Origin: Amphibalanus amphitrite | Lineage: Eukaryota > Arthropoda > Thecostraca > Balanomorpha > Balanidae | NCBI RefSeq assembly: GCF_019059575.1 | Contig: NW_024881782.1 | Coordinates: forward strand, 199,001-263,000 | Direction: 5' to 3' | Length of the DNA stretch: 64,000 bases | Shown: positions 1 to 64,000 of the stretch, in pieces | Numbering within the stretch: the first letter of the stretch is position 1 | How the letters are laid out: each line of letters opens with the position of its first letter | The notes under the pieces: model-generated | The model's input: the letters and a program-made list of their open reading frames with translations, nothing else | The model's database searches: none | Told to the model about the DNA's origin: nothing | Position numbers and translations under genes: made by a program

Positions 1-297
1 CATGAGCAAATCATGGGTACCGGCAGGCGACTCATCGCATTTCGGCATTTTGTGCTGTAGTGCATGTGCAATTTTTGTTCTACGGCCCTGGACAAACATA
101 ATGAAACGTTAAATATAGGTACACTAGGCCTCTGGAGGCCTGCCCTTTAGTGGCTAATCAAGGCACCCTGTGCGTATTGTGGGCTGCTGCACATTTTGAG
201 GACATTTGGCTCCTTACCTCCGACATTATCTTTTTTGTGTGCAATTCTGTCGATCTTTTATTTCAATCGCTTGGTGAATAACCAGCCGGTTGTGGAG
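1..297. other. Intergenic, no gene seen
   Basis: AT-rich non-coding sequence. I see no open frame, repeat or RNA gene that I can support. Confidence 0.5.
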
Positions 298-783
298 TTA
301 AAGGGACCCTCCCACCTTAACATTAGATTTGAGTTGAGATAGCCAAAATGGGGTCCCTGGCTCACAATTACCGGTTTCGGCACTCACAACATCGAGAAAT
401 GCCTTAAATCGGAAATATTGAATTTCAAAATTGCAGCATTTTGATTCAGAGGGGCTAATGGTTAGGAATACCCCTCTGAATGTGTGACGTCAGCGCAGAT
501 ATCTAACGATTTTTAAATGTTTGACTAAAACGTTTTGTAGCACGCGGTGGTATATGCTATTTGCGCGCAACAACTGCCGCAAACGCCGCACTTCTAAAAT
601 AAAGTCGCTAGAAACAGCGGAGATCCCAAAAAATTAAACAAAAGTAAAAGTCTAATATCTTGAAAACCGGTGAATATTTTTCGGTGAAATTTGGTAGATA
701 TTCGTTATCGCTCTTTCTGAACCGAGCGACATCACTTTCATGCCAATTCATAAACTTTTTTGAAGGTGGGAGGGTCCCTTTAA
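298..783. mobile_element. TTAA-flanked MITE, AGGGAC family, copy 1
   Basis: TTAA occurs at 298-301 and again at 780-783. Inside it are inverted termini: AGGGACCCTCCCACCTT on the left, with the reverse complement AAGGTGGGAGGGTCCCT on the right. A second member with the same termini and a shared interior block (GAGTTGAGATAGCCAA) lies at 6037-6541, in the opposite orientation. There is no coding capacity. The TTAA target duplication suggests piggyBac- or Kolobok-type mobilisation; the superfamily is an inference. Confidence 0.7.
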
Positions 784-957
784 TCGGCCAAATGTGCCCT
801 TTTTAGGGGAAGGGGGGGGGGTCGCGAAGATTCTTCTTAAGAGCACCAAGAAAGTTAGGCCATTGGTCAACTGGTAAATATGAATGTATCAGCTTCCTTG
901 CACGAGTGGCATAGGCTATTTTTTGACATGTATTTGCACTCATACCACATAAATGCT

Positions 958-2356
958 TTAACCCGCGCCGTGGGGGGGGCGTTTTTACGCCCCCCTCAGG
1001 TTTTTAGCGAATATCTCAAACGGCGGAGCTGCGCGCCGCCGTTTTTGGTACACCTGTTCATACGAAACTTTCAGCGATTGATATGAGTAACAGCATGTAT
1101 AAAATGTATATCTCGGATTTTTGATATCTCTGACCCAAGGTCAGGTCAGTTTTGTGACCTCTCCATTATAAATCAATGGGAGGAAATTGAATTACAGTGT
1201 CCCAAAATTATATTTTGGCTTGGGTGTCTGAGGGGAATATTCGTCGCTACAAAGAGGGCTGAGAGTGGAAAATTGCCTGTCAGAATGGCACAGAAAAAGA
1301 GCGGGAAAAGGATCAACAATTTATTGGTGAATTTCGGAGGATGTGGGAGCTGATTTATAAAATAGGTGAATCGAATATGGAGGGAAGTAAAAGGTACACG
1401 CAGATGCTCTTTATTGGTAAAATAAGGAGTGAAAAATTGATCTGGAAAATTGGAGGTGAGAGTGGAGAATTATTTTGATTTGGATGTCACTTCCCACCCA
1501 AACTGGCAAATTTTGGGACACAATTTATTGAAATGCGCCTCTTTTGGACGAATGTCGTTAAAAAATTTTCTCAAACATCGGTTCACAGGTAAACATGGTA
1601 GGTACACTGAATCGGAAAAATACACCTCTGACCCCTCTGTATGCCCCTGAGGTCATCTCAGGTCATGAACGGTCACCAGCATTTTTTTGGCCTTAACTTT
1701 TGACAGAGACGTGCTAGAGCGGTGAGAACACATCAGATGTGTTCAGCTTGACGATACGGACCGACTGATATGCAACATGGCCCTTTCCGGTCCGGTCATG
1801 ACCTTGACCTGAGGTCAAATTTTTAAAATGACTTTCAAGGTCAACAAATAGTTCATTCGACGCGTCTCGACGAGAGAAACACGATGCTGCCAAAAGTAAT
1901 GTCGTGGCTGTATTGAGTCAAAAGTTATTGCCGAAAAACATTCTTCGTGAAAACGGTTATTTTGATGGTTTTTGCCCTCCGGAGGCTGAACCATTGACCT
2001 GAGGTCAAATCGGAGGCCATCACTCAGAAAGGTCTGTAAAAGGGCTATCGAATGCGCTTTTCCGCGGCGCTGTAGCTCTATTGGTTCCCGAGTTAGACGT
2101 TGGCAGTTTCCAAAAGTATTGAATGGGACTAAATTTGACCTTTGCTGACCTCTGGTGACCTGACCTTTGATCTGACCTAAAAGATGATTGAAGTGTTTTC
2201 CTTCTTATTTTTGATGCTCTTTCAATTGCCGCTTACCGCGTGTCGCTACGTGGCCCAGGGGCCAGGAGCCGAGTTAGAGGGGGGGGGGGGGGCGTGAAAA
2301 CTCCCTTCCCCCAGCACTCTGCGGAAAGTTCAGGCCACCAGCACGGCGCGGGTTAA
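958..2356. mobile_element. TTAA/poly-G element, copy A
   Basis: A 1.4-kb non-coding element bounded by TTAA at 958-961 and 2353-2356. The termini are inverted: TTAACCCGCGCCG on the left and CGGCGCGGGTTAA on the right. Just inside the left end is a G-run followed by a C-run, which can form a hairpin. A long G-run at about 2280-2292, followed by C-runs, lies near the right end. The interior has many TGACCT/AGGTCA hexamers. It shares interior blocks with the elements at 27290-28304, 28841-30014 and 39573-40780. No transposase is visible, so it is non-autonomous. TTAA plus CCC...GGG ends resemble piggyBac ends. Confidence 0.75.
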
Positions 2357-2639
2357 CAATATCGGAACTTCTGGAGCAAATCCGAAGCGAAATTCCATGT
2401 CGATAAGATAATAGTTCCGGAGGGTCGCGGATTAGCCGCGATGACGGTTAACCCGTCTGTGGAAGCGATGTAGCCGTTAAATCTGGCATGCTTGGCCTCA
2501 GCTCCGCGGATGGGCTGTGTTGCTGGCATGAAAGTAGGTACCTAAACAATGGACTGAATTCTTCCATCGATCTTTTCTCTTAAGTTTAGTTCCGTCTGCG
2601 CCATTCCCCCATTTCCTTCCATTAACCCTGACACGCCCT

Positions 2640-3640
2640 GGACCACGCCGTCGCCATGCCCGCTTCAAACCGGTCCCCGTAGACAGGCGGCGGCTCCTCG
2701 GGGCCGAGCCGTGCCGTTAGCGGGCCGCGTGGCGCGCCTATTCTTCGCGCGCAAAATGTGCGGCACATGCTGGCGCGCCGTCGCCGGTCCAGGTGTGTTT
2801 CCGGCGGGACGGTACCGGCGGTCCCACCTGGCTGACAGGTGCCGCTGCGCCGACACCGGCGATCCCCGCGCGACGCGACGCGCCGGCGTCCGACGATGGG
2901 AACCGTAGGCTACCGGTGTCGGCCAGCGCTGCGGAGTCGATGAGTTTTCGGTGACTCCGACAGCCGACTCAGAGTCCGGCTTCCAGAATTCGCCTCCGGT
3001 CAGAACTGTCCACTTCAATCCGACCGATTCCGATTCTGACTCTGACTCCGTAGCCTTGGTGCCGGCGTTGGTGGCTGAGGGCTCGAGCGCTGGTTTTAGT
3101 CCGGAGGATGTGGTCCCAGTTGTGGCGGCAGGAAGTGGGCGGCCGTACGGACGGGTCGGGTGACGGGACAGCACCCATTTCACCGGGCCGGATGGAAAAT
3201 TGGCAACCCTGACCCGAAAATGTCTGACCCGAAAGTTGTGTCTCCACGTGCTTCGTAGCACTCGCAAGGGGCTGTGTCGCAACTGGTATGCTTGTGATCG
3301 ATGCGCGTTTGTTCCGGTTCCATGAGTATGAAGCTGCCATTTTCTGCGCCTCTTTCGTAAATCGCGAGAGGACAACGCGGGTCTGGATGCGGTATTTCAC
3401 CTCATCTGCCGTGGGTGCAGTGGCAGTGCGCCACCCTCGGTGAGTCGTTAGGCAAGTGCAGCTCCCTCGTGGGTGGAGTGGACTGGCCTCGCATTGTTCG
3501 GTCCACACGCTGCGAGTGCAGCCGTCTCTCGGCAATGACTCGCCGCTTCCGGGACCGCCAAGTCTGCATGTTCTGCAGTTCTGACTCTGCGAGATGGCGA
3601 CCCTCTCGACCAACCGTCGGCCGTTTTGGGAATCAGGCTT
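2640..3640. other. GC/CpG-rich stretch without a recognised gene
   Basis: CpG-dense sequence with overlapping open frames on both strands, the longest about 240 codons on the minus strand. The frames are arginine-, proline- and serine-rich, match no family I know, and look like by-products of base composition. It could be an unmethylated CpG island or hold a 5' non-coding exon. I do not call a protein here. Confidence 0.35.
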
Positions 3641-3797
3641 TTTGGAGTCTATTCTTCTTTTTTTTGGTCCCACTTTTTTGTCAGTTTTCAAACGGTTCAT
3701 GAAGCTGATTGTCTTCTTATATCATTGTTCCTAACCTTTTCCTTTCATGTGATTCTGTAACGCGAACGCTTCTGTCATACTTTGGACGTTGGAATGA

Positions 3798-3951
3798 GCA
3801 TGATTTTGAACAGCCGAGCAGTTGACACACTCAATGTGTCCGTTCAATGATATCTGCCGTTCACTCGTTTCGATTTCTTTCATGGGAAAACAAGTGAACG
3901 TCTTTGAACGGACACAGCGTGTTTCAGCTGCTCGGCTGTTCAAAATCGTGC
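3798..3951. repeat. Long imperfect hairpin (fold-back)
   Basis: The left arm, starting GCATGATTTTGAACAGCC, is matched by a right arm ending GGCTGTTCAAAATCGTGC. Each arm is about 65 bases with scattered mismatches around a short loop near 3870-3890. The arms are much longer than a typical animal pre-miRNA, so a fold-back transposon remnant or a siRNA-producing hairpin is more likely than a microRNA. Confidence 0.65.
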
Positions 3952-4199
3952 TGTTAGATCAGCCGCATAAGAGACAGTTTGTGGGCAACAGCCACCTTGT
4001 AAATGCTCGATGCCATTTTAGGGGCTCTGCAGCAAGGAACGCCGCATCCGATCAATTTTGACGCATGATGCCTTTAAAATCTCGGCCTTCGGTGGCAACA
4101 GGGAACTGCAGATTTATTTAATTGCACCCCATGATGGACGTTTTTAAAGGTTAGTTGAAAAACAGGCATTTAAATATTCACAAATATTCGTTAGTGACA

Positions 4200-5830
4200 A
4201 TGGATGGCTGTACCACCGTCTGGCGGGCCGGGCCGGGCCGGGCCGGCCGACGGCCGCCACCTGTCGGGGGCGGGATGGCGCGCCATGGCCCGCGCGCGCG
4301 CGCCGCCGCGCCGCTACCACTTTTGGCGCGCTTTTCTCGGGGCGGACGCTGGCAGGAGTTTATGGCCCTTCGAGACCTTTCGCTGCCTTATTTCAGTGCC
4401 GCGTTGTTTTTAGTATGGATGCCATGCCTGTGTGAACTAATTATTCCCAGATGCTGCTCTTTTGCTCTTTCATGAGCCTTGCCTCTTACAGTGAATGTTT
4501 AGTTTCAGTTCAGTTTTTAAGTTGATGTGATCCCCGGCTGTGGTTGCTCAGGGTGTAAAGAAAGGAGGGAATGAGTTTGAAATTCTTTCTTATCAAGGTC
4601 GTAATGGTGCCGTGAGATTTTGGTACCACAGAGGTCGTCAGGAAGGAAATTAAGATCCATGAATGACTCAATGAAGAGACCAAGCGCGAGGTGCTGCTGT
4701 AAAGAGCCCAGTACACATCACCATCGCGAAATGTGAATGTCTGAAACACGACACATCGGTGGTCAGCTGGTATCCATTTTTTCAGCTCCGATACCATTGC
4801 CGTGCCTCTGCACGTTTTGGCGTTATCGCGGCTAGACTGGGTGGTCAGAAGCGAGGGGGATGTAGTGTCCGAGGACCGAGTCCCTTAAGCCGACGGTTCT
4901 GGCGGGCAGACGAGGGGGGGGGGATGCCTGGGGACGGCCCCGGCTCGGATTTCATCGGCGAGCGTCGGACCGACGCCGTCTCCCCGCGCGTTTTGCGCGC
5001 GCTCGACCTTTGTCTGGTAATCCGGTCCTCCGGGGGGTCGCGTCCCCCGCGCCCGCCACGTCGCGCCGCCAGACGTGACGTCACGCGGCGGCTCCAGGGA
5101 GCAGGCGTCGGGTCACACTCCTCGCCCGCTGTCGGGAATGTTTCACCGGTCACCCCATCCAAAAATAGCCACCTCCCGGGACCGTCTCAAAGACGTGCCA
5201 TTGTCCGTCCCGTTAGCTGTCCCTGGCGCCGCCCCTGCGGCCGGCGGCGCGGGAGCCCGGCGCGCGCTGATAGGGGGTCGGGGGGACGGCGTGTCGCCGC
5301 CGGCCGGCGGCCGAACAGCTGACCGATCAGCTGATCGCGCCGGGCCCACTCAACCACGCCGGTTCGACCGCGCCGGTCCCGTCAGCACGGAGCTGTCACC
5401 TAACCCCGCGCGTGTAGCATCACGGTGTGCAATACGGGTGTTCCGGACGCCACTGGGAGCAGGATATTCGCCGGCGTTTACAGCGCACCAGTTCCGGTAG
5501 GTGAGGAGTGCATGCCGCACGCCGCGCGCGACGCGCCATCGACCACCTGTCGGGTGTCCGGCGCGCCGGCGGGTAGTGTTGGCGGCTGGCGCCGTTTTGG
5601 ACGCTCGCGAGCGTGGGTGACCTTTGCGGAGGGTGGTGTTGCCCGCGCGGAGGTCGGACTCGTCTGGTGGGGTGGAGTGGACACATGTTGCAGGGGAGGG
5701 AGGGAGGGAGGGAGGGGAGAGGCTGCAACGTGGCCGCCGGCGTCTGCAACAGCTGACTCGGCGTGGCGCGTGGAATCCTTCGGCCCGGGTCGCTGGCCTT
5801 CGGTTACTGATGGGTGATGGGCTACATACC
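4200..5830. promoter_or_regulatory. CpG island, possible upstream promoter region
   Basis: A strongly CpG-rich 1.6-kb block with GC boxes and a GGGA repeat at about 5695-5717. It lies 2 kb upstream of the first cyclin E candidate exon and on the same side, so it could hold that gene's promoter or a non-coding first exon. A donor-like CCG|GTAGGT occurs near 5497. Only composition and position support this. The open frames within it look like GC artefacts. Confidence 0.3.
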
Positions 5831-6036
5831 AACGCTGCTTCGCTTCGATTTGTTACTGCCTTCTTTTTGTTTTATGTTTATATTTATTGTCTATATGAAA
5901 GTTGAAATACCTTACCTTGGAATGCATTGTTTAATACATTCACGCTCCACTGTTACAACCTATCTGGCTGCTTCCGAATAAATTTTGGCAATAGTGTTAG
6001 GTCATTTAGTTACCTTTAAATTTTTACTGACTACCT

Positions 6037-6541
6037 TTAAAGGGACTATCCCACCTTCTAAAATGTTGTTAAAACCAGTTAAATTGTGCCCGACTTTATA
6101 GATTGGATGACCAGGAACACGGTTCTGGCATTTATTTTTCATTAAACATCTTAGGCTTCCCATATTCCAAACACAAACTTTCAAATATGTGACGTCACAA
6201 CCCAAAATTACCTCCTACCCCAGGCCACATTACTGTCATAAAGCTGATTCTTTTTACTCTGTAGGCACCATAACAAAGTTCAGACCAAGTTTTAAGCGAT
6301 TTTTCAACGAACAAACCCATTTAAATCAGAATGACTAAACGAGGTGACGTCACACTAACGGTCGCTCCATGTTGAAGATAGGGCCTTGCACAAGGCCCAT
6401 TTTCAAATGAAGGGAACGAATTTCTTCAACACCAAGAGGCCGCGGGGGTTGCAACCTAGATAGATAGTGGTTTCTGAACCTCGCCGCAAACTTGGCTATC
6501 TCAACTCAAACCCCATGTTAAAGGTGGGATAGTCCCTTTAA
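6037..6541. mobile_element. TTAA-flanked MITE, AGGGAC family, copy 2
   Basis: TTAA at 6037-6040 and 6538-6541 flanks inverted ends AGGGACTATCCCACCTT and AAGGTGGGATAGTCCCT. It is the sister of the element at 298-783, inserted in the opposite orientation, and shares the TTGGCTATCTCAACTCAA block next to one end. There is no coding capacity. The ends differ from copy 1 at a few positions, so the insertions are not very recent. Confidence 0.7.
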
Positions 6542-7744
6542 ACTGTTTTGTTATGATCGGATTGTTTTTATTTAAATACCACGTTTGTCGTTTTATTAAA
6601 TGCCCGTTTTTAAATGTCTACCAAAAAAAGATGTCGAACGTTTATTCGACGTATGAGGTGAAAAATATTAAATAAAAATTTTTTCGGCTTTATTGAGTTG
6701 CGTTATTCACTGGTTCAGACCAATGGTTAAGGAGACTCCGTAAAGCCGTAATATTTGTTTTTTTAAGTATTTTTTTTATCCCTGTACAGCCCAAAACTTA
6801 AAAAAAACACACATCTGGGGATCCTTATTGAAAGTGGAAGACCTCATTGAATGGATGATTTTTTTTTTTTTTCATTACCTCGGACACGAGTAGGTACACC
6901 AATTTTTTGGTGCAAAACGGAACAATGGTAGCCTATGTTCTGAGAGCGATTTCATGTTGGTGTGATGCCCAGTTAGAAATAATGTTTTCTTTGCTTAATC
7001 CTCGTAACTAAAGTTTCATGTTATTTCCTTCATAATGTGAGCTTCAGATTAGATCGGCCTTTGTTTCGAATCGGCTTTACTTCGTTTCTGACTCAAGTGC
7101 TTTTTTCCGATGATTTCCTAAAAGATATAAGCAGTTTGAATCATTGAATAGCCACGGGCCCGTGTGCCCGGTAATTTGTTGCGAATCGCTGCAGATCTGC
7201 CACCCCTACCCGGCTTCTTCGCTCGCGCTAACTCCAGACTCTAACCGCTAACTGGCCGATGTAAATGAATGAAACTGTCTTCATTGAAGACAGTGGAACG
7301 TATCGCGGCAGATGACGTCACGGTCGTCCTGGGTCTCATGCGGCTCTTTTGTTAGGGGCTTGTTGAAGGCAAGAACTTGATACCCTGAAAGGCACATTCA
7401 CTTTTGTAGGATTTAACCGCGATAAACATATTATTTGAAGGTTCTGAAAACCAGAGTGATATTTTTTGAAGCACAGTTTTTAATGGCTCATTCACCATTC
7501 TGGAGGCTGCAAGCTGTGCTCGTCCACGTGATATGATACCTTTTTGGTTTCTACTTTATCACGTGCCTTGATCACGTGCACAACTTGACACATCTAATCA
7601 AGGTCATGAGGTCAATACTCGTGTAGTTCCTTAATTATTGCTTTTTGCTTCTTCATTTTGTTGACTATTTTCATTTCCTCAAAATTATTTTTGCATAACA
7701 CCTGATGTGTTGTGTTCATTTTCGTTACTTGCGCTTTACCAACA
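6542..7744. other. Intergenic upstream of cyclin E
   Basis: AT-rich sequence with short A and T runs and several CACGTG-type E-boxes near 7535-7580. I find no coding segment. It could hold 5' untranslated or promoter sequence of the downstream gene. Confidence 0.3.
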
Positions 7745-7794
7745 ATGGCCACGAGTACCACTTACCTGTGTGAACAGTCAATATTCTTTCAATG
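7745..7794 (+). CDS. Candidate first coding exon of cyclin E
   Basis: An ATG at 7745 in a fair context (preceded by CCAACA, followed by G) opens 16 codons and two bases before a good donor, ATG|GTACGT. The two leftover bases match what exon 2 at 8024 needs, giving a short N-terminus followed by the basic segment of exon 2. The phase match has about a one-in-three chance of being coincidence, and cyclin E N-termini are not conserved. An alternative is initiation at the internal ATG at 8109, or a more distant first exon. Confidence 0.3.
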
Positions 7795-8023
7795 GTACGT
7801 TCATTGATTTTGTACTGCATGTTGCATGTTGACTGGCTTGAGATATTTACGCGAGCACTGTCAGTGTCTAACGCTCAACAACAATCCCAGTTCAATCCTG
7901 CCCGTTTCGAAATTCATCCTCATCGAACTTTTCCGTTCTTGGCCATTTATCACTTGCTGAACCCTGACGACCTAACGTGACCCCCGATGGGACCCCACCT
8001 GACCCGCCACCCGTCCTCCTCAG

Positions 8024-11000
8024 GGGCAGCTCGAGACCGATCCGCGCGGCACCGGCCATCCTGACGCGCTCCAAGCGGCGGCGGCCGACCGACAGTCCCG
8101 TGTCGGCCATGGACCAGGGCGCCGGCCCGTCAGCGGTCAGCCAGCTCGGCCAGCAGAGCTGGGGAAGCTCACCGGCACTCAGCGTCGACAGCTTTTCGAG
8201 CACGCCTGCGGCTGGGGAGAGTCTGAGCTCGCTGGCGGCCAGCACGCCCGGCTCCATGGAGAGCCTGGACTCGGACTCGAGCAGGACGTTTCTGCGCGGC
8301 TTCGATAGCCAGTGGAAGCGGCAGCGGGCGCGCACGCCTCCGCCCTCCAGCTGGTCAAAGTGAGTGTCTCGGGAGGGACCGGGAACACAGGGAATTAGTC
8401 GGTTGATGGTTTTGTGTTGCCGGAAATGTTTAAGCTCTTTACTAGAGGTGATGTTTTTCAATAATCTAGCGGGCTTCCTAACGCAAGGCTGAAAGAAGTT
8501 TGCTGATTAGACGCGTTGTAGTGCGTTTTGCTTTTTATTTAGTGCCCTGACTGAGACGCTACATCAGTTGAGCAATATTCGATGACTTGTTGACCACTTC
8601 ATCGTGATTCCGCCACTGATTGGCTAAACTTTATTTGGACCGAAATCTGTGTAATCTACGAGTACTTGGCGCCGTAACGCCACCTCTGAATGGCGACGTT
8701 ACGCCGCCCCTGACCGTTTCGCTGACGCCGCCTCTGACCGTTGCCCTGACCGGCCACAGGTTCCGCGAGTCGCAGGTGATGCCGCCGCAGATCCGGCAGC
8801 GGGTACCGCCGCTGCCCGATCTGCAGTGGACGGAGGCCGAGGATCTCTGGAACAGTATGCGCACGAAGGACTACAGCTACAAGCGGGACCCTGCCCTCAT
8901 GAGCCACCACCCGGCGCTGAAGCCCCACATGCGAGCCATTCTCATCGACTGGCTCATTGAGGTGGGTATTTCGAATACAACGAGCGAGCTAAACGAAGAA
9001 CGAGAAATTTTTTGATCATTTAGGGAGTTACAACATGTTTAGTTTTTGTAGTGAATCAAACCTGGATGGCATTGAACTATTCAAAATATACCACATGCTG
9101 TTTTATAAGATGCAAGGCGAACTTCAGCGACGAATGAGCAGATTTCCGCTCATTTGACCCCTGTTGTTCCCCCGTCTGACTTCTGCTCATCCTGTGTTCG
9201 TCAGGTGTGTGAAGTGCACCGGCTACACAGGGAGACGTTCTACCTCGCGGTCGATTTTCTGGACCGGTATTTAAGTCGCGCCCGGGACCTGCCCAAATCA
9301 CAGCTCCAGTTAGGAGGTGAGATAACGGACAGTGGCGCGGGGCGCCATTGATGGCGCAGTGTGCAGAGCCTGCGGCTTCCGCTGTACTCTTGAAGAACGG
9401 CTGTGGTCGTTGTAGGGTTATAGTCAATTATATTCGCATCGTGTGGGTGACAAGAAAAAAAATGTCGAGCTGATTTGGCAAGTTGATGGTCTTAAAAGTG
9501 AAGCTGAACATCGGAAAAATGGTAAAAGCTGGTTCTTGCCAAGCGACAAATAGTTTGAGCAAATGGAAGCTGACTGATTTACATTCGACCACCTGGTTAT
9601 GTCGCGGTCTATGTAAGGTGATGTCGTTTGCGGTCACTATGGTATACGTTTGCGGTCTCGCTCACACGGCATGTGTTCCCATGCCTGCAGGCATCACATG
9701 CCTCATGATAGCCGCCAAGCTGGAGGAGATCTACCCGCCCAAGGTGGCCGACTTTGCCTACGTCACAGACGGCGCCTGTACCCAGGAGGACATTCAGGAC
9801 AAGGAGCTGGTCATCATGAAGGTATGTCGGGAGGGGATGGTGGTGGTTTGGAGAGGCGGCGGATACCATGGTGGTTGGTGGTGATGGGGAATAGTTGATG
9901 GGGTTGGGATGGCTCTTGGCTCTGTGGATGATTGGTTTCTGCTTGGCGTGTAATGTTTCGGCTGGATTACAGTTGGGTTGGTCTCTCCATTGGAATGTGG
10001 TTGAATGATTGAGGTTGCATTGGTTTCTCGCTGTGGGTTTACTATGGTGAATGGTCTCACGGCTGGTGGCGGTATTTGAGATGGGCAATCCTGCGTTGTA
10101 TATGGGGCTTATCAATGCTTAGGGTCTGCTGCATACCTACGCCAATGGCAGCTGTATGATTTGTGATGGACACTGACACTTTTCCTTTCCTTCTATGCGC
10201 GGTCAGATCAGCGAAGGTATGAAACTGTGGAATTAACCATTTGTTACATGTCAACGATAAGTTTTTTGTGTGTTTGTCAGTGAGTTGATTTCCACTTTCC
10301 ATTTTTAATGTTACCAGTTCACTTTTGTCAGCTGATTTTGTCCCCCTATTTTGTATTTGCATGCCTTGTGTTGGTATTTGTGCTACTAGCTGCAAGACTA
10401 ATGCAGTTTTTTTCCTAATATAGCCTCAGTTTGTAACTAATTGATTATAGAGAGGCCAATTTATTTTGTTGTGCTTCTTTTCGTGCATTTTAGGAAAAAT
10501 AAAATAATTAAACCCTTTGTGTCAGGTCAGTATCATTGTAAACGTATGGCGTATGCATAATATAATGTTCCTGCTCGCATACCACCAGCTGCTCACCGGT
10601 CCAAAAGTGGTGTCGAATTCCCGGCTAATTATGTAGACCACCTTTTATTCGCATTTCATGGGTCAAGGCTGTATTCGAAAGCGATATATTTTTGCGGTTA
10701 TCAAACTGATCACATCCAGACGTCGTACTTCCTTATTTAGTAGACTTGGCTGTTGCTTCTTGGACTCGAGAGATCAAAGTGTAGCTGAGAAGTGCAGTGC
10801 AAGCCGCCGTCGAATCACGAAAACCCTAGGCCATCTATGCACCGAAGTATTGACACACATATTTCCCTCTGTGCAGGTGTTGAACTGGTCCTTGTCACCA
10901 ATCACTCCTCAGCACTGGCTGGGCACCTATCTGCAGCTCACAAACATGGAGGAAACCAGATGCGGTGAGTAGGAACGCCTTTCGTTAGCTCAGATTGATA

Positions 11001-12673
11001 GGCTGTGATGCCGGACATTGGTCATGTGAAGTTCTGTCTGCTGTGAGGCATCAAAATTGGTTTGTTGATGGAACCAAATGTTCGTTAGCGTAACGTCCTA
11101 CTGGCAATTATTTCATTCATTCAAACTATTGCATGCGAAGAAATATGCCTCAATATTTCATTCCATCCTAGTGTTTCACCGCGGATGCAGTATTTATACG
11201 AAGAACTGGCTTTGCTCTTCACCCGTGAGTGGTTCTTTTGTGGGAGAGCCATACACTTCGAACTCATCATACCCTACAGCACTCTATAACCCTCCCCTCT
11301 CCCTTCTAGGTGACGCGGTGCCTACCCTCCCCCTCCCCCTGATAGGTGACGTGGTGATAACTCCCTCCCCTCCCCTCCGTTCAGGTGACGCGGTGACGGC
11401 CGAAGAGTTCACCAGTCCGCAGTTTTCGGCGCTCCAGTTTGTCCAGATGTGCCAGCTCATTGACCTGGCCGTCATGGACATGGCCTCGATCCAGTTCAAG
11501 TACGGTGTGCTGGCCGGCGCCGCCTTCTTCCACTTTACCAGGAACCGGGAGCTCACCATCAGGATCTCCGGTGAGACCCAGTCGCCGATTACAAGATGCA
11601 CCTGTTATAAGCTGTTTAGTTCGTCAGTTCTCTGTTGACATATCCGCTTTACCAGTAGGTACAGCGTTATTATGGGCGCAAAATGACCACCGTATTCGAC
11701 GGGCCCGTAAAAACCCTAATAAACAAACAAACAAACTGTTCGCTGTTCAGGTGACATACCAATGTGAGCCAATATTTAGTCGCATTTTTAGGTTCACATG
11801 CCACCATTCGTGGATTTTTGGTCTGACTGACTTTTGGTCGCCAAAAATGGCAATTTGCAATTCAAATGTTTCATGAATATCAATGACTTTATTTTATTTT
11901 CATTCATTGATCACCTAATCGAGCGATATAAATTCCTCAAAGACCAGCTCCTGTAGTTGTTTTGTTTAAGGTCTGCACCTGATTCTCACTGTGTCACTCG
12001 CTGACCTTCCACCCGCTTCTGTCCGTCTCAGGCTACTCGTGGTTCGAGCTGTCGCCTTGCGTCACCTGGCTGGGCCCATTTTACGTGACACTGCGTGACC
12101 ACCTGCTGTGTCACGTGCCGCCGTTTGACCGAGTGCCCGACACGGATCGACACAATATCCAGATCCACGCCGTCAACCTGCAGATCCTGGTGAGTGGATA
12201 TGATGGTGACGGGAGAGCTGGTGGGCTCCGGGGGAGTAGGGGATTGCTGTGGAGGAGTTAGTTAAGTTAATCAATCATGGTGAGGGACGGGTATGTAGTG
12301 GGTTCGAAGTCGCTGGTCTCGTCTATTCGATGAACACTAGGATTAGGTAGAACTTCGTTTTCTAGCTGTTTCTAGAGGGAATAGACTGAATCCTCTCGTA
12401 CCGATCTAGCATTGCTTCCAGCAGCTAGCGTTGCTTGTAGTATGTAGATCCCCGGAAGATTATATTCCAGACTGTTGAGCTCTTCGTGCCATTTCATGCT
12501 TGTTTTGTGTCCATGCGTTCGAACTGTGACTGACGTCCGTCCTGTCTCCCCAGGAGGAGGCGCAGAAGCGGTCTGAGGAACAGGAGGCCCAGCTCTGCAT
12601 GTCTCCTCAGGCGACCGCTGAGCGACCCGACTTCCTGACCCCTCCGGACTCGGGCGGCCGGCACCGGCCCTGA
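8024..12673 (+). CDS. CCNE: G1/S-specific cyclin E
   Basis: Regulatory subunit of CDK2 that drives entry into S phase; nuclear. Coding exons: 8024-8359, 8760-8961, 9205-9316, 9691-9821, 10877-10964, 11385-11570, 12032-12189, 12554-12673. All introns are GT-AG and every junction keeps frame, giving about 444 residues plus a short first exon. Exon 2 carries a basic Ser/Pro-rich N-terminus with RSKRRRP. The cyclin box begins in exon 3 with the hydrophobic-patch motif MRAILIDWL and continues through [16 protein letters not shown] and [11 protein letters not shown]...AYVTDGAC, all cyclin E hallmarks. The second cyclin fold is in exons 6-8. The C-terminus contains FLTPPDSG, equivalent to the Fbw7/CDK2/GSK3 phosphodegron LLTPPQSG of vertebrate cyclin E1. 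An N-terminal TPPPS just before the first donor is a possible second degron. The gene converges on URI1. The identity is secure; the extreme N-terminus is not. Confidence 0.93.
11308..11397 (+). promoter_or_regulatory. Three tandem in-frame 3' splice sites before cyclin E exon 7
   Basis: The motif AGGTGACG(C/T)GGTG occurs three times, with AG dinucleotides at 11308-11309, 11344-11345 and 11383-11384, each after a pyrimidine tract. Spacings are 36 and 39 bases, both multiples of three, and the reading frame is open from the first to the last. The third site gives the conserved cyclin fold directly. Use of the first or second site would insert 25 or 13 Pro/Leu-rich residues after the exon 6 sequence ending in ETRC. 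It looks like a small tandem duplication that copied the acceptor. Confidence 0.7.
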
Positions 12674-14772
12674 GCGACCCGTCCGCACCACGACGGGGTC
12701 ACGGTGGGACGTGGTGGGACCGCGGCGGGACCCGGAGCCACCGACCAGTCAGAAGCGTCGAAACGGGCGCGGCGGTGTAGTTCGCCATACAAAAAATACA
12801 GCGGCGGTCCTCATGAGGGCCGGCCGCGCTCAGATAGCACTGCCATCTTCCGGCGCGCTGCCGAACTATCAGTTGCGTGGTGGCGCTGTGGTAGTTATTT
12901 ATTTGCGAGGCGAGGCGGCAGGGCCGCGGGCAGTGCGTCGGGAAGGGTAGGAATCGGCCGGCATCGGTAGAGTAGCTCTGGACGGGCATTGTCGCCGGCT
13001 GCCCGGCGGCGGTTTCCAAAGATCTCTGTCGACGGGAGGCCGTCCCGTCTGAGGGGTCCGCCATCAGCGCTCTGAGGGGCGTGTGAAGTCACTGCGCCGC
13101 GACCGAACCGGCGCAACGGTCTGGAACCGAGCAGACCGCACCGCCAGTTTTAACCGGTTTATAGCAGATCTAGGAATTTTTCCAATGAAATGAGCCCTTT
13201 TACCAGAGACGGTGGAGTTTTATCATCTCAACTAACTGCCTTTTAGCCGTGCCTCGCCTCCACCCGGCGTGCGTTTATCACAACGATGTGACACTGCCGA
13301 CGATATTTGTCCCAACGAACCACAGTTCATAGCCGATTGTGTTTTTGAGTGTATGTTTGCGTGCCTGTGTGGGGAAGGAGGGTGTACACGTGTGCGGGGT
13401 GGGTTGTTTTTGTTTTATTTTCTCGCGCCGCCGTGACGCCGCGGTGGCTGCGAGCGATCTCTGTTCTGCTCACCGGGCGCCGCGCATCGCCAACCGCTGA
13501 CGGTGCGTCGATTGGCCGAGCGTCGCGGGGCGACGAGAGCCGGAGCGAGAGCGCTGTGTGTAGGCGGCATTACACTGGTCTGGGCCGCGGAGTGTCTGCG
13601 TCGCGTCCCCGGTGTGTGTTCGGGGGGAGACTTGTGCTCATGGAGGGGTGAGGCTGGGACCCGACCCCCGTGTACGAGCGATTTGCTCCCTGCTGGCGTT
13701 TAAAGGGACCTCCGTCTGGGCTTTGGCCTCGAGGCGCCCTGTGTCGAACCCAGATGCACGATGGGGCCGGATGAAATCGCTGTCAACATTATGCTCCAAA
13801 TCCACGTACGATCCATACATTGTCCTGAGTTTTGTGTTGTACATCTTGATCAATAAACATGAATTGTACTTACTGCTGTGTCCATGGCAATTTGCATACC
13901 CTTGGGAATGTATGTTCCCCTCTGATACGCTTCTGCTACATGTATTCATGGAAAAGTTGGTCCTGGCGGGACAGGCAGACCGGCGACTCGAGTATGCATT
14001 GGATGCGATACATAACGGTCAACATGTCGGTCTGATGTCGCCCTTGACAGAGCTCGTCAGGCACGTCAGTGACCTGACACATCGCCATGCGCTACTGGCA
14101 TGAAAAGCACCGCGTACTGCACAGATCCTGGCCGAGCGCGAGTTAAACACTCATACATGAGGCACGTATGATTCGATGCGCATTGGGTAGCGAAAATACA
14201 CAGCCAGCTTCTACTTGCGCGGACCTTGCCTCTGGAAGTCTCCTGGCGCCAGCGCAAACAATATCAAAACGGCCATCGCCGCGAGCCTATTCAGCGTAGG
14301 TCGCGTTGGGACCTAATCCCAGTCGACTAGACATAGTGACGTCAAAAGACCAAATACGTCACAGGACCGACGACATACATCGCTCGTCACTTGAAGCACG
14401 GATATGACATGACGGCGCATCACTCCAGCAATATCGAGACACTGACGGTCGCCGGCAGGAGCGACACGGAGAGTTACAGCACATCGGCTACAAACTTGGC
14501 ACCGCGTTATTGAAATACGAAGTCACGGTGCGCCTCAACGTCATGACTGACCAATTATGCTCCGCCGACTTCTGACGTGGCGTCACAACTTACACCGAGT
14601 GATACCAGACTCAATACCTCTATTGACTAACGAACTAGTACACAAACATCATACGCAGGTTACAAAAACATCACATCCTCTGTACGAGTCCACACACCAC
14701 TTCTAACAACGTAAATGATTGACCGCGTCTTACGTCACACCCGGTTGATGACGTCAGGAACATCGGGCAGCG
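12674..14772. other. Convergent intergenic region / 3' UTRs
   Basis: Lies between the stop codons of cyclin E (+) and URI1 (-). The first 1 kb is GC-rich and becomes AT-rich after about 13.8 kb. The open frames are composition artefacts. It probably contains both 3' UTRs. The only AATAAA I see for the plus strand is at 13852. Confidence 0.5.
13852..13857 (+). terminator. Candidate polyadenylation signal for cyclin E
   Basis: AATAAA followed by GT-rich sequence (TGTGTCCATGG), 1.18 kb after the cyclin E stop. I saw no earlier AATAAA on this strand after the stop, but weaker variants could be used instead. Confidence 0.35.
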
Positions 14773-17702
14773 TCAGAGCTGGCTCCTAGAGGCCCGGAAG
14801 CGCGACAGAGGCCTCTTGGGAGGTGGGGCATCGCTAGCGGCCAACGGGGGTCCGGCCGGTGTGGTGGTCGCGTCTCGCTCCTCGATCTTGTAAGAGAACA
14901 CCTGTGGGGTGGATATTGTTGGGTCAGGCTCCGGAGGTAATGCTATTCTGTCAATCAAGAACCACTGTTGATCGGAGGCTAAGAATCTAACAAGTGCCAG
15001 AACCAGCGCAAATTTACATAGCTTCAAACATCACCACTCGCTAAAGCGTACACCCACCAGCCTCCCCACCACCTCCCCTTACCTTGGAGAGATCGGGCCG
15101 CTCGGGCTCGGCAGTCGGCGGCGGCAGAGGCTCCTCCTGTTCAGCAGAGACGATAGGCACGCTGTCTCCCGCGCCAAGCCAGCGCACCCGTCCGGCCGCG
15201 GTCGACACCGCCTCCTTGGCCTCATCGGCTGCCCAGGCGGCGCCGGCGGCCGCCGCAGCCGCCGCCGCCTCGTCCGAGGCTCTGGATGCCTGCGGCAGAG
15301 GGCTCCCTGGCCGGCCGTCGGACGGTTTCAGGATCGACACAGGTGTGCTTTCACGGGACCGACTGACAGCGTCCTCAGCCGCCGGCGGGGTGCCGTCCCC
15401 GTCTCCTTCCCCGCCGGTGGGCTCGTCCTTATCGTACATATACACTGTGTTAACGCCCGGCTCCCCGGAGAAGGAGACCCGTTTGCGGCGGCCGTCGCCC
15501 GTCTGTGGCGCCGGAGACTCGGCCGGGGAGGTGGGTGAGGCCGGCCGACTGTCGTCGTCACTGTCCAGCGCCGGCTCCGGAGTCTCGCGGATGATGACAG
15601 AGCCGTCAGAGTCAGAGTCGGCGGCAGAGTCGGCGGCTGAGTCGGCAGCGTCGTCCTCCCCGCCGCCGCCGTCGTCACCGTCGTCGGAGAGCCTGGCGGA
15701 CACGGCCACAACGATAGCGACTGTTGAGAATACCAATATCAGATGTACTGCATTGTATCGCATTACAACAATACTCATAAGCACAATATCTATTGTCAGG
15801 CACATTATCCAAAAAAAAAACAACAACATAGAAATGGGTGCAAATTCATGCTAAATAATATAGGCGCCATACAGCCTCGTTGCTGGAGCGCCCTTAAACA
15901 CCAAATCATCATCATCGTGCTAAATAATACATAAGTGCCCCTGAACGTCAATGGTGCAAAATCAAATTGCGGTGCACAAACCACTTTCGTTTGTTAGATA
16001 ACAAACGTAAACTAATGAAAAAGGGGACATTTTCGCAAGCAATCAGGCATCCAGCACCGTAGTCCGTACCTGTCGAGCTCGTCCCTGAGCTCCTCCAGTT
16101 TCTCCAGCGCGTCCAGGCGAGCCATGACGTCAGTCTGGTCGGCCACCTGTTGGCGCAGCTCGGCCTCGCGCTGCTTGTGTTCGGCCACCCGGCGACGGTG
16201 CTCCTCTGAGCGGGCAGAGGGTGAGGGGTAACTAGCGCATACGATGTGGACTTGTTCATGAAGATGAATAGTGAATACACAAGGCTTTGGCAACCATGCT
16301 CGACAGGCTGACACCCCATTGATAGTTGATACTACAGAACTGAAACAACACCAAATCTGGCAGCTGGCCCTAAAATACGCACTACTCAGCACACCGATGA
16401 TCCTTTCTAATGAAAATGTCGAATCTTTTCCAAGTTCATGAAAATGTGACAAAAGCTCGACATGACACAATATGCCACTAAAGTAGCTCCACTTAACGTT
16501 ACCCTCGCCACGTTCCATTCTCCCTTCCAATGCAACACACTCTCACTCTAACTTCCTCCACCAGCTCCCCTCCCCCTCCCGTCTCCCCGACCCGGCAGTC
16601 CCCACCGCGTTCACTCACCGCGCCACTGTTTCTCTGCTTCCTCGTCTAGCGGCTCCCTGATCTCCTGGACGTCTTTATCAGTCTCCTGGATGGCCGTCGT
16701 CTGCTCTCGCCACTTGGTAAACAGCTCCTTCTCCTTCTCCAGGTCTGACACCGTCTTATCACACTCTGCCAAGAGCGAAAGTGGGGTTAGTTAGTGTACA
16801 CCTGACTAGAAGGGGTATGATACCGTCAGAAGGTGATGGTAAGGCGATCGACCACTCACCAGCGAAAAGCAAGCGCTTTTACACGGTAGTAAATACAGTT
16901 AAAATGAAGCAAACCATGCAATGACAATAAGTACCCTTTTAAAATGCACTTGACATCACTTACTTACAGTTTACAATATCATCTATGAATAGCAACAGCC
17001 AACGTGCTAGTTTCATAACAAATACAAATTTTGTAACATACAAAATTCGGTATTGAATTGTGAATTTTCGCCATTCACTCGTGTTTCATGTTCTTCCGTT
17101 CAGGTCCGATTTCACCAAAACGATGCTACCTTTAACCTTACCCACGCTATCCCTTCCCACCCATCAATATAGGCATCAATACCTCCCGCCACTCACGTTC
17201 CAGGCGGCGGTCGACGATACCGCAGGCGGCGTGTGCACTGGTCTTCGCGAACCAGTTGTCACCAAGCAGCACCAGCAGTTCATTGGTGTGCACCAGCCGA
17301 CCGGGCGCGAACGCCAGCGGTCCCAGCGGCACCGTCACCTGGTGGGACACCTGCTGTGGCAGGGTGGTGAGCCGCTCGCGCAGCGCCCGGTAGTCGTCTG
17401 CGTACTTCCGCCAACGGCGCAAGCCCTCCTCGGTGCTGGCCAGTTTCTGTGGGAGGGGAGAGGCAAGGGTGGGGTGGAGGAGGGAGTGAATGAGAGGCGC
17501 ATTATGCAGGAATATGAGCTGACAAACCCACTTAGCTTATATTGGAGACTGCCATTAGGTTAACTGAGCCATCACCTCTACCCACCTTGTCCTGCTCAGA
17601 AACTAGCTTATCAAGCTCTGGGAGATCTCTTATAACTCGCTCAGCCATCATCTTATCCAAATCCTGAGGACCAGCAGCAGCTGGCTCTTCCTTTTCTGCC
17701 AT
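14773..17702 (-). CDS. URI1: Unconventional prefoldin RPB5 interactor 1 (URI1)
   Basis: Prefoldin-like scaffold of the R2TP/PAQosome co-chaperone, which helps assemble RNA polymerases and PIKK kinases; it binds RPB5 and PP1. Exons on the minus strand: 17702-17586, 17446-17197, 16765-16619, 16205-16070, 15692-15083, 14901-14773. All introns are GT-AG and phases match throughout, giving 462 residues. The prefoldin alpha-type domain (about residues 20-145) carries VPLGPLAFAPGRLVHTNE and LVLLGDNWFAKTSA, diagnostic of URI. Coiled coil continues to about 216. An acidic Asp/Ser stretch follows, then RKRVSF at about 286-291, a match to the RVxF PP1-docking motif. SILKP follows, and the C-terminus ends with the URI-type SRFRASR tail. 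The ATG at 17702 sits at the head of an acidic MAEKEEP start. Human URI1 is longer (about 535 residues), mainly in the low-complexity part. It diverges from BRD8. Confidence 0.92.
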
Positions 17703-19438
17703 CTTCAGTTTGTAGTTATTTCTGCAATGGAGAATGAGATAATTGTTATTGGTTTACACAATACCTATAGTACATGTGGCTATTACTATCTTATCCAACC
17801 TCTCAAAACTGGAGAAATTCACTTAATAAAAACATGAAAGGAAAGAAGATATCCTCCTCAGCTTGAAAAGTGGCATGACATATTGATACTTCAAATACTT
17901 TTACATAAAACAGCACTTATAGTGAGGTGCAACTTATAACAAAGGTGCCATAAGTTATACCTCACCACCCGTGTCCCGTCAAGTCAGGTAAGGTTAGGTA
18001 CATTAGGTAGGATAAGGTCAGGTTAGATGATGAGGTTTTTGTATTTCTGATGGTAGTGTACCTTCTTTCAGAACTAACGATTTCATGGCCAATTATCTAG
18101 GTTGATATATGGCTTGCATGGTTCGTAAAGGCGACTTTCACCTTACTTTTCAAATCAAAATACCATAGCGGCCAGCATATACGTGGAGACCATAAAACAT
18201 CCTGTTCGGACCATAAATATAATTTATTATGTTCAGACCATAAATATAATTCATTGTAGGGTCAAGTGCCAGGTCAGGTAGGTCTAAGGCCAAGGCGCTT
18301 GCGGCTCGCTCACCAGTCACCACCCCACCATTTGACTGCGCCAGAGCCCACAAATCAAAATGAAACGTGGGAGGCACGGAAGGCACACATCAAATCAGAT
18401 ACATTTATCATAATAACGATGATATTGCACAAATATTACAGAAATATCCATGATCAACGATCCCAATCCCCCGCGATCTCTACCACGCGCATGTGATTGA
18501 TTGCTGCATTTCTGGCGCATATGAGACATATTTTAAGAAAACTACTTATGAATACTCAATTTGATGACATCATAAAACCTTACCTAGGATTTAAAAGAAA
18601 TGATAAATTGTTTTGAAATTTATCTGACATACTCTTTTTGGAATTTTATTTCTTTATTTCAATCAAATTTCAAAAGTCTTACAAAATATTTAGCTAAATC
18701 TGAAATTTTGAACCTTCCTCACTTCATAAGAACAAATCAAGTCCAACGATTTCGCATTTTTCATTACGTCAGAACCTTTCGCAATTACGTTTCATTCTTC
18801 ACGATTCACAATGAATTGAGGGATTGAGGATTGAGTGCATTGCAAGGCCATAGTGCATTACGCTAAAAGCATTTATCCAACATTTATCGGTATCGACATT
18901 GCCCCTGCTGGTTGCGTGCTGGTTGTCATTTATTAGAATATGAGCTCAGGTAGATATAATAAATGAAAATGCCATCGATAGCCTTGATTTGATAGCCTTG
19001 AGTTTCAATCGCATCACTGAAATGTTAGCATAATTTAGCTATAAGCACATAACAGTAGTACTGTTATCTAATATCTACTGTTATCTACTACTGTTATCTG
19101 TGCTATAAGTAATGTCATTGAATTGAATTGACCATGATATTTGTCAGTCTGGTTAAAAATAAAACATCAGTTGTAGAGGCTTACCCCCCCCCCAGACTGG
19201 AAAAAATTCATATTACTGCCGACATGTCCAGCGTAATGGCCAGATTGTGCCAAAATTTTGGTGGTGTCTAGCATAGCTGCTAAAATTTTTGGTGCTCAGG
19301 TGAACTAAGAAATTTTGGCACAAATGGACATTTATCAGCCAGGCACCACTGGTCACGAATATTGTTCAAACCAATTGTACTGTACTTACCCATCATTGCC
19401 TTCCTCCAGCAGGTAGAACTGATTACTTTTGAGCCATC
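17703..19438. promoter_or_regulatory. URI1-BRD8 divergent intergenic region
   Basis: 1.7 kb of AT-rich DNA between two divergent start codons, probably containing both promoters. It has a short direct repeat of about 24 bases (TTCGGACCATAAATATAATT and the near copy TTCAGACCATAAATATAATT at about 18208-18256) and a C-run at 19185. A pyrimidine tract ending CCTCCAGCAG just before the BRD8 ATG could be a 3' splice site for a 5'-UTR intron. I see no TATA box that I trust. Confidence 0.4.
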
Positions 19439-21934
19439 ATGTCCACACCAACATCGGGCGGCACAGTGTCCCGGCTGGCACTGAAGCAGACGCCACTGGA
19501 CACATGGTCCACACGGGAGCACCTGGCCCTGGCTTCTGCAGTGGTGCGCAGTGGCGACCAGAACTGGATGTCGGTCAGCCGGGCCATGCGCGGCCTGGCC
19601 GACCCGGGCCGGCCGCCCGACTGGTGCTCTCAGAAGAACTGTGCCCAACAGTACACCCGTCTGCTCGAGCTGGTCGACACACCGCGACGAAAACGGGAGC
19701 GTGGCGAGACTAACGACACACCCGGCGAGAGCATCGTGCGTAAACTGCGCCAGGACAGGACGGACGAGCTGCGCCGACAGGTCACCGAGACGCGGACGGC
19801 GTACGCGGCGCTCAAGGCGCAGATCCGCCAGCTGCGCTCAGGTCAGCTGGATGCCAAGCTGGACGAGATCCAGCGGGAGATCCAGGCGGAGAAGGACGCC
19901 GACGCTCAGGAGCAGGAGCGCCAGCGGCAGTGGCTGGCCGACCGCGAAGCACAGAAGCTGGCCGTGCAGCAGGCGCTGCGCGCGCAGGTGACCAAAGCGC
20001 CGCCGCCGCCGCCGAAGCGCCGGAAGCTGACGCTGGACCGGCGGGACAGCAGTCCGTCCGAGACGGGCTCGGCGCTCTCGGAGGCGGACTTTGCCGACAG
20101 CCCGGTGTCGGAGGCGCCGGCAGCGGAGGTGAGCGGCGACGAGGCCAGTCGTGACGCCGCCGACCAGCGCCCGGCGCCGGCCTCGCCGCTGCTCACCTCT
20201 CTTCTGCGCTCACCGTCTTCAGGCCGACCGGCCGCAGCCGAGTCGAGCACCGTCACGCCGCCGGCCGGCTCTTCGACGCTGTCCCGTCTGTTGGAGCTGC
20301 CGCCCGGCTCGGCCGGTCTGCCGAGGACGAACCTCTTCCCCGAACAGAACGGGGAGACGACGGAGCAGAAGACCCCGACGGAAGTGAAGCAGGAGAGGAC
20401 GGAGACGGCACCGGCGGAAACTCCGACGCCGACTCCGACCCCGACTCCGACCCCTACTCCGACTCCGACTCCGCCCCAGCGGGCCGAGCCGGCCGTCGAA
20501 CCGGCCGTGACGCCTGAGACGGTGAAGTCGGAGCCAGCGCCGGCGGCGGAGAGAAGCTCTTCAAAGGAGGAGAGCAAGGACGGTGGAACGTCGAATGTTG
20601 CAGTGAGTAAGCCAGCCGTTCCAGCTGCCACGGCCGCCACCTCTGCTACCATCATTGTTGCGTCGACTACCGCAACCTCAGTCACAGCAAGCTCGACCTC
20701 TGGAAGCATCGCCAGCGCCGCCGCCACTGTAACTGTCCCTGCTCCCACCGCTGCTGCTTCTACTGGAGCCGCAGCTGGCACCAATACCGCCACCGCCACC
20801 GCTGGCACGACTGCCACGACGTCTACCGCTATCGCCAGTACCGAGACACGAGTGAGCGCTGCCGCCGCTCCATCTAAAGCTACTGAGGAGAGCGCTCCTG
20901 TCGCTGTCACTGCACCAACGCCAGACCCACCGGCCGCAAAGAAAGTCACCGCGGCTCAATCAAAAACTCAGCGAGTGTCCGAATCAGAGACCAAATCTGC
21001 CTCCGAAACAGCGCAAAAAGAGGTTAAGACTGAGCCGGAATCGGACCCGAAGCCGAAATCGAAACCTGCTGAGCCCGCCCCGATGGAGGTGGAGACGCCA
21101 CAGGAGCCTGCGCCGGTGACGAGCGAGATAATCGCCGTCTCCGTCGCTGCCGGTGGTGACGGCGACGGTCCCCGAGCGCCGACCGTCCCGACGCCGGCCG
21201 TGATAAAGCAGGAGCCCGTCGAGGCTGAGGAGGAGCCGGCTCCGGCGCCGGAGCCGGCCGCCGCGGCCACCTCTCCTCCCAAGGAGGCGGCGCAGTCTGT
21301 CGAGGAGCCGCCGCCGCGTCCCCCGCCTCCTCCCGTGAAGGAGGAGCGTGACGAGAGTGACGCCGAGTCGGCCACCTCTCTGGGTCCGGTGGTGCGCGCG
21401 CGCAGTGTCTCTGCGCGCAGTGAGCCTGCCTCGCAGGAGTCTGTGCCCAGCAGCCCGGCGTCTGGCGTGCTCAGTGGCGATGACGAGGAGCGACGCGACT
21501 ACAAACTCTGGAAGAAGTCCATCCTACTCTTGTGGCGTGAGTTTGCTGCTCACCGACACGCCTCCAAGTTCGCGAGGCCAATCACGAACGATCAGGCGAG
21601 TAACTACCGGGCCATCGTCAAAATGCCCATGGACCTTGCACAGCTCAAACGCAATGTGGAGAGCGGAGTCGTGACAACCACGGCGCAGTTCCAGCGTGAC
21701 CTGATGCTCATGTTCTGTAACGCAATGATGTTCAACTCCACTGACCATGAGGTACACCGGTTCGCGCGTGAGATGCAGGCTGAGTGTGTGGAAAAACTAC
21801 AGCTTCTGACTCAGGGAGATCAGCCAGCGAGCACGCCCATCAAACGGCGGGAGACTCGCGAGTCATCACGCGATGAGATGAAGAGGAAGAGATCGACGGA
21901 CGAGCGGCCCACGCCGACCAGGAAGAGACGATAG
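19439..21934 (+). CDS. BRD8: Bromodomain-containing protein 8 (BRD8), intronless
   Basis: Chromatin subunit of the TIP60/NuA4 histone acetyltransferase; nuclear. One uninterrupted frame of 831 residues. The N-terminal SANT/Myb-like BRD8 domain (about residues 20-80) has TWSTREHLALASAVVRSGDQ and a cysteine-rich SQKNCAQQY segment. A charged coiled coil spans about 106-183, followed by PPPPPKRRKL, which looks like a nuclear signal. The middle is low complexity: a TP repeat at about 329-345 (20426-20475), Ala/Thr-rich and Pro/Glu-rich blocks. The C-terminal bromodomain (about 690-792) includes MPMDLAQLKRNV in the ZA loop and MFCNAMMFNSTDHEV with the acetyl-lysine-contacting Asn. The tail is basic (KRKRST...RKRR). 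The absence of introns is notable beside the multi-exon neighbours. Start choice: the first ATG, directly before conserved sequence. Confidence 0.92.
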   Translation: MSTPTSGGTVSRLALKQTPLDTWSTREHLALASAVVRSGDQNWMSVSRAMRGLADPGRPPDWCSQKNCAQQYTRLLELVDTPRRKRERGETNDTPGESIVRKLRQDRTDELRRQVTETRTAYAALKAQIRQLRSGQLDAKLDEIQREIQAEKDADAQEQERQRQWLADREAQKLAVQQALRAQVTKAPPPPPKRRKLTLDRRDSSPSETGSALSEADFADSPVSEAPAAEVSGDEASRDAADQRPAPASPLLTSLLRSPSSGRPAAAESSTVTPPAGSSTLSRLLELPPGSAGLPRTNLFPEQNGETTEQKTPTEVKQERTETAPAETPTPTPTPTPTPTPTPTPPQRAEPAVEPAVTPETVKSEPAPAAERSSSKEESKDGGTSNVAVSKPAVPAATAATSATIIVASTTATSVTASSTSGSIASAAATVTVPAPTAAASTGAAAGTNTATATAGTTATTSTAIASTETRVSAAAAPSKATEESAPVAVTAPTPDPPAAKKVTAAQSKTQRVSESETKSASETAQKEVKTEPESDPKPKSKPAEPAPMEVETPQEPAPVTSEIIAVSVAAGGDGDGPRAPTVPTPAVIKQEPVEAEEEPAPAPEPAAAATSPPKEAAQSVEEPPPRPPPPPVKEERDESDAESATSLGPVVRARSVSARSEPASQESVPSSPASGVLSGDDEERRDYKLWKKSILLLWREFAAHRHASKFARPITNDQASNYRAIVKMPMDLAQLKRNVESGVVTTTAQFQRDLMLMFCNAMMFNSTDHEVHRFAREMQAECVEKLQLLTQGDQPASTPIKRRETRESSRDEMKRKRSTDERPTPTRKRR

Positions 21935-22453
21935 GGGGAGACGGGGAGACGGCCGTGATGGAGACACGGAGACGGAGACTCAGAGCTGACGGGACTGCTG
22001 GTGAGTGGTGAGTGTGTACTGAGTGAGTGATGAGTGCGCACTGAATGTGTGTGAAGTGCGCACCGAATGATTGAATGGTGAGTGAGTTGTTGGAGTGGTG
22101 TTTGAAGTGTAACAGTCCTCACTCTGAGAACTTTGGGGCTGTTGTCTATTCGTTGACAGGACTGGATAGACACTGGCTCGATGTTGGACACATTTTGCGT
22201 ATGGCGAGGACGATTGAGCACGATCCCGGCCCGGACAAACAAGGCTTCCTGCTCATTTCGCCCAGTTAAACTGATGTTCGTACCCGATGTGAAGCATTAT
22301 TTGCATTTTCTCGCGTTCGGCTGTCAATTAGGGTAGTATCATAATCATTGTGTTGCTCTGCCTTGGATTTGTTCACACAGCCCTTCCAATACATTCATTC
22401 TACTCAATATGTGTTTAAGATTAATGAAATAATTGGCTTTTAACGAGTGCAAT

Positions 22454-22455
<2 letters not shown>

Positions 22456-22507
<52 letters not shown>
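22456..22507. repeat. (CT)n microsatellite, 52 bases
   Basis: Perfect CT dinucleotide run in the first unit of the tandem duplication. The matching run in unit 2 is longer. Confidence 0.95.
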
Positions 22508-22510
<3 letters not shown>

Positions 22511-23120
22511 CCTCCTCTAACTCATTCCTTTCTCTCTCCTCTCTGTCTCCGTCTCTCTGCGATGTCATTACAATGCCCTCACCACACAGTACACACAGCT
22601 CATATGCAGGCGAGAGAAACGTCCGAAGGCAGGAGTTTATTTAGACTTGCACTTGGCAGCAGCGAAGTAATCTGCCTTAGTAACAGGGAACCAAGGGAAC
22701 CCTGTGCGACACCCAGTTAGAGCGCGATACCAGCGCCGCCATGCGGTACTCGTACGTTAGCAGCGCCATCGGGCGGCTATCGCCGAAAACTCACAACACT
22801 ACAGGCACCAAAGTTCTTTGTTGAGTCATAGACCACTATATACCCAAATAGTGGTCTATGGTTGAGTGGTATATAGTGGTCTATGGTTGAGTTTGTTTTG
22901 TTTGTTTTGTTGGGTTAGGCCCTTTCTGTCTGACAAGACCATTGCAGAGCTGGGAAGCTGATAGGAATAAGGGGAGACATTGGTTTGGGTATGTGCCCTA
23001 GCGAGTCACCGGGGCTGAGACCGCCCCGACCAAAGTTCTAAGTTCTTGCTCTGCATTACACGAATATATTTTCCACATGACCAACATAACACACTAAGTT
23101 CACGAATGATTTTGTACACG

Positions 23121-23799
23121 TCAAGGCAGAGCGACTTCCCTCATCCAGTAGAGCATCGTTCCTGAGTGGTACACCTCCGGGTTGTGCCACGGACTGTGGT
23201 GGTGGGCGCCGTGTGAGTGGTGGCTAACGAGAGTCCCCCACCACTCTGTCCTCGAGGCCGTCGTCAGAACGGGAAACATTTTGTAAGGATTGTCGTGAAG
23301 ACCTGTGTTGACCCAAGGCATTCTTCTTTTGATTCCATCGTTCTTGTAAGTCCAGTTGTCAAATCTTCTGACGAGGCTGACCTCCGTCTGTGTGCCCGTC
23401 TCGTCGACGAAGCTGTAGTGTTTGGGAGCGAACCAGACGCCGCCCCAGCGCTGGCGGCCCTTTTCCGCCTGCGCCTCGATCCGGTAGGCAAACTTGTCGC
23501 TGGTACTGAGGTCACGGATGGTGTCGGCGTACCGCAGGATCGAGTAGTCATCCGACAGAGAAGGGGAGAACACATTACGGGCGAAAATGCTGAGTGGGTC
23601 CCAGCCGATTTTGGAGATGGCAGTCACAAGTAGCGTCCAGCCGCCGCCGTCGTGGCTGAAGTCGCACAGCACCGGCACCGGCAGTCCGGTGAGCCAGTAG
23701 ACGCCGTCCTGGGCGACGCCCTGCCGCTGCAACTGCAGACAGGAACGGGCGCAGGCGCGCTCGGCCGGCTCCTGGTAGGTGGCCGCTCCGCCGGGCAGA
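23121..23799 (-). pseudogene. Truncated fibrinogen-related gene (duplicate 3' fragment)
   Basis: Minus-strand open sequence coding for the same C-terminal domain as the intact gene at 24833-26128. The last 204 codons give an identical protein, ending REVALP. It is cut at 23799 by the duplication junction, so it lacks the start codon, signal peptide and coiled coil. No promoter is included. It is probably not expressed as a protein, or is an assembly artefact. Confidence 0.85.
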
Positions 23800-24149
23800 G
23801 AAGTGTAACAGTCCTCACTCTGAGAACTTTGGGGCTGTTGTCTATTCGTTGACAGGACTGGATAGACACTGGCTCGATGTTGGACACATTTTGCGTATGG
23901 CGAGGACGATTGAGCACGATCCCGGCCCGGACAAACAAGGCTTCCTGCTCATTTCGCCCAGTTAAACTGATGTTCGTACCCGATGTGAAGCATTATTTGC
24001 ATTTTCTCGCGTTCGGCTGTCAATTAGGGTAGTATCATAATCATTGTGTTGCTCTGCCTTGGATTTGTTCACACAGCCCTTCCAATACATTCATTCTACT
24101 CAATATGTGTTTAAGATTAATGAAATAATTGGCTTTTAACGAGTGCAAT

Positions 24150-24151
<2 letters not shown>

Positions 24152-24219
<68 letters not shown>
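24152..24219. repeat. (CT)n microsatellite, 68 bases
   Basis: Perfect CT run in the second unit of the tandem duplication, 16 bases longer than its counterpart at 22456-22507. Confidence 0.95.
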
Positions 24220-24222
<3 letters not shown>

Positions 24223-24832
24223 CCTCCTCTAACTCATTCCTTTCTCTCTCCTCTCTGTCTCCGTCTCTCTGCGATGTCATTACAATGCCCTCACCACACA
24301 GTACACACAGCTCATATGCAGGCGAGAGAAACGTCCGAAGGCAGGAGTTTATTTAGACTTGCACTTGGCAGCAGCGAAGTAATCTGCCTTAGTAACAGGG
24401 AACCAAGGGAACCCTGTGCGACACCCAGTTAGAGCGCGATACCAGCGCCGCCATGCGGTACTCGTACGTTAGCAGCGCCATCGGGCGGCTATCGCCGAAA
24501 ACTCACAACACTACAGGCACCAAAGTTCTTTGTTGAGTCATAGACCACTATATACCCAAATAGTGGTCTATGGTTGAGTGGTATATAGTGGTCTATGGTT
24601 GAGTTTGTTTTGTTTGTTTTGTTGGGTTAGGCCCTTTCTGTCTGACAAGACCATTGCAGAGCTGGGAAGCTGATAGGAATAAGGGGAGACATTGGTTTGG
24701 GTATGTGCCCTAGCGAGTCACCGGGGCTGAGACCGCCCCGACCAAAGTTCTAAGTTCTTGCTCTGCATTACACGAATATATTTTCCACATGACCAACATA
24801 ACACACTAAGTTCACGAATGATTTTGTACACG

Positions 24833-26128
24833 TCAAGGCAGAGCGACTTCCCTCATCCAGTAGAGCATCGTTCCTGAGTGGTACACCTCCGGGTTGTGCC
24901 ACGGACTGTGGTGGTGGGCGCCGTGTGAGTGGTGGCTAACGAGAGTCCCCCACCACTCTGTCCTCGAGGCCGTCGTCAGAACGGGAAACATTTTGTAAGG
25001 ATTGTCGTGAAGACCTGTGTTGACCCAAGGCATTCTTCTTTTGATTCCATCGTTCTTGTAAGTCCAGTTGTCAAATCTTCTGACGAGGCTGACCTCCGTC
25101 TGTGTGCCCGTCTCGTCGACGAAGCTGTAGTGTTTGGGAGCGAACCAGACGCCGCCCCAGCGCTGGCGGCCCTTTTCCGCCTGCGCCTCGATCCGGTAGG
25201 CAAACTTGTCGCTGGTACTGAGGTCACGGATGGTGTCGGCGTACCGCAGGATCGAGTAGTCATCCGACAGAGAAGGGGAGAACACATTACGGGCGAAAAT
25301 GCTGAGTGGGTCCCAGCCGATTTTGGAGATGGCAGTCACAAGTAGCGTCCAGCCGCCGCCGTCGTGGCTGAAGTCGCACAGCACCGGCACCGGCAGTCCG
25401 GTGAGCCAGTAGACGCCGTCCTGGGCGACGCCCTGCCGCTGCAACTGCAGACAGGAACGGGCGCAGGCGCGCTCGGCCGGCTCCTGGTAGGTGGCCGCTC
25501 CGCCGGGCAGAGGAGCGGGCCGCTGCTGACAGGCCGGCTCCTGATTCTGACCCGCCTCCTGGGGCTGGCCCCCGACTGGAGTCGCCTCTGGCTGCTCCCT
25601 CGGCCGCCTCACGAGGTCCCCCTCGGCCGGCGTCGGAGCTGGCGTGCCCTGCGGTGCCTGCTCAGTCTCGACACTCACCTCCGCTGTCCCGGGCGGGCTG
25701 ACCCCAGTTTGAGCCCGCTCCTGACGCCGCTCAGACTGCGGGGGAGGTCGGCAGGCGCCGACCGGCCCTGTCGACCCGTCCCGGCCGCCGCCGGCCAGCA
25801 CCGACAGCTGCAGCGCCGTCACGTCGTGGACGACCGAGTCGAGCCGCAGCTGCTGTCGCGTCAGCTCGGCCAGCGCCCGGTGTCCGGCGTCGGCGCCCGC
25901 CTGCAGCTGCTCCAGCCGGCCGGCCAGCTGCGCCAGCTGCCAGCCGCACTGGGCGCGCGACACGGCGCCCTCGACCAGCGGGTTCAGCAGCGCCGACAGC
26001 TGCTCGGCTGCCGACGGCTGGTAGGAGACGGCTGGCGGCGGCTGGTCGGCTGGTGGTGGCTGCTGGGAGGGCAGCGCTGCCGCCACCGTCAGCACCGAGA
26101 GGAGACACGCCATCCGGCGGACAGCCAT
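24833..26128 (-). CDS. Secreted fibrinogen-related protein, copy A
   Basis: Intronless, 431 residues. The ATG at 26128 is chosen because it starts a signal peptide (MAVRRMACLLSVLTVAAALP). Next come a Pro/Gln-rich stretch, then a Leu/Gln/Ala-rich helical segment likely to form a coiled coil (about residues 40-105), then a Pro/Gln/Glu-rich linker. A fibrinogen C-terminal-like domain fills about 215-431. It opens with CARSC...GVYWL and has the family signature LCDFSHDGGGWTLL, then DDYSILRYADTIRDL, GGVWFAPKHYSFV and a histidine-rich loop before HSGTMLYWMREVALP. The second half departs from classical vertebrate fibrinogen domains. Such arthropod proteins are often extracellular lectins or immune recognition factors; the role here is inference. 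Its inverted paralogue is at 30947-32236. Confidence 0.8.
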   Translation of the reverse strand: MAVRRMACLLSVLTVAAALPSQQPPPADQPPPAVSYQPSAAEQLSALLNPLVEGAVSRAQCGWQLAQLAGRLEQLQAGADAGHRALAELTRQQLRLDSVVHDVTALQLSVLAGGGRDGSTGPVGACRPPPQSERRQERAQTGVSPPGTAEVSVETEQAPQGTPAPTPAEGDLVRRPREQPEATPVGGQPQEAGQNQEPACQQRPAPLPGGAATYQEPAERACARSCLQLQRQGVAQDGVYWLTGLPVPVLCDFSHDGGGWTLLVTAISKIGWDPLSIFARNVFSPSLSDDYSILRYADTIRDLSTSDKFAYRIEAQAEKGRQRWGGVWFAPKHYSFVDETGTQTEVSLVRRFDNWTYKNDGIKRRMPWVNTGLHDNPYKMFPVLTTASRTEWWGTLVSHHSHGAHHHSPWHNPEVYHSGTMLYWMREVALP

Positions 26129-26316
26129 TTCGGCTGCTGAGTGAGCGACAGCGGGGTAGTAGAGACCTTCACTGATGCGGCGGGGAATACAGTCCAGCCA
26201 GCAACTACCACCTCGCTGATAAGAGTCCACCGGGCGCCGACAGCAAGCCGACGGCTGACAGATTCACAGCTCCAATGACCGGGCAGTCTGGGTGTGCTGT
26301 GTGATCTACTGGTGGC

Positions 26317-26324
26317 TTATATTA
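26317..26324 (-). promoter_or_regulatory. Conserved TATA-like element upstream of copy A
   Basis: On the minus strand the sequence reads AATATAAGCCACCAGT about 190 bases upstream of the ATG. The same string stands at the same place in the inverted paralogue (30753-30768). The conservation between arms could simply be shared descent. Confidence 0.4.
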
Positions 26325-26573
26325 GTGGAACGGGGCTAGGAACCTCCGCTACTGGTCGTTGGACATGTGATTCCTCACTATGTGACATGTGTTTATACAC
26401 AAATTGCCAGACACGACTTGGAATTTTAAGCCCGGCCTTTCCACATCAAATGGACTGGTGCAAACTGCTTTATAAACATTAACCTACCGATAGAGTGGAA
26501 TTTCAAATTGCGCAATCCCACCAAATCCTGAACGTAACTCTCCTAATTATGCGATTGAATCCAACAACTAACT

Positions 26574-28676
26574 TTAACCCGCGCCCCGTAGGGCTACCGG
26601 CGGACCCTACCTATATACTCTGGACCCTACCACCCGTAGGGGGGGGGGGCGTTTAGGCCCCCCCCTAAGATCTCGGAAATTTACCGGCCGATTTTCAAAA
26701 TTCAAACGGCGTTCGATAGTTCCACCGGGGAACTACCTTGTGATTAAATTTCATGGACCTAGGTCAAACCGATGACGTCACAGGTCAGGTCAAAGGTCAG
26801 ATTTTCACCGTTCACAGGCATTTCAAGAAATGTGTTGTGAAATCGATTAAATTGGTAAGTTATTGAAAACCATCGATGGTACATTGTTCGTCAAACACAC
26901 TTCGCTATCTGAGGTCACTGACACCAGGTCAGGTCACGGGCGTATCTGAGGTCAGTCCACCGGACGTCGGGCCCGGCAGGGCCTATAGGCAGCCCGAAAG
27001 GGGTCCGCTTTTGGGCCTAGCCAAGGCCAGTTTGAGGCCAGTAAGGCCAAAAAACGGAAGTGCCTGCGCAGGCCTCAGAAGGATTTGTTTGAACCTTGGG
27101 GTTCGCGGATGGGCCCCTTGCCCTGCCAAGCCACAAACGGGTCCGAAACTGGACCCCTCGGCCCCACTTTTGGATAGAGCCAGGGCAATTTGGAGCCAGA
27201 CAGGACCCCAGAAGCGGAAGGACCCCTTACAGAAAAATTAGAAGGATATGCTCCGAAGGATACCTATGTTCGGAAGGATATGTTCGGGCTTAACCCTATT
27301 CCGGGCGGGGGGCCTTTAAGGCCCCCCCTTCAGGTTTTTCTTGTGCCATTGCCAAACGCAAGACTGAAAGCTCATACTCGGTGACTTTTTCTAAACATTC
27401 ATTGCGCACATTTTGACAAAAAAAAGTTGCCGGGTCAGGTCAGGTCATGTCACCAGAGGCGGTTTGTTGACCCCACCTCAGAAAAGTTTTGTAATCACGC
27501 CAGAGCTAGAGTTTTTGACTGATCAATTTCTTCTCTTCAGGTTTTAGTGAGGGTACCGGCATGTGCAATTTGTATATCTCAGAATTTTTATATCTGTGAC
27601 CTGAGGTCATGCCAGACTCGTGACCTTTACATTGCAAGCCTATGGGAAAATATTGAAACGCCTCCTGCTTCGTGTAAACGAGTCAAAACCACCAAATTCT
27701 TTCAGTATTATGGAAGATTATCTCATCGGTGATGATCCTGGTGCCGCTTATTGACAGGGGCACCGGGAAAGGTCATCTGAGACTGAGGTCATGTGGCGTC
27801 ATAAATAGTTTTCTGTCAATAAATCACGACATGATGGTGCTTAAGACTTGTAAGTGGTACCAAACTGCTCGCCTGGTCAAAGCGCGTCGTTTGGTATGCA
27901 GCATGACCATACCCCATAACCTCATTGGTGAATGACCTGACCTTGACCTTAGGTCAAATTTCAAATTCACCTGTGAAGGTCACCGCATACTTATTTCGAA
28001 TCGCCTCGACGAGAGCAACAAAAAATGTATTAATTTTATGTCTCTATGTTTCTTAGTTTTTAAGTTAGGTATATAAGTAAATAATTCCAAAACATTTTAT
28101 CGTTGATGACCTCTGGTGACCTCAATATTGACCTGACCCGAAAATGTTTTATGTAAAAGTTGTAGATCTTTAAACGACCTATCAAACGCCGTTTGCTGTT
28201 AGTCGCTCCGATGTGTAGTTTTTGAGATCTGAAGGGGGGGGGGCCGAAAAGGCCCCCCTCCGCCCAGAATCGAACCTTTCAGAGCCCGCCCGGAATAGGG
28301 TTAGGGATAGGCTATGCTCTATGGATATGCTCTATGGCCCTGCCGGGGTCCCTTATCGGGCTCGAAAGTCCCGCTTTCGCACTAATTGGCCCTGGCAGAA
28401 GTTATGGAAAGCGGATCCGAAAAAAATCCTCTTCTGGGCCCAGTCACAGGGACATCTTGGCCTTTCCGGACCCTAGAAGTGGAAGGACCCGCTGATAAGA
28501 CCTTGTCCAGGCTTTCTGGTCCAAAAAGGGCCCCATGTGGCCTTGACTGTGCCCATACGGGTCCCTGGCTGGGCCCCAAAAGTGAACCAGGCCAAGCCAA
28601 CGACAACCCGGGGCCCGGGGGCCGGGATGTCCACAAAAGCTGAAGGACCCGCTCAGAATGCCTTGAACCGGGCCTT
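26574..28676. mobile_element. TTAA/poly-G element, copy B (right end not found)
   Basis: Starts TTAACCCGCGCCCCGTAGGG at 26574, followed by a G-run/C-run hairpin at about 26638-26666. AGGTCA-containing sequence follows (GACGTCACAGGTCAGGTCA near 26773). No matching right terminus is visible. Another element (27290-28304) is inserted in it. The flanking GC-rich parts (about 26960-27289 and 28305-28676) contain degenerate repeats ending GAAGGACCC(C/G)CT. The true right boundary is uncertain. Confidence 0.5.
27290..28304. mobile_element. TTAA/poly-G element, nested copy B2
   Basis: Left end TTAACCCTATTCCGGGCGGG at 27290; right end CCGCCCGGAATAGGGTTAG up to 28304. These are inverted termini with one TTAA decayed to TTAG. 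GGGGGGCC...GGCCCCCC hairpins lie just inside each end. Its interior (GTGACCTGAGGTCATG..., GACCTTAGGTCAAATT..., CTCGACGAGAG) aligns with copy A at 958-2356. It has no coding capacity. Confidence 0.7.
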
Positions 28677-30100
28677 TGAACCCGCGCCCCACTGGGGTCT
28701 GCGTATAACGCGCCTTACTGGGGGGGGGGGGGGGGGGGGAGGGCTATTCACAGCCCCCAATTCTAATTCCGAAACTACTGGGCCGATCGTCAAAATTCAA
28801 ACGGTGTCTGATAGCCCCGGAATAACTGTAGAGTGAAACCTTATCCCGCGCCCCGCTGGGGGGGGGGGGCAGAATTTGCCCCCCTCCCGTTTTTCGCTAA
28901 TAACTTCTAAACGCGTTATGCCAGCGACGTCAAACTTTCAGTACCTTATCTCACACCAATTTGACAGGTTCCCTGAAAATTTTAGCGAAATCTGTCGGTA
29001 TATATTTTTGAGAAATTGACGTTTTGGTGACGTGATGTTCGCCATTTTCGCCTAAAAAAACGGCAAAATTTCCAACGCCGCTAACATCTTCATTTTTAAA
29101 GGAATAAAGACGTAACAAAAAAGGTTATACGTGATTCTACTTTGTCTATCAAATGGCTATCTCGGTTTTTGAAAATTTTGGATTTGGGCCCAAATTTTTT
29201 CAAAAACTGACTTTTTTGAAAAAATAATTATGAAATCCAAAATTTTGAGTGTATCGAAAAAACAGAATAAATGTCAGAGGAGTGGTCTATGTGCACCTAC
29301 ATACCAATTTTTAGAAGAATCGGTTCAAAAATGTGGGAGTCATTCAAAATTTTATGACGTCACGACACACAAAATTTTTGAAAAATGATTTTTTGGAAGT
29401 TCTAGACCTCGCACGGAAACAAAAATAGCACCATTCGATTCGCCGTGAAAAACTGCATCAGATAGATACCTTTTTAGGCCTTAACAACCAACTTCAAAAT
29501 TTGACCTCACTTGACCTGACCTCGACCTGAAATTCATCCAGAGGTGGTCCATATCACTTATTGAGTGTGCCTATTGAAGTCTATGGGTAAAATGATCCAT
29601 AAAACATGTGTCGCACATGCCCTTTCTATATTTTGTTTTTGGTGACCTGACCTGACCTGACCTGACCTTGACCTTGACCTTTGAATGACATTGCATGCAA
29701 CGAATATTCTCTTGGTAGTCTAAGAACACGTTTTGGGCAATCAGTCTCAGTCCATTCTTCGGCAACTACGGTGCAAGGCCGATACTGTAGAAACTTGCAT
29801 TTTGTACCCTTGACCTGACCTTGACCTGACCTCTGACCTACTTAAGCAAAAAAATGGATTCTTAAGATCCACCTTGTTGAGAGCTTTCGATTGCCGTTTT
29901 CCCCGTCTTTCTACGACCATCGGTTCGGAAGTTAGACAGGGGGGGGGCAGAATCTGCCCCCCCCCCCCCCAGCAGGGCGCGTATGGCTGAATAGCCCAGC
30001 GGGGCGCGGGTTATTTCATTGACCTCAAGGTCACCGATGACTTCACAGGTCAGGTCAAAAATAAAAATTATCGATGTTTGGCTTGTTCAGCTTGGTAGAA
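28677..30100. mobile_element. TTAA/poly-G element, copy D, interrupted
   Basis: The left end is TTGAACCCGCGCCCC (TTAA decayed), then a long G-run at 28720-28739. The interior GGGCCGATCGTCAAAATTCA matches copy B at about 26690. It is interrupted at 28841-30014 by element C and resumes with TTCATTGACC...CACAGGTCAGGTCA, which matches copy B near 26750. The right end is lost or unrecognisable, so the end coordinate is approximate. Confidence 0.5.
28841..30014. mobile_element. Nested element C with TTAT target duplication
   Basis: Bounded by TTAT at 28841-28844 and 30011-30014, with inverted ends CCCGCGCCCCGCTGGGG and CCAGCGGGGCGCGGG. G/C hairpins lie at both ends (about 28857-28888 and 29939-29970). 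It is inserted in copy D. The interior holds seven TGACCT hexamers in 40 bases at 29643-29682, in a mixed 5- and 6-base period. It is about 1.17 kb and non-coding. Confidence 0.75.
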
Positions 30101-30752
30101 GCAAAGGTTGGCTTCTTATGAAAAGATTGTGTGTGAAATTTGCGACACGGATGGGCAAAAATGTATTTTTGCTAGCATTGTAGGTACCTACTTTTGTTTG
30201 GTCCCATTACCTAACTGCAACAATGATCTTTCTTTGACCGACTGGAAAGTAAACATACCTGGCTAAAGATGTCTTATTGATTGTGGCGACCTTTCCAACA
30301 AAAGTTACCACTAATCGTAACACAACATAGGGAGCCGAGTTAGGAATTAGGAAAGGAAGTCCTCGATAGCTTACGATCGGAGCATTATAACGCTACGAAG
30401 CAAGTCGAAAAATTCGTGTACATACGAGTACGTGTATATGTATTTCCATTCCATCGCCAAAGTGCTGTACAGTCGGCATTCTGCTTCATTATTTCACAAT
30501 GCTGGATGCTGGTTCTTATTATGTCAATTCGCACCGCGGCACTAGGATGTCAACGTTCCGGTTAATTCATTATTACAACGTTTATTTTCACTCTACCAGC
30601 ATACGAGTATGTTTACCATGCTGTGTGCGTCATTTGATGTGGAAAGGCCGGGCTTATACAGTCCAGCCGTATCGGACAGTTTGTAAATAAGCACAACGTG
30701 AGGAATCACATGTCCAACGACCAATATCGAAGGTTCCCAGCCCCATTTCACC

Positions 30753-30760
30753 AATATAAG
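30753..30760 (+). promoter_or_regulatory. Conserved TATA-like element upstream of copy B gene
   Basis: AATATAAG, within CACCAATATAAGCCACCAGT, about 190 bases before the ATG at 30947. It mirrors the element at 26317-26324 in the inverted paralogue. Confidence 0.4.
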
Positions 30761-30946
30761 CCACCAGTGGCTCACGACAGCAGACCCAGACTGCGCAGTC
30801 ACCAGAGCTGTGAGGCTGCGAGCTGCTGGTTGCTGTCGCCATTCGGTGGACTCTGCCAGCGAGGCGGCACTTGCTGGTTGGACTGTGTTCCCCGCCGCAT
30901 CAGTGAAGGTCTCTACTGCCCCGCTGTCGCTCACTCAACAGCCGAC

Positions 30947-32236
30947 ATGGCTGTCCGCCGAGTGGCGTGTCTCCTCTCGGTGCTGACGGTGGCAGCAGCG
31001 CTCCCCTCCCAGCAGCCACCACCAGCCGACCAGCCACCGCCAGCCGTCTCCTACCAGCCGTCGGCAGCCGAGCAGCTGTCGGCGCTGCTGAACCCGCTGG
31101 TCGAGGGCGCCGTGTCGCGCGCCCAGTGCGGCTGGCAGCTGGGGCAGCTGGCCGGCCGGCTGGAGCGGCTGCAGGCGGGCGCCGACGCCGGACACCGGGC
31201 GCTGGCCGAGCTGACGCGACAGCAGCTGCGGCTCGACTCGGTCGTCCACGACGTGACGGCGCTGCAGCTGTCGGTGCTGGCCGGCGGCGGCCGAGACGGG
31301 TCGACAGGGACTGCCGGCGCCTGCCGACCTCCGCCGCAGGCTGAGCGGCGTCAGAAGTGGGCTCAGACTAGGGTCAGCCCGCCCGGGACAGCGGAGGTGA
31401 GTGAGACTGAGGTGGCGCCGCAGGGCACGCCAGCTCCGACGCCGGCCGAGGGGGACCTCGTGCGGCGGACGAGGGAGCAGCCAGAGGCGACTCCAGTCGG
31501 GAGCCAGCCCCAGGAGGCGGGTCAGATTCAGGAGCCGGCCTGTCAGCAGCGGCCCGCTCCTCTGCCCGGCGGAGCGGCCACCTACCAGGAGCCGGCCGAG
31601 CGCGCCTGCGCCCGCTCCTGTCTGCAGTTGCAGCGGCAGGGCGTCGCCCAGGACGGCGTCTACTGGCTCACCGGACTGCCGGTGCCGGTGCTGTGCGACT
31701 TCAGCCACGACGACGGCGGCTGGACCCTGCTTGTGACCGCCATATCCCGCCAGGGCTGGGACCCACTCAGCATTTTCGCCCGCAACGTGTACTCCCCTTC
31801 TCTTTCGGACGACTACTCGATCCTGCGGTACGCCGACACCATCCGTGACCTCAGTACCAGCGACAGATTCGCCTACCGGATCGAATCACAGGCGGAGAAG
31901 GGCCGCCAGCGCTGGGGCGGCGTCTGGTTCGCTCCCAAACACTACAGCTTCGTCGACGAGACGGGCACACAGACGGAGGTCAGTCTCGTCAGAAGATTCG
32001 ACGACTGGATATACAAGGGTGACGGCATCAAGCGAAGGATGCCTTGGATCAACACAGGTGGTGAGAATCCTTACAGGATGCATCCCGTGCTGACGACGGC
32101 GTCCAAGACCGAGTGGTGGGGCACTCTGGTGACGCACCACACCTACACAAGGCATAACCACAGCCCGTGGTACAATCCTGATGTGGTGCACTCCGGAACA
32201 ATGCTCTACTGGATGAGGGAAGTCGCTTTGCCCTGA
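30947..32236 (+). CDS. Secreted fibrinogen-related protein, copy B
   Basis: Intronless, 429 residues. The frame is open further upstream (to 30698), but the ATG at 30947 starts a signal peptide (MAVRRVACLLSVLTVAAALP) equivalent to copy A. The layout is the same: signal peptide, Pro/Gln-rich segment, helical Leu/Gln-rich segment with CGWQLGQL, Pro-rich linker, then a fibrinogen-like domain with CARSC, LCDFSHDDGGWTLL, DDYSILRYADTIRDL and the same HSGTMLYWMREVALP end. Differences from copy A cluster in the linker and in the late loop, which reads HHTYTRHNHSPWYNPDVVHS here. It faces copy A head to head across about 4.8 kb between start codons. Confidence 0.8.
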   Translation: MAVRRVACLLSVLTVAAALPSQQPPPADQPPPAVSYQPSAAEQLSALLNPLVEGAVSRAQCGWQLGQLAGRLERLQAGADAGHRALAELTRQQLRLDSVVHDVTALQLSVLAGGGRDGSTGTAGACRPPPQAERRQKWAQTRVSPPGTAEVSETEVAPQGTPAPTPAEGDLVRRTREQPEATPVGSQPQEAGQIQEPACQQRPAPLPGGAATYQEPAERACARSCLQLQRQGVAQDGVYWLTGLPVPVLCDFSHDDGGWTLLVTAISRQGWDPLSIFARNVYSPSLSDDYSILRYADTIRDLSTSDRFAYRIESQAEKGRQRWGGVWFAPKHYSFVDETGTQTEVSLVRRFDDWIYKGDGIKRRMPWINTGGENPYRMHPVLTTASKTEWWGTLVTHHTYTRHNHSPWYNPDVVHSGTMLYWMREVALP

Positions 32237-32528
32237 ATTCGATCGTCCTTCTTGAAAGTTGAAATGTACTATTGGCTACATACAGAATGTTGCTCCACTT
32301 TTCATAGGAATTAGGCATATACTTACCATCAGTTGCCTGGAGTGGTAGGCTGTGCCGCATCACACGGGCTGAGTGACACAGCTTACATAATGCTGTGACC
32401 CAACACTTACCATAGACACGCTTTATTGCGTGATAAACAGCATAACTAAAGCTTCCAGTCAATTGATAGCTTCTGGGGAGTGGAACATCATTCTGAACTC
32501 TGTATGCCGTTTCGCGTAGATAACATAT
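32237..32528. other. 3' flank of fibrinogen-related copy B
   Basis: AT-rich 3' UTR or intergenic sequence between the gene and the mariner insertion. No feature recognised. Confidence 0.4.
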
Positions 32529-33470
32529 TAGGTCGTTCAATAAGTAACGAACAATCGGTCATAACTTCTTTATTTCTTTATTGAACACTTTCAAACTTTC
32601 ACAGATTATAGATCAGACATTTCTGAATGCAGCCTATGTCTCAAACCAGCCGGAGCCCGCCTGCACACACTTCTCCCAGCGTTCCGGCCAACGCCGGAAT
32701 TCCGCCCGGAAAAACGCGTTTTCCGTCTTTTTCACCCAGTTCATGACAGCGCACATGACTTCAGCGTCGGTCTCGAAGTGTTCACCATGGAGGCCATCCT
32801 TTAGGGGACCAAAGAGGTGAAAATCTGAAGGAGCCAGGTCCGGACTGTAGGGCGGCTGGGGCATGATATTCAGCCCTGTCACGCGATCTCCTCGCGCGTG
32901 GCGTGAGACAAGTGCGGTCGGGCGTTGTCATGGTGTATGGTGATGTTGTTGACATCCGAGCCGCGCCTCTTCTTCAGGATTGCTTTTCTCAGTCTCCTGC
33001 AGGACTGTGATGTAGCGGCCCGCTGTCCATCGTCCGCCCAGGTACAAGAAAGCCCACCAGGATGACACCATGACAACGGTCGTCTGCACATGTCTCACGC
33101 CACACGCGAAGAGATCGCGAGACAGGGCTGAATATCATGCCCCAGCCGCCCTACAGTCCGAACCTGGCTCCTTCAGATTTTCACCTCTGGTCCCCTGAAG
33201 GATGGCCTCCGTGGTGAACACTTCGAGACCGACGCTGAAGTCAGGTGCGCTGTCAAGAACTGGGTGAAAAAGACGGAAAACGCGTTTTTCCGGGCGGAAT
33301 TCCGGCGTTGGCCGGAACGCTGGGAGAAGTGCGTGCAGGCGGGCGGCGACTGGTTTGAGGCAAAGGCTACATTCAGAAACATTTGATCTATAATCTGTGA
33401 AAGTTTGAAAGTGTTAAATAAAGAAATAAAGAAGTTATGACCGATTGTTCGTTACTTATTGAACGACCTA
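32529..33470. mobile_element. Palindromic composite of two mariner 3' halves
   Basis: Bounded by TA at 32529-32530 and 33469-33470. The arms (about 32531-32882 and 33124-33468) are inverted copies of one mariner 3' half, including the terminal inverted repeat GGTCGTTCAATAAGTAACGA. On the minus strand the arm encodes the C-terminal transposase motif YSPDLAPSDFHLF. The centre retains HHDNARPHLSHATREEIA, the second catalytic Asp region, broken by stops. On the plus strand the second arm encodes the same end with a broken YSPDLAPSD region. Neither copy has an N-terminal half, so the element is dead but could be mobilised in trans. Confidence 0.85.
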
Positions 33471-33939
33471 ATACAGTTGATAAAGATAGACTTACCTAGA
33501 TAGGCAGTAGGCACTTGTATAAGTATTTTCACCAATAGTGACCGCAATGTGCAAAAGCCAGGCACTGAAGGGAATAAACTAATAGTGCGTGTGTGTGACT
33601 TTATGTTATGTACATACATGCATGCATGGGCACACAAATTTACTCAGCCACTTCACTGACGTTTACTCAGCGATGAGTTCAGGGCCACAGTATAAGAGCC
33701 ATCACCTTTGCTCGGATCAACCCTGCGGCCTGCAGCGGCGAACCTCAGACGATCGCGGCGCTATCTGTGACCGGAGCGGCCAAATGCGGCGCAGCGGAGA
33801 CGACGTGACAGGTGACGCACCGCCGTCCGCCGCCCACCGCCCACCGCTCACCGCCCGCCGCCCTCCGCAGGCGACGGTTGGTCCAGCGAGCGATGGATGG
33901 CCGAGACACCAATCGTGCATCGTTGATGGCGACGGGGCC

Positions 33940-34360
33940 TCACAGAGGTCAGGTGGACTGTGGGCTGTGCTGGCGACCGTGAGCTGTGCTAGACTGTGGG
34001 CTGTGATCTGTGCTGGTCGGTAAACTGTGGGCTGTGGGCTGTTACGGTCGATGAACTGTGAGGCGTGAGCTGTGCTGGATAGGCAATCTATAGATTGTGG
34101 GCTGTGCTATCCGGTTGACTGTGGGCTAGGTTAGTCGGTGGGCTGTGCTGTCCGGTTGACTGTGGGCTATGTTTAGCCGGTGGGCTGTGCTGTCTGGGGC
34201 CGTCTGCTGTGCTGCATGATGGGCTGTGGCCGTGTATTGTGGGCTATGTTGGCTTTCAGCTATGCTGTTTGGTGGACTCGGCTGTGTTGTGAGCTGTGCT
34301 GTGAGCTGTGCTGTGAGCTGTGCTGTCTTTAGCTGTGCTGTCTGTAGCTGTGCTGGTCGG
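33940..34360. repeat. GCTGTG-rich degenerate minisatellite
   Basis: Repeated GTGGGCTGTGCTG and GGTTGACTGTGGGCTA words with variable spacing, becoming shorter GTGAGCTGTGCT units near 34290. It is flanked by GC-rich DNA at 33710-33940 whose open frames look like composition artefacts. Confidence 0.6.
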
Positions 34361-34902
34361 CTGGGTCGTTATGGATATGTATAGAGACGGAGATGGAGAC
34401 GAGTGAAAACTGGGAAACAGAGGCAGATATGAAAAAAGACACAAACATAAATGGATTCGGGCAAAGACGAATTCACACAGACACACAAACGGAGACATCG
34501 GAATAGAGAGGGAATGTTGCCACGCATGGTCAGGTTATGGACGCAGACGAAAAGGCAAGCCGGCACGGAGGCTTTATGCGGGAGACGGAGGAGCTGGATT
34601 ACATAGAGATGAGACAGAGTAAATCCCCCGGACAAAACGAATAAAAAAGACCAAGACTAAGACTAAATGAATAAGACTGAAAATGGCTAAGAAGACTAAA
34701 AATGACTAGGACTGAAAAGGCTCAAGTGGATACCTTTCTGCTATCTCGGCACAACCTCGAAGAATATGGTTTTGAATACCTACGTTCATGCTTCGCGATT
34801 CGATGTTGTTTTTTCGCGAATTTTATATTAACGTTCAAAAGTTCTTTTAACCTTCATTGCATTATACCTACCTACCTACCTACGCCTTTTTCATTTTGAC
34901 AG

Positions 34903-34971
34903 CAATACCTGCAAGTTCTCAGGGTGGATGTGGTCTCACCAACTACGCCGATGGACAACTTATATGCCCAG
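34903..34971 (+). CDS. Possible isolated 69-base exon
   Basis: A strong pyrimidine tract and acceptor (TTTTTCATTTTGACAG) precede 69 bases open in two frames, followed by a donor CAG|GTAACT. In the phase-0 frame it would encode 23 residues beginning QYLQVLRVDVV. No partner exon with matching phase was identified and no family is recognised. A MITE begins about 10 bases after the donor. Confidence 0.2.
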
Positions 34972-34981
34972 GTAACTGTCG

Positions 34982-35217
34982 TACCGTAAAGTGGGGCTAT
35001 TTTAGACAGTGGGGCTATTTGAGACAGTATTTAAAATCGCTATAAAATAAAGATCGTTTGATTCTTTTGTGATATTTTTCCTCGGGGAGGTGAAGAATCG
35101 AGCAGTAAATCGCCTGGCCAAAAATTGAGCATAAATTTTAAATGATTTTTATCTTATAGCAATTTTAAATACTGTCTCAAATAGCCCCACTGTCTCAAAT
35201 AGCCCCACTTTACGGTA
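34982..35217. mobile_element. MITE with long inverted repeats (TA-flanked)
   Basis: The ends TACCGTAAAGTGGGGCTATT and AATAGCCCCACTTTACGGTA are inverted, and the arms match for about 65 bases (34984-35048 against 35150-35215). Within each arm GTGGGGCTATTT(G/T)AGACA occurs twice. TA at both ends suggests Tc1/mariner-type target use. Non-coding. Confidence 0.75.
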
Positions 35218-35267
35218 CCTATGTCGTTGAATGATTCGGGCTAATCGAGACCTGTCGGTCATTTTTA

Positions 35268-36354
35268 TTAAAGGTAGTGTGCCAGCTTTCCTGGACCGTT
35301 TGGAGTTAATGGCCCAGATAAGGAGAACCGGATTTTTAGAACTTATCCATACCTTCAAAACTCATGGAAGCGTCTTAAATTCTTCAAATTTTGAGTACCC
35401 CAGTGCGAAATTCGCCCCGACGGGTTGTCGGTCGTACCCCAACCACATTTCACACCACTATGAACAATAAATGCACACACTGAAATCGCTATTACCGATA
35501 TGCTCATCCAATCAAGTTTCGATAAACCCGTTCATCATCAGCTCCTGCGGTTTCGAACACGCCTGTTAGGTGGTGCGGTAGACCGCGCCCAAAGCCAGGG
35601 CCCCGGTAACGTGAGGTAGCCGAGTCAGGGCAGCGTGCGCTGACCCAAGCCGGAGCCGCGCGTCCTCCCGGTGTCATGTGATAGCCCGGGGCTGCCCGCG
35701 GGGATGCGGTAGACCGCGCCCAAAGCTGCGGCCCCGGCTTGGGTCAGCGCACGCTGCCCCGACTCGGCTACCTCACGTTACCGGGGCCCTGGCTTTGGGC
35801 GCGGCTTCTGCTCATACTTTGTGGTGCGGTGGTGGTGCGTCGGGCTGCGCGCTCTGACTTCGGCCAAGAAAAATGCGTCAGCTGATCATTGTCATTTCTG
35901 CCACTTGCGTGTGGTGAAATGGGGTCATAACTTATGAGACGGCTTTTTCATATCAATTATTTTACATAAAATCATATTTCAAACCATAAATAATGTTCGA
36001 CAGCCAAATAAAAGAAACAATACCAATACAGGCTTACAGTTTAAGGCTCGACATTGTGTTGTCTACGATTAGACAGCTGATAACTCATTCCCGTACGTCG
36101 TATGGTCGTAACACTATAATGACCTTAGCTTATTGTCACATGTGCGTCGCATTCGCGATTGTTGCCGACGCCTGTTTGCAGGTGAGCCCACTACAGTTGT
36201 TATACATATCTAAAAACCGATAAACTTTTAGGCGAAAAAGGCACTATTCCAGGCCCATTTTTGATTTTTTTTGCGATATTAGGTAAAAACAGAAGCTTCT
36301 TATCCTAGGAAAAATAAAATGGGAAGTCTTTCAAAGGTGGCACACTACCTTTAA
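35268..36354. mobile_element. TTAA-flanked element with AGGTAGTGTGCCA ends
   Basis: TTAA at 35268-35271 and 36351-36354 flanks inverted ends AGGTAGTGTGCCA and TGGCACACTACCT, followed on both sides by a CTTT-like step. It is about 1.08 kb with no transposase frame. A large GC-rich palindrome (35585-35802) sits inside and may be a separate insertion. Confidence 0.6.
35585..35802. repeat. Near-perfect GC-rich palindrome, ~70-base arms
   Basis: The left arm from GCGCCCAAAGCCAGGGCCCC to GACCCAAGCCGG is mirrored by CCGGCTTGGGTC to GGGGCCCTGGCTTTGGGCGC with about one mismatch. The phrase GCGGTAGACCGCGCCCAAAG also occurs as a direct repeat near 35575 and 35706. It would form a very stable cruciform or hairpin RNA. 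Confidence 0.8.
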
Positions 36355-36689
36355 CTTCTGACCTCCACTCGATCCGCCTGCATTATTAATTTATTATGCA
36401 ACCCATCAACATGGCAGCTTTGAGTTACCTTCCAGACTGTTAAGACCACTACATAGACTATCCAGACTGCTATGAGCACCATGTAGACTACCAGATCGCT
36501 ACTATTGAGTTACCTACCTATCAGACTAGGTATATGAGTCACAGTGCATGGGAGGTGCGTTAATATCAGTTATAAATGTGAAGGCAAGATAGAACAATAT
36601 ATGTAGAACTGGCTCATGACTGAAAATCAAAAGTGTCTATCGGTTTCACACTCTGCACTCTGCAGCATTTTAGATAGGTAGGTCGCCCA

Positions 36690-37250
36690 GGGAGACCCGC
36701 CCAGTCTCTCGGGAAGTCAGACGCTCCGGCCCGGTAGCGATCTCAGTGCCGACAGAGGTCCTCTCGGAGAGCCAGACAGAGTCGCACGTGACTCCTCCAG
36801 CGCCGACCAACCGCCTGCAGCATGCCAGCACCGCACCCGCCACCGGCGCCGCTTATCGCCGCCTGCAATCTCTGGGCCGCGGGTGGGGCGCGGGCGCCGC
36901 GGGCGGCGCTCGGCCTGCCACCTGGCGGCTCTGCGGCGAACCAGCCGGCCGGAGCGGCCCGAGTTGAGCATAGCCGAGCGCGGCGGGCCGCGGGAAGTGT
37001 GTGGTGATTATTGACAATGGAGCAGCCGCAGCCGGAGACCTGTTTGGCCAGTTCGGAGCGGCCCGCCCCCGACAGGTGAGCCCGTTTTTCGGCCGGTGTA
37101 AAAACGCCGGCCGGAACAGCGGATGTAAGGCAGCCGGACCAGTTTTTTTTTTTCGGGTGCGGGCGGGTTCCGTTCCGGGTGGGACACAGTCCGCCGCCGG
37201 TGCGTAATACGGGAGGTGGTAGCGGGAGGAGGCTGTTAGTGTGTGATTAA
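36690..37250 (+). promoter_or_regulatory. CpG island around a candidate first exon
   Basis: A sharp CpG-rich block in AT-rich surroundings, with GC boxes, leading to an ATG at 37017. It looks like a promoter with 5' UTR on the plus strand. No TATA box is evident. Confidence 0.35.
37017..37075 (+). CDS. Candidate first coding exon, unidentified gene
   Basis: The ATG (context TTGACAATGG) opens 19 codons plus two bases, encoding MEQPQPETCLASSERPAPD, before a good donor, GACAG|GTGAGC. It sits in a CpG island. I recognise no family and cannot connect it to a downstream exon with the required phase. Confidence 0.25.
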
Positions 37251-39158
37251 TAGCGCCCCGAGATGTCACAGGTTGTGCAATGAAAGCGGCACAGCACTCG
37301 CAAACTTTGGCAATGCACGACTGTATCGGTGTAGGGTATCGCACCCAATGCCATTACCATGCTGGATTATTTACATATCGACTTACGTTCGATGGGCTGC
37401 TTCCACTTAGAAATTAAAAATGTTGCTGACAGGAGTTTTGAAAATAACCCATTCTCGGATGGATTCATCCTATGCTCGTTCATTATTCTAATAATAATCA
37501 GTAACGTTATTCCCTCACCTCACTGAGAGTTGGGCTGTAATTTGCGCGTTTAATTCTCGCAAATATTTAATTCAGACTGAACTAAGATTCGATGCGATAG
37601 AGGACCGGTATTCGCCGAAACATCATTTGACAGTTGACTATGCGGCATTGGTGTTTCGCCACCTATCATTGGCTGGTCGGCTCGAATGGGGCGGAGCCAT
37701 GCGATGGGATGGGCGGCGTCTATGGAAGGTCGACCCTGAATCACGTGACCTATTGACCTCGCTAAAGTGGCAACGACGGTGGTGCCATACGGGCCGAGCT
37801 AGGCTGCTGCGTTTTGTTGTTATGCCGATATAAGACAATCGAAATTAGGTAGATATATGCAGGTTCTCTATTTACAACAAATGTGTCTGTGCCTTTGTAG
37901 GCGTAGGCTCCAGGTTTCTGTAACCAATTAAGAGGCAATAAGGACATCGAATGGCAAATGATTAAAGAGCTGTGTTCGTCAGTCGTCACATCGGCTATTT
38001 CTGGTCTATGTAGGGCCTAGGCATCCATTCCAGGTGGCATGCGGGACTGGCGCCTAGTAGTCCGCCTTGGCGTATAGGACATCGATTCGATGCCACACTC
38101 AAGGACATATCACACATGCGGGTTCTAGACCTGCACGCGAGTGGAGTAGTACCCAGGAAAGTGCTTTCATAATTGGGCTCGAGCAGTTTTACCTTCTCAC
38201 TGAAAAATGAGGATAACGTGTGAACTAAAATAATGAATGACCGAAGCTATAATTACAATGAAGTCCAACAAAACGAATGTAATCCTGTTGTGATGCCCAT
38301 TGTAGTCTGGAGCAGCTTATATTTCAAAGTCGACGCCTCAAGCTGCGTGGATGTGTTGGTGACGGAGGCATGTATTGTTGTTGAACGAAAGACGACAAAG
38401 CGATACGGAAATTTAGTGAAATGTTTCCATTATTATGCTAGCTTTATAAATATTATCCTCCTTTGCTTTTCAGGCCTTCGACTTTCTTATCCTTACTTTA
38501 AGATCAAAATGACTTATTTTAAGTTATTAGTAAACCATTATTTATTTTTCAACTGTATTATACCTAATTATTGGAATCCGTTTTTGAGAATGTGTGCGGA
38601 CTGGAATGGCAACTACAGAAAGGTCAAATGCGTGTCCGTAATCGCAAATGTACAAGCACTTGGGTTGAAAATGGATATTCTTGCTTCTTAAAACCTTTGT
38701 CTGATATTAAAGTTTAGTTATGTTTACTGCTACTGCTACTCAGCTTTTCTTCTGATTATGTGTACCTAATTTCAAAGACGGCAAAACATGTAAAATCATA
38801 GCATGCAATGTGATATCTTCATCAACACAACAGCAATACATGCTCCTAATTTGCTCACAAGCAGTGTCCGATAAACACTCAGGCTGACACGCTTGTTTTC
38901 ACAACAGAAACAGCTATGTCTGTGTGAGAGCGTGCCACCCGTTATTCCCATGGTGTTCCGTTTGCAGCGTCCGTCGCAGTCACCGGTGTTAGTTCCCGAT
39001 GCCGTATTAAGGTTATCGCCTCGCCGAGTGGCTTGCTTTCGAAGTGTGGCTGACTGGTTCACAAAATGTGTGTTAGTTGTTACGAATGATAGGTGTTTAG
39101 CCACTATAATATATGCGTTTAAAACTTACATTCCTGGTCATGCTGTAACATAATGTTC
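37076..39158. other. AT-rich region, no gene seen
   Basis: Mostly AT-rich. One 152-codon frame at 38233-38691 has no recognisable domain and ordinary AT-rich composition, so I do not call it. Confidence 0.35.
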
Positions 39159-39549
39159 TTAAGGTCGATGCGAGCGACTTCAGCGAGTGTCAGCTGAGCG
39201 AACGTCATTTGAGCGATCCATTTTCAGCGACTGTCTTTTCAACGATTATCAATTTGAGCGATTATCAAATAAAGCGATCATCAATGTGTGAGGAAGCTAT
39301 GTTTCAGCGACATCTATTTCGCCGACTACCATTTCGACGATTGTCATGTTTGGCGAGACACTCTCCAGTCTCCTCCCGTCAGGGTGCATTTTTGCGTTTG
39401 CAAGCCATAAGCGACCCGCGAAGTACCTATTGCACACATTTTATGATTACCCGGAACGGTATGACGAATGCCGTGTTCAAAGTACATACATTAAACTCCA
39501 AGTTTTACGATACATTAAACAATCAAAAGGTTTTGTTTCGTCCCTCTAT

Positions 39550-40906
39550 CAGTAGCGGCGGAACACCTTCAATTAACCCGCGACCGCCTGGGGGGGTCGG
39601 ATCCGACCCCCCCTCCGTTTTTCTTGAATAACTCATGAACCGCTTGCGCTATCAACTTGAAACTTCGCGTACCTTCTCCCCTATCAATTTGACGTCTCCT
39701 GTGCAATTTTTAAGAAAAAATTTCCAAAATTTTTTGAGATATATCGATTTTAGTGATGTAACTACATGGCGTTTTCAGTCAAAAAATGGTAAATGTTTAC
39801 AAAATCGCCAAAAATCGAGGTTTTAAGCAAATTGCAAATTAAGGACATGAAAAGACGCAGCTCAACGAGTTCTTTAAAATGGTTATCTCGGATTTTCCAT
39901 GAAATGCGTTTTTCACCCCTAAAAATTCAAAAAACTATATTTTTTGGAAAACAGCTAATAAAATCCAAAATTTTGGGAATTTTCAAAAAAACGGAATATA
40001 TGTTATAGAGCTCTATTAGAACATTAGATGTTCCAAATTTCAACTTTCTATCTTGATTTTTGACCCCCAAATTGTAAAAAATAGCTCCAACATGCATAGG
40101 GCATGGTGACGTCATAAGCATTTTCGCGAATTAGAGGCACTTCTGAACATCGCATGTGAAAACAAATGGCACCACTAGATTCCTGGGACAAAGCTCGTCT
40201 AGAAAAATGTATTTTTATGTCAAAAATAAAAAGTTGAAAAATTGACCTTTTTTCTCAGCCCTCGTTTAGTATAAACGATTTTTTATGCTTTCAATGCACA
40301 CTTATCACCAGCACAGTGACTTGGGGTCACATATAACCATTACCATCGGATTTGGCGTGAAAAATAAGCCATAAAACATGTGTCGCACGCCCATGTAGCA
40401 GAAAGTGAAAACCGTGACCTTTCGTGACCTGACCTGACCTTGACCCGTACTTAGTATGACCCCTATACGCACATGGTACCTTTACTAGGTCTTTGAGGTC
40501 ATTTGTGGTGAGTTTCGAGCAGCAGCTATCGATTCCGCTGTCCGTAAGCCTAATCATGCAAAACCCCTGAATTTGACCTTTGACCTGACCTTGACCCGAA
40601 AGTTGACCTCAATCTTAAAATCTTAAGAATGCTTTGGGAAGGTCTCGTAGAGACCTTTCGAACGCCGCCTCGCGGGGCTCGATACGACCATTGGTTCTCG
40701 AGATAACAGGGGGGGTCGGATCCGACCCCCCCCCCCAGGCTGATGTGGGTACGGAAATAGCCCAGGCGGTGCCGGGTTAAGGGGGGGGGGGGCACTGCCG
40801 ACTTTTGGTCACATTCTTTCCATGCAACGTCCATAGGGCTAATGTTGAAATGCCAAAATCAAAGGGGGCACGGTGCCCCGGTGCCCTCCCCGTTCCGCAG
40901 CCTATG
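39550..40906. mobile_element. hAT-type MITE, interrupted by a TTAA element
   Basis: The left end is CAGTAGCGGCGGAACACC at 39550; the right end is GTTCCGCAGCCTATG up to 40906. An 8-base target duplication CCCTCTAT stands at 39542-39549 and 40907-40914, the hAT hallmark. It is split by the element at 39573-40780. With one TTAA copy removed the MITE is 153 bases, exactly the length of its uninterrupted sister at 43488-43640. Confidence 0.9.
39573..40780. mobile_element. TTAA/poly-G element, copy E, nested in hAT MITE
   Basis: TTAA at 39573-39576 and 40777-40780; inverted ends CCCGCGACCGCCTGGG and CCCAGGCGGTGCCGGG. The hairpin GGGGGGTCGGATCCGACCCCCC lies at the left end and the same sequence at the right end (about 40709-40736). 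The interior carries GACCTGACCTTGACCC-type AGGTCA half-site arrays. Non-coding, about 1.2 kb. The insertion site is proved by the empty paralogous site at 43488-43640. Confidence 0.9.
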
Positions 40907-41609
40907 CCCTCTATTCTTGGCAATAATGGTAACCAAGCGTTTATGCAGAAAGTCACATTGCTTGGGCTGTTACAAGCATTTTCTTATTTGAATTTGGATC
41001 AGTTCCCCAAGTTATACTCTTGTCCTTGCCCCGAATCTGACGAAGTTCCAAATCCAAATATTTGGATGAGGTCCCTGAAAGGCATTGCTTGAATTCCCTC
41101 GTACATACCACCCCTCCAGCTTATTATTGGTCCTCGGCTTCCCTCCGTTCCCTCGTTTCCTCCGGCTTCCTCTGTTAAACACCTCGTCATTTAAAACATT
41201 TCATTTAGCATTTCGTCAAAAGTAAAGGCAACGATTCGTCCTTCGTTCGAGTCGGTGTCGTCGTTCGGCTCGTAGGAGTCGTTAAGTAAAATTTTTCCTG
41301 CCAGCCGTCGATCCGGCCGAATAAGGTGGGAAATTGCCGGAGAGTGACAAATAATTTACCTTAGTTTAGTTCGGTTTCGCTGTAACTGTATTCCCTCAAT
41401 GGGTTCTCATTGATCGCAATATATTCGCTCAAACTGGGCTCGCTGGTTCTGGTCCTCGTTTTAGTGTGATAATCGCTGTAATTGAATTCGCTATGTAGAC
41501 AATCGCTCAAAAAATAATTCGCCTAATTAAATTGAAAATCGCTGAAAATGCTGCAGTCAGATGTCGTTTGCTCAAATGACGCTCGTTCAGGTGCCGCAGA
41601 ACCTTTTAA

Positions 41610-42773
41610 GGGATGTAAGCCTTACGAATATAAAATATTGAAATACTTTTGGCTGTAGGAACCATTGAATCGTAATAGCTGGTAGCTGCTGAGTATTCTT
41701 CTTTCAATCAAGCCGGAAAACTGCTGAGTGCAAGGCTTAGGTACCTATGGATAAATTGAAGTTCTCCTTTATTGTCTAATACTTTTCTTTAATCATACAT
41801 ATACATGAAAGACCGTTTATTTAGTCGCTATTGAATTGAATTAGCCTGTTCACCTGCGTCAATGGATGTTTGAAGGTTGTGCTGGCAATAATGTCATTTT
41901 GCAGGGATCAACTGCTGACAGATGACAATCAATGAAGATGACATCACCCCCTCTGATATAATCATCTCTCGCTTGATTTCCATCTGGCTGAATTTATTTG
42001 GTAGGGCGTTGGTGCGGCACGACAGACTTAACGACAGAGCAGTACGACATGGAGACTCTGCGCCAGTACGGCGGGCCTTATACGGCAGGAGAGACGCTGT
42101 AAGTACGATTACCGGGAGACTGCCTTGTTGTCCGGCGTCCATTAACCTACGCACCCTCCCAATCATGGCTAGAGCCATACTTGATGGGATTTTAGCTATC
42201 CCGTCTCAGAAATGCCTTCATTTAACTTGCAATCAAGATGGGAAAGAACCAGTTTATTATTACGAAGTGAAGCGTATTTGAGGACCGAACTAACTACATA
42301 CATACAACAGCACACTCAAAAACAAAATTGGTGCGGCAAAGAAACTGTAAATGAATATTTAACTAACTTCATAGAGTAGTCTTTAATTCAGAATGCATTC
42401 ATTATTCATTCATGCTTAATTCATTCATTGTTTATTGTTTACACAAAAAAAAGTTTACTCTGACATTAACTCAATATCGTTTGGGGATAAAATACATAGT
42501 CCCTGGATGACATATGATGAACTTAATCCTAGCATGATAACATGTTTGTCTTCTGTTCTGAAAACCATTTGTTCTTATACCCTTTTCATATAAGATTACA
42601 TGTGAAACCAAACATTAAATGTTTTGGTCAGCAAAGGAGATGCAAGCTTAAAAGAGATGCTCAGTCAAAAGAAAAAGTTCGTTGTGCGAGCGTTATGATC
42701 CACTGCCAGATACCCTCGTGAGCAAACATTTTGAAAAGAGGCAACTGATACGTTCCCAGTCGTCGGCCCATGA
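41610..42773. other. AT-rich region with one possible exon
   Basis: Mostly AT-rich non-coding. The only exon-like segment is at 42005-42098, listed separately. Confidence 0.35.
42005..42098 (+). CDS. Possible internal exon, unidentified gene
   Basis: An acceptor (TTTATTTGGTAG) and a donor (GACGCT|GTAAGT) bound 94 bases. In the frame needing one upstream base it encodes a plausible segment with TTDLTTEQYDMETLRQYGG. No family recognised; phase does not fit directly to the candidate exon at 37017-37075, so linkage is unproven. Confidence 0.25.
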
Positions 42774-42950
42774 TCTGCAGTCTGCAGTCTCGGACAGACT
42801 TCTTCGTCCATGATTCTGCAGTAGGGGTACCCATTTTTCCCGATTTTGGAAATTTGAGGGTGGGGGTGGTTTTTCCCATTATTTCACGGCTCCTGATTCC
42901 AATGATGCCAAAAATATTGAAATCAAAGGTGGTTTAGGGGTCGCGAATTG
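42774..42950. repeat. Inverted partner of the 46.0-46.7 kb repeats
   Basis: CTGCAGTCTGCAGTCTCGGA...GTCCATGATTCTGCAG, then GGGGTACCCATTTTTCCC...TTTCCCATTATTT...GGGGTCGCGAATT. The second part is the reverse complement of the unit next to the minisatellite at about 46330-46470. It is a single copy here against several there. Confidence 0.65.
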
Positions 42951-43487
42951 AGATTTAAATTTGCGTATTTACCTAGAAATATGCCTATTTTACGCTGATA
43001 GTAAATCGCACCAAAGGCAAACTTTTTGTTTCGAAAGTCGGGTAGAGGGGTCATTGAGCGCTCCTTTTTCATCCAGATCGATGTGCTCCATCACGTGGTT
43101 CCGGTTAAATGCCTTACTAGCGATCAATACAAGTCGATATTGCAACATTTGGTGAAAAGCGCCGTGATGTTTTGCTCCTGTTGTTGGTATCATTCTGGTC
43201 GGCGTGTAATTATTTTTTATATCTTCTGCCTTCATGTGACCTTTGGTGACCTTTGGTATTGGTGACCTTTGATGACCTGTGAGGTCAAACTTAAATATGA
43301 CGTTTCAGTTGCCACATCTCAGTTCATGACAGGCTTTTTGTGTCCATACAATTAAAGTTTCCGCAAATTAGCTCAGGATACATCTCACAGGTTATGGCTC
43401 CGAATGGACTTCAAACCATGTAATTCAAAAACGATCAAACCATTTTGACCGTATACTTCCACAAGACACGCCGTCCTGATCGCTGAC

Positions 43488-43640
43488 CACAGGCGGCGGA
43501 ACGGGGAGGGCACCGGAGCACCGTGCCCCCCTTTGATTTTGGCATTTTAACATTAGCCCTAGGGGCGTTGCATGGAAAAAATGGGACCAAAAGTCGGTAG
43601 TGCCCCCCCCCCCTTAATTGAAGGTGTTCCACCGCTACTG
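43488..43640. mobile_element. hAT-type MITE, uninterrupted copy
   Basis: 153 bases with ends CACAGGCGGCGGAAC and GTTCCACCGCTACTG (inverted), flanked by the 8-base duplication TCGCTGAC at 43480-43487 and 43641-43648. It is inverted relative to the copy at 39550-40906 and keeps an intact TTAA where that copy carries the TTAA/poly-G element. Confidence 0.92.
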
Positions 43641-43648
43641 TCGCTGAC

Positions 43649-44743
43649 GGCTACGATGTAATACACGTATGAGACAAGGTAGAATAACTCTGGGTGTTCT
43701 ACCCAAAAATATCAACTTCTAATCCAAAACCATAAACTCCAAAGCGTCGATTCTTTCCATGCCTACCAACCATGTACCTACTATTCCATTTCTTCAGTGG
43801 GGATACGAGTACACGTCTTAAGTGTAAGAGGTTCCGATACAATGCACATTGCACATCATTTACGACTTTGCATTTTTGACCACGGGCGACTAGCCATGCG
43901 CTGATACGTGCATAGCTGATAAGTGACGAAGACCTTTCACTGCTCCTTGCACAGATCACTTGTGATCTGAGGTGATTGGCGTATGAATCTGAAGAACCTA
44001 ATGAAGCAGAAGATTTTCATCCTGCATGGGCCGTATATGGTGGTAACCAGGACGCGGCGTCATATAAAAGAGTGTGCGTGCAGAGGCTGAAGACGAGGAG
44101 AACTAGGTCCGCCACCTAAGGTCCATGGCCCACCCAATGTGTCGGCCCCCAGGCAATGCCAGGAGTCAGTAAACGGATCTGCCTCGGAGTTGGCTGAGTC
44201 GTTTAGACTTGGCACCTTCCTAATTTCCAGCTTTAGCCAATGCCATTCGACTTCAGTTCAGCACCATCTGAGGGTTTGGACTGGGCATGTACATAGAGTG
44301 CAGCGTAAGGTCCGTTATCTTGCAAGGACGCTGCTGGCAGCGGCCATCACCAGGCACTAGTTCCATGACATGATATCTGCACCCGTCTCAAGTTAACGAT
44401 ATGTCAACAGTCTAAACAAAAGTCTGTATGTGGGTGTGGGTGTTTGTGGGAGAGGGGCAAAGCTACACTCATACAGCAGTCACCCAACGGCGCGGTGGTG
44501 TAAAGCTTGCGCCCCTCCCTCAGCCGTGTCTGCAACTCCGGGACTATAGGGGGTCGGCTAGCGAATTGGCAAAGGTTATGCATACCGGCATAGCTTCTGT
44601 GCTGTTTTCATCTCGTTAAAGATATAAATAGGCCATTAACAACTTATTTATCTACTTCATGCCATATTTCCGTTACAATACGACACACGAGTTATATCGT
44701 CACATCCGTAACGACTTTTAATGCCCCTCCCACCCAGATTGTG
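43649..44743. other. Intergenic, no gene seen
   Basis: Short open frames only, none with a recognisable domain. Confidence 0.4.
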
Positions 44744-44746
44744 TCA

Positions 44747-45642
44747 ATAGGGGAAGTTGGGGCAATGCCGGAGTTGGGGCAAAGCCGAAATTCGAGATAT
44801 TTCGAAAACCGTAAGACATGGATGCCACCTGTCAGTGATGCTCTGAAGCTTAAGTGACTACAATTATCGCATGTTTGTTACGAGTCGTCATTCGGAATGC
44901 TTCGGCTGTGAGGACACCAAGAGCGTTTTCAAGGTACGCGTTCCTTGTACTACATGCGCCTTTGAAGCTGCATTTCTTACTCATTATGCTACCGTTTGTC
45001 TGGCCAGTTCGGTCAAGTAATCTTCAGCATGTCTTTGCATAAGTGTGCTGCCTATTTGAAATTTATACGGCACGTTGAAAAGTTATGGGCCTGCAAATGA
45101 AAGTATGGCTGGCTGGGGTAATGCCGAAAACGTGCAATTACGCACGTTAAAGCACGCTACGTGGACTTTACTGCTGTAGAATAGCAACGCGAATTTTTAG
45201 TCACACAAATTACACTTTCAACCGACACAACGGCCTGTTACCTATAAGGAATTATTTACCTGGCATTTTCTTATTATATCACACAATTATAACTTCCAGT
45301 GTGCACCAAGCGTCCTCAAGCTCTTAAAACGCGTGTCAGCTTTGATAAATTCTGGATAAAGTTTGAGATAAAGTGGCAAAACATCAATGTCGGCATTCCC
45401 CGCAGATCATTTCTCCCATTTTCGGCTTTCCCCGCAGTCCGGGGCAACGCCGAAAAAGTCACTTCTTTGATATTTTTAGTTTGTGCGCTTAACGGTATGC
45501 GAATTCATCAAATGCGCCTGGTATGTTTGAAAGGTAAAAGACTGACCTCTCGAATGACGCCAACAAGAATAGCTCTTGCTGTCTACCTTGCGTGCTACGG
45601 GCGTCAGAAAAAAGTATTCGGCGTTCCCCAAACTTCCCCTAT
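44747..45642. mobile_element. MITE with ATAGGGGAAG ends
   Basis: ATAGGGGAAGTTGGGGCAAT at the left is matched by AACTTCCCCTAT-type sequence at the right, with TCA flanking both sides (44744-44746 and 45643-45645). Several GGGGCAA(T/C)GCCGAA words lie inside. The 3-base duplication hints at PIF/Harbinger but is weak evidence. No transposase; about 0.9 kb. Confidence 0.55.
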
Positions 45643-45989
45643 TCATTGTTTACGTCCTGGGGTTCAGTCATTTCTTTTGCTGAATAAGACGACTCATTGA
45701 AAACTAAATGGTCCTAATGAGAAAGCTTCGATCACTGATTTGAGCCCTCTGACTACATAGCCAGTCGTTCTAAGAGTTACGGTCTTGTATATATGTAGGT
45801 ACTAATGACGGTCTAAGCCACAGTGAGTGTAAATGAGCATACACGTATGCTGTTCATTGACCAAAATGATATTTTTGGTGCTCTCTTTTACCGCTGCACG
45901 TCGAATACCACTGCAACACATTCAGGCTTTGCGCATTTATATCCATTCATATGAAGTCATTTTTCCAAGTAAAATTAAAACTTCCAATG

Positions 45990-46440
45990 CAAGCTCGCGA
46001 TCCCTAAAAGTGGTCTGATATCGTTATTTCTGTCACTGCTAGATCCAGAACGGAGCAAATAATGATAAAATCGACCCCAAACCGTTGGCATGGTAACTTT
46101 GTCCCAACATAAAATAATGTTAATTTGGTCGATTTTCCGCTAAAATTGACCTTTTCATTTTGAATACGTGACCTCTAGAAATAGTTTGGTTTCGTTATTT
46201 TTGGCACAGATGGAATCAGAATGGACCAAATAATGGGAAAATTGACTCCCACCTGTTAGCATGGTAACTTTGTTCCAAAATAAAATAGCATTAATTTGGT
46301 CGATTTTTCGCTAAAACTGGCATTTTCATTTTGAATTCGCGACCCCTAGAAATCGTTTGATTTCACTATTTTTGGCACAGATGGAATCAGAATAGACCAA
46401 ATAATGGGAAAATCCACCCCCACCTAAAATTTGAAAAATT
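45990..46440. repeat. 171-base tandem repeat, about 2.5 units
   Basis: The marker phrase CG(C/T)GA(C/T)C(C/T)CTA(A/G)AA recurs at about 45997, 46168 and 46339, a 171-base step. Each unit holds GATGGAATCAGAAT-like and TTAATTTGGTCGATTTT-like blocks and differs by scattered substitutions. Confidence 0.75.
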
Positions 46441-46464
46441 GACCCAAAAATGGGTACCCCTATT

Positions 46465-46690
46465 CTGCAGTCTGAAGTCTCGGACAGACTGCGTCCCGTC
46501 CATGATCCTGCAGTCTGTAGTCTTGGACAGACTGCGTCCCCGTCCATGATCCTGCAATATGCAGCCTGCGTCCCCGTCCATGATGCTGCAGTCTGCAGTC
46601 TCTGACAGACTGCGTCTCCGTCCATGATTCTGCAGTCTCTCGGAGACTGCGTCCCTGTCCATGATTCTGCAGTCTGCAGTCTCCCGGAGA
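46465..46690. repeat. ~44-base minisatellite, about 5 units
   Basis: Units of the form CTGCAGTCTGCAGTCTCGGA followed by CAGACTGCGTCCCCGTCCAT and GAT. Some units are shortened. The minus-strand open frames across it encode a repeated SWTGTQSV-like peptide, which I take as a repeat artefact, not a gene. Confidence 0.8.
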
Positions 46691-48148
46691 CGGCTGCGGG
46701 CCGCTCTGGTGGTGTTTACGAGCCGTCTCGGGGTGCGAAGGGCGCCGCGCCGCCGCCGCCGTCAGTTCGTTGCACCGCGTCTGAGAGAAGCTGACGGCGG
46801 CCCGCACAAGGTCACGGGGGGGGGGGGGTGAGGGGGTTGATCACGGCGGTTCATGCACGACGCTGGCCTCCCCTCCCCACCTGTTCTCTCCTCTCCCCCC
46901 CCTCGGCGAGCATGGTAACGGTCGGTCAAGAAACGATGCTAAGAGGAACTGCACGTCTTGGGGGACAAAAGGAGGAGGAGTTAGAGATGGGGGAGGATTG
47001 AGGGAGAGGAGGAAAAGAGCTAACAGAGGGAGAGAGTGATGGGAGGAAACGATGGGAGACTCCGTGGCAGGAAATACTGAGAGAGGATGCAGGCAAAGTG
47101 AGACTGCCGATGGGTTGAATGGCAGAGGACGGAGGGTGCTTGAATATGTTTCTGTTTGTGGTAAGACTTCTCTATCACCGATACCGACGTGTACGGTGTC
47201 TGATTACAAAACACATTGGATATGAATCTAAATAAGACAAAATATGAAGTTAGTTAATTATGGAGTATGGTAGCCTAAGCTTAACAAGGCAAGCATTGGC
47301 TAGGATTTGAAAGAAAGCGTGCTTTTATGGGCAAAATGCACATGTTCAATAATTATGGCATCATTAAAATATGGATTGCTTATGGTATGAAATAAACAAT
47401 CATGTATTATTATTATTATTGTTATTATTTCCACATGTGCTGAGAGGCGTACTTACGCTGCGGAAGTAGCCGATAATGGCGAAAACCTCCCTGCACTGAT
47501 ATTTCTCCCGCTGCCGATTGGAGCCTTGTTGCACCTCTCCGGACTCTGATTAGGATTAAGGCATAATTTCATAGAAAGAATGAACAGCTATGTTGACTTT
47601 TAGACCGCAATAGATGCTAATGCCGTTCGCCTATGCATATTACCTGATAACTAATCCTAAATACCAAATACCAGTAAAAAACACATTGCAAGAGAGCCAT
47701 GCATACTGTGAGTGTGTCGCCCACAAATCATGATTTACGAGTAAATCATGCATAATTGTACCCATGCACGCTATCGGCTACGATTCGCTATCTGCTGGTC
47801 CAAAGGAAAACATGCTGTGGAAGATGTGGCGATAAATATTTTCCTCGTGCAGGGAAACCCACACTTCCTCAATGGCCACAAAATAAGCAGTTGTCATGTG
47901 GCAATGGTGGCCCGCGCTGTGGTTTCAGCCACATGTGCAGTTTTTCCAGCGTTATTAACATAATCAGTTTTTGTCAGCGATAAGCCCCCAGTGCGTCAAC
48001 AAGCGGTGTTTAGATGGATTACACCAGCCGCTGGCAAAGAAACAACTACCAAAGACGGACACGTTTATGTATTGTATTAACGTATGTCAACGCGCCTTGC
48101 TATAGAATTACATACATTGCTGCTCCGTGGCTTCTTAGCTCAAAATGG
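46691..48148. other. Intergenic, no gene seen
   Basis: A GC-rich start with a G-run at 46817, purine-rich GGGAGGA sequence at about 46970-47060, a short ATT repeat at 47406-47430, then AT-rich DNA. No supported gene. Confidence 0.4.
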
Positions 48149-49099
48149 TTAACCCTCGCCCGTAAACGGCGATCTGCCACCTTCGCCCATGCAGGGGGGG
48201 GGGGGTTGGTGCGACCCCCCCTTGGCGTTTGAAAACGGAGCGTCGTAGAGCTTAGCGGAAAAGACCAACGGATTGCTCTCGCCGAGATCTCGCGATTGGT
48301 GGTATATTTTTTTGGTCCTAGGTCAACATTTGACCTACTTTTGACCGGTCAAAGGTCAAATTTTCGGAAAAATAGACTTTTTTCAACTTTCCGCGGCGAT
48401 TGCGGCAAAACGGTGGAAGATATCGACTTGAAACCTTCACTATCGTGTTCCTTGATCAATTCTCTATCGTTTGGTATGTATTTCGTTTCCCTAGCTCTAA
48501 AAAATGGCGCGTTGGGAGCGCCGGTAGTCGGCAAGGTCACAGTCGGCGGCAGAAATTCGAAAAATCAAAATTTAAATTTTTGAAATCTGATTGTATTTTT
48601 GGATTTGGAAGGTCCATTTGCTCCCTATAGAAGCTAATATTGCTGCATATTCCCATTGAGGTGACAAGAATTAGCAAAATAGTGGTTCGGGCGCTTTTCA
48701 AAAATAGTACCGGACGCTGTTCCTCTTGTGACGTCATAGCTCCGTGACCTGACCTGACCCGGTCAAGTTTCTTATACCATATGATAGCCAATACTTGCCC
48801 CAACATGCATGGGAAGTTTCATCACGATCCATCAACCGATGTCCGTACCACCGGCAGGAAACCTCGGGCGTTGGCACTCAGTTTGTGAAAATCCGGCCGG
48901 AGGCTGTTCCCTTTGTGACGTCATAACTCCGTGACCTGACATGACCCGGTCAATTTTTTTTTATCAAAAGATGCGCAAGGTTTGCCCCATAAGGTACCCA
49001 AAATTTGGCGGCGCTGCGCGCCGCCGTTTTTGCACTATTTCCGAAAAACCTCAGGGGGGGGGGTTGCACCAACCCCCCCCCTACATGGGCGAGGGTTAA
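48149..49099. mobile_element. TTAA/poly-G element, copy H
   Basis: TTAA at 48149-48152 and 49096-49099 with inverted ends CCCTCGCCCGT and CATGGGCGAGGG. A G-run then C-run lies at the left (about 48194-48224) and again at the right (about 49053-49081). The interior has GACCTGACCTGACCCGGTCA twice and CGGCGCTGCGCGCCGCCG, resembling copy A. Non-coding, about 0.95 kb. Confidence 0.75.
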
Positions 49100-50557
49100 C
49101 TTGAAGCTTACAATGAAACTCTTGAACACAACTGACAAATATTGCATGCATGCAGATGGCGAACCTTCGGATATTCCAGCTATGAATGTCTCCATTCACA
49201 ACTCCTCCCAGCTGCCTGATGCTCATTTCGGTGATCGTATATAAAAGCATATACCGAACAGGAGCCGTCTCCTCTCCCCGTCTCCTGAAACCGTCGGACC
49301 GTTCTTTTGCGCTGCCAGCTCTACGGCCGCCGAATTTTGCACACGGAGCGGCGGCCGTTAGCGCGGTTTTAGTGCGAATTGCCGGCAATGCCCATGCACC
49401 CGGCGTCGGCGTATAGCCAATCGCGGAGTGATCTGGTGCGGCAGATTGCTGTTATCATCAAACCTCCGCGGGCAGAGTTGTTTATGAGGCCCTCGGGGCG
49501 GGACAGCGATGGACCGATGCATGCCGCCGCCTCCCGCGCTGCCCCGGCGGCTATTTAGACTGTTCGGCTCCTCCTATTGGAGAGGGGTGGGGGGGGGACG
49601 GAAGGGGTTCTCTGTGTTCTCATCACCCCGCTGTCTCCCCAAGTATTCTCTCCCTGCGTTCCCCGTCTCCCGCTGTCTCCGCGGCACCTGAGACCAGTCC
49701 CAGTCGACACCACAAACAATCAGCACAGCCAAACAGTCAACGAGGTGACGACGCCGTCGTTATGTTCTTTTTGTGAGCAGCTTGTCTGCACAGCGGGGCT
49801 CGGCCAAAAGCTGGGAAGCGGCGCAGCGGTAGCTCGCAGCTCCAGTAAGCGGTCGCCGCACGTCGCCGCTTCTGAGCCTCACCAGTCGCCGATCAATATG
49901 CGCAAAAATTATCCGCGTTGTTCGCGGCCGCTGACTGTGGAATGTTAAGCCGTCGAGCGCTGTTCTCGGGCCGTGTCTGACGCCGCCGCCGGTTTTTTCT
50001 GGCCTTCTCGTGATCAGGTGCGCACACAATTCCAACTTTGTTCACGCTAATCGTATGCGATCGGGACTTTTTAGTAAACAATGCTTGGCATTTTTTACTA
50101 ATCCCGATTATAATATAAATACGGCGGGCGGCGGGGCGTTTTGGCCGGCCGTCTCTGGGCTGCGGGCCGCTCGTTCCCACGCGTGAATGGCGCCGCGACA
50201 AAGCCGAGAGACGGGTCGGGCCGCTGAATACGGCATCACGAATAAAGAGCAGCGCTGGGCGGCGCCGGCGGCGGCGGCGAGGCGGGGCAGGTAGGGAGCG
50301 ATCCCACCTGCCCCCCGGCCCCGCTCAGTGCCATGCCGCAGCCCGGAGAGTGTGCAGCCACCAGCAATTAGAAGCACATCGCCGCGCCGCTGCAAGTGAA
50401 CAGACTCACTGGGACGAGAGTGGCCGGAGCAGGCCGAGAGTGAGTGAGCGAGCCGTGCGCGCCGGGAGGACAGGCGAGAGACTGCGTGGCGCGGCGCGAG
50501 AATCATCCCGCAGAACTGCGCTCCGTGATTCGTGATCCGTGACTCGTGATCCGTGAT
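49100..50557 (+). promoter_or_regulatory. CpG-rich promoter-like region
   Basis: TATATAAAAG occurs at 49238-49247 and TATAATATAAAT at 50109-50120, both followed by CpG-rich sequence. The second is about 440 bases before the ATG at 50558, consistent with a TSS near 50145 and a GC-rich 5' UTR. Open frames in the block on both strands look like composition artefacts. Confidence 0.3.
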
Positions 50558-50649
50558 ATGTTGGGGTTTGACGGAACGGGTGGCGGTCGGAGCGTGGCCT
50601 ACAGCAGTGCGACCTACTGGCCGGCCGGCGGCGGAGGCGGCTTCCCATG
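50558..50649 (+). CDS. Candidate first coding exon, unidentified gene
   Basis: The ATG opens 30 codons plus two bases before CCATG|GTGAGA, a good donor. The peptide is Gly- and Tyr-rich (MLGFDGTGGG at the start, SSATYWPAGGGGGF later), like N-termini of some developmental transcription factors, but I recognise no family. The CpG-rich leader and donor support a real first exon. Downstream exons were not found within the window. Confidence 0.35.
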
Positions 50650-51887
50650 GTGAGAGGAGGGGTGTGTGTGTCTAGTGCGTGGCTCCCCACTGCGCCACGT
50701 GCGTGGCCCGCCACAAAGGTGTGGGAGAACGACCTCGCACCGGTGCCCTCGCTGTACAAAGGTGACGGCCACTGCCGCGCTGCAAAGGGTGCTCTATTTT
50801 ATGATCCCTGATTCACTGCACGAACTGCTTATTCACTGAAGTCTGTTTATTCATCTTTTTACTAGATTTGAATTAAGATTGACATTATGTGTGGCATGCT
50901 TACGTTTCCGGTTAGATGTTAGCAGGATTTACTAGTGTGCGTATCATATTTTTTTCTTCAAATACCTGTCCAATGTCCATTTATAATGGTATGTTGCGCC
51001 TGGCAGCCTCGCTATATTTGACTAAAAGCATGCTGAGATCAAGAAATAACAATAACATCAAAAATCACTCAACCTTCACGATTAAAGTTGACGTTCACTT
51101 ACGTAATAATCCAATCTACAAGCACGCAAATGCACCTTGCCCTGCTTTTTGTGTGATAAAACAGCACGCCATCTAAATTAGCTTACATAGATTTTTGAAA
51201 CACTTCCCATATCATGCGTCTACCCAGTCAAAATAGTCACGCATAGGTATATGCGAATCACAAAACTTTTCACTGCGTTGTGGTGTTGACTGTTGGATGA
51301 CTTTTCGACTGCATATGCCGAGTCCCTGCTCTGATACAGACGCCGACCAAGGGCACACCTCTCGGTCCTCTCCGGTCCCGTCTCCTGCCGGTCGCGTTCC
51401 CGTGTGACACGCAAAGTGCGTGCGTGCCGACGATCGTTTACATATTCATGAAATGCCGGACGGTCGGCCAGCCGGCGACCGCGCCGCGCGATAAGACATT
51501 TTTGGCGCGGCTCCGCATTAGGCGCTGTGTCGCATTAGGGCGCGGTGCGGCGTGTCGCGGCGCGGCGCGGCGGTGGCGGCGCGGCCGGCCGCCGGCGGTG
51601 GGCGGTGACACAAGTCCCGCCCCGTCCACCGTGGGCGCCCAATCACGCGACACGGCCATATCGCCAATCATTAGACTTTCTTTAATTGTCACTCGTTATA
51701 ACTGATTAATCACGTGACATTTCTCAGATAGCCATCGGAGATAAAATGTCCAGAGAAAGGAACATAAATTCTCGGAGCTAATGAGTGCCGTTGAAAGCGT
51801 GGTCGCCTTGGGTGACTGCGACACTGGAATGACAATCACGCCGACTGACGGACAGAAATGCGATGACCAACTTATGACCGATTGCCA
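50650..51887. other. Intron or intergenic, no gene seen
   Basis: If the exon at 50558-50649 is real this is its intron. It contains a CpG-rich patch at 51430-51640 and otherwise AT-rich sequence. Confidence 0.35.
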
Positions 51888-52160
51888 GACTGCTGAGACG
51901 ACGGACGGACGGACAGGTGAACTGACGGACAGACGGACAGACGGGCAGACAGACAAACGTTCAAACGGACGGACGAACAAACAAACAGACGGACAGACAG
52001 ACGAACAGACAGACGAACAGACAGACAGACGGACAGACTGACGGACTGAGTGACCGACAGACTGACAGGTGGACAGAAGAGCAAACGGACTGACAGACTG
52101 ACAGAAAGACAGACAGTCAGACAGACAGGCAGACGAACAGACGGACAGACTGATAACCGT
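51888..52160. repeat. Degenerate (GACA/GACG)n tetranucleotide array
   Basis: Runs of GACGGACGGACAGACAGACG-type tetramers with interruptions. All six frames stay partly open across it, which explains the Arg/Thr/Asp-rich open frames there. Confidence 0.85.
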
Positions 52161-55100
52161 CTATCTATTGCCGAATGACTGTCGGACTGATTGACTGATG
52201 ACTGTCGGACTGGACTGAAATGTCTAAATGATAGATTAAACAGGATGACGTCATGATGGTTGACGAGCCAGTGCACCGAGAGACAACGGATTAATAATGG
52301 ATTATGGCTGATTATGGTCTGACATCAGCACGACAATGGGACGTTCACCACGGGATGACACACTGACGTCAGGCCGATGATATGGTGATGTGACGAAAAT
52401 TGAATATCTGACTGCCGAATGGCCACCCAACTGAGAGTCTCGCAAACTGACATGGTGAATCGAATAATTTACTTTAAAAGCAAATTTTACCACAAGGTTA
52501 TTTTCATCCAATTCCACATCAAGTTGAGTTTAGAGCCGATGTCAAAATGAAAGCCAAGACGTCACCCCCTTGCGTTTCACGACCCCTAGAAGAGGCTAGA
52601 GCACCAGGCCACCGTCCAGCCCCGAGCACCCTCCCTCGTCAGCAGTCGAGCCCCCCCCCCCCATCTCTCCGTCACCCCTGCACGAAGTCACGCTGTCAGG
52701 TCCCGGGGCGGAGCGCACCCGCCTCTCGGACGTACACACCGCGGCGGCGCCGCGTCCCTGTTTGGCCGACCGACCAGAGACTCGGCGGAAAACAGCCGGA
52801 TTTGCATGCAGTATCGCCGTCGTGCGAATACATTATGCGAAAAACACTGCAGTGGCCGCACGCAGCGCGCGCGCTCGTACGGAGATGCGCCGCGCTGGAC
52901 CACGGTCACCGTCGCATAAACGCGGCGGTGGCCGTGGCTATAGGCGCCGAGAAGGTAGCTAGAGAGAAAAGGGAGCCCCCGAGGCCGCTCCAGTGATTCG
53001 CTCCAGTAGGCCACTGGCAGTCAGCAGGGCTGGCCGTCCGGCTGTGTCTTACACGCTGTGACATATCGGAGGCGACGGGTGACCCTGGGAAGGGACAGTG
53101 ACCACGGTCGCACGGACGGAGCCCCAGGCCGCGCGACAGTGCGCCGGCCGGCCGGACGGACGGGCCGATGCATATGCCATGAGAGTTCCCGGTAGGCCGC
53201 CGCTACGGCGAATCGTATGTGATTGTGCCGATTGTACACGTGCTAGGGGTGCCGCTTCGGCCGCTGGATCTGGCGCAGGGCCAGCGTCGCCCGTCCGACG
53301 CCGCTCGACTTCAGACAAAGGCGGCGCACAGGGGAGGGATGACGCCTAAATCTGTCGAACTGGGGCTGGTCATGAATGCGGTGGGATGAGGCATTAAAAA
53401 ATCCAGTCGAATGGTTCTCTGGTGCATTATAACAGTCCAAAAATAGTCGGTACAAATGACATCAGAAGGTAGCTGAAGTCGAATCCAACATCCAGCTGGC
53501 ATACGAATAAGCAAAAAACATTCTTATTTGACGCCAAATATCGTGTTTCACGTGTCCTTGCTAATAGCGATTATTTGAAGTTCAGGGTCAAGCAAGCCAC
53601 TAACATTCGATATCCGGATATTGGGGGCCTTTTGATGTCAGAATCCCCTTCAAAGTTTGTGAACGAAATGACGAGTTCCGTCCTCGCCAGCGACTGAATG
53701 GAGCGGCATCAAATTTCGGCCGTAACCCCCGTCGTGAGTTCATCCACCTTGAAACATAAAACCCTCTAGGCCGCGTACCCTGTCCTTTCCCAGTCTATTG
53801 TGCGCCTTCCATATCCGCTCAGAGATGATATTCCGGTCCATAAAAAGTCGAAACTTAACATGAAGACCACGGCGGTATAGTCGTAGAGTGCTGTCAAATG
53901 TCGATCTCACCAAGAGCTTGCGCTGGCTGATATCCACCTACGTCGCATTGACGTCTCTCATTTGAATTCGTATGCAGCCGATGGGCCTCTACCGGCGCTC
54001 ATAAACGTGTCGATATCTCGGCAAATCATGGCGGGCTCCATTTCCATGCAGCCTTCATGGTTCACCCGCGGCGGGCGATTTCTGCTTCCACTCTGCTCCA
54101 ACACCATCCACTGCGCATGCGCCTCCTCTCGGCGCCAATTATGTGCACCGCCGGGGGCTGGCATTATCCTGCATCCTCCAGTAATTCATGGCGCACCAAT
54201 GGGCATCTCGGCTTTCCAAGGGGCGCCACGCCGCGAGGGCGTGCAGCTCTCGGACGCCGCAGAGTGCAGGCGTGCATCGCGCCTCCGCCTGCGCCGGCAG
54301 CCCGCGGCTACGCCATCAAGGACGCCAGAGAGAGACGCGGAGCCGACAACGAACGGCGGAACAGAGAGCATGACTGCATGGCAGAGCGAGCCACGATCGA
54401 TCTGTGCATTGAGAACGGCCGCAGCGGTGCCTGGGTTTCGCCAGTCAGCCGACACCGAACGTGAATGCCGTCAAGGATGTTTGCGAGGCTGGACGTGGCT
54501 TGCTGTGCAAATTTGGAAGCTGTTGAGGGTTTGGGGAAATCACAGCAAGGTCATGGAAGGCGGTGAACTGTTCTGTCTGAAGACGCTCTGCGAGCAAGTT
54601 CTTCACATAATGCTCAGAATGCACAGAATGCTTACATTTGCCAACCCATTCTAGCATTTCGCTCGTCTTCCTTGCACACCTTTGCAGTGCTGCTAATCTT
54701 TGCTGTATACGAACACGCAGTACCCGCGTCCTGCCGTTGACCTCTCCTGCGTCACTCTCGCCACCGTTAAGACAATCGTGGCACGGGGGCGGCGATCGGC
54801 GGCGCGGGGCGCCCCCGGCATCGCCATCTTGGTCTTGATGCCATCGATGCAGCGGCTGATACCTGCATCCGGGTGCGACGCGCTGTCGTCCCGTCGACTG
54901 TCGCTCGAACCTGTGACGTCATCAGTAGCGCCGGCAAAACTCTGCCGCGAATCACGGCAGAACGGGGAGTGCTGACGTGCCGCGCCGCGAACGCCTACGA
55001 GGAAATGATGGCCGATAGACGCGGCACACACGAACAGCGGGGGTCACCCCACACGATATTGCTTTCCTCTGATTGTTCAGAGCGTGTCGCACATTGACTA

Positions 55101-56469
55101 TGGGCACGAAAAGCCTTGACAAGCCGAGCGCCAGGCGCGCGCCGACATGCAAATGTGCGACACATGGTGTCCAGGTGGCGCAACTACCCTTTGAAACCGA
55201 CTGATAAAAAACCGGCGCCGTCATTAGCGAGCGTGATGCGGTGTCGTCTGACCTAAAATGCCTAACGCGACAGTGTGCCCAGTGAACTGCGAATCTCGGG
55301 CTTATGGCGCTTCTTTACATTCAATCCAGAGATATAAATGATTCTAGAAGCGCGCGGCCTTGGCGGCGTCGGTCCGAGCCGGGCCGGCGGTGGGCATCAG
55401 AAGGTCCGAGAGGCCGTTAATGCTGGCGATACCATCGGAGCTGCACTTGGCTCGTGTGCCGGGGGCGTCTAAAAAATCACCGGTTCGTCCCGCTGGCAGC
55501 TGGAGGGCCGCACAAATCGGGCCTCACTCCAGTGAGGGAGGAGTTTTACAGTCAGCACGGGCCTCCGAGGGATCCGCAGGTCACTACAGGTTACCACGGG
55601 TCAGCAGAGGTTACCAACAGGTCACCACAAGGTCCCCTGAGGTCCTGAGGGACTTAGTTCACAGTTGGGTCAATATGGGGACAGGATATTGACCAATCGA
55701 TTCGTCAAAATGACCAGAATAGTAAAAACAGGCTGCGTTTCACTGCTTAGCCCAGATCACCACGCTCTTGATTTTCTGCGTTTTCTCTGTTTGCGCTTGT
55801 CACAGCCCACACGTAGCCTGTCCTCAAATCAGACCCGTGCTGTCTCCTACGCACTGACCCTTCCACACTGATCTCAAACACACCCCATCACAGCGACAAA
55901 CACGAAACACAAACCGACTCCTCCATTCCGCCTCCATCCACACCACACGCCCTCACTGTCTCTCGACCCGTCCTCGTGCCAGCTCACTACCATTACCACC
56001 GACAGCAGCCCGGCAGGAGGAGGGGCAGACACGGAGCAGGTCCTAACCAGTACTGGCCCCGCCGAGCCGAGCCGGTCTGCCATTCAGCACGGCCTATCCC
56101 AAGAGCGTGTCGTGACACCGGCCTTGCCGCGGGCCATGCAAACAGGTCTAAAATTCTCCATCTCATCGGAACAAGACAAACCAGATTTCTGAATGACTCG
56201 CCCCGGGAGCGTACCGGTCTGGCGGCCGTAGTACGCGGCAGCAGCCGGTCCAACCGGCCCGACCAGCCTGCCGAGCGGGTCGGCCCCGCTGCCCGCCCGC
56301 CCGCCTCCCCCGGTGGGCGCCGGTTTCCGCGTCAGGAGCAGACACCACGCGCGCACGGCCGCCGTGCATTTGCATAGCCGGTCGGCGGCAGCCAAGGTTC
56401 GTCTGGCAGCGGGCGGTGCCGTTGTTGAGCGTCCGACCGGAACGGATCAGAGTTAGACCGGCAGGCGGG
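52161..56469. other. Long region without a convincing gene
   Basis: Alternating GC-rich patches (52550-53350, 54080-54480, 54720-55000, 56000-56400) and AT-rich DNA. A C-run lies at 52652. A degenerate AGGT(C/T)ACCAC tandem repeat of about 10-12 bases occurs at 55576-55652. Open frames up to 230 codons occur, but none carries a known motif and most overlap rivals in other frames. Confidence 0.35.
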
Positions 56470-56580
56470 CCGCGGAGGCGCCCACTGAGGCCGGTAGGTC
56501 GGCCGAAAAGGCTCCCACTGAGGCCAGTAGGTTGGCCGAGGAGGCGCCCACTGAGGTGTGGGTCGGTAGGAGAAGGCGCC
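56470..56580. repeat. ~33-base minisatellite, about 3 units
   Basis: Repeats of GAGGCGCCCACTGAGGCCGG followed by TAGGTCGGCC. On the minus strand a 205-codon frame crosses it and shows a repeated RPTYxPQWxP peptide. Without flanking support I treat this as a minisatellite by-product. Confidence 0.6.
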
Positions 56581-59202
56581 CCCGTCAGCCCTCACAGAGG
56601 GGTTCGGGTCGGCTGTTCGGCCGAAAAGGCGTCTGGCATGTCGGCTGCTGGGGCACCCGTCAGCCCTCAGGTGTGGGTCGGCTTGGAGTTGTTTGGAGTA
56701 GAGCAGGTGGGGATGGACAGGGTGAGTGCTGCAGCGGTTTGAGCACCTGTCGACCACCTGATGAGACATGACATGTCCGACCCCGGTACTGAGATCAGGT
56801 GCTTGGTGGGTGTGGTGGCTGAGTGGCGGCTTGTACCCTACTTGGCGTGGTGGAGCAGAACCACACATCTCGACCACGAGTCTGTAAAGACTGGAAGAGC
56901 CTTCTTTCTGTTCTCGGTTTATTCTGATGTGTCCGGCTGGTACCGTCATCCCAAGGTATCTCGTGACGTTTAACTGGGTCTGCGTTTGTCAGAACGTCTC
57001 TCACGCCCGGCAAAATACCTTCAATTGATCACATGCGGCCCCGCTAAAAGCTAGTTTTAGGTTGTTTCCCGTCGGCCACTTTTCGGAATCCGTCCCCCTC
57101 ATAAGTTGCTTGGCATAACGGTTTGAGACGATTCGTCGGTCGCAAGTACATTTACTAAAATAATGTGATTTGAACATTTATATACAGGAGAAACAGGAGT
57201 CCATGGTGAATTGGGCTCATTGTTGACTTTTCCCTTTCTATAGAATGTCGTTGCTTGGAAGTGAATTGATTCGGAACTGTATGCTCTAATTAACTTGGGA
57301 TTCGAGGTGTGACGATGGCACTGCTCAAGGTAAACAATCAGAGATGCCTATTGTGGAAACCTAAGGGTTTTGTTTTTGAAAGCATCATAGTAAAACATTT
57401 GATGTAGTCCCTGTTTCAGTGCTTTTTTATCGATAAACGTACCTACCACAACATGCTTCCACGTTTTGTGCTTTCAAAACAAGCTTGTGCCACTGGTTTG
57501 CCTGATGAACGTGGAATTCTGGAGTCGAGTGATGACTGATGAGTCATGTTCTCCAATTGATATGTAACATCAGAAGTGCCATGTTTAAAACCTATCAAAA
57601 CATAAATTCCAGGTGCAAAAGCGTGGCAAGATATCGTATCTGCTCATGCATGGCCAAATTAATTTGATTCGCCGTTGCAGATCAAATACTGCATCATCTT
57701 TACCATATATAAGCCTAAAAATGGTAGTTTGACTAACACCGTAGCTTGATTCTGAGCTTTAACCCTATTAGTGGCAGGCTCCTGGTTAATTAATTACAGG
57801 TTGCATCCGGAATGTAGTGTTAAGTGTTGCTATCCAACACTAAAAATATCACAAATAACTGCAACGTGAGCTCGGAATCACGCAATTGTACTGCAAGTGC
57901 ATTAAACCCCTATACTGTTAACAAGTGAGTCATACAGCTCATTAAATTTATGCATTATTCATGCGGATAAAAGAGCAGGGTGCTCTTCTTTTGACAACAA
58001 ATATCTACAGGACGAGCCAGCGTGCATAAAATTACATTTATTCACCATGTCTGGCGTCGGGCATGGGACACGTAATGCATTATGTAGCATTTACAGGGGC
58101 TGCGAGTCGCAGGGTCGCCTCGTGCAGGTCCGCAATGCATTCATATTCATGCTCGGGCGCCCGTTGCACTGCGGTGGAAAGTGTCACCTGTCCCATGGCG
58201 CGGCGCGGCGCGGTGCGCCCTCCACCTACCCCGCCGCGCCGGCTGGCTGTCCGCCGCGCTGGCCAGGCCGCCTGTCGGGCCTATCACAAGTTGCAGCGCC
58301 GCGTGCAATATATCCGTGGACGTCATCCGGCCGCATTGTTCATGGCTGCCGTGTGTTCACGTCGAGCATTGTCCGGTAAGCGGAGACATTGGCGGTGGGG
58401 TAGATCTATGGCTGCGAGAGCGCATGAGCACATGAGCACGCGAGTGCAGGAGCTCTTGAGCACGTCTAAGGCCGCGTGAGTGAAGTCGCGCGGCCGGCCG
58501 TGGGCTGGCTAATGCTCGTTGATCACCTGCGCTGTCGCCGCTGTTGGCGTTCTCTGGTAGGTCAAACCAGACAGCCTGCAGGGTGAGCCAGCGGGCCGGA
58601 TTTCTTGGACAAGGTGAGCGTGAGTCGTGACCCGGGAGCTGCCATGACTCGCTGCTGGGGTGTTCTGGGGCCGACAGAGGCGTGGTTGACCCAAGAGCGA
58701 GGATGCTTCAGAAACTGCAGACTGTTCGATCGCTGCACGACTAGGCAGGCATACAGAGCAACTCGTGTGAATCAGCATCTTGCTGCAACTCGAGTGCCAT
58801 CGCGGACAACAACCGCTTCGTGAAGAGGCTGCTGCTCGCTGAAGGGTTTCAACAAATTTGCCATTGGGAAATCGAGTGGCTGCACCACCGCCCCTCTAGA
58901 TAAGGAGGCTGGTGATGTAGGCAGGCTGTTGCAAGATGCGCAATCACACTTTCACCTTGCCTCTCCTGAATATAGACAATTCGCATTACTTTAACGATTG
59001 ATGGACAATATATTGCATCGTCAAGAGCTATATATTGATCAATCCACATTAATCATTACGACAAATTTTCACAACAAATATAGTGCATTATGTTTCTTTT
59101 TTGCGTTTCGGGCCACACTGAGGTTAAAAAATATTATCAAAACGATTTCATAGCCTTTTACCTCATTTTAATTCGAAAAGGAAGAAAGGGAGAAACAGTA
59201 CC
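56581..59202. other. Intergenic or intronic, no gene seen
   Basis: AT-rich with a GC-rich patch at 58190-58300. A minimal ATG-plus-donor (ATGGCACTGCTCAAG|GTAAAC at 57315) is too short to support. Confidence 0.35.
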
Positions 59203-59487
59203 TAGCCGTTTTCACGACGGCCATCTGGTACTTACATACTTGGTGCAGATTAAGTGCAGCTTTGGTGTAGCTTGATCAAATAAGATTCAGCATGTTTCTT
59301 AACAGTTATCAGTTTGGGCTGCATCGATGCTTATATAAATACCTCATTTTTCAAATAATCAGGCACTATTTTTTATTGAAACACTGGAATAAGTTCATGA
59401 TACGAAGATATTTATTGTAAGAGAAATTTGGTGCACATTTGGTCAAATTAAGTGCATTCACCAGATAGCCCGTCGTGAAAACGGCTA
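59203..59487. mobile_element. 285-base MITE, TA-flanked
   Basis: The ends TAGCCGTTTTCACGACGG and CCGTCGTGAAAACGGCTA are inverted, with the match continuing to CCATCTGGT / ACCAGATAG. TA at 59203-59204 and 59486-59487 fits Tc1/mariner target use. The interior is AT-rich and non-coding. Confidence 0.8.
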
Positions 59488-60844
59488 ACATCATAGCACC
59501 TAACCTGCGGAAATTAATAAATGACATTTCGTCAGTATTTGATGTCTCATGTAGACATTTTAATACATAACACAACACATCAAACATCATGTTTTACAGC
59601 CTAAGCCAAAATATATTTTCCAACATGCATTGCCCAATATGTGCCGATTCCTGCTTATTTAAAAACCTTTCTTGTGTTGACTCAGCACATTTCAATTTAT
59701 CTTCTTGCATGACTTGAACGTAAAATGGTAATATGTGACAGTTTGCATGCAATATTTCAGCTCAACACTGGCCGTCGGCTTGAGCATACAACCTTTAAAT
59801 TGCTTCTAAGTGCGTTGCACACCTGTGGTGGCTTATCAACATTTTAGATTCTTTTTAGCCTCTTTTAAGAAGGGTTTGTGGTCGACCAAGCCTAGCATGC
59901 AACACCAATCCATCCGCTTAGAGAAATGCTCATTTTTAGATTCTCCAGTTCCTGGTCGGTCGACACGTCCGATGCTTATCTTTGATTAAAGTCGCGGTCC
60001 CAGGAAGTCGTTTGGATATTTATTGCTGCAGTAAAACAGTGATGATTATGTGCATTGTTTATTTCTGGCAGCTCTTTGAAACTCGATTACTCATTCAAGA
60101 AGACTTTATAAGACTATGCGCTCAAACTTTAAAAACCGTTTTTATACCTATCCTACTTAAGATGAAAAGGGAATTAGACGAGCATACGACAAACAGGTCG
60201 TCATATTTAGAGCTAATTCTGTATTAATCATGGCCTTCCACGATCAATATTATCGACATCACATAATTGCCATCCCTACCTCGGGTGAATCTGTATCGTA
60301 CAGTCTAACCCTCACTCTGCCCACCGTACGGTCTAACCCTCTCTCTGCCACCACACCAGCTCACATTAGCCGGTGTCGCCGGCTCGCCACCGCCACTGCA
60401 GATATCCTACCGGCGTGTATGATGAAAAACTGGTATTTCTGGCTGCATGTTTGGCGTTGACACTCTAGTGATCGGCGCACGATATGGCCGACAATGATTT
60501 ACACATGAAGACACTTACACAGTGCTCGGCCGGCCGATCACTATCAGGTCGATTGTCGAAATCAGAAAAAGTTCCTACATGTCACGCTAATTAGCGAGTG
60601 AAGTGTAGCCGCAGTGCTTATCTCTGCTCATACATATTCAATAGTAGAAGAAAAACCTTGACTTAAGTCGATTATTAATGCTGACAAAAATTAATACACG
60701 CTATTAGAAAACAGTAAAACAATAGTCATAGGACATTTTGCTCGATGCGATTAATGGTTGAAGTATTGCTAGTACCTATTAATTTTATCCTTTAGCAGTT
60801 ATTGTTTGAAAGCGAGCGGATAACCATATTGAGGAAATGTCTCT
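59488..60844. other. AT-rich region, no gene seen
   Basis: Short open frames only; no domain or repeat recognised. Confidence 0.4.
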
Positions 60845-60850
60845 CTCTCT

Positions 60851-60903
<53 letters not shown>

Positions 60904-60904
60904 T
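60845..60904. repeat. (CT)n microsatellite
   Basis: CT run interrupted by a short C-run near its start. It is not related by flanking sequence to the runs at 22.5 and 24.2 kb. Confidence 0.9.
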
Positions 60905-63900
60905 CGCTGGCTACCCCGCATGTACGTCTATCCTACTGCTCTTCCTTACCTCACCCTATCACCAACTGGACATCATTAGTTCGACCATGGTCCGGTCGAG
61001 TCCCGAGGAGGGTGCCTACCACGATGATGGCCAGAATCGATAGGAAATTCACCGAACCGATGAGTCGATATCAAATTCAGTGAACCGATGCGCTGCTGTA
61101 ATAAAGATGGTGATTCATTTGTCTTAACGGTGCCAAGACTGCAACGGTCATTTGCCATGACAAGTGTGTTCTGCATGCTGCTTAACTAGGAGGTGTGCGA
61201 CGTTTATGCCCTCATAGGTCTCTTTTGTCGAAGAATAATTCTAAGAAGATAAGGCTGCTGGCTCTGCATCTGAAAGGATAACTATTGGAAAACGGCTTTC
61301 AATTTAAATAGATCCTAATTTTATGCAAAATGTCAAAGCATTTATGTCAAAGCGAGCATTCAAATTAAATAAATAGTTAATCAGATATCACCCGTTTTTA
61401 CGGAACACAGCAAGGACATATGTCCTAAGGAACCCTCAAGGGAACAGCGTTCGGCCCTGTGGCAAATAGACTCTTCTCCCGCCCATGTATCCAGTGACGT
61501 CATCAGCTGCAGCTGCCAGCTCCAGTGACGTCACCAGCCACAGCGGACACACGTCCAGGGAGGATTAGCCCGGTGAATGGCTGAACGGTCGTTGTGACCT
61601 GAATGACCTCCGGGTGACCATAACGCCGCAGAGGGCGTCGGTGTCGCAAACTGTTGCCAGAAACGACAATAAAATGGCTTTCCCGATGACGAATTCCGTA
61701 AAGGTTATTAGGATGACTATGACTAGGCTTAGCATTTGAGAACTAATAATGCTTCTTGTGGTTGCAAAGATCCTAATGTTTGCAATGCATTTGATTGAAG
61801 TTTTAGATTAGTATCACATTAGGTATAATGAGGTGGACGATAAATCATGCTGGTTAATTGGAAAGTAGGAACTCAGAAACAACGCGCACGAAATAGACGC
61901 AATAGCTGAGTAATGAGCTTTGGTGTTAGGCATAATCTTGCCATTTCCTGGTTATATTCAAAACAGATATACCTAAAAAATGAATGCTAGCATCGATAAG
62001 CCATTGCTAAAGAATTAAAAAAAAAATCGTGTTAAATCAGTGCCTTGCTGCGCGCAATTTTTGCTTCTCTTAGTCCTTTCTGTCGTATGTGTTACCGACA
62101 GATTATTGCAGATTGGGCAGATGGGTAGGTACTTGTCAATTAACACTGGCGTGGTTTTACATCCTACGTGGTATAATTATGAAATGTAGTTTTTTTGCAA
62201 GATTTAAAGTTAACGGATAAGAGCTTAAGTGATGATTAATAAAAGATCAAAAGCTAGCTGAATTTCAATTAAGCAAAGGCAACACATATCCAGCGGGCCG
62301 ATTACCAGTAAATGGGTTCACATCCTTTTCCCCGCCGGGAACTGATGCGTCTGTCACTCACCACCGCTATATCTGAGCCCGGAGAAAGCCACTTTTTAGT
62401 CGAGCCATGTCCATGACAATTGTATCTGTTACATCTGAGCCAACTCAGCCTTGAAATGGATACTCGAGATTGTGAAAAGCGGCGTCAGTCTCAGAGTCAC
62501 GCAGTCGGACTGTGGGAAGGACAGGCCAGTCGGTCGGGGCGGCTCGGGTGACCCTCGGGGCCCGCGAGCCCCCCCCCCCCCCCTCCGCCAGCGGCCTGGA
62601 ACCCTGGGAACGACCCTGTCCGACTCTTGACGAGTTCCGATGTCCATCCAGTCGCGGGACACACTAGTCGGCATCCAGTTCCAGCCCCGCGGCTCCCGGT
62701 AAATCACAAACGGCCCTGATCTCGGATATCGATAATACCTCCGGAGGGTCCTCTGTCCCCGCGTGGGACTCGGGAGCGGATCAGGAGCAAAAACCACCCC
62801 GTGTGTGCGCGGCTGTGAGCGGGTATGTCGAACACAGCCACAGCGCATTCATCTTTAGAACGATGTTTGCGAAAGCGCGGCCAGTAGATGCCTGTGAGCA
62901 TTCGTCAAACGGTCAGCCGAGGCCGCGCGCTCCGACAGACGTATGTGCGGCTCGGTAGCGGCCGATTTCGACAGCGGGCATCGATGAATCCTAATTGGCG
63001 ACGACGTTCACCGTCGACCTGTGCAGAATCTGATCAATCTTTTACGTGGGCGTAAAACTGCCTGGATCGGGAATCATATTAATCATTTTGGGAATTTCGA
63101 AAGGAAATTCTCGACAGATTAGCGGGGAATGCAAATGAGCCATTATTTTATAATCCCTTAAGTCACGTCTACCTGTGACAGAAATTCCGGGAGGCCCTGA
63201 CATTCTTTTATTACTAGAATGGATGAAGTTGGCTTTTATTGGTAAATGCACATCAGACCCTGGTTGTTCGGACTCTCCCCATCTGACGGTCTGTTAAGAG
63301 TGCCGTGACTGGTATGTACCGAGAGCTCCCTCAGCTGGACGCTCGACAGCTCGGCCAGACAAGGCCGGCTGGAGGTAGGCGGCCTGCTCAGGAGCTGCTG
63401 GGGACCGGTCGCCCCCGCCCCGGCCCGGTACAACACCGGCGGAGGCTGCGTTACCAGCGCGGCCGGTTTACTATGCGGCTGACGGGACCAGGAGGCACGA
63501 CAGGGGTACCGGCCTCTAACGGGCCCGGGCGGTTCTGGACCGACCGGTTCGACCGGAGCTCAGACGGCCCCCTGCCGTCCCCGAGACGGCGCGCGCGCGC
63601 CAGCCTCAAGTTCATGTTCAAGATCGGCCGGTGGGGCGAGTTTTGGCCCGGTTTGGTAGACGCGTCTGACGCGACTGGTCGGCCCGCTCCGTCAGCTCCT
63701 CCGGTTCGGCGGCAGACGGCGCGGCGGGCACGATCACGGACCTGCTAGCCCAGTCGTGAAGCGGGGCGGGCGGGGAGGCGGGCCCAGTCCGGTTTCTGGG
63801 TGACGGATAGCTCCTGTGATATGGGACGCAGTGCAAGCTTCAATGGTCTTGAGAGTGAGCGTCTGAGGCCTGGGCTAAGATGTTGCAAGAGTGACCTTAC

Positions 63901-64000
63901 ATCAATTCAGAAATTCTCTAAACGATGGGATTCTTCTTACTCGGGCATCTTTTGCGACCCATATGGAAGCGGTCGTATCCAGCTGTGTGCTACACTTATT
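60905..64000. other. Region without a convincing gene
   Basis: AT-rich to about 62.3 kb, then CpG-rich patches at 62450-62900 and 63300-63800 with open frames up to 147 codons that show only Arg/Pro/Gly-rich composition. A C-run lies at 62569-62582. A paired GTGACGTCA sequence (CREB/ATF-like) occurs at 61494-61532. The window ends without a recognisable feature. Confidence 0.35.

Follow-up and report, generated by a model that had tools for sequence, protein, structure and literature searches.

Minisatellites that duplicate the boundaries of introns, called 'mirages', are known from lancelets, where they are reported to leave splicing undisturbed (PMC3087553, PMC3902484). In Drosophila, novel introns have been reported to arise when coding sequence that carries a proto-splice site is duplicated in tandem (Lehmann 2010, PMC2891723), and tandem acceptors lying 3, 6 or 9 bases apart have been described as well (PMC2279118). 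In the open-licence literature the term 'mirage' for such minisatellites was found for lancelets only, and, as far as titles and the beginnings of abstracts indicate, no earlier arthropod case of a multiplied splice junction was recognised there. The locus described here, a 3′ splice site present three times in tandem in a cyclin E gene, appears to be a splice-junction minisatellite of this known kind in what is apparently a new lineage, the arthropods.

The window, by which the whole analysed stretch of 64,000 nucleotides is meant, has a GC content of 51% and a CpG observed/expected ratio of 0.995. The cuticle-protein family Chitin_bind_4 (PF00379), which is typical of arthropods, gave at least 150 matches in the genome (705 candidates, of which 150 were scored) and none in 14 control genomes of bacteria and archaea, and the source genome was taken to be that of an arthropod because of these many cuticle-protein matches; a lancelet source, brought into consideration by the mirage papers, was rejected for the same reason.

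The cyclin E gene and its triplicated acceptor

The gene was assigned to cyclin E by comparison with PDB sequences, the ten best of which were all cyclin E1 (274.6-288.2 bits, best E 7.5e-85), presumably human chains; among the cyclins other than E the best and next after E1 was cyclin A2 (108.6 bits), followed by B1 (96 bits) and D-type (78.2 bits). The partial protein model used here comprised six exons through the exon 11385..11570, numbered exon 7 in the preliminary description, and has no defined 5′ end. The features around the array are as follows (window coordinates).

10877..10964, plus strand: cyclin E exon upstream of the array, with the donor after 10964 (exon model and translation)
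10965..11384, plus strand: intron ending inside the array (exon model)
11286..11290, plus strand: ATAAC, putative branch site for A1 (by eye; no strict YTNAY)
11288..11397, plus strand: tandem array of three 3′ splice site cassettes, each with pyrimidine tract, AG and the first 11 exon bases (TRF and shuffles)
11308..11320, plus strand: core of cassette 1, AGGTGACGCGGTG, candidate acceptor A1, would-be intron end 11309 (exact motif)
11344..11356, plus strand: core of cassette 2, AGGTGACGTGGTG, candidate acceptor A2, would-be intron end 11345 (exact motif)
11357..11361, plus strand: ATAAC, putative branch site for A3 (by eye; no strict YTNAY)
11383..11395, plus strand: core of cassette 3, AGGTGACGCGGTG, acceptor A3, intron end 11384 (taken as the normal site)
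11385..11570, plus strand: cyclin E exon following the array, in its A3 form (exon model; cyclin E1 match)

Exact matches to the motif AGGTGACGYGGTG in the window begin at 11308, 11344 and 11383, so that the steps between cassettes are 36 and 39 bases, and pyrimidines occupy 17/19, 16/19 and 18/19 positions ahead of A1, A2 and A3, respectively. These counts agree with the preliminary description of this DNA, in which three motif copies with pyrimidine tracts of their own had been noticed at the same steps. The array was recorded by TRF at 11288-11397 with a period of 36, 3.0 copies, 76% matches and a score of 112, and it bridges the intron-exon boundary 11384/11385. For the dinucleotide shuffles (500 for each stretch), the best score at periods of at least 12 was 47 for 11250-11400 and 51 for 10965-11400, the score of 112 being reached in 0/500 shuffles of either stretch, and two motif copies were present in 0/2000 shuffles of 10965-11400. 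The earlier reading of the repeat as a tandem duplication of the acceptor is borne out. When donor 10964 was joined to A1, A2 or A3 of the window copy, the reading frame was kept with zero stops, and the A1 and A2 forms carried 25 and 13 extra residues, respectively, as compared with the A3 form; that the steps are multiples of three, that they are free of stops and that 13 or 25 residues would be added had all been stated beforehand, and for the window copy translation gives the same.

The distances from the branch A of ATAAC, chosen by eye, to the intron end are 20 bases for A1 and 24 bases for A3. These branch sites are putative, since in a strict YTNAY scan sites were found for A1 and A3 only at -43 or -44, and for A2 none within the scanned range.

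The junction codon is residue 290 of the partial protein, as counted on the PDB alignment. It is preceded by the Pfam Cyclin_N match (residues 140-267) and followed by a local Cyclin_C match (residues 312-369), the score of which (21.4 bits) is just below the cut-off of 22. The earlier location of the extra residues within the second cyclin fold is reasonable. At the junction PDB cyclin E1 is 8 residues shorter, and this alignment gap indicates that the place tolerates a change of length.

Downstream of cyclin E, the window holds a prefoldin-subunit match (17150-17536, minus strand) and a large bromodomain-containing open frame (19433-21931, plus strand), after which an array of GTGAGT-like units is found at 22001-22074; this array could be a donor-side one in an untranslated exon. 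Three closely similar large open frames, fibrinogen-like by eye, were seen in 23121-26263 and 30638-32236, two being tandem neighbours on the minus strand and the third lying on the plus strand, and no Pfam match at E 0.001 was obtained for the two that were tested.

The second cyclin E copy

The genome (807,550,619 bases, 2644 contigs) was searched with window 10860-11600 as the query, and two places were matched, namely the window itself and C389:207608-208342, with 97% identity over bases 1-728 of the 741-base query. The surroundings of C389 are collinear with the window from roughly 1 kb to 28 kb, with breaks and insertions; the large pieces are mostly 91-94% identical and one 3.6-kb piece is 99.6% identical. 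Across the eight modelled exons (443 codons), the window copy differs from C389 at 30 codons synonymously and at 2 nonsynonymously, from which both coding sequences are judged to be constrained. Such constraint would speak indirectly for regular splicing in spite of the array. Many kinase, PDZ and cuticle matches occur in the genome as near-identical pairs, and the assembly therefore probably holds both haplotypes of many loci, with a recent duplication possible for any one pair. C389 is to be read either as an allele or as a recently arisen paralogue, both copies belonging to a single assembly.

The same three cassettes are present in C389 at steps of 36 and 40, with one extra base (TTCAG to TTCTAG) immediately ahead of the last of the three exon starts; whether as allele or paralogue, its array has 3 units against 3 in the window, the lengths differing by 1 base. 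AG|GTGACG was found in 3/3 units of both copies, and the site of cassette 1 is TTGCAG in C389 vs TTCTAG in the window. Between the window copy and C389, equivalent cassettes are the same at 33/35, 33/35 and 34/36 positions, and non-equivalent cassettes within one copy at 27-30 of 36-38 positions. Since the equivalent ones are the closer, the triplication predates the split of the cyclin E copies.

The product from A3 of C389 is normal cyclin E, and the products from A1 and A2 run for 25 and 13 residues, respectively, beyond the junction codon and then reach a stop. The frame between the acceptors is therefore not preserved in all gene copies (36/39 in the window, 36/40 with stops in C389), and the shared frame was either lost in one cyclin E copy or gained in the other. 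In the preliminary description, frame-safe potential isoforms were proposed, which as a property of the gene are not supported by the steps and stops of C389; an out-of-frame length of the repeat in other individuals, named there as the contrary observation, was in substance found, within one assembly and not in another individual.

Multiplied junctions elsewhere in the genome

Genome-wide, 66 matches to AGGTGACGYGGTG were counted vs 86 to its reversed control, so the motif is not enriched and has no special status by itself. It is clustered in four places, which are the two cyclin E copies, C72 and C1038, and by our own reading of the sequence the latter two clusters are multiplied acceptors too. 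C72 has three cassettes at steps of 67 and 62 before an Ig-like exon, and C1038 has four at steps of 34, 31 and 31 before an SH3-like exon (both exons named by eye), the farther matches of the latter being 22/26 bases. In C1119, the partner of C72, the first cassette is without AG and its C-rich tract is shorter; in C2297, the partner of C1038 (82% identity), there is one extra unit and the upstream copies are altered. Because both clusters were found via the motif shared with cyclin E, they are uninformative on frequency. Local repeats were examined around 33 of the 66 matches (28 loci; 3 others are the window's own and 30 were left out), and, besides C389, C72 and C1038, none above threshold was found at the 25 other sites, most of which do not resemble acceptors.

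Paired CCTTNCAGG was tried as a genome-wide measure of splice-site enrichment (136 vs 73 for the reversed control). The few matches displayed include a 51-base unit that recurs, as well as a 35-base array, and 51-base matches come up throughout the list, so that the excess was not taken as splice-site enrichment. A match of 51 bases, with CCTTTCAGG at either end, was seen on several contigs (e.g. C1, C7) and resembles part of a dispersed repeat.

Arrays that adjoin an acceptor were also found in cyclin E itself and in one of the kinase loci sampled (30/140 matches).

8667..8752, window, plus strand: second cyclin E array, about 24-base units, ending 7 bases before the intron end at another acceptor (exon from 8760; TRF rows 8667-8713, 8701-8750 and 8708-8752)
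1056-1182, kinase locus L057 (C104): 4.6 copies of a 28-base unit that has pyrimidine and branch-like motifs, adjoining a kinase-exon acceptor

No counterpart of the second cyclin E array was seen at the corresponding C389 acceptor, where other sequence is present, and the kinase partner L058 (C1764) has about 1.5 copies of the 28-base unit by eye. CTGAC-like branch motifs were observed in the second cyclin E array. In a PDZ array on C83 all four units have a CTGAC of their own before the AG, so that the whole site was copied as a module there; this is less clear in cyclin E.

For an estimate of frequency, 20 acceptor and 20 donor flanks were taken from those of the 137 PDZ matches in the genome that are cut within the domain, the match starting at profile position 24-35 for acceptors and ending at 49-73 for donors. 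The junctions inside a TRF array numbered 2/20 for acceptors and 1/20 for donors, unchanged at score thresholds of 40, 50 and 80, in a small sample that was picked by hand before the sequences were seen, with other eligible matches unused and the junctions set by eye.

L089, PDZ acceptor array: 82 bases, 3.8 units (TRF)
L086, PDZ acceptor array: 96 bases, about 3 units (TRF)
L105 (C106), PDZ donor array, 52-291: donor site repeated in units of 21 bases, 10.9 units (TRF)

As the background, the window, 30 kinase loci and three 9.9-kb stretches (556 pieces, including the cyclin E array of the window, haplotype pairs and one partly overlapping stretch) were used, in which 2213 of 200,716 bases (1.1%) were inside arrays (score at least 50, period at least 15). 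The binomial P for at least 3/40 junctions in arrays was 0.0097, or 0.0078 with three near-identical pairs counted once, and separately it was 0.020 for acceptors and 0.20 for donors. The excess of arrays at PDZ junctions over the background is suggestive.

The partners of these other loci differ in their arrays more than the two cyclin E copies do. Where L089 has at least four cassettes, in an array that reaches the edge of the retrieved piece, its likely partner has two; the likely partner of L105, L117 (C201), has a different donor array and, farther on, three acceptor-like unit copies; and partner L116 has two cassettes by motif, with no array by TRF. By eye, the L085 acceptor has the look of a two-copy duplication and the L109 donor that of a decayed one, both below the TRF threshold and uncounted, and L078 and L087 have arrays elsewhere in the intron, which were likewise left uncounted.

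Steps in multiples of three were found in 6/22 cases over the ten acceptor arrays measured, which is consistent with the one in three given by chance, the steps being non-independent (4/10 arrays are partners of others) and including the C1119 unit without AG and a C2297 step that skips a decayed unit. The cyclin E array of the window is the only one of the ten with all steps in frame.

Explanation of the array and comparison with known systems

The cyclin E array is probably a splice-junction minisatellite of the 'mirage' kind, tolerated by the gene, with A3 in use and the upstream cassettes as decoys whose frame is accidental. A segment over the intron end and the first exon bases would have been duplicated in tandem twice before the cyclin E copies diverged, presumably by slippage or unequal exchange. 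The exon-proximal cassette would stay a complete acceptor and serve the normal protein, and a duplication spanning the acceptor can be tolerated because this copy retains the signals; the upstream cassettes would remain in the intron and drift, A1 and A2 being ignored or rarely used. A3 (11384) is taken as the used site, since it alone gives cyclin E in both copies, as judged from the frame of C389 and from the protein, and the preservation of frame in the window array looks like chance. The strongest counterpoint is A1, which is the earliest AG to follow a pyrimidine tract of its own and which in C389 has a good TTGCAG, against TTCTAG at A3 there; first-AG scanning could favour it if the upstream branch site were used. 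A further counterpoint is that no strict YTNAY was found nearer than -43 to A3.

If A1, A2 and A3 were all in use as functional alternative acceptors, cyclin E would be made in forms whose second cyclin fold carries, in a loop, 25, 13 or 0 additional Pro/Leu-rich residues. Such use would suit the three in-frame, stop-free sites of the window copy and the variable length of the junction place relative to cyclin E1, and with the 25 residues inserted the Cyclin_C score falls by little, to 20.8 bits from 21.4, a change that neither supports nor excludes isoforms. However, C389 is unable to make the two longer forms in spite of its constrained coding sequence, and the other arrays do not keep frame, by which the isoforms are rendered improbable; as the main reading they were set aside on account of the broken frame in C389.

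A regulatory role of the decoys, in which occasional use of A1 or A2 would lower the output of cyclin E (in C389 via a stop and mRNA decay, in the window copy via an altered protein), could be read from the stops reached within 25 residues by A1 and A2 of C389 and from the good acceptor core TTGCAG of its A1. As the outcomes differ between the copies, no common mechanism would have been kept, and arrays of the same kind lie at unrelated genes; we consider this role very improbable. Equally improbable is an artefact of assembly or sequencing, be it in the array or in the additional C389 base: errors are common in pyrimidine-rich repeats, and many loci seem to be present twice in the assembly, but the three cassettes occur with matching differences on two contigs, and the change from TTCAG to TTCTAG lengthens no single-base run.

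Read as a tolerated minisatellite, one of several, the array means something more ordinary for cyclin E itself, and its greater interest lies with the genome. It is conceivable, though somewhat doubtful, that the introns of this arthropod keep growing from their edges, the junctions being repeatedly duplicated, the copy at the exon used and the older copies pushed inward, with several per cent of acceptors and donors carrying arrays that differ between haplotypes. If this were true, decaying older copies would occasionally supply new acceptors, exon extensions or introns. Should arrays of this kind be common in an arthropod as well, spare splice sites and variation in intron length would have a general origin in them, and paired assembled loci would show directly how genes survive multiplied splice signals. 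In annotation, sequence alone is no ground for calling isoforms from additional in-frame acceptors of such arrays.

Compared with the tandem acceptors reported in PMC2279118, the cyclin E array likewise has several acceptors before one exon, possibly in frame, but these are 36-40 bases apart, have pyrimidine tracts of their own and come from duplication of the whole site. With the novel Drosophila introns, as reported in PMC2891723, a tandem duplication around an AG/GY motif is shared; there an exonic duplicate gave rise to a new intron, whereas in cyclin E the end of an existing intron was multiplied and no new intron is evident. From the lancelet mirages, as reported in PMC3087553 and PMC3902484, the array differs in its unit (36-40 bases vs 150-160 in BflGb6 and 10-72 in Adh3), in its arthropod genome and in the evidence, which was RT-PCR for regular splicing in lancelets and is genomic sequence here. 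In both, tandem copies extend over the splice site and part of the exon, the AG/GT signals are present in many copies with the last acceptor still available, and the likeness may reach to copy number, which in lancelets varies between haplotypes, as with the 6 and 3 units of BflGb6 (PMC3087553, PMC3902484).
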